Assembly (NCBI GenBank): GCA_004764695.1
Contig: SMSO01000007.1
Location: 894,001 to 958,000, forward strand
Direction of reading: 5' to 3'
DNA: 64,000 nt
DNA from: Schizochytrium sp. TIO01
Lineage: Eukaryota > Sar > Bigyra > Thraustochytrida > Thraustochytriidae
How positions within the stretch are numbered: position 1 is the stretch's first letter; each line of letters opens with the position of its first letter. Made by a program: the position numbers and the translations under genes. Positions 1 through 64,000 of this stretch are shown piece after piece. The notes beneath the pieces were generated by a model. It did no database searches. It was not told the DNA's origin and was given only the letters and a program-made list of their open reading frames with translations.

Positions 1-1193
1 GGTGTTGACTTTTTGTCATGCTTTTTCTTCTGTCGCTGCTCTCCCGCCTCAGAAGACATTGCCGCTTCTTCGGCCTTACGCTTCTGTGAATTTCTCTTTT
101 GTTTCGCGGCAGCGTTCTTCTTTTCCTTCTCCTTTTCCGCATTCCGTTTATTTTTGGCACGTGCCTTTGTTGCGAGTACTCTCTGCAATCTCGAAGTCAG
201 CTTGATGGGTTGCATATCTGGAGAGAGCTTCTGACTCGGGATGGGAATGCCCTTTCCGAAGTTTGGTCCTGCCTTGATAATTTGTTTGTTCGTGTGGGAA
301 GAGCTCTTCGAAACTGTGGGTACAAGCCTCCAAGGGCGTTTTGTCCCGAGCTTGAAGTTTTGTAGTGGAAAGTGAGTCCATCGGATCACAAGAGGTTCAC
401 TAATGTCCCCAAGGTCCTCCTCGCTCACCTGAAGTTGCTCCAGCCAGCTGGTTCTCAGATCGACACCCTCCTTCTTTATACCTGCCTCCGGCATCTTTAT
501 CATCTTTCCGAGAAATTGCGCAAAGGTGTCGCAGTCAGGACCTGCTACGGCCCCTGCTTCTGCTTCGCGACAGAGGCCTGCCGCTGTTTTTGCCTTGACT
601 AATTCGCAGATACATTTGAGGTCATGGCCCTCGATGGTTTCAACGCCATACAGCTCACCCTCATCTTCGCCGTCTTCATCTTCGTCTTCGTTATCGCCAG
701 CGTTGTTCTCGTCAATCTCTTTTTCACCAGTCTCGCCTGAACTTTGAGCAGCACTTTCTTCTTTGTCCTTTTCAGACTCTGCCTGGGCTTCCTCAACTCC
801 AGATTTCCCTTCGTCCTTCATATCAGATGCCTTGGGTGACTTCTTCTTGTCGTCATCTGCTTTGTTATCTTCGGCAGGAGATTTAGAAGATTCATCATCC
901 TTGCTCTCGCTCTTCTTTTCGTCATCCTTGTCACCCTCAGCATCATCCATCTTAGAGTCCTCATCAGCTTTATTAGCTTCAGCGCTTTCGGGCTTTTCCA
1001 CCTTTTCCTTGTCAGAAGTGTCAGATTTGTCATTCTTCACAGCACTTTCTTCGCCTTTCTTCTCTTCATCATCATTGATCTTGCTGCTCTCTTCGGAGTC
1101 CACTTCCACCTTGACAGCGTCATTTTCGGTGTCCTTTTCAGGTCCTTTTTCAGAGACTTTTGGGGAGTCCTTTTCGAGGTCGTTATCACCCAT
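1..1193 (-). CDS. Acidic/basic low-complexity protein, 3' end cut by window
   Basis: An open frame runs from an ATG at 1193 down to the left edge without a stop, giving at least 397 residues. Roughly residues 1-190 are a highly charged D/E/K/S-rich stretch, ending in an almost pure acidic run. Residues about 190-330 are more globular, with a C-x-C near the start and several aromatic residues. The last visible 70 residues are K/R/A/E-rich and probably helical, with many possible nuclear localisation signals. Acidic head plus basic tail suggests a nuclear chromatin or nucleolar factor, but I recognise no domain and assign no function. The opposite strand in this stretch is Ser-rich low complexity and is a shadow. 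The coding call rests on the uninterrupted length and the change in composition along the chain. Confidence 0.75.
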   Translation of the reverse strand, partial: MGDNDLEKDSPKVSEKGPEKDTENDAVKVEVDSEESSKINDDEEKKGEESAVKNDKSDTSDKEKVEKPESAEANKADEDSKMDDAEGDKDDEKKSESKDDESSKSPAEDNKADDDKKKSPKASDMKDEGKSGVEEAQAESEKDKEESAAQSSGETGEKEIDENNAGDNEDEDEDGEDEGELYGVETIEGHDLKCICELVKAKTAAGLCREAEAGAVAGPDCDTFAQFLGKMIKMPEAGIKKEGVDLRTSWLEQLQVSEEDLGDISEPLVIRWTHFPLQNFKLGTKRPWRLVPTVSKSSSHTNKQIIKAGPNFGKGIPIPSQKLSPDMQPIKLTSRLQRVLATKARAKNKRNAEKEKEKKNAAAKQKRNSQKRKAEEAAMSSEAGEQRQKKKHDKKST

Positions 1194-2639
1194 TTTGACG
1201 TGCTGAATTTGCGTTGCGCAAATGTCTTTTAAACCGATTTTTGGTTCAAATAGGCCGTTTTCCGTCGGGTTTTCGACGCCGCCTCTGCACTTTCGCGCGC
1301 CTCTTGCAGGTCACGGAGTGATTCTTTGAGCAGGATTTCGCTCTACGGAGATTATTTAGAGTACCCTCAGGCCCCGGTCCTTTGTGTGACTCCTGGGTAG
1401 GCGTAGAAGAACAGAGTGTTCACCGTTAGGGCAGATGCAGTCCAGATGGCCTTCGACCTCGCGCTGATTTCGCGCGGAATGAGCTGGGCGAACGGCCCCA
1501 GCAGCCAGACACTCCCGCTCGAGGGCTCTATCCCAGCCTGCACCTCTGCTGCGGCACCAAGCGCCGCACAGATGCGCAGTCCGCTGCACAGGATGGTGCT
1601 GATGCGCGATTAGATCGCGATCTCCGTCGCAGCGACTATCTTCGCAGAGACAATAGGATACCTTCTATTCAATAATATTCTTTGATATAAAGGATATCCT
1701 CTTCTAATAAACAATATAAGCGACACAGTCGATCTTGAAGCTAAACGCCGCGGAAGAGCAACATCAGAGCTTGCAGCGAGAGCCCAGAGGAAAGGGATAT
1801 GATTCAGAAGATGTAAATAAGGGAGAAATTAATATCAGCTCTCTATGGTTGAAATTCCAGGGGTGAATGGCATAGCAACGGCGAAGATGGTGGACGACTT
1901 GGCAAATTTGGCGGTTAATGAATTGATGGAAGATAGAAGTATTAGGTAGGTAGAACGGTAAGAATGATAGGAGTAGTCATAAAGGAGCCTTGTACAAACT
2001 TGTTTGTTTTCTTTCTTTGGGATGCGCCGCTGCATCTGCTCCAAGTCTATGGATCCGCTCAGGCATTCTTGATATAAAAATGCTCTCAGGAAAGCTTGAC
2101 GATATGGTATCTAGCAGCGTTAATAGTATGAATGAAGTAAAGCAAACTTTTCAGAACATGTTTTTTCTTCTTTTCAACTCAGTTGGGAATCTAATTTACG
2201 GAGGTGCGAAATGTTCGATAAAAATTGTAGATGAGGGATTATTATTCCTCGTTACTGGTGAGAAATCAAGTGATTGTCGATGAGGTGACGCCAGAATGAA
2301 TACCTTCTGATGACGTGCATCTCTGGTGCGCGCGTCAATAGGACAGGATTTTGGAGGAATAGGTCTTAGCGGTGGTAACATGTAGTAGACAGTCCAGGTG
2401 GCAAGATATATAACATTAGTGCCTTTGAAGTACCCCCTTCCTTTTAAAATAATATATGGCGTTTGTAAGATGCGCAGGGGAGATGGATGTGATAGCGATT
2501 GAACAAGCATGATGACATGTATGAGGTAATATACAGTTTTATCTTAAGGTAGCTAATTTAAACAGGGATTGAAAACGCAAGCTTTGAGTAAATAATGAGT
2601 TCAGCGAGCAAGAATGCTAGTGAAATCTCATCGCTTAGC
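1194..2639. other. Intergenic region, no supported gene
   Basis: The region lies between two minus-strand genes. A GC-rich part (1250-1620) is followed by an AT-rich part. A short plus-strand frame (ATG near 1845, 33 codons) ends at a GTAGGT sequence. Another open frame follows from about 1972 to 2283 with a hydrophobic, signal-like start but no ATG there. Joining them would need a 25-base intron, so I do not call a gene. A TAGGTAGGTA motif sits at 1943-1952. Confidence 0.5.
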
Positions 2640-5600
2640 TCAGGTATCGTGGAAGGTTTGCATTTCAATATCCTGCTGGAACGTCTGGTGTCGAGACTGG
2701 TTCCGCGTACGACGCACTTCAAGAAGCTCTTGCTTTTTGCGAACTAATCCAGGCAAAACAAAAAAGTCATAAACCCAACCGAATCCAAGACAGCCGAGAG
2801 TAAAGGCATACAGGGTACCAATCATGTAATCCCCTAGGTAGAACCGATGCAGACCAATGACACCACCAGGGAGCCATAAAATATAGGCATCAATCAATGA
2901 GTAGTTGTCATCATCAGATGGTGCATCGCCACGAACCAAGGAGTCATGGTAAAGATCTGGAAGACGCCAAGCATCAATGATCCAACCCATACACAGGCCT
3001 CCAAACGTACAAAGATAATAAAAGCCCCACTTTATTTGTCCCATGGCAAAGCGGTGAGCACCCCAGTAACCAAGAACGCCCCAAAGGATGTAGGTCTCAT
3101 GCAGTGAGCAACTCACAGTCTCACCCCTATTCATGCGATCAACGAGGGCGGGAAGTCTGAGTATATCAAAGAACCAACCTACACCAAGCAAACCCAAGGT
3201 GCAGGCATAAACGATACCCCACGTAGTACGACCCAAATAAAAGTGATGCGCGCCGAAGAGACCAAGGAAAAGGCAATACATATAGGCAACTTCAACGGAG
3301 TATGTCTCCAAACTAGGACGCAATTCTTCATCTTCAACAATAATGGGCTGCATAGGCTCGCTGGCACTTGCAAACCGGGCAGAAGTCCGAAGTTCTGTCT
3401 GATAGTCCATCCCAACAGAAGAAGGCTCAGTATGACGAACATTTTGGCGCGACCGATTAGATGCCTGAGATACTAACATTGGGTACCCAGAATCTGAGGT
3501 AGCTTCACGGTCAGATTCCAGCTCGGGGGTTTTGGACAGTACGCGTGGAGACGCCTGGGCATCACTTGACTCGTGCTCATCTCGAAGGCGACTCCGGGCT
3601 ATGGCACTAGTAGCTCCAGTAGCTCCCACAGCTGGCGCGCTTGCTGTGACCTCTGCAACACCTGTAGCATCCACAGCTTTATCAGATGTCAAGTTTTGAG
3701 CGCCGGCTGAAACAGGGGCAGATGATGCAAGTAGGGCATCCCGTGACTGTTGAGTTTCACTCTCTGGCTCTGGGTTGGAATCATGATCATAATCTTTCTC
3801 CTCCTCAGAGCTAGAGGAAAGCTTGTTGACATCGTTGTCTTTTCCGTTGGCATTTGCACTACCAGTAACACCTGGGTCAGAAGGTTCAGGCAAAATTCTG
3901 TTTTGCCCCTTCGAAGATGATCCGGTATGACCTGTACTAGTAGGATCTTCATGGGAGGGCTCTGAAAGCTTATTGGGGGTACCCGCGTGTTCATGAAGCT
4001 CTGGAATTGACTTCATAGGGGCAGCTCGTCCAAGACCAAAGTCTTGGCGTCGTTTCTTCGTACTTTGAGGAGCATCGTATATTTCGTCGGAATTAGCGTC
4101 AATAGAGGACTTCTGAGCAGGACGTTTCATAGCATCAGATGGCGAGCCTGTGGCGCTTCCAGATGCAACTGATTGCTTGCCAGCAGATGATGCATCAAGT
4201 TCGCGAGCGAGGGTCCGAGTACTTGCAATATGAAAAAAGTGGGAGACACAATTAGTGATGATGCGCATAGATCCGTCAGGAAGTTGCTCTGCACAAATAA
4301 CTTCAAAACAATATTTTGGGGCAAGGTCTGGTTTGTCCTTGGGTCTCCGCTTCTTTGACAATGTTACGCTAAGCTTCCAGCAAGTAGCCTTAAAGGTGAG
4401 AAGCATGCCGCCAGTTGGAATGGGCGAGGTACGGCCCCGGAGGCAATGCTTTACTAACGCTTGAAATTCATTGGCGGAAAGCACCATACCAGGCCGCAAG
4501 GTCGTGACCTCACCCTCTGATGTAGCAAGGTCAATCCTTGATAATGCTGTGAGGCGGCGAGGTTCAATCTCGAAGCCATTGAGTACAGCCTCTACAGAGC
4601 TACTACACGTTCCACCTCCGCTGATATTGTGACGTTGCCCATTGATCCGCATTGTATGATAGTCGCCAAATTCAGGGCACACAGGGAAACATTGCAAGTT
4701 TTTGCGATCATTGCGCCAATACTTGGCATGGAAGCTAGTGTTGAAAGTGATCTTAGCACTCGAATTACTTCCTTCCATAGGAGTAGGTTGATCAGGCATT
4801 CCTGGTGACTGATCAGACTCTTGAGACGAAGTTGTTGATGCAGCCGAACTTCGATTTGACACTGTACTTGTGCTTGCAGCACGAAGTGTTGCCTGCGGCA
4901 GTGGAGGAGGTTGGTTTAATGTTCCAGCATATTCCTGTCGCGGAGGGAAGACGGGGTCTGTAAACATACGGTGAATGTCTTGTAGATCCTCTTCTGGATC
5001 AAAGCCTCCATCTAAATGTGGATGCTTGATTGTAGGCTCGAGTTTGATATGGTTATCAAAAGGCTCTTCTGATGCAAAAAGTGCAGGTATTTGGTTTGAA
5101 GAATATGATGACTCTAATAGTGAAGCATGATTATGATCATACCCGTCACTGGTATATTGTTTGTGAGCCGAACCTCCATTATCTACTACACCCAGAGGAT
5201 CTGATGAATGCAGCGGAATATCGAAACCGTTGTTAACAGACGCCCTGCCCATGTCGAAGTCGTTGTGAGGGCCACTGCTGCTACTACTGCTACTGCTCCC
5301 CGGTAAGTTTGACTCGTGTGACCCATTTTGGAAAGTACCATGATGATCAAAATCTGCGTATTTCTGCTGTGAGTGCTGCGGTCGTGTGCCATAGGTGTTC
5401 GTCATCATTGCACCGTTTGAGTTATAAGGTGAAGGGTCGAAGCCTGAATGAGAGGGGGCGTGTTGTGAGTTTTCGTGAGATACCTGTGGACCAAACCAGT
5501 CGTTAATTTGTTGCCCGCTGGCAAATTCATCATCAAGTAGATCAATGATATCATTGAGCTCATCCTCAACCAGGTCATTCGGGGCAGACTTTGGAAAGCT

Positions 5601-5966
5601 ATGGGATGGGTGGTGGTTTGTAGATTGGTCCATGGGCAAGACGAAATCGCCGTATTCGAGTCCTACAGATGAAAGCTGAGAGGTCGCCAATGGATCGTGA
5701 TCAGGTCGATACGAGTTAGGGATTGATACGTCTCGGTTATATAGTGGATCGAGATCTGATCCGTATTGCTGCTGTTGAAGATACTGAAATTGCTGATGCT
5801 CGCTGTGTTGATGGTGTTGCTGTTCTTGGTGGTGGTCTTCAGTTCCGGATGCAGGAGAAGTTAAATAGTCACTCCCATCGCCAGATTCAGAGACTGTGTA
5901 AGGTGAGAACGGTGCGTCGAGGGGGGAGAAGTAGGCGTCAATTGATGAGTTTTCCGGTGGCAGCAT
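2640..5966 (-). CDS. Transcription-factor-like protein fused to three TM2 domains
   Basis: This single exon encodes 1108 residues, with a true ATG at 5966. Residues 1-400 are disordered and rich in Q, H, S, N and D, with a Ser run and a SUMO-consensus motif I-K-L-E near residue 307. Residues about 405-592 form a folded domain with a K-N-L-Q-C-F-P-V-C core near 422-430, a basic K-K-R-R patch near 540, and beta-strand-like sequence ending at about 592. A matching domain occurs in the protein at 36972-40445. Residues 600-885 are again disordered, with a second K-K-R-R motif. Residues about 886-1075 hold three consecutive TM2 domains. Each has two predicted transmembrane helices joined by a short turn, with G-x-x-G-x-H-R/H-F-Y/A-x-G signatures. 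TM2 proteins are normally small membrane proteins, so joining three of them to a long soluble regulatory-looking region is unusual. A membrane-held regulator released by proteolysis is a reasonable inference. No cleavage site is recognisable. The TM2 call is firm and the DNA-binding role is not. Confidence 0.9.
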   Translation of the reverse strand: MLPPENSSIDAYFSPLDAPFSPYTVSESGDGSDYLTSPASGTEDHHQEQQHHQHSEHQQFQYLQQQQYGSDLDPLYNRDVSIPNSYRPDHDPLATSQLSSVGLEYGDFVLPMDQSTNHHPSHSFPKSAPNDLVEDELNDIIDLLDDEFASGQQINDWFGPQVSHENSQHAPSHSGFDPSPYNSNGAMMTNTYGTRPQHSQQKYADFDHHGTFQNGSHESNLPGSSSSSSSSGPHNDFDMGRASVNNGFDIPLHSSDPLGVVDNGGSAHKQYTSDGYDHNHASLLESSYSSNQIPALFASEEPFDNHIKLEPTIKHPHLDGGFDPEEDLQDIHRMFTDPVFPPRQEYAGTLNQPPPLPQATLRAASTSTVSNRSSAASTTSSQESDQSPGMPDQPTPMEGSNSSAKITFNTSFHAKYWRNDRKNLQCFPVCPEFGDYHTMRINGQRHNISGGGTCSSSVEAVLNGFEIEPRRLTALSRIDLATSEGEVTTLRPGMVLSANEFQALVKHCLRGRTSPIPTGGMLLTFKATCWKLSVTLSKKRRPKDKPDLAPKYCFEVICAEQLPDGSMRIITNCVSHFFHIASTRTLARELDASSAGKQSVASGSATGSPSDAMKRPAQKSSIDANSDEIYDAPQSTKKRRQDFGLGRAAPMKSIPELHEHAGTPNKLSEPSHEDPTSTGHTGSSSKGQNRILPEPSDPGVTGSANANGKDNDVNKLSSSSEEEKDYDHDSNPEPESETQQSRDALLASSAPVSAGAQNLTSDKAVDATGVAEVTASAPAVGATGATSAIARSRLRDEHESSDAQASPRVLSKTPELESDREATSDSGYPMLVSQASNRSRQNVRHTEPSSVGMDYQTELRTSARFASASEPMQPIIVEDEELRPSLETYSVEVAYMYCLFLGLFGAHHFYLGRTTWGIVYACTLGLLGVGWFFDILRLPALVDRMNRGETVSCSLHETYILWGVLGYWGAHRFAMGQIKWGFYYLCTFGGLCMGWIIDAWRLPDLYHDSLVRGDAPSDDDNYSLIDAYILWLPGGVIGLHRFYLGDYMIGTLYAFTLGCLGFGWVYDFFVLPGLVRKKQELLEVRRTRNQSRHQTFQQDIEMQTFHDT

Positions 5967-6742
5967 ACTCTTTCACAGTGCTAGCCGCCCGTTCCGAAAT
6001 TATGTCAAGCCTAGATTTCACTTCCAAACAATAACGCCAGCAACGGGAAATTAAAACACAATAATATGAACAGCAAGAACCACCTGGTCTCTCCACAAGC
6101 TATGGAAACCTGCAATGGGCTTTTTCAGCTGCCTCCGGCAGCCCCTTCAGGCCCCGCCCCAGGACAGCCAAGTCGTGTTCAATAGCCTGCTTTGGTTTTG
6201 GCTTTCGCTGCAGTCACTTTGAACTTGGGAGGCTGGCTACTTGATACCACCTCAATTGGCACTCGAGTAAAACTCTGCAACCGCTTCGACGCAGCGGAGC
6301 TTTACGCAGCAGACCCCAGGTCACAATTTGTCTGTAGCAGCGGAACTCCTTCGCTTCGCCCTTTTTCTTCACCCCTTCGTTCCCCGCCACCTCTGCGCTT
6401 CCTCGAGGTCGCTTTCGTTCACGGAGTCCACTTCGGGCACCCTAATGAGAGAATAATTAGTCTGGTCACCGGATCGGATCTGTCTGCGTCAAAATCGGCC
6501 TCAGAGCGTTCTTGCGATCCTCCCCGAGGGAGCGTCTGTCGCTTCGCGGCCCTCCAGGTCTGCTCTCGTTTCGCCCACGAGGTCCTCTGGGCTTCTGCTA
6601 CGAATCCCGAGCCGGGGTCTGCCTGCACCCCAAGCAGCCAAGTCCGTGCGACACAACTCCAATTTTCTTTCTTTCGTCCTTTCTCACAGTAGTACGTCGT
6701 ACGTATCTCTCTTAGATCATGTGCTACTAAAAGGAAGTGTCT

Positions 6743-6834
6743 ACATACATACATACATACATACATTCATACATTCATACATTCATACATACATACATTC
6801 ATACATTCATACATTCATACATTCATACATCCAT
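6743..6834. repeat. ACATACATTC-type microsatellite
   Basis: Tandem CATA units grade into CATACATT units for about 90 bases. The same CATA unit makes the long array at 30378-30630. Confidence 0.95.
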
Positions 6835-7154
6835 AGATAGTACATCAATCGTGAGCGAGTGCCATACTATGACTATCTACTACTCACTAGCATAGTCTCT
6901 CTCTCTTTCTTCCTCTCTGTTTTCAGTTCCAATTTGGTATTTTTTCTTTTAAAGTTACTGGGTTATTTATTACTCTACTCACTCGAGTCTGCCGCTGGCT
7001 TCTGAGCCTGCGGCCTTCCTTTTCCTTCCGCCTGAGCCTGCGAGCGCCTTCGGGCTCCAGACCACCTCCCGCGCCACCCTCGAGCGGCCTCCGAGTCCCG
7101 CCTCGAGCCCTGCTTCGACTTGCAATTGGTTTGGATTCAATCCTAATTATTCGT

Positions 7155-7440
7155 CTAATTGTAATTGTAATTGTAATTCTAATTCTAATTCTAATTCTAA
7201 TTCTAATTCTAATTCTAATTCTAATTCTAATTCTAATTCTAATTCTAATTCTAATTCTAATTCTAATTCTAATTCTAATTCTAATTCTAATTCTAATTCT
7301 AATTCTAATTCTAATTCTAATTCTAATTCTAATTCTAATTCTAATTCTAATTCTAATTCTAATTCTAATTCTAATTCTAACTCTAATTCTAATTCTAATT
7401 CTAATTCTAATTCCAACTCAGACTCAAACTCAAATTCAAA
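7155..7440. repeat. CTAATT hexamer array
   Basis: The array starts as GTAATT units, becomes a nearly perfect run of about 40 CTAATT units, and decays from 7413 into ACTCAA/ATTCAA units. Because the unit is six bases, frames stay open on both strands (Ile-Leu or Glu-Leu repeats). I treat those frames as artefacts. Confidence 0.95.
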
Positions 7441-7442
7441 TA

Positions 7443-8570
7443 CTAAATGAGCTTCCACTGTGCTGGACTCGAGTTGATGAACCTCTGTTGATAGCCCATC
7501 TCGTCACTCAAAGAGTCAAGCTCGTATGGGTACCAATTACTGATACTTATTTGAGGTAATAAGACTATGGAATTAGTATCAGGGGACTCCTCCAAGTAAT
7601 TTAGTGCAAAGCTTTGACACGATAAAGAAGCATCTTTAAGACTCTCTTCAGAATTGGACCATCCATAAAGACGTGGATCCTATGCACCCGTAGCAATACC
7701 ATATCTCATGTGAAAAATTCGAGTCGTAGCGAGATCGAAAGGAATCTGCTGCAAGGTCATGTTGTATAGGCAGTGCAAGCGATTCTTCGCCAGCGCAAAC
7801 AAAACCACTCCAAATTGAGCATTTGATACAACAAATGTGTTATTAGCGTAAATAACTCGCCTTAAATTGGGATATAATGTAGTTATATTTGTACCCACTT
7901 AGACTGTGATAGCTTGCCCATCAGTAACAATTATACATTCCCTTGTGATTTCTTCATCGCTACCGACATTAATCAATGTGCAAGTCTGGATATCAGAAGA
8001 AATGTTCACGCTCACGCCAAGGGGTTCGTAGCAAAGACCAAACGTGCCATTACTGTCCAATTGAATGACAATATTACCGGATGCGAGATAAGGGTCTTTG
8101 CCACTTGTATAACTAGAGCCTGGAATCGCCTCTATCACTGGCCATGCATGCGGTTGGCGCAGAAGTTGGCCCTAATGAAGTAGGAGCCCCAGCAAAGTGG
8201 GATATGGTGTCAGGCTTAGAGTTTATGCATTTGTAGATCGAGGATTGTTGCTCTCTGCCGTTGGGCTAGAAGTAACCACCTCGATGATATTTGCATAGTC
8301 ATCAAAACTACTTGAGGTGGAACTCAACGCTGTTGATGAAGAGCTAGACAATGAATCGCATGCAATTTTTTCACTTGTAAACTTCATATCTACTGATGTA
8401 CTCTGGTTGAGTGGAATACTTACTCCCGTCTCCTGAACAGAAATGTAAATCGCGACTAATACAAGACTAACCATCAGGAGCGGATTGATTAGAACAAACC
8501 ATAATCGGAGAGCACTTATGAGAAAATAACTAGATGTGGAATTACTCTTTTTATGCATGTTTACAGACAT
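7443..8570 (-). pseudogene. Broken N-glycosylated membrane/secreted protein gene
   Basis: From an ATG at 8570 the frame encodes a basic start, then one long hydrophobic segment (about residues 18-42, a signal anchor), then a Ser/Thr-rich stalk. A TAA stops it at 8223. The same frame then recovers and continues with several N-x-S/T sites and scattered Cys. It is interrupted by a stop near 8170, a TAA at 7899-7901 and a TAG at 7680-7682, and ends at a TAG at 7443. Between 8140 and 8222 a Pro/Thr-rich stretch reads better in a neighbouring frame, which suggests an indel. Coding-like sequence on both sides of each stop argues for a decayed gene. Unrecognised short introns are the alternative. The family is not identified. 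The product would have been an extracellular or type II membrane protein. Confidence 0.5.
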
Positions 8571-8635
8571 GCTTCAATCTATCCAACATTTCTGTTCAAT
8601 TTTCATAGGTATGTTTGTTATATAGCTTCACATGT

Positions 8636-10246
8636 TCACTCCATCTGTGAGATTTGTGAATATTCAACCCTGGAAATAATAATGTCTACAAAGTGCCATC
8701 GAAATATAGATAAAGTAATAAGAAGTGTTGTTAAAATAGCATTCATGAGAAATGTACCACTGAGCATACTTCTTTCTACCATTTTATTGACGCGGGTGGT
8801 ATTCTCTTGCTTGTTTGTACTATAATACGGAGACTCTACTGCGCTTGTTGATAAGGACGTACTTGATGCGTCATTTACTGGTTTTGCACTCCCATAAAGT
8901 ACTTTAGCTATGTAACTTGCAGCGTGATTATTCGCTTCTTGAAAACGAAGCGCAAATGCGTCGTGGATATCAGGATATCATAGTGTGTGACTCAGCCTAA
9001 CACAGCGCGATAAACGAATGCTGCAGACACATACACAGTATAGGAATCACATACTTGAGCACATTCATCCAGGGATATACTACTTAAAATCTCGACTAAA
9101 TTTTCACTTGAGTTTGTCATGTTTATGATTGGTTCCTGGAGGCCTGAAAAATATTCATCCTTTGTATTATATTCAACAGTGGGTGGATATGTTGGAAACC
9201 TACCGTAGCAAAGATGTGGTTCCATGAGCTAGATAATACATAAGGTTATTCGTATTCGTTGTGTCCAATGAAGCAGGGGAAAACGTTCCGCATAAGTACT
9301 GCTTTCCTCAAATGTTATCGTCTCGCCTATGGAGCAACTCACCAGGTTGCATGTGTACAACACATCAGCACAACTGTTTCTATGTGTAAGGACCTGCATT
9401 TGGAGTCCTCGAGGGCTAATCACTGTTCAACACATGCTTCATATGCCTTCGCGCCAGTTACACGGGCTGCTACTTGAGTGGTATAACCACTATCGCATGT
9501 GTAATATGTAGCAGAGGGAATAACATTCGACTTAAGTGCATCTGTATCAACAAGTCCATACTGACATGTTTCAGTCCAGTTAGAATAATCCAGTGTGATG
9601 TTTACATCAAATATACAGACTAAAACATTACCATATGTAGCATTGACTTCAGACACCTGATCTGATGACGAGCAGCTCCACGAATTGGTTTTCACTGGTG
9701 TGCCAGATGTTTTCAAAATGAGAGTAATTAGAATAATGAAGTAGCAAATGTGTTTAAATATTACTAGGGAGTAAAATTCTTCTCTTATCACCCTCGATGA
9801 GAAATTCTGCCATATGGTATGATAGAACGCTGTGCAATAGGCCGCTTAATTTACTTACAACACACACGAAAAGGTTAGCAATGTTAAAAGTAGCTTGGCC
9901 TTGCACAGCGTATGTGTAATCTAATGCATGCATTACTTTAACTAATCTGTGTCATAACGATATTCAATCGTGAATAGATCATAGGATACATTTCAATCAG
10001 TGTGGCAGCCTTAAAGCTGTGGAAGACAATGCAGCTTGTAAGAACTGATGAATATCCTACCGCTTCACAATCTTGTACCATGACACATATGTTTAAACAA
10101 TCTGATTATTTGGTAACACCTTCAATATAGATTGCAATACCAGTGTCCATTGGCAGTGTGCTGGGATATGTGCTTACATTATAGAATGCTTCAGAATTTT
10201 TAATGAAGAGTAAACACGAAAGTAGGACTTTACGATGGAACCTCAT
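8636..10246 (-). pseudogene. Broken secreted PAN/Apple-like protein gene with C-terminal membrane segment
   Basis: An ATG at 10246 opens a signal-peptide-like start of about 22 residues. A TAA at 10106 is followed in the same frame by D-C-L-N-I-C and Q-D-C-E-A-V-G-Y, the Cys pattern of a PAN/Apple domain. Further PAN-like pieces occur near 9440 (A-C-V-E-Q, then a TGA where a Cys is expected, then D-S-K-C-R) and near 9060 (D-E-C-A-Q-V-C-D). A last open stretch (about 8960-8636) ends in one hydrophobic helix and a short tail, as in a type I membrane protein. The pieces lie in different frames and are separated by stops. Some junctions have plausible splice sites: GTAAGT at about 9859, and GTAGGT to TTTTTCAG at about 9201-9142. 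The region may therefore be intron-bearing, decayed, or both. PAN domains mediate protein or carbohydrate binding outside the cell. Confidence 0.45.
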
Positions 10247-10421
10247 GATATAAACTTACTGTGTGCGGTACAGAGATATTTTTTTATTTTTTTTTCAATG
10301 TAAATATACACCTACATGCCTACGGATAAATATATATATATATATTTTGGTAAATTTTTTTTAAAGCAATAAGAACGGAAACACACGTTGATGCGTCACT
10401 TCATCGTGGCAAGTTAGCTAT

Positions 10422-11193
10422 ATGAACGATAAATGTTCAGTGTATGATGATGCTATAAACATTGTTGCATTTTGTAACAATATGCCTTGGGCTATTCACC
10501 CCCTTGATCGTTTGATAGAAAGTTATTTGACTAAATTTAGTCATGATGTTGTTGTTGTTGCTGGTGTGGACGGTCATAATAAGACCACTCATGTGAAGAG
10601 AACCATCCTGGAGGCATCTGTGAAGAGGAAGGACGTGAGGATAATTTCTATTAACTTTTCAGGAATGTTACATGATGATCTAAATACATTTATGGTACAA
10701 ACTTTTATTGGTGAAACTTCTCCGAGTTCTGCATTATTCACAGCTATTGTTGAACAAATTTTACATCAAAGAGCAAAAGAAAATTGTTCTCGTTTTCGAC
10801 AAATTAGAGACCCTCAAAGGTGTTGGTGGTATGTTTGGGACTTGGGATATCAAGGGTAATTTTAGACGAGGACACGTAAAGCGCTTGCTTTACACACTGA
10901 GCCACATGGGCCCCAATTATGATGTTGAACTTCTTACATTTGTCATGGCCAACGACCCCCTGGTTGCGAAGAAATGCATTCGTACCAATGGTTTGGACAA
11001 AGTGACCATGATTGATCAGGGTTGTGTTGAACGCGTGAAGTTTTCTAGACAGGAATGCGAACACTATATTGCTCAATTTGAGACTGCATATAATAAACCA
11101 AGCGGCATACTTAGGGAAAGGTCATTAAAGGTTTGCATGGAAGCTTCATCGTTTAGGTATTTGCAAAGTGTTAAATTAATGAATTGTAGATAG
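10422..11193 (+). pseudogene. ORC4-like AAA+ ATPase relic with frameshift
   Basis: An ATG at 10422 opens about 115 residues, then the reading passes by a one-base shift near 10765-10775 into a second frame that ends at 11193. Read across the shift, the order is that of an origin-recognition-complex AAA+ domain: a lead-in helix, a P-loop-like strand and loop, an I-N-F-S-G strand, a Walker B-like I-V-L-V-F-D strand, then helices and a V-M-A-N-D sensor-like strand. The catalytic motifs are damaged. The P-loop reads G-V-D-G-H-N-K-T, where the second Gly is Asn. Walker B has D-K instead of D-E. Frameshift plus lost catalytic residues mark a pseudogene or a catalytically dead copy. ORC4 is the best match I can suggest by eye. 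Another ORC/Cdc6-type AAA+ is possible. Confidence 0.45.
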
Positions 11194-12522
11194 AACTTAA
11201 AATCATCGTATTGGGGTTTAAGTAGCAAATAGCTGATACTTAGTTCCGAATGGGAAGGAGGAGCAAGCAATCCGCTCATAATTAGTTCCGAGTGGGGTTT
11301 AAATATCCAAATTCAAACTCAAATTCAAACTCAAATTCAAACTTCGAATTTCACGCTGAGCAAAGCAAATCTACTATAGCCACCGCTTCGTACAAGGCGA
11401 GTTCCGCGGGGGAAGCCAGTTTTTGGCAATCTATCCGCTCTTCTGTGGACAGCGGGCTAAAGTGCCGTGGAGGGGGGAACCTGGGGTATCATTTGCACAA
11501 CGCGTTTTTGGGATGTTTGCGTTGCGCTCGCGAGATTGGGTCGAGAAATGAACTGAGGTGCAAAATTCATCGTGGCAATAGAAAAGGGCTGGTTTGTTGG
11601 CTGCTCGGTGTCCTTCATTGTGGCGCGGTGCAACAAATTGCGTGCAGGTTGGGCTATCCGTCGGAATGGGCATGAGAGCGCGCGGAGAAACACTTTGCCA
11701 GCTGCACCCTTATTTTCAGGTCTTTCTGTCGCACGAGTGTGTTGAGAACCACAAGTGGTGAGAAAAATTTTATTAAAAAAAAAAAAGAAGAAAGAAAAAT
11801 GGTGCACTACACTTCAACTTGAAGTTTATCCATCGATCTTCAGTTCTGTGGTAGGTGCCTAGCTAGTAGTAGCTCATACATTGATTGATAAGCTCTCATG
11901 GCATAGACATCGGCATAGACATGCACTTCCCAGGTACCCAGTTAGCTAACTAGTTAGCAAGGTAGGTGGTACTACTTTTAGGAGAAATAAATTAAACCTC
12001 GTCTCGAAATGGTGCAGATTTCTGCCAGGACATTTGCTCGCTGCGCATGGCGGACCTTTGGAGGCTTGAACAAGGCTTGCGAGGTTTTCCTCTTTCATGT
12101 GAAGTTGAAGGGACACGGAATTGGAGAACCTAGCGTTGGCTTTTTCCAAATAAAATGGGAAATTGGCGTCACAACAATTTTTGAGAGCCAGGGTATGAAG
12201 ATGCTGAACTAAAGTTGGTCTGGGGGGGCTCTTTCGGCCAGATGGCAGAGTCAGGTAAGCATGGGGCAGATTGACAACAAAATCATGGTTATCACTATCA
12301 AGAGTGCATGACTAACTATCTTACCTTGGCAAGCAAGATGATATGATCATGTGTAGGTGTAGAATAAGTCGAAGCCTTCGCTCATAGTGACGCCAGCCAG
12401 GTCTTGCAGAGAATTATTTTGTGTAGTCCTCAACGCAGAAAAAGCCATTGCCACGAAGCTGAAATGAATCAAGAAGGGCAAAGAAGAGGAGAGAAGCTCT
12501 TCTTGTCTTGTGTGGACTAGTG
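11194..12522. other. Intergenic region downstream of the ABC transporter
   Basis: The stretch contains a short hexamer tract (11307-11347), a poly-A run near 11777, and GGTAGGTGGTACTACT at 11960-11976. Open frames here are short and have no recognisable product. Confidence 0.5.
11307..11347. repeat. CAAATT/CAAACT hexamer tract
   Basis: About six hexamer units resemble, in the same orientation, the decayed tail of the array at 7155-7440. The two tracts bracket the AT-rich island with broken genes. Confidence 0.8.
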
Positions 12523-15500
12523 TCATTGGGCGGATGAAGGAGCAGATGGTGATGGCGCAATCGAGCCGGTCATCGAGAATTGCTGCACGCGAGCTTTAAG
12601 AAAAATTGCGCGCACTCGCGGGAGCTCGTGCACGAAGGTCATGATGATCAGCGCGCTGAGAAAGGAAATGGCCACCTTGGATACAAAGATGATAAAGAGC
12701 GGTGTATCATGAAGGGAGTTAAATACATTTCGGTTGTACCTCGCAAACAACAAAAAGCGAGCTGCCTGGTAAAATAGCCAAATAGCGAATAGAGAAGTAA
12801 AACATGTGGACTTACGCTTTTGATGATAGCCATAAAAGCGCAATGCAGTATTGCGTCCTACTGTGTCATCATCGAGAGGCTCCCATAGTAAAAATGCCTC
12901 CATAAAGTAGCGCACGAACGACAAACTGCAAAAGAAGTTAATGAGCGGGGCTGAGTTAATACGCCCGAAGAGAAGAGCATCCTCGCGAATTTGGTTTTGG
13001 CTAGGCGCAAAAAAGGCAAACGTATGGACGCAGATAAAAACGATGAGACCCATGAGATAGGCCTGGTATAGATTGTGATCTGAAATGACACAAATGAGAC
13101 TACCCATGGTGTGAGCACACATATATAGTTCATGTAATAAGTGCGTAAACTCAAAGTACAGCCATCCAGAGTATGGCGACGAACACCAATATCCACGGCG
13201 AAGGTACAAAACTGTAAAATAGACGACAGCGTACAAATGGCATATGACCATTGCCTTGAGGAAGATAAAGATTATCATTGCAAACTCGTAGGCACCAAGC
13301 GTCATGCCAGAATCGGCAGCGCGGCGCACTGGCCCAATATCATCGTTGAAAAGAGCGCCCAACATTCCAGAAAGAGTAAGAGAGATGCTGATAAAAAAAC
13401 CACCAAGCGCTCGGCGATTCCATGTTACATTGTAGGATCGTGTGAAGGCAACAATGCTAGCCAGCGAAGCCACAATAAATGCTTCAATTAAAAAACCACG
13501 GTTCCACGCGATCCGGCAAAAGTTCATGAACCACAGGTATACTTGATAAAAGAGGCCTGGCTTGGGGCGCACAGGATAAGATGGGTCACCAGGATCGCGA
13601 CCAAGACCCCAAAGAATATAGCACCAGAACCGAAGCACTGAAGGATAGTTATCATCACATGATTCAAGGCCGAAGTGCTCTATGACGAGGTTTCGGGAAG
13701 CAGGGGGTTTACCAGTGCTTTCATCACCACTGAATAGTCTCTGAACTCGATCTTGTTCCTCGCGACGGAGTCGGTCCATTCCAATTTCGATATCTCGCCA
13801 GCGCGCCTCGACATTACCATACTGCGCCCACAAAGCATCAAGACGAATCTCTTCGTTCGAGCCTGAAGCAGGGCGTCCAGGCGGGCGTGATGGTTTGACA
13901 AAGCCTGCCAAAATATCGAGCAGAAATTCGGGTGGAGAGACCTCCACCGACATTTCTGAAAACAGAGCGTCGTCAGCGCGAGGCTTCGAGCTTGTGGAGG
14001 TGGACGTGGAAATTTTCGCAGTGTGGTTTTCAAAACGCTTGGAAGTCTGCACTGTCTGGTTGGTGTTCAAGCCTTGTCCATGTTCATAAGTAGTAAATGT
14101 ACCATTGTAATTTGAATTCAACGAAGATTGGTCCTTGTCTTGTTCAGAGCTTTCTAAAGGGCATGAGGATAGTGTTGGACGTTCAAACGCTGGAATATCA
14201 AAGCCAAGCATCTTGAAGTAGTCAAGAACTTCTTCACGAGGCCCAACATACACAGGCCGTCCATCTTGCAGCAAAATGGTATCATTGAGTAAGTTATAAA
14301 TACGGGTTGTTGGCTGGTGTAATACAGCAACGACGGCAACGCCGCTGTCCGCAACTCGTCGGAGCATTCGAACAATGTGATATGCCGCGGCGCTATCAAG
14401 GCCGCTTGTTGGCTCATCCATGATAAGGATACTTGGCTGAGTTATCAACTCGACACCTATGCTGACGCGTTTTGCTTCTCCACCACTGATTCCACCCGCG
14501 CCCTTCATGCCGATGCGAATATTTCGTAGGTGCTGCAAACCCAACATCTCTAAGAGTTCTTCGAGCACCTTGTTCTTATATGCAACAGAAGCCGTACGGG
14601 GAAGTCTTGTCTCTGCCGAGAAGCGAAGAGTTTGTTCAACTGTAAGCTCCGGATAAAGCACGTCGTCCTGGGGAACAAATCCTACACGATCAAGAATAAC
14701 TTCAAGCGAGCGTGGTCGGCCATTCATGTAAACACGTCCAAATTGACGATCACAAAACTTGCGTGAGCGGCCCAGGATGAGATTAGCCAAAGTGGTTTTA
14801 CCAGAGCCGCTGCGACCGAGAATTGCTGTAAGTGTGCCGGGCCGAATGGCACCAGTGACCTTATCAAGAACAGGACCCGGGCGACTTGATATTTCGCAAC
14901 CGACGTTGCGAAACGCGATATGTACAGGAAAGTCTGTGGCATTAGTAATACGGTCCAGCGGCATACCATGTTCGTCGCTGAGTAGCGGCCCTTGAATATA
15001 CTGATCTTCTGTCAGGTAGACCATGCCAGCACTAAGAAGGAAGCCGAGCATAATAAAAACTAGGACTCGCTTCGACGGACAAATGCTTTTGCTCGGGTCA
15101 TCAGCCTTGACAAAGCGGCCTAGCGGGTTATGACCCTGTTCGTCGAGCCAAGCTCTTGCAAGAGATTCGACGAGGCGCAGAATTATATCTGAGGTGCGCT
15201 CGATGAGCCCAATTGTCCATAATGAAGTTGGAAGTGGCAAGTTATTAGCACTTGGGGATCGTTTCAGCAATCTCTCACGTTCATTGTTACTGCAGACTTG
15301 TGCGTCAGATTTATTGATATTTTCACCTGTATGGGAGTCCTCATGAGAAGATCTGGCTGGGTCAGCTTTTGATGCTTGGTCACCTACATCGTTTTGGCCA
15401 GAAGAATATTCTTTAGTTGCAGAGGTCCAAACTGGGGACAAAGAAAAACGGTTTCGGGCTACATCTTGCACATGACCATGAGGGTTCCGTAGCGAGTTTC

Positions 15501-15711
15501 CCTCCTGCTGTAGTTTTCCACTGTAACTCTGGTCTCGTGAGCTTTCTGAATCACTTCTACGGACTTGCTCGGTTTCCTGATCGCGGTTCGCGGCAGGAGT
15601 CGCTTGTGAACCTGAAGAAACCCGAACCGTCGGGGTTCGACTCCGTTTCCGGCGCCGAGGGCCCGTTGTGCGCTGTCTGAGCCGGCCGTACTCTTGACAC
15701 TCGGGCTCCAT
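12523..15711 (-). CDS. ABCG-family ABC transporter with long N-terminal extension
   Basis: The gene encodes 1062 residues from the ATG at 15711. The frame is open a little further upstream, but there only a TTG is available. The N-terminal 200 residues are hydrophilic and basic. One membrane helix follows (about 214-233), then an ABC ATPase with Walker A G-R-S-G-S-G-K-T-T near residue 298, signature S-G-G-E-A-K-R near 408, and Walker B with M-D-E-P-T-S-G-L-D near 430. A linker of about 200 polar residues follows, and then at least five hydrophobic segments of an ABC2-type membrane domain (about 730-1045). This ATPase-before-membrane order defines ABCG half transporters, which dimerise and export lipids or other hydrophobic compounds. 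Typical members have 600-700 residues. The extra helix and long head recall the plant ABCG24/28-type subgroup. All ATPase motifs are intact. The substrate is unknown. It is probably located in the plasma or an internal membrane. Confidence 0.93.
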   Translation of the reverse strand: MEPECQEYGRLRQRTTGPRRRKRSRTPTVRVSSGSQATPAANRDQETEQVRRSDSESSRDQSYSGKLQQEGNSLRNPHGHVQDVARNRFSLSPVWTSATKEYSSGQNDVGDQASKADPARSSHEDSHTGENINKSDAQVCSNNERERLLKRSPSANNLPLPTSLWTIGLIERTSDIILRLVESLARAWLDEQGHNPLGRFVKADDPSKSICPSKRVLVFIMLGFLLSAGMVYLTEDQYIQGPLLSDEHGMPLDRITNATDFPVHIAFRNVGCEISSRPGPVLDKVTGAIRPGTLTAILGRSGSGKTTLANLILGRSRKFCDRQFGRVYMNGRPRSLEVILDRVGFVPQDDVLYPELTVEQTLRFSAETRLPRTASVAYKNKVLEELLEMLGLQHLRNIRIGMKGAGGISGGEAKRVSIGVELITQPSILIMDEPTSGLDSAAAYHIVRMLRRVADSGVAVVAVLHQPTTRIYNLLNDTILLQDGRPVYVGPREEVLDYFKMLGFDIPAFERPTLSSCPLESSEQDKDQSSLNSNYNGTFTTYEHGQGLNTNQTVQTSKRFENHTAKISTSTSTSSKPRADDALFSEMSVEVSPPEFLLDILAGFVKPSRPPGRPASGSNEEIRLDALWAQYGNVEARWRDIEIGMDRLRREEQDRVQRLFSGDESTGKPPASRNLVIEHFGLESCDDNYPSVLRFWCYILWGLGRDPGDPSYPVRPKPGLFYQVYLWFMNFCRIAWNRGFLIEAFIVASLASIVAFTRSYNVTWNRRALGGFFISISLTLSGMLGALFNDDIGPVRRAADSGMTLGAYEFAMIIFIFLKAMVICHLYAVVYFTVLYLRRGYWCSSPYSGWLYFEFTHLLHELYMCAHTMGSLICVISDHNLYQAYLMGLIVFICVHTFAFFAPSQNQIREDALLFGRINSAPLINFFCSLSFVRYFMEAFLLWEPLDDDTVGRNTALRFYGYHQKRKSTCFTSLFAIWLFYQAARFLLFARYNRNVFNSLHDTPLFIIFVSKVAISFLSALIIMTFVHELPRVRAIFLKARVQQFSMTGSIAPSPSAPSSAQ

Positions 15712-18263
15712 TGTTGAGAGCGGAGAGGAGAACTGACAACGATCTGGCAAACCCTATATGGTGAACTGACTGATCATTGCATTTTTCTATCTCAAAGCTC
15801 ACTCTCTTTTATTAAGGCTTAGTAGTAGGTAGTAGATACTACTAATTTTTCAAGCCTAAGGTATACTTACTTTGTGTTGTGTTCTACGATCGAAGAGACA
15901 ATCACACGAAAACACTATCACCTGCACAAGCAATTTGCAATTGCAAGATTTCGTTTGCAAGATTACGTTTATCAATTCTTTCAAGCCTGCTTGTGCAGGT
16001 GAAGTATGGTGCTGTCTGAAGTCACTCCAGAAAACACATTTTCTAGGTAGGTAGGTAGGTCGCTTTGATTAACACAATATCGTTCGAGCCAATACACCAT
16101 GAATCGTGATTTAATCAATCAAAAGCGCCAAGCTTATCGATGAGAATCAGGGTTTGGCAGAAGAGGACGTTTTCTTGGGTTGGGATTGGGTTTGGGGATT
16201 TGGGTTTTGGGTTGGGCATTGCTTATTCCTTATTGGTCATGTGAAGAGCTTTTGTTAGTCGAAAGGTATTACGATAGACCTTGAGTCAGACGCCCCCGTG
16301 AAAGTACCCTACAACTGCTTCAAGGTATCAAAGCTAAGACATATTTGCGTGCAAAGTTCACACCCATTTCGCAAATCTAACGCATATAGTAGGGACTACT
16401 GTTACCAAACCAGGTTGTAGTCTAACGTGCTATGTACGGTCGGCGGTTTGAGGTTTGTTGGCAATCCTGCCGCCAGTCACTCACTGCTGCGACGGCACAT
16501 GAACTAAAGTTGGTGGCTGTCAAGATGCTACACTGCGAGCAGTAGAGTGTTGCGTTGCGCTCTGAGTCTATAGCATCACTGATTGTTCTGTCTAAATAAT
16601 TGGCCGAATTTAGGGACACAGCGTTGGACGCAAAAATCTTGAAAGACCTGGCCAGAATAACGAACATTCCAAGATCCTTGTCTAAGTGAGTGAAAAGTTT
16701 GCACCCACAAGTATGAGGGATCTTTAATCCATCAGAAGAGAAAAGAATGTTGACAATGGCGGAAGCATTTCCCTCGTAGACGGTGGACAGAGGGTGGACA
16801 AGAGAGAGAGAGAGAGAGAGAGAGAAGCTTGCAAACTTTGAAGATGTTATGATTCAAAGTTTAGCCATTGTGGCAAGCTCGCGAGCTAGAGACCGCTTCA
16901 ATAATTGGCACAAGACAGAGTCTGTTTTGTATCCGTCTGCTAGACCCAGTACTGATCAATTGAACTCTGGTGAGCTCGTTTTGGTACAAAAACTTATGGT
17001 TGAGTTGTTTTAGAAAAGGTCACTGATGCACATGGTCATTAATTAAAAGTTTAATAGAGCATCTCATACATAATGATGCAAGCTGCTGTCTTCGACTCAT
17101 TGCACTTAAAATGGCCGCTGTGCATTTACCTAAAGTCAAAATTTGTAGAACGGAGGACTTTAGAGAGAGACCTATTGCGATTGCCTGAAACTGGCTAACA
17201 TATGTTTTCTACATTGTATTTGAACTCAAACCAAAAGCAGCTAACCGACAAGTAGGGGTAAAAACGAAAACTCAAGGTGAAGATCTCTCACGAAGGTACG
17301 CGTAGAAAAGCGACATTCTAAGCGATAGCTTTCGGAGTAAATGATTCGGTCTATCAACCTCGTAAGGTAAAAACATTCAAATTTACTAAGAAGTCTTGGT
17401 ATTCTACATGTTCACAAAATATGGATAGTACCAACAATATAAGGTTGGAGACGGAGTTTGCGTTTTAGTTCAACGTTGAATGCTGCAATCGTTTGGAGAA
17501 ATTTGCGAGAAGAATATGCAAAAGGTCTGATTTGCCACAATCACTGGTCAAAGGCTGTTCCTAATAATCTCCCGACCTGAGTAAAAACGGCGTTCCTTCT
17601 GGCCTTGCGATTTGGTATTCTGAGACATTGCCTGTCATGTAAATGTATATCAATTCAAGTGAAGTGGAACGTCCTGCTGCCAATAGCATTCGCTGAAATG
17701 TCGTGTTCTATCACATGATGAGAGATGCGTGATATGTGACTCCATGTCAGCCTTTAGAGGAACAAGAGACTGTAAGCTTTACAGGCAAGAAGTGGAAGGC
17801 TTCCGATGTTCTACTCTTTTGGTAAAATTACGTTGAGTCGGAGACTTCATAAAGTCACAGAATGGCTTATTGGCTTACAGAATTAAGCAAGAGTTATTTG
17901 TGTATTGTTGGAGGCCGATAAAAAGATAAACAACTAAATGATAGGTAAAGCAGATGTTATTGTTGTGTGATTCTAAGTAGTTTTGTTGATGAAGGTTTGA
18001 AATTATGTGTGTTTAAAAGTGAGATTAGACACAGACAATTAGATAGAGTGAGTGGGTGAGTGATGACGACTATGATGAAACGGAAAAATGTAGGGCCGAT
18101 TCACCCAGATAAGGATTTAAAAGAGAGAGAGAGACAGAGAGTGAGTGAGTAAAGGAATGAATGAATAAATCAAAGTATTCGCAACGCAATCAATTTATGG
18201 TTTCTTTTGTGGGTGTATATGTTGTTGTAGGGTGTAGAAGTGGGTAGTTGTGGGTGTTCTTGT
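15712..18263. other. Gene-free 2.5 kb between ABC transporter and fibrillarin
   Basis: Near the transporter start there is a TAGTAGGTAGTAG motif (15821-15835), a minus-strand GTAAGT at about 15873 that could be a 5' UTR intron donor, and TAGGTAGGTAGGTAGGT at 16044-16060. One minus-strand frame of 81 codons (16422-16667, true ATG, several Cys) looks mildly protein-like but matches nothing I know. The rest shows no supported feature. Confidence 0.5.
16801..16825. repeat. GA dinucleotide run
   Basis: A run of about 12 AG units. Confidence 0.9.
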
Positions 18264-19241
18264 TTACTCGTCGTCACTCTTCTTCTTCTTCTTATCCGGA
18301 CGGTAGGTTCCCACGAGGATGGCGTGGTCACGTTCGTAGGGCTCAAGGGTGAGCTGTTCGGCGGGCTTAAACTGCTCCTTTTTTAGTGCGGCGACCTCGC
18401 GCGCAAACACCGCCTCTGGTGCAATGGTGGAGTCGATACAGTTTGCCTTGATGGAGATGATGAAGTGGCCGTTGTTGCGGAGGAAGTAGTGTGAGTTGAG
18501 GGCGACAATACGGGCCTGGTCAGGCTGGGCCACATCGGCGAAGACGGTGTCGACCATGCCGATGAGCATGCGGTACTTGAGCGGGTGGCGGGCATCCTCA
18601 ATGATGGGGATGACGTTGGTGCGCAGTTTAGCCATGTTGATCAGGTCACGACCAGAGCGGTGGGAGAACTCAACGGCGTACACGACACCGGTGGGGCCCA
18701 CCACGTCGGCCACATGGGAGACGGTGGTACCGGAGGCAGCTCCGAGGTAAAGCACCTTGTCGCCGGGTCCGATGTGCAGGTTCTGGATACCACCCAAGAT
18801 ACCAGCGGCAATCTTGGAACGGAAAGGGTTCCAAACGCGGTACTCGACCTTCTCCTCACCGACGTCAACCTTGATGAGCTTCTCGCCGTACACAGCCTTG
18901 CCGGGCACAAGGGACTTGGTCACGAGTGCGTCTTCCTTGCCGCGCGCGACGTAGACTCCAGGGTGTCTGTGCTCCTCGACAATCACCTTCTGGCCTCCCT
19001 TCATGCCACCGCGGCCGCCACCGCGTCCACCACGGCCGCCACGGGCGCCACCGCGAGCTCCGCCACGGCCACCACCACGGCCGCCACCGCCGAAGCCGCC
19101 ACGGCCACCGCCACGGCCGCCACCGCCGAAGCCGCCACGGCCACCGCCACGGCCGCCGCCGGCGCCGCCAAAGCCGCCACGAGCTCCACCACGGCCACCG
19201 CCGCGACCGCCACCGCGGCCTCCTCGAGGAGTGAACGCCAT
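18264..19241 (-). CDS. FBL: Fibrillarin, rRNA 2'-O-methyltransferase of box C/D snoRNPs
   Basis: The gene encodes 325 residues. I start it at the ATG at 19241, giving M-A-F-T-P-R-G-G, which matches the usual fibrillarin start; the frame extends 7 codons upstream only to a TTG. Residues about 5-85 are a glycine/arginine-rich (GAR) domain of repeated R-G-G units. Residues about 90-320 are the Rossmann methyltransferase, with a [12 protein letters not shown] AdoMet-binding motif near 160 and conserved H-S-R, D-A-R-H-P and F-A-D-V-A-Q-P-D-Q segments. The protein carries out snoRNA-guided 2'-O-methylation of pre-rRNA in the nucleolus, together with Nop56, Nop58 and Snu13. Length and motifs are standard for the family. 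It ends in a K/D/E-rich tail. Codons favour C and G in third position, as expected of a highly expressed gene. Confidence 0.98.
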
Positions 19242-19448
19242 GATTCGAAACGAGTGGAGCAAAACTTGTCCTATTCGAGTTCTGCTGCGCCTTCCGCTGC
19301 TTCTAGTGACTGGCTAGGCGCTGCCCGCAAGGCCTACCCGGCTGCTAGCCACTCCTACGGAGTTCCTTCCCTAGCCTTTCCTCCCGCCAGTGAATTCGAC
19401 GCCATATTACGCATAGTTAAAATTTTGAATTTTTGATAGTCGCGTTGT

Positions 19449-19511
19449 TTTCTTTTCTTTTCTTCTCTTTTCTTTTCTTTCTTTCTTTTCTTTCTTTTCT
19501 TCTTTCTTTCC
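19449..19511. repeat. TTTTC/TTTC pyrimidine tract
   Basis: About 60 bases of irregular CTTTT and CTTT units just upstream of fibrillarin. Confidence 0.85.
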
Positions 19512-19663
19512 CTTTTCTCTCAAAGGAAGGCCTCTTCGGAAGGGGGCGTAGGCGCGAAGGGTAGGCTTTGGAGGCCTTTGCAGGCGCTTCGACGACGAGA
19601 GGGGGCTTGGGTTGGACTTTGTGGACCTGGGTTTCCTTGTTTGAGTTTGGATTCAAAGAGTCG

Positions 19664-19915
19664 AATTGAATTTGGATTTGGATTTGGATTTGGATTTGAA
19701 TTTGAATTTGGATTTGGATTTGGATTTGGATTTGGATTTGGATTTGGATTTGAATTTGAATTTGGATTTGAATTTGGATTTGAATTTGGATTTGGATTTG
19801 AATTTTGAATTTTGAATTTTGAATTTGAATTAGGATTTTGAATTTTGAATTTGGATTTGAATTTTGAATTAAATGTGAGTTTGAGTTTGAATTTGAATTT
19901 TGAACTTTGAACTCT
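19664..19915. repeat. GGATTT/GAATTT hexamer array
   Basis: About 250 bases of GGATTT interspersed with GAATTT, decaying to the right. It is open in several frames (Ile-Gln or Phe-Gly repeats), which I regard as non-coding. Confidence 0.93.
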
Positions 19916-20359
19916 GAATGGGATCTAAATTCGAACTTCAACTTGAGATTTGACGTAGACTTGAGATAGATTGGAGTCGAGATTGAATCTGGATTTGTAG
20001 ACGACGATCAATGGACTGCCTGGGAAAGCAGGCAACGGAGCTCTAGCACGGCCAGCAGAGCGCTGAGTATTCTTAAAGCGCAGGTTATTGGGTAGAATCT
20101 CGAGTTGAATTCGTATACTTGAATTTCGCTCGCTTTGCATTTGGATACAGATACTTTCTAGCATGACGGACACCCAAGTTTCGTGAACGAGCTTAAACTT
20201 GAAGTTGGCCCCCTTCTCAAAGTCCGGCTGCGAGTGGGTCTTAAAGTGGTGCTCATGTCAGTGCCGCACATGCGGGACCCTTGCCGGCGCTCTCGTGTGT
20301 CCTTCGATCTCTTGCAATCTTCAACCCTCAATCTTCAATCTTCGAAATCCTCAATCTTT

Positions 20360-20452
20360 CTTTTTCCTTTCATTTCCTTCCATCTCTTTTCATTTCTTTC
20401 ATTTCTTTCATTTCTTTCATTTCTTTCTCAGGTTCTCTCTCTCTCTCTCTCT
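20360..20452. repeat. CATTTCTTT tract followed by CT run
   Basis: Five or so CATTTCTTT units are followed by a CT dinucleotide run. Confidence 0.85.
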
Positions 20453-23211
20453 GCTCCACCCATCTGGGCCAGGCTTGACCACCCAAATTGAGGGCGGGCA
20501 AAATGCCAATTCCTACTCCATTCACGAGTGGACAGAATGGGTTTATTGATACCACTGGTCGCCAGCCATTCACAGCCATTCACAGCCACTCACTCGCCCT
20601 CTCTTCGCCTCTGGGGTAGGGTCGTCCATGATTTACTATAGCACTGGCGCACAAGCCGAGGCGCGGTAGCGTTGGCTATGGTTTATGATACAGGGGCGGC
20701 GGCGCGCTTTTTATTGGGTAATTATGAGCCATAAGAGCTACACTAGTTAGAAGTATAGTTTTCAAGCTCTCTGAAGAGGTTTGATGATGTTGCCTTGTAG
20801 TTGTTTTGATTAGGAAACGGCATAAGTCTTCAGCCTGGATGGCATGGAGGTGAATGAGGGAAGTGGCATGCGTGCATGCATCAATGTGTGCGGTCTCCGT
20901 GAGCCTGAGCGGTGTAGGTTGGCTTGGTTGACAACTCGAGAACTCGAGTATATCACCGATGTTGGCTTTTCCAAGTTGATCCGCGTAATAATGGTAGGAT
21001 AACTATTTAGATTAAATCATAGAAAGTGGACAGATCCTCCGCGTCTCCAAAAGCTGGATTTGCGCATGTTTTTCCCTCACATTTGCAAACATAGTGGAGG
21101 TGGAAAATCGTCTGAAAGCCTTAATACTTGGTTTGTGCGCTAGGTACTGAAATGAATCGCATGGGGATATGTGCGACCTACTTTGAGAAGGGCATTGACA
21201 AGGTCCCATAAATTGATCTAAAAGACCCACTGGCTTTTGACTTAGTGCTAGCATTGTTTTGGCCTACCTACTATTGTGATTTTCTGATGGGAGTGTTGGC
21301 GAGTGCTGGGGAGGCCAGCAAAGCAATGGAAGAGGGCCCTCAAGGTTTGACTAGGAACTACTTCAAAAAGAAATTTACACCCTTGCTATCAAGGAGAAAT
21401 GGACTCATGCTACCATCTACGTGGCGTACAATTCACGACCACAATATTATGCTACCGGATCAGTTCTTCCGCGCGAAAGTAATGGGGCGAAAGCAGCATC
21501 ATTGCTTCAGACTCTCATATATCTACTATGCCATACGCATTAGACTCCTCGCAAGTCAGAGAGCACCCGAGGGTTCATAGCAAGGAGACTCAAATGAAAA
21601 AAAGTTGAACAAAAGACTGACGAGCAAGCTCATTTCGGAAGTGAAACTTGTCATCACTAGTGGTCCACCATTCATTAACCTCGCGAGGAGATTTATTCAC
21701 CTTGAAGTTGTCTTCCATTTCCCTCTTAGTAGGTAGGTAGGTGTTAATTACATTAGTAGCAACAACTGGTTAGCGCTAGGACTTATGACTTCTAGTACTA
21801 TTGGTTCTCAGCTCCTTACAGAAGAAAGTGTCCCTATTTTGTTTGTTTTGTCTTGTTGAAAGTTGAAGCCAGGCGCAGAAATCAGAGTTATACCATCTTG
21901 TTTCAAATGTAAGACAGGTGCCATGTTTCCACATCGAAGAAATGGTTCTTTTCTTATTTTGACCTGATATTAGTAGAAATACTTTGCTTAAAGATCCTGA
22001 ACAGAAATTCCGGCGCCCGTTTCGACAAGGCTAAGAAAATTGTTGCTGATGTTTTGCCAGAGACTACCTAGCTAGTGGCACCTACTGAGCCCTGCAATCA
22101 ACCTCCAAGCCTGTCAAAGATATTATAGAGCACAAACTTTATCCTTCTTGGGGCTATCATTTCTGCTGGAGAGCACAGTGATCACATCATCATCGTGGAA
22201 TACTGCAGGGTAGTGGTATGATGATTGATAAATTTGTATTTAGCGCTTCGATTGAGAATCACTTTGCAATGCTTTGCGTAAGCCACAATCAGTTTTTAGA
22301 TAAACACTTAAATTTGAATAATTCAACATGCATTTCATTCACAAAATACATGAACAGTTTTACTGTTAATCCAAGACCTTTGTATCGAAGGGTTAATTCT
22401 AGCTGCATAATGATGAGCTGCACAATCATAATTTATTTTACATAATGTAAGCCAGCACTTCAGCTTGTTGCATATTCCTGTACTTTCCATGAACAAATTC
22501 AGATTTTTTAAATCAAAACTCAAGATGCGAATATTATAATGGTGTATGATTTAGATCAGCGAACAGTAGAAACTCCCACCCAATTAAAAAAAAATCCTGC
22601 TGCCTCAAATTACCTCTAAGAAACGAGAAGCGAGAGAAAATGTACTTTTCTTAGTTTCTTCTCAAACAGAGCATCAAGTCTACTCCAAAACACACATGTT
22701 TCAAACATACATGTGCAAGATGAGGAATCAGTTGAAAATCCACATGACGTAGTACGATTCATGAGCAATGAGACATCATACAGAATGGAGATGAAAATCA
22801 TTTTTTGGTTATAAAGCATACATGATGCTCGGGTTTATGGCATGGCGATAAATGCCGCAGATCGGCCGACGAATCTTGTTTGTACGTGATAACAGCTTCA
22901 CTTGTTCGTTTGAAAACCAAACCGATCAGAAATTAAGAAGAACTTGGCAGGCCCCCACTGATATATTGCTAGTACACCCTGCAGAGAACAGCTCAAAATA
23001 AGCGCTTGTACTAAGCGCGTGCGCGCTCACTCTCTTCTCTTGTTGAATTTATTTAAGGAGTCAAAGCCAGAGAAAACTCGATATAACCAATGCAACCTCT
23101 GTATTTGAAGCAAAATGAGCAAATCGATCAGAAGGGGGTAGAAAAAGAAGGGTAAAAAGCAGTATAGCGCGAAGCATAAACAACAGGGCAAAAGGAACGA
23201 AAGAACAGAGT

Positions 23212-24201
23212 TTACTTGCGGTAACGCTTGGCAGCCTTGGTGAGCTTGGGACCAGTTCCGTAGACGGGCACCGCGCGGACAACACCGTCGTTGTCCATCT
23301 GTGTCTTGGCGATATTGCGGAGCTGCTTCTTGGACATGCGCTTGATCTTGTCGGCGTTGATGGTTTGGTAAGCACCGTGCTGGAACTCGTTTTCGGCGGC
23401 ACGGCGACGCTTCTCGAGGCGCTTCTCACGCATCTGAGCGACGTGCTCGTCATGCTTGGCCTTTTGCTCGGCCTCAAATGCCTTGAGGGCCTCACGTTTG
23501 CGGCGGATCTCCATCTTGCGTTCCCAAGAGGTACTCAGGGTCTTTGGGTTGGCCTTGTAGACGATCATTGAAGTCTTCTCGTTCTGAATCTTCTTCCACC
23601 ATCTGCCACCAGCAGGCAAGCTTCGGGTGATGGGCTTGGCCGTATCGCGGTCTTCAACCTCATCAGCGTACGAAAGCAGTCTGCGGTGCTTGCTCTCCGG
23701 CTCATCACTTTTGGCAGGACCAGTCTTTACGTCGCTCTTGGTCTCTTCCTCCTCCTCAGCCTCGACAGCCTTGCGTGGCCGCTTGGTGCCGCTCTTAGGG
23801 ACCTCCACAACCTCCTCGGCGGCAGCCTCTTCAGCGACAGCCTTCTTGCCGCCCTTCTTAGCAGGGGTCTTAGCAGGGGTCTTTGCCGCAGCCTTGCTAG
23901 GCTTAGCCTTTTTGGTCACAGGAGCATCCTCCTCGATTTGATCGGCGTCGTTTTGGGCCCCCTTGGCAGCCTTCTTGGCACTCCTCGCGGGCGTCTTTCT
24001 CACGTTCTTGGCAGGGGTGGCCTCGACCTCCTCGCTGCTTGCAGCAGCAGCACTGCGGCGTGTCTTGCGAGCAGATTTGGCAGGTGTCTTCTGCTGCTGC
24101 TTCTCGACAGCCTCCTGCTCCTGCTCCTGAGCGGGGTCGGCCTCTGCCTCTGCCTGGCGGCGGGTCTTGGGTTTACGTGCGCTGGCAGCGGAGCGAGCCA
24201 T
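23212..24201 (-). CDS. CCDC86/Cgr1-family nucleolar protein
   Basis: The gene encodes 329 residues from a true ATG. Residues 1-195 are disordered, with repeated T-P-A-K and K-K-A motifs and acidic E/A runs, resembling linker-histone-type tails. Residues about 200-329 match the Cgr1/CCDC86 family: a G-G-R-W-W-K-K start, S-T-S-W-E-R-K-M, a long K/R/E coiled coil, and a basic end. Yeast Cgr1 acts in nucleolar processing of 60S pre-rRNA. Human CCDC86 (cyclon) is nucleolar and is also found at mitotic chromosomes. The family core is always C-terminal, as here. The T-P-A-K repeats could be phosphorylated by proline-directed kinases (inference). It is on the same strand as fibrillarin, 4 kb away, and both proteins serve ribosome biogenesis, but nothing indicates co-transcription. 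Confidence 0.85.
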   Translation of the reverse strand: MARSAASARKPKTRRQAEAEADPAQEQEQEAVEKQQQKTPAKSARKTRRSAAAASSEEVEATPAKNVRKTPARSAKKAAKGAQNDADQIEEDAPVTKKAKPSKAAAKTPAKTPAKKGGKKAVAEEAAAEEVVEVPKSGTKRPRKAVEAEEEEETKSDVKTGPAKSDEPESKHRRLLSYADEVEDRDTAKPITRSLPAGGRWWKKIQNEKTSMIVYKANPKTLSTSWERKMEIRRKREALKAFEAEQKAKHDEHVAQMREKRLEKRRRAAENEFQHGAYQTINADKIKRMSKKQLRNIAKTQMDNDGVVRAVPVYGTGPKLTKAAKRYRK

Positions 24202-24764
24202 TCTGTCTGATGCCGTCTAAGCCTATGTCTTCGCAACGAGCTTCTGCTCAGAGAACTTTACAGACTTCTCTATAGCGCCAGATCTCCACCTTGCGCAGCC
24301 CAGAGTCTCCGCGTCCACGCCAATCGATCTGCGTAGCCGCTTCGAACTCGTGGTTCTGTCTGCTTGTGTCCAGCCAATGCTCGCCTCCGCCAACCTCCTT
24401 ATCCCCGCCTCACTTCCACCTTAACCTGATCACCCGAATTCTCTGATCCTATCAACTCGCAGGCTTAGTATTCATTTATTATATCGACGCCAGGGTCACG
24501 AGTTACTAGCCTTGATTATCTGGGTCTTATGTGGGACCAGAGTGGGACATTAGTTTTGGTACTACTGCTGAGGAAGGTAGGTAGTAAATGATGTAATGCA
24601 ACTTGAATGTAAATAAGCGCTTTTGTTTGGCTTGCTGGAGAGAACAAATCAGATTTGCGCTTGCGAGAAGAGCACGAGGGGTTCGAGGGCCTGAAGAATC
24701 GAGAAAGACAAAGTTCTTTGGGTTCAGATTGGGCTTGAATTAGTTTCTGAAAAAACCTGAGGCG
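24202..24764. other. Shared upstream region of two divergent genes
   Basis: This 563-base region separates the start of the CCDC86-like gene (minus) from the PCMT-like gene (plus), so it must hold both promoters. It contains GGTACTACT and GGTAGGTAGTA at 24558-24585, the motif class that recurs upstream of other genes here. Confidence 0.5.
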
Positions 24765-26248
24765 ATGTTGACACGCGGGTTGGCCATTGCGGCACGGGGC
24801 AACTTGCCCGTGAGACAAAGTAGTCTGAAGGCTATGACTCTGGGATCCCAGGCATGGTTCTCGGCGGCAGCATCTCAATCGAAGGGAGCCGAGAACGAAG
24901 AGGTGAAGATCAAGGCGCAAGAAGCACAGCTTGCTCTTGTGCAAAAGCTCAAGGCGAAGGGACTGCTGCAAGACCGTAAGTTGGGGTGGATGGGTTCGCG
25001 AACTTTGGAGCATCTCAAGGTGTGCTAGCTTCATCAATTTGATTGTTTCAAAGAATCAAAGTGCTAGAATTGATCAAGCTACGGTGAGATAGATCTAGGT
25101 GAAACAGAGTAATCTGAAGACACATTCCAAAGGTGTAAAATTAAATTGCGCGCTGTATTCCATACGTCAGACATTAGCATTTCTTAGTGTATCGTGTATT
25201 GTGTGTCTGCTCAGCCTGCACATGTTAACAAAGGAAATGAACTGGAGATGACTAACGTATTATCTCGATGTGAACAATCATCATCATCATCATCAAACAC
25301 AAATAACAAAACCGTACATATATTTATTTATATTACGACACAGCTCTGCTGGCCCAGGCTTTTGAGCAAGTCAACCGTGGACGGTTCTGGAATAAGACGT
25401 CAGATGTAATTGTGGCTGATGAAGCCGCATACTCTCTTGATGGAAAGCCGGTAGCACCCAATGATCCTAAGCTTCTTCCTTTGGATTGTGCCGTGGACCA
25501 CGCTCAACAGGTCGAGCTTATCCTGCCGTGGCTAGTGCCTGGCAATGCAGTGCTGGACTGTGGTTGTGGTTCTGGTTACCTTGTAGCCTTGTACGCATCA
25601 ATGGTGTCAAGTCATGCTGAAACTGGCGGCACAGCTGTCGGTGTGGATCGTCGAGGCTCTCTTGCTGACACAGCCATTCCTCGAATTGGCAAAACCTGTG
25701 TTGCTCTCACGCAGTCTGGCAAGGCTGACCAAACCATTACTAAGCGCATTATCACTATGCCTTTGGACGGTGTTAGTGACCTGCCCCTCCCAGGTGGCCC
25801 CTTTGACGCCATCCGCGCTGGATTTTCCTTTCCTAACACAAACTGTGAAGAGTTTCAAAGGCTCTTGGACCAACTCAAGCCTAATGGACGACTTATTGCT
25901 CATATTGGCGTTGACGCAAAGTCTCCAACGATTTTTGACAAAGATCAAGACGGAAAAGTTACTTCTAGCATGGCAACATTTCAGACGGTGCATGTTCCCG
26001 AAGTCTTTGAGCGTCGTGTTGCTGTAGAAGGTGAGGACCCGGAGTCGGATGCCAAGGCTCAGGCAGCTGAAGATGAGCGTCTGGCTCGTCGATCTCTCTT
26101 GCAGGAACAGCTCCAGGCATGGCGCCGTGATTTCGAGACCCAGAATGGGCGTCGCCCGAACCGCCACGACATGTTGAATGACAAGCGTGCTGCTGAGCTT
26201 TTCCTCCAATTCAACGCTCTCAACACGGGTGATCTCTCCTCGCTGTAA
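24765..26248 (+). CDS. PCMT-like isoaspartyl methyltransferase, spliced, with C-terminal extension
   Basis: I model two exons, 24765-24975 and 25344-26248, giving 371 residues. The intron (368 bases) begins GTAAGT and ends ACACAG, and the splice restores the family's L-L-Q-D ... A-F-E-Q-V start. Residues 1-35 are basic and hydroxylated without acids, like a mitochondrial presequence. Residues about 50-280 follow the protein-L-isoaspartate O-methyltransferase fold: an N-terminal helix ending K-G-L-L-Q-D, AdoMet motif I V-L-D-C-G-C-G-S-G-Y near 139, and L-D-Q-L-K-P-N-G-R-L late in the fold. The usual substrate-loop T/S-I-S-x-P-H is not conserved (L-D-C-A-V-D-H instead), so activity on isoaspartyl residues is uncertain. 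The last 80 residues are extra: a charged helix with W-R-R-D-F and N-G-R-R-P-N-R-H-D near 329-345, resembling the W-x3-F-x4-G-R-x-P-x3-D motif of Sld2 and FAM13 proteins. Splice sites are predicted, not shown by transcripts. Confidence 0.8.
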
Positions 26249-26780
26249 AGAACTTTTTGACCATCAGGTAGATAGACAAGACACGTGAGTGGGTGTCTTG
26301 ATTTTGCGCGCAAGTCACTTGCAGGCATGCATTCATGAAGAATTCCGCTTGGGGCAAGACCCTATTGGTTCTATGTTCCCATCTATCACTTTCATCTATC
26401 AAACTACATGGATCTTGTCGTAAACCTTTGAGACACTATGCAACGTGTTGTATTTTTTATCTTAAATTGCAGCGAGCCCCTTCTACTATTGATATTGGCT
26501 GTTTAAGCGAGTCCAAACGCCACCTTGAGCTTTGCCTTACTGCCACAGCGATACGTACAATAAGCGATAAAGTCTAGTAGAGCTAGATTCTCAAACGCCT
26601 CATGAACTATAAGGCAAAAGAAGAGACTGTAAATTTGCTATGGCCAGCACTTTGTCACTAGGACAGCTGCGCTAGAATGCGATACTATAAATGCCCATGT
26701 AGTGCTACTATTTTCCATAGCAAATCATCATCGTATTGTGGTGGTGGCAAATCACTATTTCGTGGCATGTGAGCCTTCAA

Positions 26781-28027
26781 TCACGTCAGCACGTTGATTT
26801 TCCAAAACCTATAAACCCTCATGACGCAAAGCATTAGACGAAATGTGTTAACATCATGAATTTTAAAATATTTACGGGTGCGAGTTTTGGACTCTTCCTC
26901 CATGAGCGGAATTTTGGTCTGTATAATTCTGTGTCCACCTCTTTCCACCATCCTTGAATGATTTAGATTTTGGTAGGCCATGATCGGCACAAGAACGATC
27001 GAGCCTCCAGCAACCACCCAATTATCAACTCGTAGAGCCGTCTCTGATTCCCTGCACGATTCCATCTAAGGCAGGCTTTCAGCATCGCCGGAATGACGCT
27101 GTCTCTCTGCACAACCCAATTCTCATATTCTCCTGTCGCGGAATCGTTACTCGCTGTTTCAGAACCTTCAGAGTATCTTATTGCGTGAACAGTCAACTCG
27201 ATTCACACAATCTTTCGCCACCTTGACGACGGATCTTGAGCTTGAGCCAGATTCTGCAGCATCGTCGTGCGACGTTGTTGCCATTCTCTCCAACGAGGCA
27301 AGGCTTTCCCAGAGTTTACGCAGACGATTTCGAGGTTGCAGGTGCACAACGATCCTGCTACCAAAGGAGCCTTTTGTGCTTCTATTCCCACTGCTCCCAA
27401 AGTAAAACATCACTCACTGCTCACAAGCTTCGGGAGGTATCCTGATGAACCCTCAGGCAGACAGGTGAAACCTAGAATGAGCCCGCTTTCAAGTACATCT
27501 TCAAGCCTGTCTGGTACCGGGTACTTGCTTGCTTCTGTGGCGAGCGGAGCCACCCTCGTTCCTCGATCGACCACGGCTTCCGGGGCTCCAAATCGTGAGC
27601 AATAACTGAGCTCTTCTGCAGCGTCTTCAGCAGCTTCTTCCTTAGAATAGAAGTTGTGAGGCGGGCCCAAGAAGCGGCCATCCATGATGACGACGCTTTC
27701 TTCTGCCGTGAGTTAGGACATGACCCACCAAGAAGCGTCTTCCTTTCTTTGTGGAGATCGTCCCAAAAGCAAGTTTTGAACTTGAGGAGGAGGAGGAGGA
27801 GGAGGAGAATGAGCCAATGGCGTTGGAGAATCGCCAGCATCGCGTGAACCTCGTGCATCCTGCTCCGAAGAAGCAGATAGAATCTGATACATAGTTGGAT
27901 AGAGAGATAGAGAGATAGATGGCAATCTGGACTCGAACTTGATACGCCCAGTCCACTTGAAGGATAGATTCTCATGGGACTCAAAATCGACAACAGCAAA
28001 GGGCGGCATGACCTTTGCCAGCTCCAC
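26781..28027 (-). other. Coding-like minus-strand fragments, possible spliced gene
   Basis: Several minus-strand stretches look protein-like without forming one frame. They run 28009-27713 (starting M-P-P-F-A-V-V-D-F-E), 27685-27410 (from an ATG, in the same frame as the first after a stop), 27400-27203 and 27065-26781. A GTGAGT lies at the end of the second piece, and CCTTAG lies just before the last. This could be a multi-exon gene, but I could not find a consistent set of splice phases, and I recognise no domain. Confidence 0.2.
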
Positions 28028-28084
28028 TTAGTTTTGTTTTATATATTTTTAAAATACAAAGATAATTAAGCTAGAAGCCCACTT

Positions 28085-28095
28085 TTTCTTCTTTT

Positions 28096-28130
<35 letters not shown>

Positions 28131-28139
28131 ATCTTTTTT

Positions 28140-28218
<79 letters not shown>

Positions 28219-28247
28219 ATCTTTTTTAAATTAAGAGAACGAAAAAA

Positions 28248-28311
<64 letters not shown>

Positions 28312-28312
28312 G
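28085..28312. repeat. TTTC array facing a GAAA array (inverted repeat)
   Basis: About 135 bases of CTTT units (28085-28220) are followed, after some 30 bases, by about 60 bases of GAAA units (28251-28312). The two halves are complementary, so a long hairpin could form. Confidence 0.92.
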
Positions 28313-30377
28313 AAACTTAATCTTTCTCAAAAGAACTAACTCAATAATAAGAGCTGAAGGACCAGAAAGGAGCGCGGTGAGCAACAATAGAGCACGGGTC
28401 CGCTCGCTCCTTTCCTTTGGCCGACCCTCTGGTGAGGTTCCCACCGCATCTCTCGCTGGGCCTTGGAGGCGCGGCGTCGCGTCTTCGAGCTCATCGTATC
28501 CTCGGAGGAGGCTATGGCAGCGCCATGGCACTTAGGTTTGACTTTCTACAGAATTTTCGTTGAAACTTGAAGCTCGATGTTCGAATCTGCACCCGAGGCC
28601 AGGTCCAGCGGCCGAGACCTGCGTCGCCGGCGACGTCAACGCGGGCGGAGGAGGCCTTGGAGGCTCAAGTCGTCCAAGGCCCCGAGTCCAAGGCAGAGTT
28701 CAAGAGGCACGAGCTCGCGGCTTGCGCATCGCCGAGCTCAAGTTCGAAACATGTGCCATCCATCATGGAGCTCTCAAGCAAGTTCACGAGCAAGACCACG
28801 CAAGGAGCTTGACCAAGTTGCGTCGCGAGGGATCGTGGAGGCAAGGCAAGGAGGGAGTCATCGATTGCAAGCGAGGGCAAGCAGTGGAGGAGGCGGATCT
28901 CGAAGAGGGTGAGACTGAGACAGCCCCAATTTTGGACCTGTCGATGGCGAGATCAGAAGATTGGAGCACTCTGCCAGTGCGACGGCGAGACGCGACGATG
29001 GAGATCTCGCAGCGCCGTGGTGCCTGGAGGCACGCGGAGCGTTGCGAGGTGTCACGCGAAGCCTCTGTCTGGGCGCCAGCCAAGCAAGCTCGCTTGCTTG
29101 GCGCGCAGCGTGCGAGTCTGTGTGATTGTTTTTCTGTCTCCGCAAGCATTTGCGCAACGAGAAAAAGGCTGTTCCAAAAGTCCTCCAAAACAAGAAAGAA
29201 CCACGACGGAAAAGAACGGGGAAAAGCAGGATCAGAATTCGCTTCTTATCATATGATAGCGGGGAACAGAGAAAAGAAAATTGAAAGAACTTGAAAAGAT
29301 AATACTTTTATTAATTAAAAAAAGAAATTACAATGCTTTTATTGTAAAGTTATAAAATAAAATAAAACGATAAAATAAAACGAATGAAATTGGTAGATTT
29401 TCAAAAGAGCCTGGAAATACGTGTAGGAGCTGCACCACTGAGCGGTGCTGCAGATATTGCCACCTCATCCTGTCTCATCAGCATGTTTATGAACAAGTAT
29501 AGCTTCGGCGGAAACTAAGGGAGTCATGTCCTGTACCCGAAATACTCTTGTCTTCTTACTTTACTTTATTCGTTTAAAATTATATATTTATAATTAATTA
29601 AATTCATTTTTAAACAAAAAAAGAAAAGAAAAAGAAGAAGATTTCAAATAAGAAAATAAGAAAAGAATCGTATTTTCACGCAAAGCGAACAGAAGCGCTT
29701 CAAAACACCGTCATGAGCAGACGAACAAGAACTCAGAAAGCATGGAAACCACCGGAATAATACAGGCATCCATCATCCATGTACATATACCATCGGCGGC
29801 GGGTGCTGGCCTATTACTCGTCTAGCCGTTCCTCAAGGCGGCCGCTGGGCGGTTTTCGAGCGACTAAGATAATCAAGATCGAGAGAACTAACCTCCAATG
29901 CCTATGAACGAAGACACTGTCTGTCGCAGCTGCACCGTGCACGCGAGGCGCTGTCGTTCGTTTGAGGAACTTCTACGTACCCACTGTGGTATCTTGCGGG
30001 GATCCCCCGGGACTTCGTTAGAAGACTAATATGAGGTGTCTCGTCCCGCAGCTGCAGGGATGGGTGATTTCCGGAACGGCTGGCCCCTCTCAAGTCCGAG
30101 CAATGTGAGCTTTGGAAGAAACTCTGAATTTAGATAGATTTGAAGGAAAGAAATGGTGTGAACTAAATCTAAATCTGAAGGCGATATCCTCGATGGAGCA
30201 TCTTTAGATCTGAAGGCGGTGCGATTCAAATCGTTGGCGGCGGCCACGAGCCCGAGCCAAAGCAGAGCAGGTCTGGAGATGGCTGCGCTGCCTGCACCCC
30301 TCGGAGGAGGCTGAGGAAGAGCTTGCTCGAAGGCGGCGCAGACGGATCTCCATTCCGTTGCGGCACAATAGTCCCTG

Positions 30378-30630
30378 CATACATACATACATACATACAT
30401 ACATACATACATACATACATACATACATACATACATACATACATACATACATACATACATACATACATACATACATACATACATACATACATACATACAT
30501 ACATACATACATACATACATACATACATACATACATACATACATACATACATACATACATACATACATACATACATACATACATACATACATACATACAT
30601 ACATACATACATACATACATACATACATAC
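30378..30630. repeat. CATA tetranucleotide array, about 63 units
   Basis: 253 bases of essentially perfect CATA repeats. Frames stay open on both strands (Met-Tyr-Val-Cys or Ile-His-Thr-Tyr repeats) and I treat them as artefacts. Confidence 0.97.
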
Positions 30631-31575
30631 AAAGTCACCCACAAAGTCGATGAAAATCGGTCCTTAGGTTGAAGAAAAGGGCGCGTGCCTTAAGATTGGT
30701 CATCTTTCGTCGATTGCGCAGAAGTAAGAAAGAGCCTCCATAGTAAGGGGGGCCTTTTTGGAGTTCGGGTGCATTCATTCCTCGAGGCCATTTAGAGCTG
30801 TCGAGCAGGCATCAAGAACCGAGGCCGCAGAGACCGCTTGGGCTGCGCAAATCTTGGCGTCGAGCTCCTGGCACACACAAAACATAAACACACGCACACG
30901 CACAGAGCTGCGAAGACGTGTAAGGAAAGAAGCCCAGACATCGGGATGTCTTGGAGTAACACGGCGAGGTTGAAACTGGACATTTCGCCTTTAAGCATTT
31001 TGTCTTAAAATGTGCGCGTACATGGAAATAGAAGGCACGAATGACGAAGATGGCACTTTGAAGGCCAATTGAGAATCGCTGTCCGGTTTTGTCAAGGCTG
31101 TTCGAGTTCGAAGAGGATCGCGTTTTGTGGAGCGTGCGCTGGTGAGGTCTCTGCAGCTCGAAGCCTGAGTATTCCGTCAGTGCGACGCGGGGCGGTGAAG
31201 AGAGGAATGAGGGTTCTGCGTTTCATTGTTTGAAAGAACAGAGTGGAATTCGGATCATCAGTTTTCAAAAGAGAGAAGAACAATAAAGTAAAGAGCGAGG
31301 CGACATACCTCTTTTTTAATTTAAGAAGAAAAAGGAGAAGCAATAAATGAAAACCAAGATAAGCCAAATTGAAGCCCATTCCAAGATCCTCCGGAACCGC
31401 ACCAGTCAACCACTCAAAATCAAGCGAGCTACGCAAAACGCATAACCAAAAGAAATAGCCAGCCGAGCGCTACTAAGCTCTGCGTCCGGATATTTCTTCA
31501 CCCTCGAGGCGCGGAAACGGGCGCTTTTTGCACAGGGCCCATTCAGAGCTAGCTATCAATAAATCTCCAAAGAAT

Positions 31576-31613
31576 GCCTGCCTGCCTGGCTGCCTGCCTG
31601 GCTGCCTGCCTGG
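31576..31613. repeat. GCCTGCCTG tract
   Basis: Three 12-base GCCTGCCTGGCT-type units. Confidence 0.85.
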
Positions 31614-31782
31614 GGCCCGCAGTTGGCCCTCCCTTCAGCGGTCCCCTCCAGATTCAGCAGGCGTGTAGTGTGGTCTGCGGGGCTAAAGGTTGTGCGTAGT
31701 GTCGAGCTGCGGGGTCGAAAGACCCGGCGCGCTGTCTGAGACCGCTTTTCCTTTTCCTTTCCCGCTGAGCGAGCGATGTTTC

Positions 31783-31866
31783 GAAAACCTCTGCGTTTAA
31801 AAACCTCTGCGTTTGAAAACCTCTGCGTTTGAAAAACTTGGCATTTGAAAACCGCTGCGTTTGAAC
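31783..31866. repeat. 17-base minisatellite, about five copies
   Basis: The consensus is AAACCTCTGCGTTTGAA, with small variations between copies. Confidence 0.85.
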
Positions 31867-32048
31867 GTATTGCAGAGTCCAAACTTCAACTTGACTCCAA
31901 GTTCGATCGAGTTCTTTCTTTCTTTCATAAATCCTGACGAAGCAAAGCAAAGCAAAGCAAGAAAGCAAGAAAGCAAGGCTAGCCAGCTGAAGAAGCGGCA
32001 GCCGAAGAGGTCTCGCTCGCTGGAAACTCAGAGTCCACGGACTGTCTT

Positions 32049-32089
32049 TTGTCTGACTGTTTGTCTGTCTGTCTGACCGTCTGACTGTC
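32049..32089. repeat. GTCT tract
   Basis: Imperfect GTCT/GACT tetranucleotide units. Confidence 0.8.
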
Positions 32090-32682
32090 GCCAAGACCGC
32101 CCGTTCTGGATCCCGTCGCGTCTTGAGCGAGCTGGAGAACCGCGCGGCGGCGGCCTTGGAGGCGCTGGCGGGTTCAACTTGAAGTTGGCTTTGCTTTGCT
32201 CAGGACGGCAGGGCTTGGAGGAGGCCGAGGAGGAGCCGCAGACAAGGCCTCGAGGACTGGTTCTTCGCCACCAGGTGCCGGCGGCACTGCCGTCGTCGTG
32301 ATACACAGGCAGTGGATGTACTTGGACTTGGTGCGTCAAGACTGAGATGCCAAGGTACCCTGAGGTGCCGAGGCACTGACTGGTACGCCTGAAAGTTGAG
32401 CCTGTTCTCCGGGTGGAGCACTCAGAAGTTCAACTTGAGTTGGAGTGGGTGAATCAACTTGGCTTGCAGCTTCAACGCAGGTACCTAGGATTGAACTGGA
32501 GAAGATACCGTCGACAGCCTCTGCCAGAAGCACAAGGCGCTCCAGATTCCCGAGCGAGCTCGTTCCTCAGGTTTGTTTGTACAAATGCTTGCACGATGGC
32601 ACAGCCACGCCCGTTTATCCATTTCCATCCCACCTGTACGTTCATTCATGCGATCTCCCATCCATGATTGTGTCCGTGTTCT

Positions 32683-32871
32683 ATGACGAAGACCGATTCC
32701 AAAGGCACCGCCACGGTCCCAGGCCCCTTCGATAGTCGCCGCGGTCTGCAAGTGATTCCGTACGCCCAAGGGACGTCGCAGGGCTTCCTGTGCAAGTGCT
32801 CGAACTTCAAGACTGCCGCAAATGCCGCAAACAATCGTGCTAATTCGGCAATTCTGGCTGAGCTGAGCTGA
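32683..32871 (+). CDS. Possible 62-residue small ORF
   Basis: An ATG at 32683 opens 62 codons with G/C-ending codons, two close Cys and an Ala/Asn-rich tail. I recognise no family. The surrounding sequence is stop-poor and GC-rich, so chance is a serious alternative. Confidence 0.15.
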   Translation: MTKTDSKGTATVPGPFDSRRGLQVIPYAQGTSQGFLCKCSNFKTAANAANNRANSAILAELS

Positions 32872-33195
32872 GCTGAGAGCACCAAAGGGACTCCTGAGTT
32901 TGAAGACTTGGGGCAGTTAGCTTCTTCTTTCTGTGTTGGTGTCGTCTGTTATTCTCTTTCTTCAAGGCCGCCGAAGCTAGAACTGCCATCGGTTTGATCT
33001 GTGCAGTAGATCTCTTGACGAGGTTGATCTCATCCCGAGCCACCGCATCCTTGAAAACGGCGAGCGAAACTAATTCGATTGCTGTTTCTCTGTTAGTTTC
33101 ATTGGTTTTAATTTTTCAGTAGTTTCTATCTTTTTGCCAAGTCATTTTAAAATGAATTTTGAAATGAATTTTGTTTTAACATAAATTTATATTTT

Positions 33196-33217
33196 AAAAA
33201 AAAAAAAAAAAAAAAAA
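33196..33217. repeat. Poly-A run
   Basis: Twenty-two consecutive A residues. No reverse-transcribed element is recognisable on its 5' side. Confidence 0.9.
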
Positions 33218-33737
33218 GTTAAGAAAAGGATAAAAGTTTCAAACGAAAGAATGGCTTTTGAAACCGAAAAGAAAACTTGAAAGTTTGAAAGCTGAAAGTT
33301 GAAAGTTGAAAGTGAAGACAAGAGACAGGATACTGTTATTTATTTCTTTCGAGCTCGAGTCCAAATTGCAGCCAGCCCAGGCTCTTCTGCCATGAGCGGC
33401 AGAATACGCAAGCAGCGTCCAGGAGGTCCTAGACGCGATACGCAGACAGCCAGTCACGTCCAGAGGTCACTCGGATCGCATCGCAGCGCAGCGCAGCGCG
33501 AGCATCTTGACCTCTCGAGTACTTACCACCCCTAAAGCTTCGATGTGGTTTGGCGTCGAATAGTTCTTCCTTCCCTTCGGAACCTGCCTCGTCGATTGCT
33601 ATGAAAATATCAAGCGATATGCCTACACTCTGAGAGGCAGCGAGTTGAAACCTTTCGGAAACTTGGCCTATACTCACTCGCGCCAAAACAATCGCTCAGT
33701 GCGCATTCTTGTATCATCATCCGCTCTTCCTTCGTAT

Positions 33738-33767
33738 AGATTGATTGATTGATTGATTGATTGATTT
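33738..33767. repeat. GATT tetranucleotide run
   Basis: Seven GATT units. Confidence 0.85.
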
Positions 33768-34803
33768 CCAGAGAGAGATTGAAGAAGTACGATCCATTCA
33801 TCCGCAAACTACAGCTTGAGTCAGTCTCTGCTGCGACAGATTGCGCGCCCCTTTATTAGCACCAGACTGGTGTATTTACATTGACTTTAATATATACTGA
33901 TGGCGCTGGGTCCTGTGGAAAATGCAGCCCTAAGCTAGGGGACGGGAAGGGGGCGTCTGAGGAGAAATAAACAAAGCCCGAAGAAAGCAAGCTTTCATTA
34001 ATACTACTCTTGATTTGTTGATTTTTTTTTATCATTTTTTTTTTTCTATTTGATCGATAAAACAAAATAAAATAAAACAAAAATAAAAAGACATGCACAG
34101 AAACTTGAAAGGCTCAAGACTTCGCTCGAAGCTGCGCGAGAGGAGCTCTTGCGCGAAGAAAGCCGCAGAATCAGCTTCGATCTAGCGAACGCAGGAGGAG
34201 ACAGCTCCCGCAGACACACAGCGGGCGGCCTGCGAGGCCGAGCTCCAGCCCAAGCCGGGAGCCGCGGGCGGTTTCTTTCTGCGTCTGATGTTCTTCGTTC
34301 TTCGTTTGTAGATATGTATATATAGAGAGAGAAGGAGCGGAATCAGGCCGATTTTTCAAACTTCGAAAGAACTTCTCTTCGAACTCCAAAGTTCAACCCG
34401 CTCATTTATCGCCAGCGCCGACCCGAGCGGGCTCCAGGCCGTTGCGCGGAGGGGTCTCGTTCGCCAGGCCGGGCCCGCAAGCCCTGGAGCCTTGAAGGTC
34501 TCGAGGATTCATGATCGCAAGCGGCTCTTGAGGGGATAATTTCCACTCGCCCAAGTTTATGATCACCGTCTGTCTGCCTGGTAAAATCTGCTATCGCAGC
34601 AGCCAGCTTCTCTGCGTCTCTGCGCTTGGAAGGCGAGGACCGCGCAGCCTCTTCCGTGGCGGGCCCGAAGCGCCTGGGCCTGAGGGCTTGCGGCGGCATC
34701 TTGGCCAGAGTCTTCGTCATCGTCATCGGCAGCATCATCGCCATCCTCGTCGTTGTTGCACTGCGCTGAAGAAGAAAGAGGTTTTCTGTCTCTGGTTCAA
34801 GTT

Positions 34804-35092
34804 TTTGGAATTTGAATTTATAGAATTTGAATTGTTGGAATTTGAATTTGGGGAGAAGGGGGAAAAAACAAAACAATAATACTAATAATACTAATCATGA
34901 ATAGAAATGATTTTGAAGAAAGAGAGAAAGAACTTGAAGAGCAAAGAACCTCTCGAATTCAAAAACTTGAGAATGATTTGAATTTTGAATTTTGAATGTT
35001 GAACTTCGAAAGCGAAGGCTTCGAGTTCGAGTTCGAGTTTGAATTTGAATTTGAATTCGCATTCGCATTCGCATTGGCATTCGCATGTAAAC
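34804..35092. repeat. GAATTT-type hexamers, two clusters
   Basis: GAATTT units occur at 34804-34850, and GAATTT grading into GAGTTC and CATTCG units at about 34975-35092. They belong to the same hexamer family as the arrays near 7.2, 11.3 and 19.7 kb. Confidence 0.8.
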
Positions 35093-35502
35093 TTGGATTT
35101 GGGTTGGACTCCAAAGCCTGGGACGGCAGGCAAAGCAAGCGCTGCGAGCCTTCGAAGACACGAGAGGCGGCGGCGACCCAGAGGATTCCTGACCTGCCGC
35201 AGATCGACAACCGCGTAGGGAGGAGCGCTAGTTCGACTTTCGGCGGCGGAAGCCAAGCTTGGCTCTGATGAAACGACGAGGTTCGACGCGGCGGATCTTT
35301 CTGTCGCCTCCTGTCCTGTGGACTTTGAAAGCGCCTTGGGATCGACCATCAGCTTGAAGGCGAAGAAGCGGCGGTCGTCGGAGGCAGGAGCAAAACGACT
35401 CGCCCGGGCGGTGCGTAACCCGCCGATCCAGGCACCGAGGAGCTTCAAGCCCTGGCAAGCGAGCAAGTGTGGTCAGCGAGAGAGCTGTTGAGCGAGTGCA
35501 TT

Positions 35503-35570
35503 CGATCTATCTATCGATCTATCTATCGATCGATCAGTCAGCCAATCAATCAATGAATGAATGAATGAAC
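35503..35570. repeat. ATCT/ATCG then AATG tetranucleotide tract
   Basis: ATCTATCG units are followed by AATC and then GAAT units. Confidence 0.85.
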
Positions 35571-36086
35571 TACTCATTCTTTCCACTCGAGTTCGTTCGT
35601 ACGCTTGCTCGCTCACTCATGCGGTGCATTCATGCAGTGCATGCACAGAACTTCGGATGGAGAAGGTGAGCCAAAGGTCCAAGCGCAAGCTCGAGCTCGG
35701 GCGGGCTGCGCTCTGTTGTGCTTCGTCGGTGCACTCCGCGTAGATTTGCAGCGGATAGTGGGTACATAATATCTAGTTCAAAGTTGCTGGATTCGCTCGC
35801 TTATTGTTGCTGTTTTTGATGTTGATGTTGATGTTGATGGTGGTGTTCTTCCGCCGCTTCAAGTCCTGGCTTTACTCTAGAGAAAGGTCGGTTCCTTGTC
35901 GCGAAGGGGAGGCGTGAAAAGCTCGTTCGACAAGACCACGTGAACGAGCGAGGGAGGACCAGACAGTGCCAGCTGCGAGAACTGGCGCTGCCGGAGGATA
36001 ACTGCTTGTTTGCTTGCTTGCTAGGTTGGTGCATCTCTTCCGCAGAAAAGGGCTTCGATTCGGTGGCCTTGCTTCGAGTTGGTTTC

Positions 36087-36174
36087 GATCAATCAATCAA
36101 TCAATCAGTCAATCAATATCAATCAATCAATCAATCAGTCAATCAATATCAATCAATCAATCAATCAATCAATC
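36087..36174. repeat. AATC tetranucleotide array
   Basis: About 20 AATC units with regular AGTCAATCAATATC interruptions, so a longer unit is duplicated. Confidence 0.9.
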
Positions 36175-36971
36175 GAGAAAACTTTGAACTTTGAATAGAA
36201 AGGGACACTGACATCTTCTTTGGCTTTGAATCAGAAGGTAGGTAGGTACCTATTAATTTTCATTGGGTTTTCTTTAGAAAGAAATGCACTGTGCAAAGAA
36301 ACAGCGCCGGCTTTGGCAAAAGAAAGACTCGAAAGCGGAGGAGAAGAGAAGGTGTCGTTCTGTTTAGAAGGAAGAAATACATTCGGGCGCGCAGCAGGAG
36401 GTAGGTAGGGACTACTACGTACTCTCCAAAATTACACGGTCGCGGGATCGTCCAGGTGTTGCCAACTTGAGGTTGAAGAGAGAGAATCGGCAGTTAAGAG
36501 CACCCCCCTCCTCTGCCGTGCTCTTGTTGACCAAAGAAGAGAACCTTGCTTTATTTTTGTTTTCGAATTCCTTTTGGGACCCGATTTTCTCTTTGAAGTT
36601 CTTCTTAGCAGTGTCTTCGCACTTTGATTCTTTTTATTTTTATTCTTTCTTTCTTCAAGTTTAAGTTGCGTTGAAAGAAAGAATGAAAAGTGAAAATTTC
36701 ATTTAAACAAAAGATACTTGAGGAAGGCGTTCCGTCTGGATCGAAAAGGTAGTAGTATTATTTTTAGTAGTAAGAGTAGTAGTATTATTATTAGTAGCAG
36801 CAGTACCTGGCGACAGGCGATCCTCAAAACCGCATCCTCCAACACAAAGAGGGTAGAGGAAAGCAGACCGTAGAAGGTACTTTAATAAAAACAAAACAAA
36901 ACAAGTAAAGCCAAAGAGGAAAAGTAACAAAGAGCCTCGAGAAGGTCGGCAAACTCCAAACCTGTGTCAAG

Positions 36972-39900
36972 ATGTCCGAGGCATTGCTCTCGGAAGTCTG
37001 GGATGACAGCGAGGTGGCCGCGGCGGCGGGCCTCGACGAGGAGGCAACCCAGAAGCTCGCAATGATGACTGAAGACGATGTGGCACCTGACCAGGAGGAC
37101 GATGAAGTTATAATCGTGGAGCACAGACCTGCCTCTTCCTGTGAACAACAATCAAAACAGCAAGAACTTGTATTTCCACAAGGAGGAGCGGAACAAAATC
37201 AAAATAGCTTTGAGGATGCCCTCGACAGCTCACCTCAAGACCAGAGGCAGCATAGAACACAGAGAGTAAATCGAAATCACTCAACGGATGCTGCAATCGT
37301 GCCTGGGAAACTTACACGGCGCGATGAATTGTCTTGTGCACAAAATGTTGAGCCTAACTCGTACCTGCTTACGGGGGTGCAAGACAATAATGCAAATCAA
37401 GGTGAAAACCACTTGGTTAATGACAGCGAACCTAGCTTGAAGAGCAGCAGCAGCAACAGCAGTAGAAATGGTTCCGGCAAGATATCAAAAAGAGCTCAAT
37501 TGACGGAAGCAGCCCAAGATAGCGGAAACGCTGTGAGTGGAACTGCAAGAAACGCTGCAAATGGGTTTGACAAAGTCATGCTTAGTCTGCTCAGTATTTC
37601 GGACACGGATGTGGTGCTGACGGAATTCTTCGAAGAGTTTGAGGGCCTTGAACCACTCCAAGCCTGTGGTGAAGAACACGTGAATTGGGAAGATTCGTGC
37701 TGTGATACAGGCAGTGAACACTCGAATCACAACAACAATAGCAGCAATGGCCAGCACCACTGTATTCATCAGCTTAATCAACATAATGAAGCTAGCTTAC
37801 ATAAGCAACTTGCTACGACAGGCAGTAGCAACGGTCGCAACAGCAGCAGTTGTAGTAACAGTCCACGGCAGAGCCTTCACAGCCACAAACACAGACAAAC
37901 TTCAAGAAATCGAGGACATATAAGCCAGACAGTGCAAGATTGCTCATCCAATCAACTCTTGGATAGCGGGACCTTTGACGTGGAGCCTTCTAGCAAGATG
38001 CCATCGTCGGATCCGGCACGAATGCCACCTTCTCCTCCCAAAGCTCCAGCATTGGACGATGATATTTTCGGCATGTATGGCGAAGAAGATTATGATCACA
38101 AGAACCAAGAGCATGATCAAGCGCCCGTCTACATCAAGTCCGAGCCCTTGGATATCCAAGAAACCTCGCGGATCACTACCTTACCACCAAACCCGCCATC
38201 TGTGTTGAAATACGAATCAGAAGCTTTTCAGACGGATTTTGGCGATTTTGATGACTCAGATTCAAGTATTTTTGGGTCTTCTACAGACGAGCCCACAGCC
38301 TCGCATTCTTCGCGCTCCCTTTCGCCGCCCTTTGCACCTGGGGACTTTTCTATCAACCACTCGGACGCCCACGAGAATGCCATGGGAATGGAAAATGGCA
38401 CTCTCTATGGTTCCTTTGATGAACATCTCTTTGTTGACCGCTATCAACGAAATAACAAATGCTCAGGACTCAAAAATCTGCGTTGTTTCCCTAACTGTGG
38501 TCCAACTCACCAGCCACGAAAGTTTTGTGGACAAGGCATCACCTTCCATGCTGTGTACAAACCCGAATTCCAGAACGACGAGTACGCCAGCAAACCTAAC
38601 TTCATTGCTTACGGACGCTTCGATACTGCTTCAGGCCGCTTCAAAGATGTAGAAATTGGCACTGAGATCCCACTCGACACTATTCGCACCAGTGAACGCA
38701 AACGAGGACGCCCTCTTGCCCCATGGTACCCCAGCTACCAAGACTCAGCAAAGTCTGGTGACGCGTCTTATCTTATCGACTTCAAGTTCAACAGCAAGGA
38801 ACATCAGGGCTGGCACTATGACTGGGTCGCTACCAAATATACATGCGATACTCTCCATGTCTTCAATGTGTATATTTTTACTATTGACGAGGACAAAAAC
38901 ACCCTCCAGTGTGTTGGCAAGTTCTCAAGTCCTGCCTTTCAGCTATACTGCCGCCGCCGCCAGCGGTTCCGTCGGATGGCTCCAGTCACAAAGTCCTCAC
39001 CTGCCACATTATTGTACCATATCGCTGTGCTTTTACAAAAGGCACAGGACCCGGCAGTTGAGGATTCTGATGTTGAGTCACCAAGTTCACCTCAGAGCAT
39101 CGACGAGGCATCCATAAGCTCGAAGACTCAGCAGCTTAGCCCCCAAGAAAAGTACCGTCGTCTCCAACGCATTCTGCGTCGCCTTGCCCACCATGTTGTA
39201 TCAGAAAGCGCCTTCACAGACCACATCACAAATGTATGCCAAGATATTGCGTATCGCCGTGACCGCGGTGAAAGCATTGATCTTGGCTTCAATCGTTTCC
39301 TTGAAGCGATTCGGCAATATTTGCATGATTACCTTCAGGAAAATGGCTCAACATTGACGGAGATTGAAGAGCTCTACACTGCAGCCGCCGATATCATCAA
39401 GAGCAGCCAGAATAATGTGCAAACATCAGACGTTGGAGTCTTTGGGCTTGTTCACCCTTCAGCATCCATTTCCAGTGCTGCTCCTCCTGCTCCTGAGGTA
39501 GCGGCCTCGATGTCTACACAACCTTCTGTAGTTAGAGATGATGATGCCGGAGAAAGATCGTTCGATCAACGAAAATATGGTACGGCTCCTCTAAAGGACG
39601 CAAAGAATCCAGAACGTCGTGTGCGCCAAGTATTTCTCAACCTCATCGACGCCTTCAGTACTCAGGCAAATCGCATCAAACGTCCGCGTCGTGTAGAGCC
39701 TCACGTTCTCGAAGGCCTTGAAGGCCTCTCAAAACGCCTTCGTATTGAATTGTACTCTCCCTCGGACTCTGCCACTGTACTCGGGTCCCCGCGCGAGACC
39801 TCGATTGAATGCGCTGTACGTCTCCCCAAAGCAGACCTTGACAAGTACTATCAATATGATCCTTCCCAGCCTTGGATCGGCTTTGATCCAAACGGAAAGC

Positions 39901-40445
39901 CCGATGTTTCGGGTATCTGGGCCCCAGAGGCCTACAGTGCTCTTCGTCTTCAGCAATTGCGCGTGGGCACTATGAAGATGCCCTGGATGCGTAGTAAAAT
40001 GCTCAGTTCGATGGAACGCGAGCTAAGTCTTCAGCACACCCCAACGACACTGTCGATTCAATTGCGGCGGAAGCTTCTTTCCGATGGATTTATCGACTAT
40101 GTCTTTGATGGAAAAGAGCATCCTTTCGACTTAAAAGATCCACTCATGTGTGTCGCAACACCTATGGCACTTACCAAGCAGGCTTTTACGGTGGGTAATG
40201 CAGTGGTAATTCGCCATCGCTATTCGGAAGTGTCACGCTACACACGTCTTTGGTGGAGATCGCCCACCAACAACGCACTTTTGGGACGTGGAATCCTTGA
40301 ATTCCGCGCCTCTATGGAGTCGCCATGGTCGATTCACTCCATGTTGGTTGCAGATGCACATGCCGTGACTTCCCCCGACCCTCAATTCATCAACTCTCAT
40401 GAACTTGTCGATCTTCCTCCCTCACCTGCTCTGTTGCAGCTGTGA
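36972..40445 (+). CDS. Transcription-factor-like protein, soluble relative of the TM2 fusion
   Basis: A single exon encodes 1157 residues from a true ATG. Residues 1-480 are disordered: an acidic start, runs of S, N, Q and H, an acidic D-D-D-I-F-G patch, and a SUMO-consensus I-K-S-E-P near 388. Residues about 490-665 form a folded domain with K-N-L-R-C-F-P-N-C near 501-509, a G-Q-G after it, and a strand-rich end finishing in C-R-R-R-Q-R-F-R-R. Order and motifs match residues 405-592 of the protein at 2640-5966. A helical region (about 725-815) and a further strand-rich C-terminal segment (about 960-1157) follow. There are no membrane segments. A nuclear DNA-binding regulator is the natural inference, from the activation-like N-terminus, the basic domain end and the SUMO site. 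I cannot name the DNA-binding family. A distant p53/NDT80-like immunoglobulin fold is possible. Confidence 0.88.
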   Translation: MSEALLSEVWDDSEVAAAAGLDEEATQKLAMMTEDDVAPDQEDDEVIIVEHRPASSCEQQSKQQELVFPQGGAEQNQNSFEDALDSSPQDQRQHRTQRVNRNHSTDAAIVPGKLTRRDELSCAQNVEPNSYLLTGVQDNNANQGENHLVNDSEPSLKSSSSNSSRNGSGKISKRAQLTEAAQDSGNAVSGTARNAANGFDKVMLSLLSISDTDVVLTEFFEEFEGLEPLQACGEEHVNWEDSCCDTGSEHSNHNNNSSNGQHHCIHQLNQHNEASLHKQLATTGSSNGRNSSSCSNSPRQSLHSHKHRQTSRNRGHISQTVQDCSSNQLLDSGTFDVEPSSKMPSSDPARMPPSPPKAPALDDDIFGMYGEEDYDHKNQEHDQAPVYIKSEPLDIQETSRITTLPPNPPSVLKYESEAFQTDFGDFDDSDSSIFGSSTDEPTASHSSRSLSPPFAPGDFSINHSDAHENAMGMENGTLYGSFDEHLFVDRYQRNNKCSGLKNLRCFPNCGPTHQPRKFCGQGITFHAVYKPEFQNDEYASKPNFIAYGRFDTASGRFKDVEIGTEIPLDTIRTSERKRGRPLAPWYPSYQDSAKSGDASYLIDFKFNSKEHQGWHYDWVATKYTCDTLHVFNVYIFTIDEDKNTLQCVGKFSSPAFQLYCRRRQRFRRMAPVTKSSPATLLYHIAVLLQKAQDPAVEDSDVESPSSPQSIDEASISSKTQQLSPQEKYRRLQRILRRLAHHVVSESAFTDHITNVCQDIAYRRDRGESIDLGFNRFLEAIRQYLHDYLQENGSTLTEIEELYTAAADIIKSSQNNVQTSDVGVFGLVHPSASISSAAPPAPEVAASMSTQPSVVRDDDAGERSFDQRKYGTAPLKDAKNPERRVRQVFLNLIDAFSTQANRIKRPRRVEPHVLEGLEGLSKRLRIELYSPSDSATVLGSPRETSIECAVRLPKADLDKYYQYDPSQPWIGFDPNGKPDVSGIWAPEAYSALRLQQLRVGTMKMPWMRSKMLSSMERELSLQHTPTTLSIQLRRKLLSDGFIDYVFDGKEHPFDLKDPLMCVATPMALTKQAFTVGNAVVIRHRYSEVSRYTRLWWRSPTNNALLGRGILEFRASMESPWSIHSMLVADAHAVTSPDPQFINSHELVDLPPSPALLQL

Positions 40446-40726
40446 ATTACTAAGCTGGGCCCTCTCGCTAATTCCAGGGCATGCGTAACAACAAAATCTC
40501 ATGTTTCTGAGAGCTGAATAGCTCTTACGTCACAGAACCAGTACCGTTCCTCGAAACTTCTACTTCTTACTATTCTATATTTTTTCTATCTATTTTTTTT
40601 TATGTTTCCCAGCAGCAAAACTTGGCCTGCCGTGAAACCCATTATCCTGACCAGAACCTCTTTTTTTTAATTAAATATAACATGGTTTTCTAAATGATTT
40701 ACAGCTTTGTTGCCTACACTTCCCGC

Positions 40727-41815
40727 CTAATCTGTAAGGTCAATCACCAAAGATTGATGAGACTCTGACTTGCTCAAATCGGTCATACTAATTTCTTGAG
40801 CATTACGACTACGTTTTGGGGAATGTACACCAATTGGTACGACTTCATAAGATGATGTTCTTTTCTTCTTTAACCTTGGCTTTCTGGCAACAGGTTGTTC
40901 TATTGTTGATTTTAACTTAACATCCTTTGCGGTTGAAACTGAAGAAATTGCATCGCCTGCCACAGCAGAAGTAGAGTGCACAAATGAATCAGTTGATGCT
41001 ATCTCGTCTATGACCTTTAAGTCTTTACTAATGCCTTTTGTAGTTTGGCGGGTCTCTTGTTGAGACTTGCGCGAAGACGATTTGTCTGATAAGGAGTTTG
41101 TTGCGGAAATGGTGTCAGCCCTACTCTGTACGCGGCTGTTCTTGCTCTTAGCATTGATGTCTTTTGTGATTGTGTCACTACTGCTGGTAATACTACTAGA
41201 GCTGCCGCCTTTGCTGGTGGTGCTAGTGCTGATGGTTTTGTTGCTTGGGCCAGCCAGCTGAGCAAACCTTTTTTCTGCTGCCTGAGCCGCAAGCAGCCTA
41301 GGATTCACGTTGCGCACTCCTGTGACATTCGCTTTAGCCTTGGAGCCCGCGACACGACCGCGACCTGCAAAAGCCTTTGCTTTGGGCTTCTCCGGTGCTG
41401 ATTCTCCGTCATGCGAGAACTCTTGTTGATGCTGATACTCATCTTTGTACTTGCTGTCGTATTGCCCACACAAACCATCATTGGGTCCCAATCGCAAGGA
41501 GTTCGAGCGCACGAGGTAGAGGAATTGGAGACCGAAATACAAAGAAGGAGAAAATAAGAACAATATCACAGCCAAGAAAGTTAGTATTGTATCCACCCAT
41601 CACCTTCGCAGCGGCATCTTATTATCTCGCTTGGGTTAGACTCCTCGCTCGCAATACACAGCGAGACAAGTGACACCAGTAAAGTATATAAAGACGATGG
41701 AAACGTACCATTTCCACCCAAACTCGCACTGCGGCTTTCCCTTCCTTTTGCTGTTGCCCTTCCTCTGGGTCTTTTGCCGCGAGCCTTGTGCTCTCGTCGT
41801 AGAGCCACGCAGCAT
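40727..41815 (-). CDS. PBZ zinc finger protein with C-terminal SUMO-interacting motif, spliced
   Basis: I model two exons on the minus strand, 41815-41709 and 41453-40727, giving 277 residues. The intron of 255 bases starts GTACGT and ends GACAG. Splicing creates the codon for Cys36 and completes a PAR-binding zinc finger (PBZ): K27-x-x-C30-E-F-G-W-K-C36, then H44-Q-Q-E-F-S-H50. This fits the family pattern K/R-x2-C-x-F/Y-G-x2-C ... H-x3-F/Y-x-H. A basic region follows, then an A-A-Q-A-A-E-K-R helix, a long S/T/K-rich disordered stretch and, at the very end, V-I-D-L-T-D, a classical SUMO-interacting motif. PBZ proteins such as APLF and CHFR bind poly(ADP-ribose) at DNA damage or mitotic checkpoints. 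Without splicing, exon 2 opens into a false hydrophobic start made from the intron's pyrimidine tract. The gene is tail to tail with the preceding one, 281 bases apart. Confidence 0.75.
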
Positions 41816-43218
41816 GCTCTCCAGAAGTAGACAGGCGACAGCTGCAAGAGCGAGTGTGGAGTTTGCGAACTGCTCGACCCTTCGAAGTAATAATAATAAT
41901 TATTACTACTAGGACTAGTAGTGAACAAGCGCTCTCAGAGAACTTCAACCACTCTCTTCTTTAGAAATTTTCTGTCATCTTTCGGTATCAAATCCTGATG
42001 AAGCCGCCCGTGCTACTGATGCATGAATCAAGCCAATCAGGGACCTACGCACAAGTCACCTTTTATTTGACTTGAAGCCGAAGGGATACTAACTGAGTTA
42101 CTGTTTGGTTGATAGGCTGTGTTCATAAGTTTCAAGTCCCTGTGATCTTGCCCATGGCCTTGTTTTGGCAGACGGTGGGCAACGAAATACGCATTCCCTT
42201 TCATTTAGGATGACGTGCTTCCGAATTTTGTTCATGAGCCAAGGATAGTGTAATACCATCAAGGTTTTCCTGAAGGCACCATTTCTATGCTAGGAGTGTG
42301 CACTCTATCTTTGTATCCTCCAGTGCTTCCGTGTCTAGAAAAGAATCCAGAAACGAGGTCACATACCGCCATGTACGCAAATCTTTCCATTTCTTAGCTC
42401 AGAGGAACTTTGGTTCTATTTATCGTACATGTTTTTGCGCAGCTCAAAAGAACGTTAAATTTAATTTCTTGTACAGTGCTTCTTTTTCTCTTTAAGTAGA
42501 AAAAATTATCTTCTCAGGTTAGTTTCTCAGCCCTTTTACCAAGAGTCACCGGTGGGGCTGGCAAAGGATAACTTCTGCTTCTATGGACAGTTTGAGTGCA
42601 TTTAAGTACAAGCTACTCGCAGAAGTAATGGTCGAACTTGTTACTTTACTTCTCAACTAAAAGATAATGGTAAAATTTCTAAACACAAATCGATCCTTCC
42701 CTCACGGAAAGACTCCCAGCAGCAAATACAACCAACGTAACATTTCAAAAGTCTTAAAGTCTCTATCTTCAGTCACTATTCCATTGTGAATCTTATTCTT
42801 GATTTCACCAACAATTTAGGCGGGAATCGTTCACTACAACTACAAATTGATAGAAAACCTCTCAGAGCTTACAAAGTTCTAAAAGATAGTGTTTTCTTCG
42901 ATATTGCATTCACTACGTACATCACACTGGAGTTTATGGAGTACGAAAGGTCGTGCTAAGCAGATAGATACGTACCTACCTCGTCGATGAGATTTCACAC
43001 CATGGATAGCCGTTACGGTATATAAGAGTCTTAGAGGTTATAACTAATGGATCTTAGAGGACACATAGTAGGGACTTTACTTATGCTCTATTCAAAGCCT
43101 GAACAGGAAAAGCCCAAAAATCAAAAACTTTTTTGCAGAAATCCAACTTTCTGGGCCGACAGCTGCGTCTGTAGCACGCTGACAAAGTCGTCGATCATCA
43201 ACATCTATTGGTGGCCAG
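41816..43218. other. Shared upstream region of two divergent genes
   Basis: About 1.4 kb lies between the PBZ gene (minus) and the EF-hand membrane protein gene (plus). It includes TAATAATAATAATTATT near 41888, ACGTACCTACC at 42971-42981 and TAGTAGGGACT at 43066. I see no other gene. Confidence 0.5.
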
Positions 43219-46200
43219 ATGGCCACCAAAAACCATGACGAGGATATGAAGAATCATCCGTTAGACATCAGCAAAACAGCAACGCGAGGGGTGTCGTTGT
43301 CACATCGGCAACGATTTTCAGCCTGGATTGGTAAGCAAGGGCGTAGAAAGATTGTTCGCGTCATAGCTATCTTTGTAAATCCCATTCTTGCATACCTGAT
43401 CTATTTCGCTGTTGCTGAAGCACTCTATTTGTCAACACTTAACACCTTTGATCCACGATCAGCAATCAATATTCAGGTGACGGCATGTAGTGTTTTTGCT
43501 AAACCATGTCCTCTATCCGGAACAGACGAATTTGGAGATAGCGTGTGCGGGTATGATGCAGAAATTGGTCAAAAGGCGGGTACCATACGAGTTCAACGAA
43601 ACATGATTAAGTCCTCTAGTTCCCGAACATTTCGTACGAGCACTTCTTATCTTGAGTACCTTACAGTTAGTAGTACTCTTGATTGTCTCGCATTTCAATC
43701 ACGTTACTGTGCCCCGGTATGTAGGGTGGATGTATATATACCTGCGGAAAATAGTCTCCACCTTAAGATTACACAGGAGAAAAGCGAGGCTTCAAAAATT
43801 GCTACACTACGTCTTGAACCTGGCGTTTCCTTGGACCAGCTCACAGTTTCTGGTACAAGCCTTCGTGTTAGTGTCGAAGGATCCTCAGTATCCACAAAAG
43901 CAAAAATCACAAGTGGCTCTGAGGAAATCTTGATTTTAGACTCTCGACTTACAGACGGATGGCTCTCTGCAGATGATAGTAATATTCGTGTTATTTACCG
44001 AAAAAATCAGACATATGCAGCGCCTCCAGACCTCATCAAAGTTGACTACCGATCCACGACTTATGATGATCGAGTTGCATTATCAGCAAAGAAAGTCTAC
44101 TTTCAGAACGAGAATACTACCATGGATGAGTGCACTTCTGGTAAGTACTTGCAGCGTATTCAAAAAGCCTATGATCTCGACAACAATGGCAAGGTAACAT
44201 CTGATGAATTTACAAGTGGGCTTGCAACGATTGGCAAATGTTGCGGGTCGGCATGCCCAGTCGCAAATTACTGTGACAGCAAGCTTACTCCTGTGTACAT
44301 CCCATATGGAGCTAGCTATATTACATCTTCACAACTGTATGAAACAATTCGTGATGAACTTGACTACTCTGTTATTCCCTGGTGCACTCGGCGGGCATGG
44401 CTTGATACAAATTCATCCCATGATTTATCAGACGAGGAATTAATTGCAGTATTGGAGGAGAACGTGGACTATATCAATGCACGAACAAATGCAGGGATAA
44501 TTCAAATAGGGTTTTGGGATGCCGATGGTTTCCAACCCTTCGTCAGTGAGGCCCAAGAGGATGCAGATGCAGTTGCCGAGGAAAATGATGGCGAATATGA
44601 TAGCATTGATTTGAGAATGCTTTCATCTATGGCAAACTCTATCTTTTCTTCGGTGCGAGATATATACGGTGACGGACCCGTGGCAGAGAGCAGCGATATT
44701 CCTACTGAAGTTTTTGCTGTATTTTTTGCCGATATTTCCCCATTTCTTAACGAATTTTCATCTACAACAGAGTTTCGATTTGTCTATACGAACCAGCCTG
44801 TTTATCTCTCAATCGCGCCGTCACTTCTATCAGCATTGTCACTCGGTCTCCTTCAGCCGGAGATTAAGCACTTCCGAATTAGCTTTGCACCTTCATCACC
44901 CTATCAGCTTGGTAATGCTTCTGCTACGCGCGAAGCGATGGGAAATGAACTATTTCGTATTTTGAAGCCAAGGTTTCGCACATCTTTATGGGGAGCGATG
45001 GTAAGTCTTGATGATGATGAGGGCGGCTTTCAGCGACCATCGTATTCTCAGTACACACTTGACCCAGCTTCGGAAGAGGTGATTCAAATTGACTTTTCTC
45101 CAGACCAACTTGGGACGCTTTCACTCTTGTTCAGTCTTTTGATTGGAGTAATTACAGCTGTCATGGTACTTTCCAAGTTTTCCACAATCATGAAGCTCCA
45201 TCTTCAAAACAAATTCCGCAATGACGATGCTCGAGCAAAAGTACTCAAAGCTCGGAAGAGGACTACTGTCAGGGAAGCATTCCATGTAGACTTTTGCAAG
45301 GATGATGATCGCTATGCAATGAATAATGTTCTCGAGCGTCCAGTTGAGCTTTTTGATGTCATCCTTGTTGATCCGGTGCGACGTTATCTATCCGATTCGC
45401 TCAGGAGTTTTATCAACCAAACCTATGAAATTGATGAAAAGCATTTAGTATGGAATAAAAAGCATGGCCCTAGGCGATTAAAACATTCCCATAAGTCACG
45501 TATGGTCACACCACAAGAGACATCTCGTCTCACTGTAAGCCTTCCTGGAAGAGGATCCCAAGTAGTCCCTGTCGACAAAGCAAAAATCTCGTCCAAGCGG
45601 GTGTCTCATGCCGCACATTCATCAGGGAGGTACGAAAATTCAATGACATTGAGTCGTTTCTTGAAGGCTTACGAGAAATTTTGCTTTCAAGAAAACTTGA
45701 ACATGGAAGAAAATATTCAAACTGTAAAGCAACGGCTTTTGACAGAGTTTGGCATACGCATCCGAAGCTTTATGGCGCTACGCGTTGCAGGTTGCCGGTG
45801 GAAAGAGATTCCAGCTCATCATCAAGACGGACTATATACTAAAGAAATTCGACGGTCGGCACCAAATTATAATTATAGCCAGTATGTGCACGCGCATTGG
45901 GACAAGCTCTCCAAAATCTCGTCTACAGAAGACATGTTGGAGCAATTTGTACTTTTATTCTGTGATGTGACAGGGAATGTAGCAGACTTTGTATCTTTTG
46001 AGAATTTGCTGGACCAAAAAACGGGTGTAGAGCGTAAAGGATTTCAAGATGCGTTTCAGAGTTTTGCTCGTTCTATACAAAGGAGATCTGGTTATGGTGA
46101 TGTGTACGAAGTGGCACTGGATGCAGACATGCTTGATAAAGTGAACCTTAAGCTTAAAACTGTTCGCATAGAAACTATGCGAGCTTTAAAAACTCCACTT

Positions 46201-47631
46201 GATACTAATGAACATGTGCGTCGGTTTTCGTGGCGTTGGTATGCCGTTCAGTATGTGGAAGCGTGGATACATCAATTGGCCTTCGCAGTTGGCCCGGCCA
46301 TGTTAATGCAATTGGCATTCTCTGCTCAGGCCATGCATGCAACAACAATAGGCTCGGCAGCAAGTCTTCACAAGGAAGACTTAGCATTGCTACCAGTGAA
46401 ACGTAACCTTGCTTCTTTTGATGTAATTTGGCTCTTGCAAGGGGCTGGTTCTCTTGCTGCTATCTGCCTTCTCACTTGCTATGTCCTCCTTTTCCTTGTA
46501 TATGTTGAAATCTTCACTTTACATGTACTGATACAAAGGATTATTCGGATCAGCTATAGAGTAGTTTTCACCTGTTCGCTCTTTGTGCTTTTGTGTTTTA
46601 TAAGCATGCAGTGTGTCTGGGTGCTTCTCGCTGCATTTCTAAGGCCAGCAAGTTTTCTTCCGATGGGCTCTGCACTCGCCTGTTTTCTTTCAATTCTGAC
46701 CTACCAATACAATCGCATTCACAAAATTAAGAGCCGAGTACAAGGAACAATGGTTGAGGTATTTAATTCTAAAATAAGAGACCGTATTTTAGAAGCAATC
46801 GACCTCAAACGACAATGTGCACAAACACTAAATCCTGCAATCTTATCAATTGCTTCGGACACGAACTACACATTTGATCCAAATGATTTATTCACACTCA
46901 TAGATGCGCCGGATGTGAATTACAAAAATATCAAAGTGGACTCCCCCAGAGGCATTGGGACTATAGTATCTCCAATAGTGGTTCCGGCAGCTAAAGTTGT
47001 GGACATAACACCAAATAGCACAGAGGTAGACACACATATTAAAAGCGATGATACTGAAATTGGTGTTTTATCGGAAAGTCCAAGGGATTCTGCGATGGCG
47101 GTAACAGCTCCAACAGAAATTATTACAAACTCTTCAGGAGGCAACGAATTACTTTCGCGAGAAGAGTTCGACCAAATGTTTGATATGCTGGGCATCAACG
47201 TTCTTCAGTCAAGGCGTGATATGATGTTTGCCTACTGTGACTTGATAGAGTCCGACGATTATGTTTCACGAGAAGAATTTTTGGGTGCATGGGACTGGTT
47301 ACTTGGTGAGCTTGCAAGTAGTGTGGTAGGCCAAGGCCTTGGATTGTCTTCAATCGAAATTACGTTGTATATGGTAACTTTGGCAGTCGTTTTGGCTCTT
47401 ATCTTTGTGTTTTTACTTCTAAGTATGGCAGCGTTTAACCCCAATGGAGGCTTCTCAGCGATTGTGCAATCTGCCATTATAGCAAGTGCTTCATTTTTTT
47501 CAACTAGCGCATCAAACGCATTTGGTGCTGCGGGTGCAGCTACCGACTTGCATGGAAACCCAGAAGAAGTCAAGAAGATTGTTTCGAAAGAAGTTGATGA
47601 ACATATCGTGCCAGAAACAGAAAGTAATTAG
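43219..47631 (+). CDS. Large polytopic membrane protein with EF-hand motifs
   Basis: A single exon encodes 1470 residues. One hydrophobic segment lies near residues 50-75. A large region of about 550 residues follows, with paired Cys and N-x-S/T sites, probably extracellular or lumenal. It contains an EF-hand loop D-L-D-N-N-G-K-V-T-S-D-E-F at 319-331 and a weaker one, D-T-N-S-S-H-D-L-S-D-E-E-L, near 396. A second membrane segment is near 631-654. A basic region of about 360 residues comes next, probably cytosolic. Four or five hydrophobic segments lie between about 1020 and 1165, and a last one near 1382-1407, preceded by an EF-hand-like pair (about 1311-1364). Calcium sensing on both sides of a membrane is the simplest reading. 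I know no named family with this layout and suspect a lineage-specific protein. Codon use is more AT-rich than in fibrillarin. Confidence 0.85.
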   Translation: MATKNHDEDMKNHPLDISKTATRGVSLSHRQRFSAWIGKQGRRKIVRVIAIFVNPILAYLIYFAVAEALYLSTLNTFDPRSAINIQVTACSVFAKPCPLSGTDEFGDSVCGYDAEIGQKAGTIRVQRNMIKSSSSRTFRTSTSYLEYLTVSSTLDCLAFQSRYCAPVCRVDVYIPAENSLHLKITQEKSEASKIATLRLEPGVSLDQLTVSGTSLRVSVEGSSVSTKAKITSGSEEILILDSRLTDGWLSADDSNIRVIYRKNQTYAAPPDLIKVDYRSTTYDDRVALSAKKVYFQNENTTMDECTSGKYLQRIQKAYDLDNNGKVTSDEFTSGLATIGKCCGSACPVANYCDSKLTPVYIPYGASYITSSQLYETIRDELDYSVIPWCTRRAWLDTNSSHDLSDEELIAVLEENVDYINARTNAGIIQIGFWDADGFQPFVSEAQEDADAVAEENDGEYDSIDLRMLSSMANSIFSSVRDIYGDGPVAESSDIPTEVFAVFFADISPFLNEFSSTTEFRFVYTNQPVYLSIAPSLLSALSLGLLQPEIKHFRISFAPSSPYQLGNASATREAMGNELFRILKPRFRTSLWGAMVSLDDDEGGFQRPSYSQYTLDPASEEVIQIDFSPDQLGTLSLLFSLLIGVITAVMVLSKFSTIMKLHLQNKFRNDDARAKVLKARKRTTVREAFHVDFCKDDDRYAMNNVLERPVELFDVILVDPVRRYLSDSLRSFINQTYEIDEKHLVWNKKHGPRRLKHSHKSRMVTPQETSRLTVSLPGRGSQVVPVDKAKISSKRVSHAAHSSGRYENSMTLSRFLKAYEKFCFQENLNMEENIQTVKQRLLTEFGIRIRSFMALRVAGCRWKEIPAHHQDGLYTKEIRRSAPNYNYSQYVHAHWDKLSKISSTEDMLEQFVLLFCDVTGNVADFVSFENLLDQKTGVERKGFQDAFQSFARSIQRRSGYGDVYEVALDADMLDKVNLKLKTVRIETMRALKTPLDTNEHVRRFSWRWYAVQYVEAWIHQLAFAVGPAMLMQLAFSAQAMHATTIGSAASLHKEDLALLPVKRNLASFDVIWLLQGAGSLAAICLLTCYVLLFLVYVEIFTLHVLIQRIIRISYRVVFTCSLFVLLCFISMQCVWVLLAAFLRPASFLPMGSALACFLSILTYQYNRIHKIKSRVQGTMVEVFNSKIRDRILEAIDLKRQCAQTLNPAILSIASDTNYTFDPNDLFTLIDAPDVNYKNIKVDSPRGIGTIVSPIVVPAAKVVDITPNSTEVDTHIKSDDTEIGVLSESPRDSAMAVTAPTEIITNSSGGNELLSREEFDQMFDMLGINVLQSRRDMMFAYCDLIESDDYVSREEFLGAWDWLLGELASSVVGQGLGLSSIEITLYMVTLAVVLALIFVFLLLSMAAFNPNGGFSAIVQSAIIASASFFSTSASNAFGAAGAATDLHGNPEEVKKIVSKEVDEHIVPETESN

Positions 47632-49850
47632 TTATGTTGAGCCTTGTTTATTCCTCATGCTTAATCTGAAAAGAACGTTTCCCACGCTCGGTCAATAGGC
47701 CTAAAATTCTAAAAACGTTAGACTGGAAAGGAAATGATGAAAATTAGGCTTAATAAAAGTGTCCCTAAATTTAAAATGCCACTTCAGCTAGGTATTTTAC
47801 AAATTGCTGAGCGAGACATCATAATCACTTGCTGTCTAGACCACTTTGAAAAGATGAAGCGGCCTTTATGATTGCCGCCAAAATTAAGCATATGACATTG
47901 TTTGACGTCACATGAAAGCCTAGATACTACAAAGTTTAAAGTTGAGAAAACCTTTCATCTCAACGATTTTTCTATTCAGATCTAAGTATCTGGAATTCCA
48001 TAGAAGTTCTGGCTCTGGTTAAATAAAAGACCTAGCTAAAGAACTACTATAAGTGAGAACGCAATCCATTCTGCTGAAAAATACCCTTTATATAGTCTTG
48101 GTTTGGCTGAGAGCAATGTAATAATAGCCTATTGCCATTGTTTTTGTTTGCTTTCCAGCGATTTTACGGCAGTAGTTGATGCCCCGGTACATCTTCACTC
48201 GGTTCTGTCATACCCGTGTGGGCTTTGCAGCCATTAGTTCTTACTAATTCCATACACGTGTCTTTGATTGTCCAGCTTCAAGTGGTTTACCAAGAACTTA
48301 AGCAAAATTTTACTGTTGAAGCAAAGTCACCTTTCAAATGTTGAGAAGCTTTCAAGTAAAATCAACCAGCCAAGATTCACTCTTCCACAGATTTGTATGC
48401 CTATACTCATTAGGTTTGCTGCTGCACAGAGGTTTGCTGCTGCACAGAGGTCCAACACAATGCATTAGCAATTATCATTCCCTCTAGTTACACCTCGTCG
48501 TTGCGAGTTTGCGCTATTTCCCCATGTTCAGCTAGTATAAGATGCTCATGATACACGTCGCTAAGGCTTACTTAACAGACACTACTACCGCCATACCTAT
48601 ATTCGACCACGATTCTGACGTCAAGGTTTTGCGCCTCCAAGCCATAAAGTGGCGAAAGCAGTTTGCACTTCAAGCTTGTCCCATTGCCACTTGAAAGGCT
48701 CTTTCTCATTTCCAAAACTCTAATTGCCTCTCGACGAGGGCAATTAGCCTGCACTGGCAACGTAGTAGCCGCCTCATGGCACAGCCCGAGTTCTCTAGCT
48801 AGATGGATGCAAGGGCGATGCCAACGAAGCGAAGAAGTCAAGGTACACAAAGCTGACAGAGCGGGGTCAATACTACACTGGTTTAGTGAGTATGCAAACG
48901 GTTTTTCTAAAAGGACTCAGCAAAGGCCGTGGAGCTACGATCGGGGATTGCTTTGTATTGCTTGAAGGGATGCTGTAGCCGCTGGGAGGGTCTCTGATAC
49001 TTTGGTATAATGACGTGGGTATGGGAGCATGAATGCAGTATCTAAAACAGCTTCGCAATGCAGATATCCAAGTTTGAAATTCCAGCCCAGCGCCCAATTG
49101 CGTGGAATTTCTCTGTTCATTTCGCACATTAGACCGACATTTGTTCGAAAAACTTCTGCGAAAGTTGTCTAGTTCTTACATGGTAGCAAAAAGGCCAAAT
49201 GCTCAGAACATCACCATCAATAAGTTAATGAGGTCAAATCTGTATGGTTTCTTGACCACTGATGACTCTTGCCTCTCTTGTACGTTTTACCACCGGCATC
49301 TGAGTGTAGCCGCAACACTCAAGCCTGAGAGTACAGGAAATAAGGTATAACAAGTACAAGCAAGAACATATGGGACGACACGAATTGGGAGTAAAAACAT
49401 CGAGTTGGATTTTAAAAGGTTGAATAGAACTTTTCGATTGAAGAAAACATCGTGTGAGAGGCGCCAACACAGATCCTCTAATCAACGACAGGGTGAGGGA
49501 CATCGTGCGCTGCGGATGCAGCTGCGTTAGATTCTCTACATGAGGACGCGGCCACTCAAGGGAACAATCTCTGGACGATGATTGCAAACAACGAGTTGTA
49601 TATGCATACATGACAGATTCGCACAGAGTGAGTGAACCGCGTCGAAAAAAGTGATAGGAACAGTTGGCTCGTAGGTAGTCATCATCTCGGCGATGTGGCC
49701 ACCAAAGAGTCAGCCATAGACATAGAGGACAGCACCGCGGGTTAGAGCGGGTTTGCCCAGAGATATTGACAATTACTTCAGCTATTTGAGGCGTATTTAC
49801 TGCTGGTGAGCACCACGCTTCAGATAACGGTGACAGGGTGAAGAAGCAAT
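47632..49850. other. Intergenic region, convergent genes
   Basis: 2.2 kb lies between the ends of the EF-hand protein gene and the multi-pass protein gene. Only short frames without recognisable products are present. A GTAGGTAGTCATCATC lies at 49671-49686. Confidence 0.5.
48413..48450. repeat. 18-base direct duplication
   Basis: GGTTTGCTGCTGCACAGA occurs twice in a row. Confidence 0.85.
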
Positions 49851-51104
49851 TTAGATGGAAGGGCTGCGAGAAGCACGAGGGCTCTGGCCGCTGGGGCGGG
49901 TGAAGGAGACGAGGAAGGAGGGAGGGGGGATGGGGTGCTTGTTAGCGCACTCAATGCAAAGGGTGACAGAGGAGAGGAAGAAAGCGCATGAGCCCCAGAA
50001 GGTGGAGAGGTTGGTACCCCAGTGCTGGCAGCAGACCTCGTTGCCATCACGACCCATGTAGAACCAGCCAAAAAAGGCGTTCAACATGAAACCACATGCA
50101 CCAATGAAGTAGAAGAAGTTAGCCCACCAGCCCATAGATCCAAAGTTAGGCATGTACCATGCGTACTGGCATTCAAGAGTAAGAGTAGAACCGACGAAAA
50201 GGAAACAAATAGAACCGAGAGCAAGACCACCCCACATGAAGATGTCGTAGAGGATGATGTTGTCGTAGGGAACGAGGGTGACACCACCTTCAGTACCAGC
50301 AATGGGGAGACCAAGAGTGAGGGTTGCGAGATAGATGGTTGTGCCGATGAACTGAACACTTGCACCACGCTTGCCAACATCAGAGAAGTCAAGACCAATC
50401 CATCTCCAGGGGCGCTGGGGCTTCTCTTCCTCATCATCATCATTTACAAATTCGACAATACTCTTGCGGCCGCGGGCGTGGGATTCTGCTGTTGCCTTGC
50501 TCTTGCCAAGCTGCTTGACACGGTATCCGAGCTCGAGCTCACGGCGGGGGTTAATAGCTTCAAGGAGACTGAAGTAGCCTCCCAACTGGAAAAGGAAGGC
50601 ACCAATGAAGGCAGAGACTTCACCAAAGAAGTAGCCATCAGAGAAGGATCCGGGCCAGAAGAGGTTGGCGCCACCGACAACGAAAAGAACCGATCCCCAG
50701 GCGAAGGTGTGGCCAACCCACCAGGAGATGTTACCGGGCTCGAAACTGAGGAGGTAGATAACAGTGCGGCCAACCTTGACGTTCTTGTCGTGGCTCTCAA
50801 TGGTAGGGTAGCGACCCTTGCGCTGCTGACGAGCGTGCCAGATGATCTCGCCGTCGAAATCACTGGGGTAGAAGACAACCTCGTGGTTGTTGACCTGCTG
50901 CACTCCGGAAATGCCGGAAAGGTCACCAAAGTTCTCAACATCCTTGAGGGCAGAGGGGCGGTTGCCGTTCATCATGTCACCGACGGACACGCGAGGGCCA
51001 ACACGCTGGCTGCCGAGGCGGCCTTGCTGCTGAGAGTCCGGGTTACGGAATCCGGCCTCTGCATCGCCGCCCGTATGGGCTCCAACCTGAGCGGGGTTTC
51101 CCAT
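49851..51104 (-). CDS. Multi-pass membrane protein, YrhK-like
   Basis: A single exon encodes 417 residues from a true ATG. A hydrophilic N-terminal 125 residues is followed by about six transmembrane segments (near 126-150, 158-180, 248-268, 283-310, 322-346 and 362-382). A polar loop with an acidic D-D-D-E-E-E run lies between the second and third. Aromatic- and Gly-rich helix pairs, each ending in L-F-x-x-G-G or similar, resemble the small YrhK-type membrane domain repeated three times. That assignment is tentative and the biochemical role is unknown. Codon choice is strongly biased to C/G-ending codons, much more than in the neighbouring EF-hand gene, which suggests high expression. The C-terminal tail is Pro/Ser/Arg-rich. 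Confidence 0.85.
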   Translation of the reverse strand: MGNPAQVGAHTGGDAEAGFRNPDSQQQGRLGSQRVGPRVSVGDMMNGNRPSALKDVENFGDLSGISGVQQVNNHEVVFYPSDFDGEIIWHARQQRKGRYPTIESHDKNVKVGRTVIYLLSFEPGNISWWVGHTFAWGSVLFVVGGANLFWPGSFSDGYFFGEVSAFIGAFLFQLGGYFSLLEAINPRRELELGYRVKQLGKSKATAESHARGRKSIVEFVNDDDEEEKPQRPWRWIGLDFSDVGKRGASVQFIGTTIYLATLTLGLPIAGTEGGVTLVPYDNIILYDIFMWGGLALGSICFLFVGSTLTLECQYAWYMPNFGSMGWWANFFYFIGACGFMLNAFFGWFYMGRDGNEVCCQHWGTNLSTFWGSCAFFLSSVTLCIECANKHPIPPPSFLVSFTRPSGQSPRASRSPSI

Positions 51105-54100
51105 TGTACTTGCTTGCTTTGCTTGTATACTATTGCTTGTTTCTTACAGAGTCGCTGCACGTGCTGCACGTGCTTTGCGAGTTACTTTGGATTTATAAGT
51201 ACTAGAGCCTGCTGCGCTGTTGCTTTGCTTGCAGATCTTCTTGTTGTTGCTCGCCGAGGCGGCTGTTTTGAGTTTGGGGTTTGCTTTCCACTCCTCGCCG
51301 GTCCTGGGCACACCTGATCTTGCTCGCACCCTTCGCTAAGGAAAGCTCTTCCTACAAACCAAATTACTTACGACTCTGTCGCACAATGAATGTATAGAAT
51401 AGAAGGTCTAGTGGGAGTCTTTTACTTTTGGTATTGGATGGGATAAATAGCAAGAACAAAGTGAGTTAAAAAGGATTTTGAGCAATGTGAAAGTGCTCGC
51501 GTGAGGCGGCTCGGAGGTAGTGGTGATGGAATGGAATTCCACAAAGGGATGGGATGGAGGTCCTGCTGCTGCTGATGCTGCTGCTATGTAATCAATCTCA
51601 TTGAGCCACGTTGTTTTAAAGTCATTTTCAATGCTGTTGATCATCCTCTTGATCGCTCTTGGCTAGTGCTGCGTCCTTTTCAATGAAAGTAAACATGATC
51701 GATGGTGCTTTTGTCACTTTTGTGAGGACTATGATGACATTTACTTCTTTAACTAACACCTCCATTCACTCGAAAAAATAAATTAAAAATTAACTTTAAA
51801 ATAAAGGTTTTTGCACAGTTGGGGAAAAAGTGGAAACCATGACTCACAAGTCAACTAAACATACATAAAGACAGCTTCTCCCTCAAAAAGAACCACTTTG
51901 TTAGCATTCTCACGGATGAGCAAGCAGCCATGAAAAGCCAACTAGACGGTCTTGAGCTAGCACGCTTCTCTGCACTTCCTCGCGTCGTGCCACCTTGTGC
52001 TCGACTAAATTCTCTCTTTCTCACTTCGAGCACTCAGTCAAAATTTACAATCCTCCTCTCTTTGAACATATTTGATGCCAGTGTCGTTGTGTGAGACAGA
52101 TTAAGTGCGTACCACTGAGCCGAGTGATGTGTTTTAGGTGGGTGGGTTCATCAGTGTAGAAGGAGGGCGCGCGAACGAGGGAGAGCCTCCTCAGCGGGAC
52201 CGAAGGCGGGCGACACGAAGGAGGCTGCTCGCTAATCATGATTTATAAAAGTATAACAGCTTTGGAAACATGAGAGAAGCCTGTGGCATTTGGCGAGCAT
52301 CCACCGTGCAGGAGGCGGCTTTATCCTCTTCCGGGCTACAACTGGACCGAGCGCCTGCCTTGCCGAAGTTTCCTCTTTAGTGAATTCTGCATTGCATTCT
52401 GTTTACAATTACAGTGTGCTAGCTACTAATTTAAAAAAAAAAAAGTTAAATTAAATTAAATATTGATAATTAAAGTCATTAGCATGGAAGAGAAGCTTCC
52501 AGTTTCCATAAAGTTTCCATAAAGTAGACAAATGAAAACTATATAAGTGGTGTTTTTTTCCCTTTATTATGATGATTTTGTAAATGAAAAAAATAACATA
52601 AAAAATGAATTTCTAAAACTTTCAACAAACAAAGAAAAAGTGGTGAAAAAATGAATGAATTTGATTTGGATGATGAAATTCAATGCTTCGAGCGAAATTA
52701 AGCGAAAGCGGCTCTGTCATCGGGAGGAGGGTGGCGATGAGGAAGCACTGCTCAAGGCCCACCGAGACGCTTCTGCTATAATAGTTCGCCGAGTAAGCAA
52801 GCACGCCCACTTTCTGCAATAAGCACGAGAAAGTGCCTCTTCATACCAACCACCTCACGTGCCTTTATAAAACAGCAGCACTAGAAATAAATAAATCATC
52901 ACCGCTTCACACAAACAAAAGACACTAATCTTCAAAAGAATACTACAATCAACTCTTCAATCAATCCACTCACTGTCAAATCTCCATTTCTTGACTTGCC
53001 ATATCCCTCCACGACACCACCAAGCTAGCCGAGGAGGCACCGGCCAGGAGCAGCGTACTGGCAAGCGCCAGCGTGTGGCGAAATGTGTCATTTTAGCTCA
53101 ATGAAATTGACCTTCATTCAACGAGAAAATCTGTTCTTTCACAGACTCCCAAAGAAAGCGATCCTCCTCTATCATAGAACCGCGCTAGCCACACTTACTG
53201 ACTCGTAGCCCTGCTATAACATCAACCGCTGCACGTGCCGCGCATAGAGAGGCAGTCAGTATGTGGGAGGAGCCTCAATGCAGGCAGCTCCGGTGAGGTC
53301 TCTCATCTGCCGCCTCATAGCGCATCGTGCTTATCCACTGATACACATCCTTTATACCTGCTACCAAAGTGGCAGAAGAGAGTTTCTCCCTCGGAGCAGT
53401 ACCTCGTTTATATGCGGAAAGACATCCAACAAGAAAGCGAACGGGGCAGAGAGAAAAAGTTTATTGATCTACGCGGATTGTAAGGCAGATATATGGGAGG
53501 TGGCGTGGATATACGGGACGTGGTGCGGGAGAAGAGCCATTTTCTTTTTCTTTCTTTATTCCACATTTGGATGCGAATGCTATCCTCCTTTCAAGTTGTC
53601 TGTCCATGTTTTTACTGCTGGTGAGCGCGCCGAGAGTGTCTAATCTAGTAAGCTTTTTACGCTGATGGTCTTACTGTTTGTTCGGTTTGTCGTGGCTTAG
53701 CTTGGTTTTATTTATAATCACGATAGGCTAACTCTATCATCTTTTATACTTGTAAAAGAAAATGCCTTTTTCCATATTATGTCTTTAAGTTTTAAATGCA
53801 TCTTTAGAATTACATTTTTATTGAAATTAAAAAATATAGATAATAAATAAATAAATATAAAGTGAGAGAGTGTGCCATACTAGTGAAAGGTAGAGAGGAA
53901 AAAGGAACGGAAAATGACGATGGGAGGAAAGAGGAAACAAAGGGGCACGCGATATGGGCTTCGCCCATGTTGCGCCTGCTCGCGGCGCGCTGCTTCCTGG
54001 CTCCCGTTCTTGCGATGCATATGCTCAGGCTGGTAATACGATCTGCCAAAGGCAAGCGACGCCTCCCTCCGCCCATTTATAGCTTGCTCCACGCGTACAA

Positions 54101-55388
54101 TCTCTGGATTTGGCGTGCGGAGGATTTGGCGAAGCAAAAGTTAAAAAGAATGGGCAAGAGCATGTCTGATTATTCTTTTAAAGGAGGTCTTTTATTAAAA
54201 AAAATAAAAATAGATCAGATCAGGAAATGCGATTTCGAGTACTAGCACGGATATTCACGAGAAGACGCACACCTGCGAGAGCTAAAGAAAGTCAATAACT
54301 CTGCAGCTGCTACATGCATAAATGAGAAATTAACGCTTGCATACTACAAGTACTATGTGTAAGTGTACGACTGCTAGGACTATTTGCTTTCTTGGCGGGG
54401 ACACAGTCAAGACTAAGTATGCAATGAATTGCTTCTCTTCTCTATTTCACACCCAAGTTAAGATGGTCGCCATAATTACGACGTCCCTCCTCTTTAGAGG
54501 AAACAAACAAACAGCAAGCAAACGATTCTAGAAAACCATCAAGAATAGATATACTGCTAATAGCCTTTTCAAGAGTTATTCCCCTAACGCTGGCTCAGGC
54601 AGTAGGTAATTTATTAAACTCTCAGTTGTCCAACTATATTTTTTACTGCCCCCTCCCCGGAATTAATGTTAGTACACGCAGGATGAATGCACATTATTGT
54701 GTGAGTTTGATGAAACAATTTTAGATGAAGAAAAAACACCTAAAGAGCCCTTGGGCAGTAGAAGTTCTGTGAAGAAGCAGTCTACCATGGTGCGATTCTC
54801 GTTATCAAGGTATCTATGTCATTCGCTTTGATTATTTTATTGCCTGAATTTTAATCAAAGCTACTGCAGCACGTGCAACTTGGGTGTCGATTCAAAGCCG
54901 AGACCAGGACACATTAGGTTTGTCAAATGTCAGCACCTGCAGCATTCGGCGACAACAAATCTATTAATCAGCGATAAAATGAGTCAAATAAAGGCAGCGA
55001 ACGATGAATAGCGACAAAGCTTTCTCAAGAAGCAGAGGGTTTAGTCCCTGATTATAAAGCAACTCCTGCAACTCTTGGAGCGAGAATGAGTTCGTTCGGC
55101 GATCCATCCTTGCTTGTGAATAGTGAAATACCATCATGAGGTAAAGAAAAGGTAAGGTCTATTTCTAATTGGAGAAGAAAGTTAGGGGAAACAAAGCAGA
55201 TAGAGGGAAATGAAAAAGACACCTATGTGACGCAAGGCGTGCTTTGGTCGCCGCTGGAGCAAGTGGAAATATGCTCCTGATCTTGCAAACTAGAGAAATC
55301 GAAAATACCACATTGTACAATTGTTTATAAAGCAAAGAGTAGTTATAAACATGTTTAAAAATGAATGGAAAAATGAACTAATGATTGA

Positions 55389-55452
55389 GACACAAAGAGC
55401 TTTTTGTTAGAAGGCCAGTGTCTTATCCACCAAGTCAAGAAGGCACAGAAGC
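55389..55452 (-). pseudogene. tRNA-Arg(UCU)-like relic
   Basis: The minus strand reads TGGTGGATAAGACACTGG then CCTTCTAAC, closely like the D-loop and TCT anticodon loop of eukaryotic tRNA-Arg. A degenerate TTTGTGTCTCAATC stands where the T-arm should be. The 3' side of the anticodon stem (CAAAA) no longer pairs, and the T-loop lacks TTCRA. It looks like a decayed tRNA or a tRNA-derived repeat head. Chance similarity cannot be excluded. Confidence 0.3.
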
Positions 55453-55767
55453 AGAACAGACAAGAAGGCAAGCGAAACAAGGACCAGGGTGCCGCTTCTG
55501 TTGCCGACCTCAACTGTTCCCCGTTTTTGGTAAATGGTTCTCATCCTCGTAACAACAACCTCCTCAACAAGTTTAGTTAGTTTTTCTCATTCTCTTCTTT
55601 TCCTTCCTTTTTTGGAACAGACTAAACAAATAAATAATTTGAAAAAAAGAAAGTTTTAATTTCTTTTTCTACCTAAAAGCACTTCCACCATTGGGGCTCT
55701 ATTAAATCAATGCTTGATCATGATATCAACAATGTCATTCTGCCATCCATCCATAATCATTCTTGGC

Positions 55768-55798
55768 AGCTACCTAGCTACATAGCTAACTAGGTAGT
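55768..55798. repeat. CTACCTAG...CTAGGTAG palindrome
   Basis: The arms CTACCTAG and CTAGGTAG flank a 12-base loop. With one mismatch the arms extend to 11 bases. Confidence 0.75.
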
Positions 55799-57776
55799 GT
55801 CATGATGATAGTGATGATCCAAATATTCCTATGATCAATTCTAATCTCGGCGTACTATATCGCTTCCGCGTGGGAGTGTGGAGGGCACAAGTACCAAGTG
55901 CGAAAAGGCCTCTCCGTAATGCTGCTGCAGAGACCTTCCAAACCAAGGCTTCTTCTTCTTCCTTTAGGAATTGGCACTGCAAGGCGAAACAACAACCCAA
56001 AGGAGGCAAAGAACTAGGCACCTACGTACCTTCCTAGGCTGTAACAAACAGAAGAACATAGCTCAAGCTCAAACTCGAGTTGGCTTTGGCTTGGCTTCGA
56101 TTCGATTCGAATTGTTACATGAATATTGGAGGAAGTTCAACAAAATATAGTTGTTACTTTGTACGGGGCTTCGTCTCATTCATTGGCTTATGCTTGATCA
56201 TTGATTGCTTGATCGACCGATCGATCTCCAAGTTCCACCATCGTTGGCTCTCGCAGCATGGCTGTCAAGTGACGGGGAGCGTTGAGGTGACAAAAAAGAG
56301 AAATGGTGAGGCTCCAATGATGATGTCATTTCAGGATCATCGTACCGAGGAAAGAAATGGGCGCTCGTAACCTATTCGCAAGGGAACCAGAAGTAGTAAA
56401 ACACGATGGGTATCACAAAAATATTAAATGGATAAAGAAGACCTGTGTTTCGCGTTAATTGTGGCTCACAAATGCGGTCAAGTTTACCAGAACCAAGCAA
56501 TCAAAGCGTGGAATCGCATTTGAGTTGTGATCGTTGTAATTCACGATGAAATAGTAGATTTCGATGTTTTATTTCAATTATGAAAATAAAAACCTAAAAA
56601 CATGGCCCACTTTGCTGCCAAAAAGGAATGAATAAATCTGAGTACAACTTGAATGCAACCAGTTATCCTCTTTCTCTGAATGGTCTAAAGTTAAATTCCT
56701 TTGCGGGCGCCGTTGCGTGGCCAGTGCTTTCCTTTCTTGCCTAAGTCGGCTGCGTTGAACCACAACATAGATCTTGACGAAAATGTAGTAGGGTCTAACT
56801 AACTTGTCAGTCAGTGTACACGATGTGTAAACTCATGCGATTTTTGTATTGCATTCTACTACTCCTGCACGTTCCTCGCCACCATCTTGTACGGTACTGA
56901 GGACCCAGGTATCTACACGTGTAAAATCCACTCCCCTAGCTATAGAATGAGACGTAGCTCCTTTCCAGACACTAGTGGTTGTATCCCAGAATAAAAAACA
57001 CTTTCCTGATCATTATTTATTTAGTATTTTCAGGTTCAAGTTATAGCCGCCTGAGAATGAACTTTAAAAAGAAAGAGGATACATAAAAAGTTTGTTTCAC
57101 ATTTTGTTTGTTTGCTATGGTGACTATTGTAGCACGCACCACATGCTACGGCAGGCCACAAGGTGGTAAACCCCCGCCCGCTTGAGGCTCAGTAGCAGGC
57201 TAGCTTCTTGTCAGCTGGCTGAAAAGTGCTGCCAATGCAGGCCAACGACATCGCCGGGCTTCCCATGATTTCCATGAGGCAGCTGTTGCGAGACCCAAAA
57301 GTTCCGCCTCAGGCCATCTCTCGTCTCGCACTCTGTCTTTTGCAGGGTGCGCCTGCGTTCTCACTTTGTTCCTTGAGCGTTCTCTTTCTTTCTTTTCTTT
57401 TGTTTTTTAAAAAAGAGCAAACATAAGTAATTATTCGAGATGGCAGAACAGCAGTCTTTCGAAGGGGATGGATGACTTTGCCTTGGATCTGGTATTGTTT
57501 CTGGATGGGATTGGAAACTGCATTTGCTACCCATCCCTTCCTTTTTGGCTTCTGCAGTTAGATCCTTTGGAAAGGAAATGGAATGAACTTGTCATGCTTA
57601 CTCGTCTTTTTTGGGCTGATCCTCTTTCTTTCCCCATATACTTCGTTTACTATTACTTCCTTCCCTCCTTCCTTTTGATCCTCCCTCCTCCTCCATTTTC
57701 TCTCTCTCATTCAGTTCGGGTTCGAATTTGATCTTCTTCTTCTGCTGCTGCTGGAATTCCCTGCTTCATTTTGTTT

Positions 57777-57867
57777 GCAGCAGCAGCAACAGCAACAGAA
57801 GATTGAGATGACGAAGAAGAAGAAGAAGAAGAAGAAGTAGAAGAAGTAGAAGAAGAAGAAGAAGAAG
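57777..57867. repeat. CAG/CAA then GAA trinucleotide runs
   Basis: A short CAGCAGCAA run is followed by about 17 GAA units with two TAG interruptions. Confidence 0.88.
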
Positions 57868-59793
57868 TTTCATATAGCGAGTCACATCCTGAAGGTTGGC
57901 AGCTCCTGCGTCGAATTGGTTCAAATCTTTGCGGAGTTAAAGCACCTGCTCATTTTTTGCCAAACATATTCTGCACGTGCTGCTAATCCGCAAGTGTTCC
58001 CGGTTCATTCGTTCTTTTGAACCCTTTGCGCACACGTTCGCCAGATTACTGCAACTACCTACCTTGGAGTGTCCTTGCTTAAATGGACTGACACAGAGGC
58101 CAGTCTTGATAATCTCCCCTGCATTGACTGCATGTTGCCAATGCTGCTTGCTGCCTTGTGCTAGGGTTATCACTTCGATGGCGAGGGTAAAGTGACGGAT
58201 TGAAATAAAATTTCTTTTACTCGCCCCGGATGGGGGTTGTACCACACCTCTTCGAGGTGAACAGCAGCACTGCAGCCACGAGATCAAGGCTTCGGCGAGC
58301 TGGGGCAAGAGTTATCTATCAGATCCTGGTCGGCTATCGGCCGCAGGCCTGCAACAGCTCATCAGCAGCTCCAGAGACTCAGGAGTAGCCTCGTTTTAGC
58401 TTCCCTGCCAAAACTTACACAGAAGCGCGCGTGCATATAGCCAGCATTTGTTGAAATGAGACTGTGACACTATTTTTGCAATAACAAGCTATGTTGAACT
58501 TATGCTCAAGACTGGTCATGTTCTGGCTGCAAATACTGCCAACGACACCTAAATGACAGCGACGCCAAAATTGGCTACTTTACAACATGTGCAAGAAAAA
58601 TGTAGTACACACGCTGCTAGTAACTGCTGGAAGACAAAATTGAAAGCACAACACTACTTGCGTCGGCGACTGTAGTCCAAAAGAAAACTAAGGTGACCCC
58701 ATCTTGAAGAGGCAATCCCTGACTTCTTGGCGAACATCTTTCGAGAGGTAAATAATACCATGAAAATTCAGGGTTCGGCTCTGGAGGGTTGTCACACGTG
58801 TGTAGCAAGATCTCAGAAGCTCAACCTTAAACCATCATCCTGGTCAGCATTTCTTTGATCTGACCCAGATCGACCATTGTTTTGCTAAATTGGGCCTCGA
58901 GCCAGCATTGGTGTGCAAATGATCACCTCCAGCTAATTTCCCGTTTTTCTAAAAGCAAAAAACCACCCTGGGCTACTGCTCCCTTTTCTTGAAATCTTCT
59001 TGCTACCAATTTTATAATAGTTTTCTTATTAAGTTAACAGTACCTACCTAGTACAGGCGGTGGAGTCGCAAAAGCTCGAACTGGATTTGCTCAGACACGA
59101 TGTTCCTTCTTCGTTGCACGTACAAACTGTCACCCCCATGAATTGCAGTATGACAACAGTGCAGACAAGAAACAAAAGGCTCCAACTTGAAATTAAAGAG
59201 AACGCCTCATTTTTTTAAACAAAAGTTTTAATTCCAATTCTCAAAGTATTAAGTATATTGTGATACTAGGTAGCTCTCAATCCGGATGAGCTCTATGCAT
59301 TAGAGTCTTGACAGATTTCACCTCACACTATGATTCTCAACAGTTTGTTTGTTAAGTAGCAAACTATACATGAAGTCTTGCGCACTCCGAACGAAATCCT
59401 TGATCCTAGTTTAAGGAGACCCAGCGCAGTCTTCTCTCTCCATCCCTATACAAGCTGGTGAGAGTTATCGACACTCATGTGTACGCGAGCAGAATTGCAA
59501 CTATATCACGTGGTCTGTGAATGATAAAACCTCCCATTCATTGTGTTGAAGACATTAGGAGGGAGTCCCCCACGATGGCACGGCTCAGAACCAGGTGAAT
59601 AAATTTAAAAGCGTGGGAATGGACTTCATTCTTACACCAAGTTACGTGTCACGAGTAGCAGTCACCCGTCAACTCACTGCAGCCTCCACAATTGATTTAA
59701 AGTTATGGTGAATAAATAAAACAAAAAGTGTTTTATATAAATGGGAAGCTAGCAGCTTTGTTTTCGTAGTATTGCTGTTAATTGAGGGTACGA

Positions 59794-60087
59794 ATGAAAT
59801 GTCGATGGAATACTGTCGTTCTGTCGGGCACCTTCACTCGAATGAATGCTGGTAAGTAGTTGGACTAGAGTAATGCAACTTGAGATAACCTGGATTATAG
59901 GCGGCTTCCGCATTTTGAGGATACAGAATGATCTCCCAAACGCCGTGGTGTCTGGTGTTCACATATCTTGCGACTTGGAAAATTTCTCAACAACGGGTCA
60001 AGTAAGTGCCGAGCAGATTTCTTTTAAGTTTCATAAGGCTTTGGGAACAAACTCTATTTCTAGGTGTTTCCAGAGCTGGTAAATTGA
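59794..60087 (+). CDS. Small spliced gene or relic with GRASP-PDZ-like segment
   Basis: I model three exons, 59794-59851, 59901-60001 and 60064-60087, coding 60 residues. Both introns are short (49 and 62 bases). They begin GTAAGT and end ATTATAG and TTTCTAG, and the phases agree throughout. Exon 2 encodes G-G-F-R-I-L-R-I-Q-N-D-x-P, very like the first strand of the GRASP55/65 PDZ domain (G-Y/F-x-V-L-x-V-Q-x-x-S-P), followed by S-G-V. GRASP proteins tether Golgi membranes through two PDZ domains, about 200 residues in all. Here only a fragment is present and similarity fades after about 20 residues, so this is probably a truncated relic with intact splice sites. Support is by eye only. Confidence 0.35.
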
Positions 60088-61744
60088 GCAATCGAGCCCA
60101 CGGCAGTACCTACACCTAAGTATTGTTATTACTAAGATATTAGGAATACCACAAGTCAGAAACTCTAGCTAGGAGCAATATAGCTCAGGTACCTAGTAGT
60201 AGATCTGCAGCTTTATCAAAATGAAGACCGTGCGAATTCTTCAGGCATTGCATCAAGATCGATACAATGGTGCAATTTTCAAAAATGTTCATCTTCGTCA
60301 AGAAATCCACATTTATCACAATTTCGAGATGGGCCTTTTGACAAGATCATGACCAAATTTCAACTTAACTCTTCACGTTGAAGGTACATTGATGCATAGG
60401 AGTATCCTCAGTGAATCGCAAACTGATCAAAGCAGATGTTGGTGAATCAGAAGCTAAAATTAGAAAGTTCATTCTCAGAATTTAACTTTAAAAATCAAAA
60501 TTTCATCAAAATGAGGGTGCAGATTTGCTAAATTGGATTAAAATGTGAAAAGACCACCTGATTTGTGCTATTCTATTGCTCATACCTGAAAATGTGCTTG
60601 TGTTAATAAAATAATGGTGATATTTTTCAATTCCCGAAGTAACATAGTGTTTTTTGCATGTTTTACTTTTAGCTTTGGTATTGCTGAAGGCCACCTCTAC
60701 AACAACGAAGCAATCGAGCGGGGTAACTTTTTTCTTGAAGCGTTTTTTGTTTCAAGTTAAAAAAGAATATAGAATAAAAACAAAAAGAAGAATGCAGAAA
60801 CTCTGCAACGGTCATAAATATAATGTGGGAGAAAAGAGAAATCCCAAGATCGCCAAGAAAATCCAGTTGCGGAACCACGCGCAATATAGAACGCTCTAAA
60901 ATGTCTTCGTTTTGCTAATTGTAGACTTTCTTTTCCTTGGCATGTTGATTCGATATCAAGTCCAGAAAACCAGAATCCAATTGGTGGCGACCAATCTTGA
61001 AATAAGGTTCAAAGTCATGTAAGAATCCTCAGTAGCATATTAGCACGTGCAAGCAGCGAGCACGTGAAGGGAGGTTAGCATCTTGTCTAGTAGTGTAGCT
61101 CTAGTGATTTCTTGAAAGTTTTATTATATATTTAAGGAGGCCTCAATAGTGTCGAGCGCGCACCGTTTCTTTGTCAATTTGTCTGCGAGTGGGCGCAGGT
61201 CTCATTGTAGATTCTGGTTGGCGTCAAGTGAGCAAGTAAGTTTAGCTTTATGCATCTAGAACTCAAGTAACTTCATGCAAGCAACGGCCAGCATTGTGGC
61301 GGGATTCAGGCAGAAGGTACGGACTCCGAACAAACAGACAGCCGGTGATGCAGCTGGACTTTCTGTTCGTAGCGCGGCAGTGCACTCCCTCTGTCCCATT
61401 ATGAGTATGCTACTACTGTATTATCATAAAACTCCTAACCAGTTGTAGTTACTTCTTCTCTAAGCACAGATTTGCTCGTAATTACAACTCTTGCTGTCAT
61501 CATCAAGAGTGCTCAACACTATCCTCAAAGTGAAAAGCGCTCAAGGCTGGCTGCAGAAGCTCAATGAGTTTATTTGTTCGCGCGCCTCGACGGCTCCCTT
61601 GCCTTTGCCAGGTTAAGAGAGGGAGAAAAGGCAGTCAATATCAGCACCTTTTGCAACCTGCCCCCACGATCGTGCACTCTTACCTGAGTATCATTATTCA
61701 GATTTTTAATTTTACATTTTTAATATCAACAAATCACTTCAAGT

Positions 61745-61800
61745 TAAACAAACAAACAAACAAACAAAATAAACAAATAAACAAATAATTAAATAATTAA
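61745..61800. repeat. AAAC/AAAT tetranucleotide tract
   Basis: CAAA units grade into TAAA and AATT units. Confidence 0.88.
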
Positions 61801-62341
61801 ATACATCAGCGGTTTATTCCTTCAAACCTTCATACATTGCTCATCGACAATGTCCCCATCATCCACTAGACAAGGATGTTAAGTCCCTCAGGGCCTTTAA
61901 ATCTGTCTTCAAAGCAACCTACATACTTTCATTCCTATTTTATATTTTTCAAGCTTGAGATTTGATTAAAAAAATTCTATATACAAACTGCGTTATACGG
62001 AAAAAGCAATACCTGACGCACGTCAATTCCGCGAGAGGGATGGGTGGCTCCACTTAGCTGACTCGGCGTACAACCCTCTTGGCTGAACAAGCATGATACG
62101 AATAAGTAAGTAAGCAGGCAAAATATAAAATGGATGAGTCCTCATCATTCTGTCCCATTCTTTCAATCCCGCAGAAGCCCGCTATTCAAACCGCAGGATA
62201 TCCTTGATTCCACCTCTCTTTCATACACTAATCCATCCGAAAACCTAAAAAGACTCTCTAGCTTTCTAAGATGGTTTTAGTCTATCCTTATTAGTTACAA
62301 TTGTTCTATGTAACTCTTTCTTTCAAAATTCATTATTTAGT

Positions 62342-62342
<1 letters not shown>

Positions 62343-62397
<55 letters not shown>
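62343..62397. repeat. AAT trinucleotide array, about 18 units
   Basis: A perfect AAT run. Confidence 0.95.
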
Positions 62398-62398
<1 letters not shown>

Positions 62399-64000
62399 TG
62401 AATGGAGTGGGACTTTATCACATATTGACACCTAAGTGAATAAGTGCACGAATTAAAAGCCTATAAAGCTGCTAACTACCTTCCTTTAGCTCGCACTAAC
62501 AATTAGCGATAGCATGGTACTACGGTATCCTTAGCACTCGTTAGCAAAGCACCCAGGGTGGGCGCGCGCTCTTTCAATTATGGACCAAACGGACAAACGG
62601 GCACTAGATCTTGGAGATCTTCCTCGATACCTTGGCCGTGCAGCAACCTGGGAGCAAGCAAAGCAGATCTGCTCGTCCATCAAGATACACGTAACGACAT
62701 TGACCGCTTTCGATGACGCCAGACCTTGTGATTGCGGAGTGGCGTAGCAGAATTTGGCCCAGGTTTGCGGCCATTCTCGTACCTACTGCGTGAGCGAGGA
62801 TCACGCGTCACCCCGGGGCCCCTCCGCCACCGCTTCCCACGAAATCAGCGCCTAGTCACATGCTCGCAAGGTACCCTGTCATTTAAGGCACTCATTCCGT
62901 GGCTAATTTATTCATTCTTCGGCGTCGCGCGCGTCCTGGCGCCCCATAAATCGAATAGAAGGCAATGCAATCAAGAAAGCAAGTAAATTAGTTCTTCTCG
63001 CAACTGCATTCGTCCATGACAACTTCGCTCATTCGTTATGGCGCCACAAAAAGGGGTCTATTATACCATAAAAGGGCCTAACTGGAAAAAAGGAAAAAAA
63101 TCGCCCGCGCAAACATCGCACACGTGTTGGCGACCATAATTCGAGGCAAAAGCCGTCGCCGAAGCAGGCTGCCACGAGCAAAAGCGAGCAGGGCGCCGAG
63201 CAGACAGTCCGTTGGTCCTTTATTTCTGCTCGGACCAGGAACCGCCAGCCCGCCGGAACGAGACGATGAGCGCATCAAGGAATCGGGGCGAGCACGCTCC
63301 GGAACCGCTCTCTGCGCAGACCTGCTCTTAGCGCCACTCCTACTGCACCTAGGCGCAGCCCCCCGCTCGTAGGTACCGGTACCGTGTGTGGGACCTACAC
63401 TTTCCTATAGTTAATGGGTAATAAGGACTAGTCCATTCACTTGTTATAAGAAAGAATTAACGAAAGAACTAAAGAAAGAGAAAAAGGTTTAGTGAGTTTT
63501 ATTTGAGAGTTTTTTAATTATAAAAAAGAATTAAGAAGAGTTTTATATTTTTAGTTTACTTTTTTGGTAAAATGTTGAAAGGTTGGCTTTGCCTATAAAT
63601 AGTTTTTAATTTTTTAAAAAATGATAGTGAAATTGAAGGAAGGAAGAAGGAGTGGTGATATACTGTTCGTTTTAATAAGGATAAAATTATATTATTATGT
63701 TTTGGCTGTTATTACGAATGAAAAGCAACAGAGTTTAATTTAAAAGGCTCGGAGCGCCTAGTACCAAGTAACTACCTACTACAGTAAGGAGGGAGCGAAG
63801 TGAAAACTTGGAAAAACTTGGAAACTCTGAAAAGAAACAGAGTCAAGATGAGGTTCGTTCGCCAAATATGCTCGTCACACGCCATGGCAGGTGCCTAAGG
63901 CCGCGTGGCTTGATGCCTGACGCGAAGATCTTGTCACCGGTCCATGCGCTACTTTTGGCAAGACAAATCTCCTTTTTCTTTGGCTTTCGAGGCATTTATG

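Follow-up and report, generated by a model that had tools for sequence, protein, structure and literature searches.

The 64,000-nucleotide stretch of DNA that we analysed (hereafter the window; C6:894001-958000 of genome G000, which was searched in full: 64.06 Mb, 37 contigs) encodes on its minus strand a protein, P0001, that begins with a low-complexity head and a Cys-containing domain, which a linker joins to three C-terminal TM2 domains. Judging from its sequence, P0001 is tentatively best explained, with a likelihood that we place somewhat below even, as a protein that belongs to an expanded transcription-factor-like family and is anchored in a membrane, from which it could release a putative nuclear fragment. 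The original prediction, a regulated-release transcription factor of a new architecture, gains from the triple TM2 block, the single reading frame and the membership of this family, but loses the likeness to the NDT80-type domain of MYRF that had been part of it. The features are collected in Table 1.

Table 1. Features of P0001 and of two further family members; positions are those of the window unless a contig is given.
Feature	Position	Strand	Basis or remark
Whole open frame P0001	2640..5966	(-)	1108 aa + stop; zero internal stops
Low-complexity acidic Q/H/S-rich head, residues 1-393	4788..5966	(-)	composition
IKLEP, residues 307-311, SUMO-consensus-like	5034..5048	(-)	motif scan
Family domain (putatively DNA-binding), divergent copy, residues 402-606	4149..4763	(-)	profile match 27.2 bits
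Half alignable to the family, residues 402-512	4431..4763	(-)	alignment and profile
KKRR, residues 538-541	4344..4355	(-)	sequence
KKRR, residues 637-640, between domain and membrane block	4047..4058	(-)	sequence
Low-complexity linker, residues 607-885, open 279 codons	3312..4148	(-)	composition, open-run chance
TM2 domain 1	3162..3302	(-)	PF05154, 59.9 bits
TM2 domain 2	2967..3095	(-)	PF05154, 44.8 bits
TM2 domain 3	2760..2903	(-)	PF05154, 50.8 bits
Second family member, 1157 aa	36972..40445	(+)	domain at 38430-38969
L048	G000:C30:4608500-4616000, frame 3372-6929		two likely transmembrane stretches, hydropathy

That P0001 is one 1108-residue frame, as originally proposed, is borne out: the frame is unbroken, 1108 open codons would arise by chance with a probability of about 1e-23 given the ORF's own base composition, and the plus-strand frame across the same positions contains many stops. 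At full length the protein occurs once in the genome. Codon position 1 has the highest G+C in all full 100-codon blocks except 401-500, where positions 1 and 3 tie, a pattern read here without a control. Elsewhere in the window, positions 7131-7559 hold a long simple repeat with L-I repeat frames on the plus strand and E-L repeat frames on the minus strand.

The three predicted C-terminal TM2 domains were recovered by profile search, each above the PF05154 cut-off of 27.9 bits, and TM2 was the sole Pfam family matched in P0001 at E up to 1. The genome search found three other TM2 loci, two with a single domain and one with three. The latter, a separate triple-TM2 protein on contig C34 (L014:4120-5175), has the same three TM2 domains in a block collinear with that of P0001 and ~40% identical to it, but has a short head; Pfam finds TM2 alone in it, and the searches with the family domain listed no match there. 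Repeat 1 of P0001 is closest to repeat 1 of the separate protein (47%), which is equally near to its own repeat 2; repeat 3 is closest to repeat 3 (54%), and repeat 2 has no clear partner. Given this collinearity, the TM2 block probably predates the divergence of the two genes; it either came to the family domain in one piece or was retained by it. A short frame, L015:3452-3919, opens with a TM2 match and continues as Rpb1 domain 5 of RNA polymerase (matched at E 4.8e-12); L016 has a near-identical TM2 start with another continuation.

When the residues of the Cys-containing domain were used as a genome query, one weak outside match was found, on contig C13 (E 0.0235). With that match as the query, 27 genome matches were listed including itself, 24 of them at E <0.001, and P0001 was recovered at E 0.0076. 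These matches correspond to 21 frames, from which we omitted L054 (85 residues long, its match both weak and short). The family has at least 20 frames in the genome, counted as one domain-bearing frame each: two in the window, L013, and 17 of the 18 regions of a follow-up set. Searches started from divergent members added no new places among the best-scoring candidates in the genome. Membership of P0001 follows from its profile score: 27.2 bits against a profile of 18 other members, where 400 shuffled sequences (200 each from the whole protein and from the domain) reached 6.6 bits at most.

An alignment of 19 members, P0001 included and L047 omitted for its long insert, has Y, R, K, C, P, C, H and C as invariant columns in all 19 rows, and the C-C-H-C set could bind zinc. 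In 13 of the 19 rows at least three consecutive arginines come after the domain; P0001, L040, L048, L051, L052 and L053 lack such a run. A Pfam scan of the 19 domains yielded nothing convincing (best E 0.0099, to DUF899, with 15.9 bits against a cut-off of 27), and a search of PDB sequences with the family profile gave no match at E up to 10. Relatives were also sought among viral and prokaryote contigs with an eight-row family alignment from which P0001 was excluded (A2); none of the 94 pattern matches in viral_contigs or the 104 in genome_contigs was confirmed. Most members are long proteins with low-complexity regions. These regions, together with the arginine runs, an excess of psi-K-x-E motifs (below) and the expansion in one genome, suggest that the family consists of putative transcription factors. 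The Cys-containing middle domain of the original prediction belongs to this expanded family, whose proteins are long, of low complexity and nuclear in appearance.

Some members lie close together: the two in the window are ~31 kb apart, and three more fall inside 25 kb on C36, with matches at 1335760, 1341441 and 1359584. Six members (L039, the window frame starting at 36909, L040, L038, L037 and L013) have a second, C-terminal domain in common, spanning residues ~1006-1137 of the L039 frame and ~999-1132 of the window frame 36909-40442. By eye it resembles a lipid-binding beta-barrel. Full-length Pfam scans of four of its carriers (the window member, L037, L039 and L013) gave no match for it, and a search for it in P0001 and L048 gave none either.

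The P0001 copy of the family domain is divergent. Its alignment to the family is limited to the first half, and in the poorly alignable second half the W-x-Y ... H motif present in 18 of the 19 rows is absent: the 18 other rows keep W, Y and H at the three positions and P0001 alone differs. Since this half aligns poorly, a tryptophan lying a few residues off in P0001 may be the family's W. In the family tree, in which nine of 17 inner branches are open, the P0001 branch is the longest (7.41, against a median of 1.73). Taken together, the longest branch, the missing W, Y and H and the missing arginine run suggest that the P0001 domain may not bind DNA.

The stretch thought to recall the end of the NDT80-type domain of MYRF sits in the half in which P0001 departs from its own family. 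K-P-D-L-A-P-K-Y is present. The proposed resemblance did not hold up, and we reject homology to NDT80/MYRF at the sequence level: no Pfam NDT80 match was listed for P0001 or the family domains (HMMER filters drop most matches above E 0.1), hhalign of the MYRF DNA-binding domain against the family alignment gave a probability of 2.7% across 20 columns that lie elsewhere, and whole-protein BLASTP for MYRF likeness gave a best E of 1.5. A whole-genome search with PF05224 was empty; its control matched in none of 14 genomes, and the result hence carries little weight. A self-cleaving domain of the tail-spike type was not found in P0001 by Pfam at E up to 1. Two AlphaFold models, built from two-row alignments of window sequences whose second halves were poorly aligned by MAFFT, had pLDDT values of 32.5 and 30.1 and were unusable.

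Residue composition confirms the low-complexity head: 71% of its residues are G, Q, S, P, E, K, D, N, H or T, and 56 D+E stand against 13 K+R. The claim of a SUMO motif in the head holds in part. IKLEP, which we take to be SUMO-consensus-like, is present, but the single psi-K-x-E motif of P0001 compares with 0.38 expected and is not significant for P0001 alone. Summed across the 20 family frames, 25 psi-K-x-E motifs compare with ~8.7 from shuffles; [IV]-K-x-E-P occurs in 5 of the 20, among them P0001, L048 and the other window member. IKSEP is present in two family members other than P0001. The basic K-K-R-R patches are there as claimed, and the one nearer the membrane block looks nuclear-localisation-like, a role that the sequence suggests.

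We judged membrane segments by 19-residue mean hydropathy alone, with a threshold of 1.6. Stretches above it occur in 5 of the 20 family frames, the maximum of P0001 (1.84) lying inside the TM2 block, and there are none in the other window member. L048 reaches 2.36 at frame residues 961-979, with a weaker second stretch (1.11) near its C-terminus; Pfam listed nothing for it at E up to 0.1, which means that its anchor cannot be recognised as TM2. In L047 (1.61) and L053 (1.68) the stretch lies ahead of the frame's first methionine, and in L043 (1.67 at 701) it lies in the C-terminal part; these three were excluded. This leaves P0001 and L048 as likely membrane members, a provisional count since several frames may lack exons. 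P0001 and L048 form a single clade in 4% of 200 bootstrap trees; despite this figure, the two may have a common origin as membrane members.

The orientation of P0001 in the membrane is less simple. Net charges are +3 in the TM2 hairpin loops, -11 in the segments that precede and separate the TM2 domains and +2 in the tail; those of the separate triple-TM2 protein lean the same way (+5, -2 and +1, respectively). Under the positive-inside rule, such a pattern does not speak for a head in the cytosol. Animal TM2D proteins are described as having an intracellular hairpin loop and an extracellular N-terminus (PMC8714088), and by this analogy the head of P0001 would sit outside. What counts against an outside head is its size: moving 885 residues across a membrane would be difficult if they lack a signal peptide, and none is evident by eye.

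If P0001 works as we propose, it would sit in an internal membrane with its head and family domain facing the cytosol. A signal would trigger proteolysis in the linker, and the freed N-terminal fragment, retaining the KKRR patches, would enter the nucleus; the TM2 block would serve as the anchor and perhaps as the sensor. In favour of this proposal are the family membership of P0001, the excess of psi-K-x-E motifs in the family, the likely transmembrane stretches of a second member (L048), the open linker and the collinear TM2 block of the separate protein. Against it count the lack of a known domain in the 19 scanned copies, the divergence of the P0001 copy and the loop charges. The missing arginine run lowered our estimate of this proposal and raised that of its main rival, in which P0001 is a permanently membrane-bound adaptor or sensor that has lost DNA binding and, for example, holds partner proteins without any release. 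We regard this rival as unlikely, though still worth serious weight. It would account for the longest branch in the family tree, for a second half of the domain that cannot be aligned and lacks the W-x-Y...H motif along with the arginine run, and for the failure of Pfam to find a self-cleaving domain. It would leave unexplained why the first half of the domain keeps the family cysteines and histidine and why the KKRR patches and IKLEP persist, the latter resembling the motifs of members that have no membrane segment.

The net basic charge of the domain (27 K+R, 18 D+E), its possible DNA binding and the long linker to a multi-pass block would also suit a protein that stays in the inner nuclear membrane, binds DNA and fixes loci there, an arrangement that would spare the need for a protease; with conserved domain residues lost in P0001, we hold it to be very unlikely. 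Least probable, in our judgement, is that two genes have been read as one and that the TM2 part is a transcript or exon of its own. A start at M872, just ahead of the block, would yield a product closely resembling the separate triple-TM2 protein that exists in the genome. Against this, there is no stop anywhere in the frame, the 279-codon linker would be open by chance with a probability of about 1e-5.8 (at the ORF's own base composition), and codon position 1 is the richest in G+C across the linker, at 0.58-0.64 (figures again without a control).

The proposal of a membrane-anchored, releasable factor can be extended into a broader picture, which we consider quite unlikely as a whole: organisms of the thraustochytrid type may have a large transcription-factor family of their own, built on a domain outside Pfam, with two members under membrane control through different anchors, the triple-TM2 member sensing the state of the membrane, such as its lipid composition, in a lineage whose very unsaturated fats come from a PUFA synthase. 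The genome itself does show signs of such an enzyme. A frame on contig C4, taken with neighbouring matches, scores 1157.4 bits against the PfaA PUFA-synthase model (cut-off 1010.1), the matches hitting one part of the model repeatedly; the same search gave matches in 11 of 14 control genomes, none of which exceeded the cut-off. Taken with the size of the genome, this result indicates that the source is probably a marine protist, a thraustochytrid or another labyrinthulomycete.

If our preferred reading of P0001 as a releasable membrane-anchored factor is true, a multi-pass TM2 anchor is added to the known ways of tethering a transcription factor at the membrane, an expanded putative regulator family undescribed in Pfam comes to light, and the TM2 domain gains a further role that can be assayed. 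The function of TM2 was called unknown in 2013 (PMC3581485), and animal TM2D genes were linked to Notch signalling in 2021 (PMC8714088). A TM2-anchored transcription-factor architecture was not found in the titles and abstract openings of literature on TM2 with transcription factors or fusions; one bZIP paper contains 'TM2 domain' once (PMC6213907).

Several known systems share parts of this arrangement. Animal TM2D1-3 and bacterial TM2 proteins have the TM2 domain in common with P0001, which differs from them in carrying three such domains in tandem after a head of 885 residues and, possibly, in the opposite orientation. Among TM2-SHOCT proteins, two with a helix-hairpin-helix motif are named (PMC3581485); like P0001 as proposed, these unite TM2 and a DNA-binding motif in one protein. 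Their TM2 domain, however, is single and N-terminal, and their DNA-binding motif is another one, unmatched in P0001 by Pfam. DNAJC22/Wurst combines tandem TM2-like units with a J domain, and resembles P0001 in having several such units in a row; no J domain match was found in P0001 by Pfam. The yeast regulator Mga2 carries IPT/TIG and ankyrin domains, neither of which Pfam matches in P0001, and P0001 further differs from Mga2/Spt23 in its multi-pass anchor. As a transcriptional regulator described to sense how lipids are packed in a membrane (PMC7005026), Mga2 is a possible working parallel for P0001; lipid sensing by P0001 itself would be speculation by analogy. From MYRF/MrfA, P0001 is set apart by three TM2 domains in place of a predicted transmembrane domain, with neither an NDT80 match nor a tail-spike-type self-cleaving domain found in it. 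The proposed layout is the same: an N-terminal head, a central DNA-binding domain and a C-terminal membrane anchor, as described for MYRF and for MrfA (PMC3828593).
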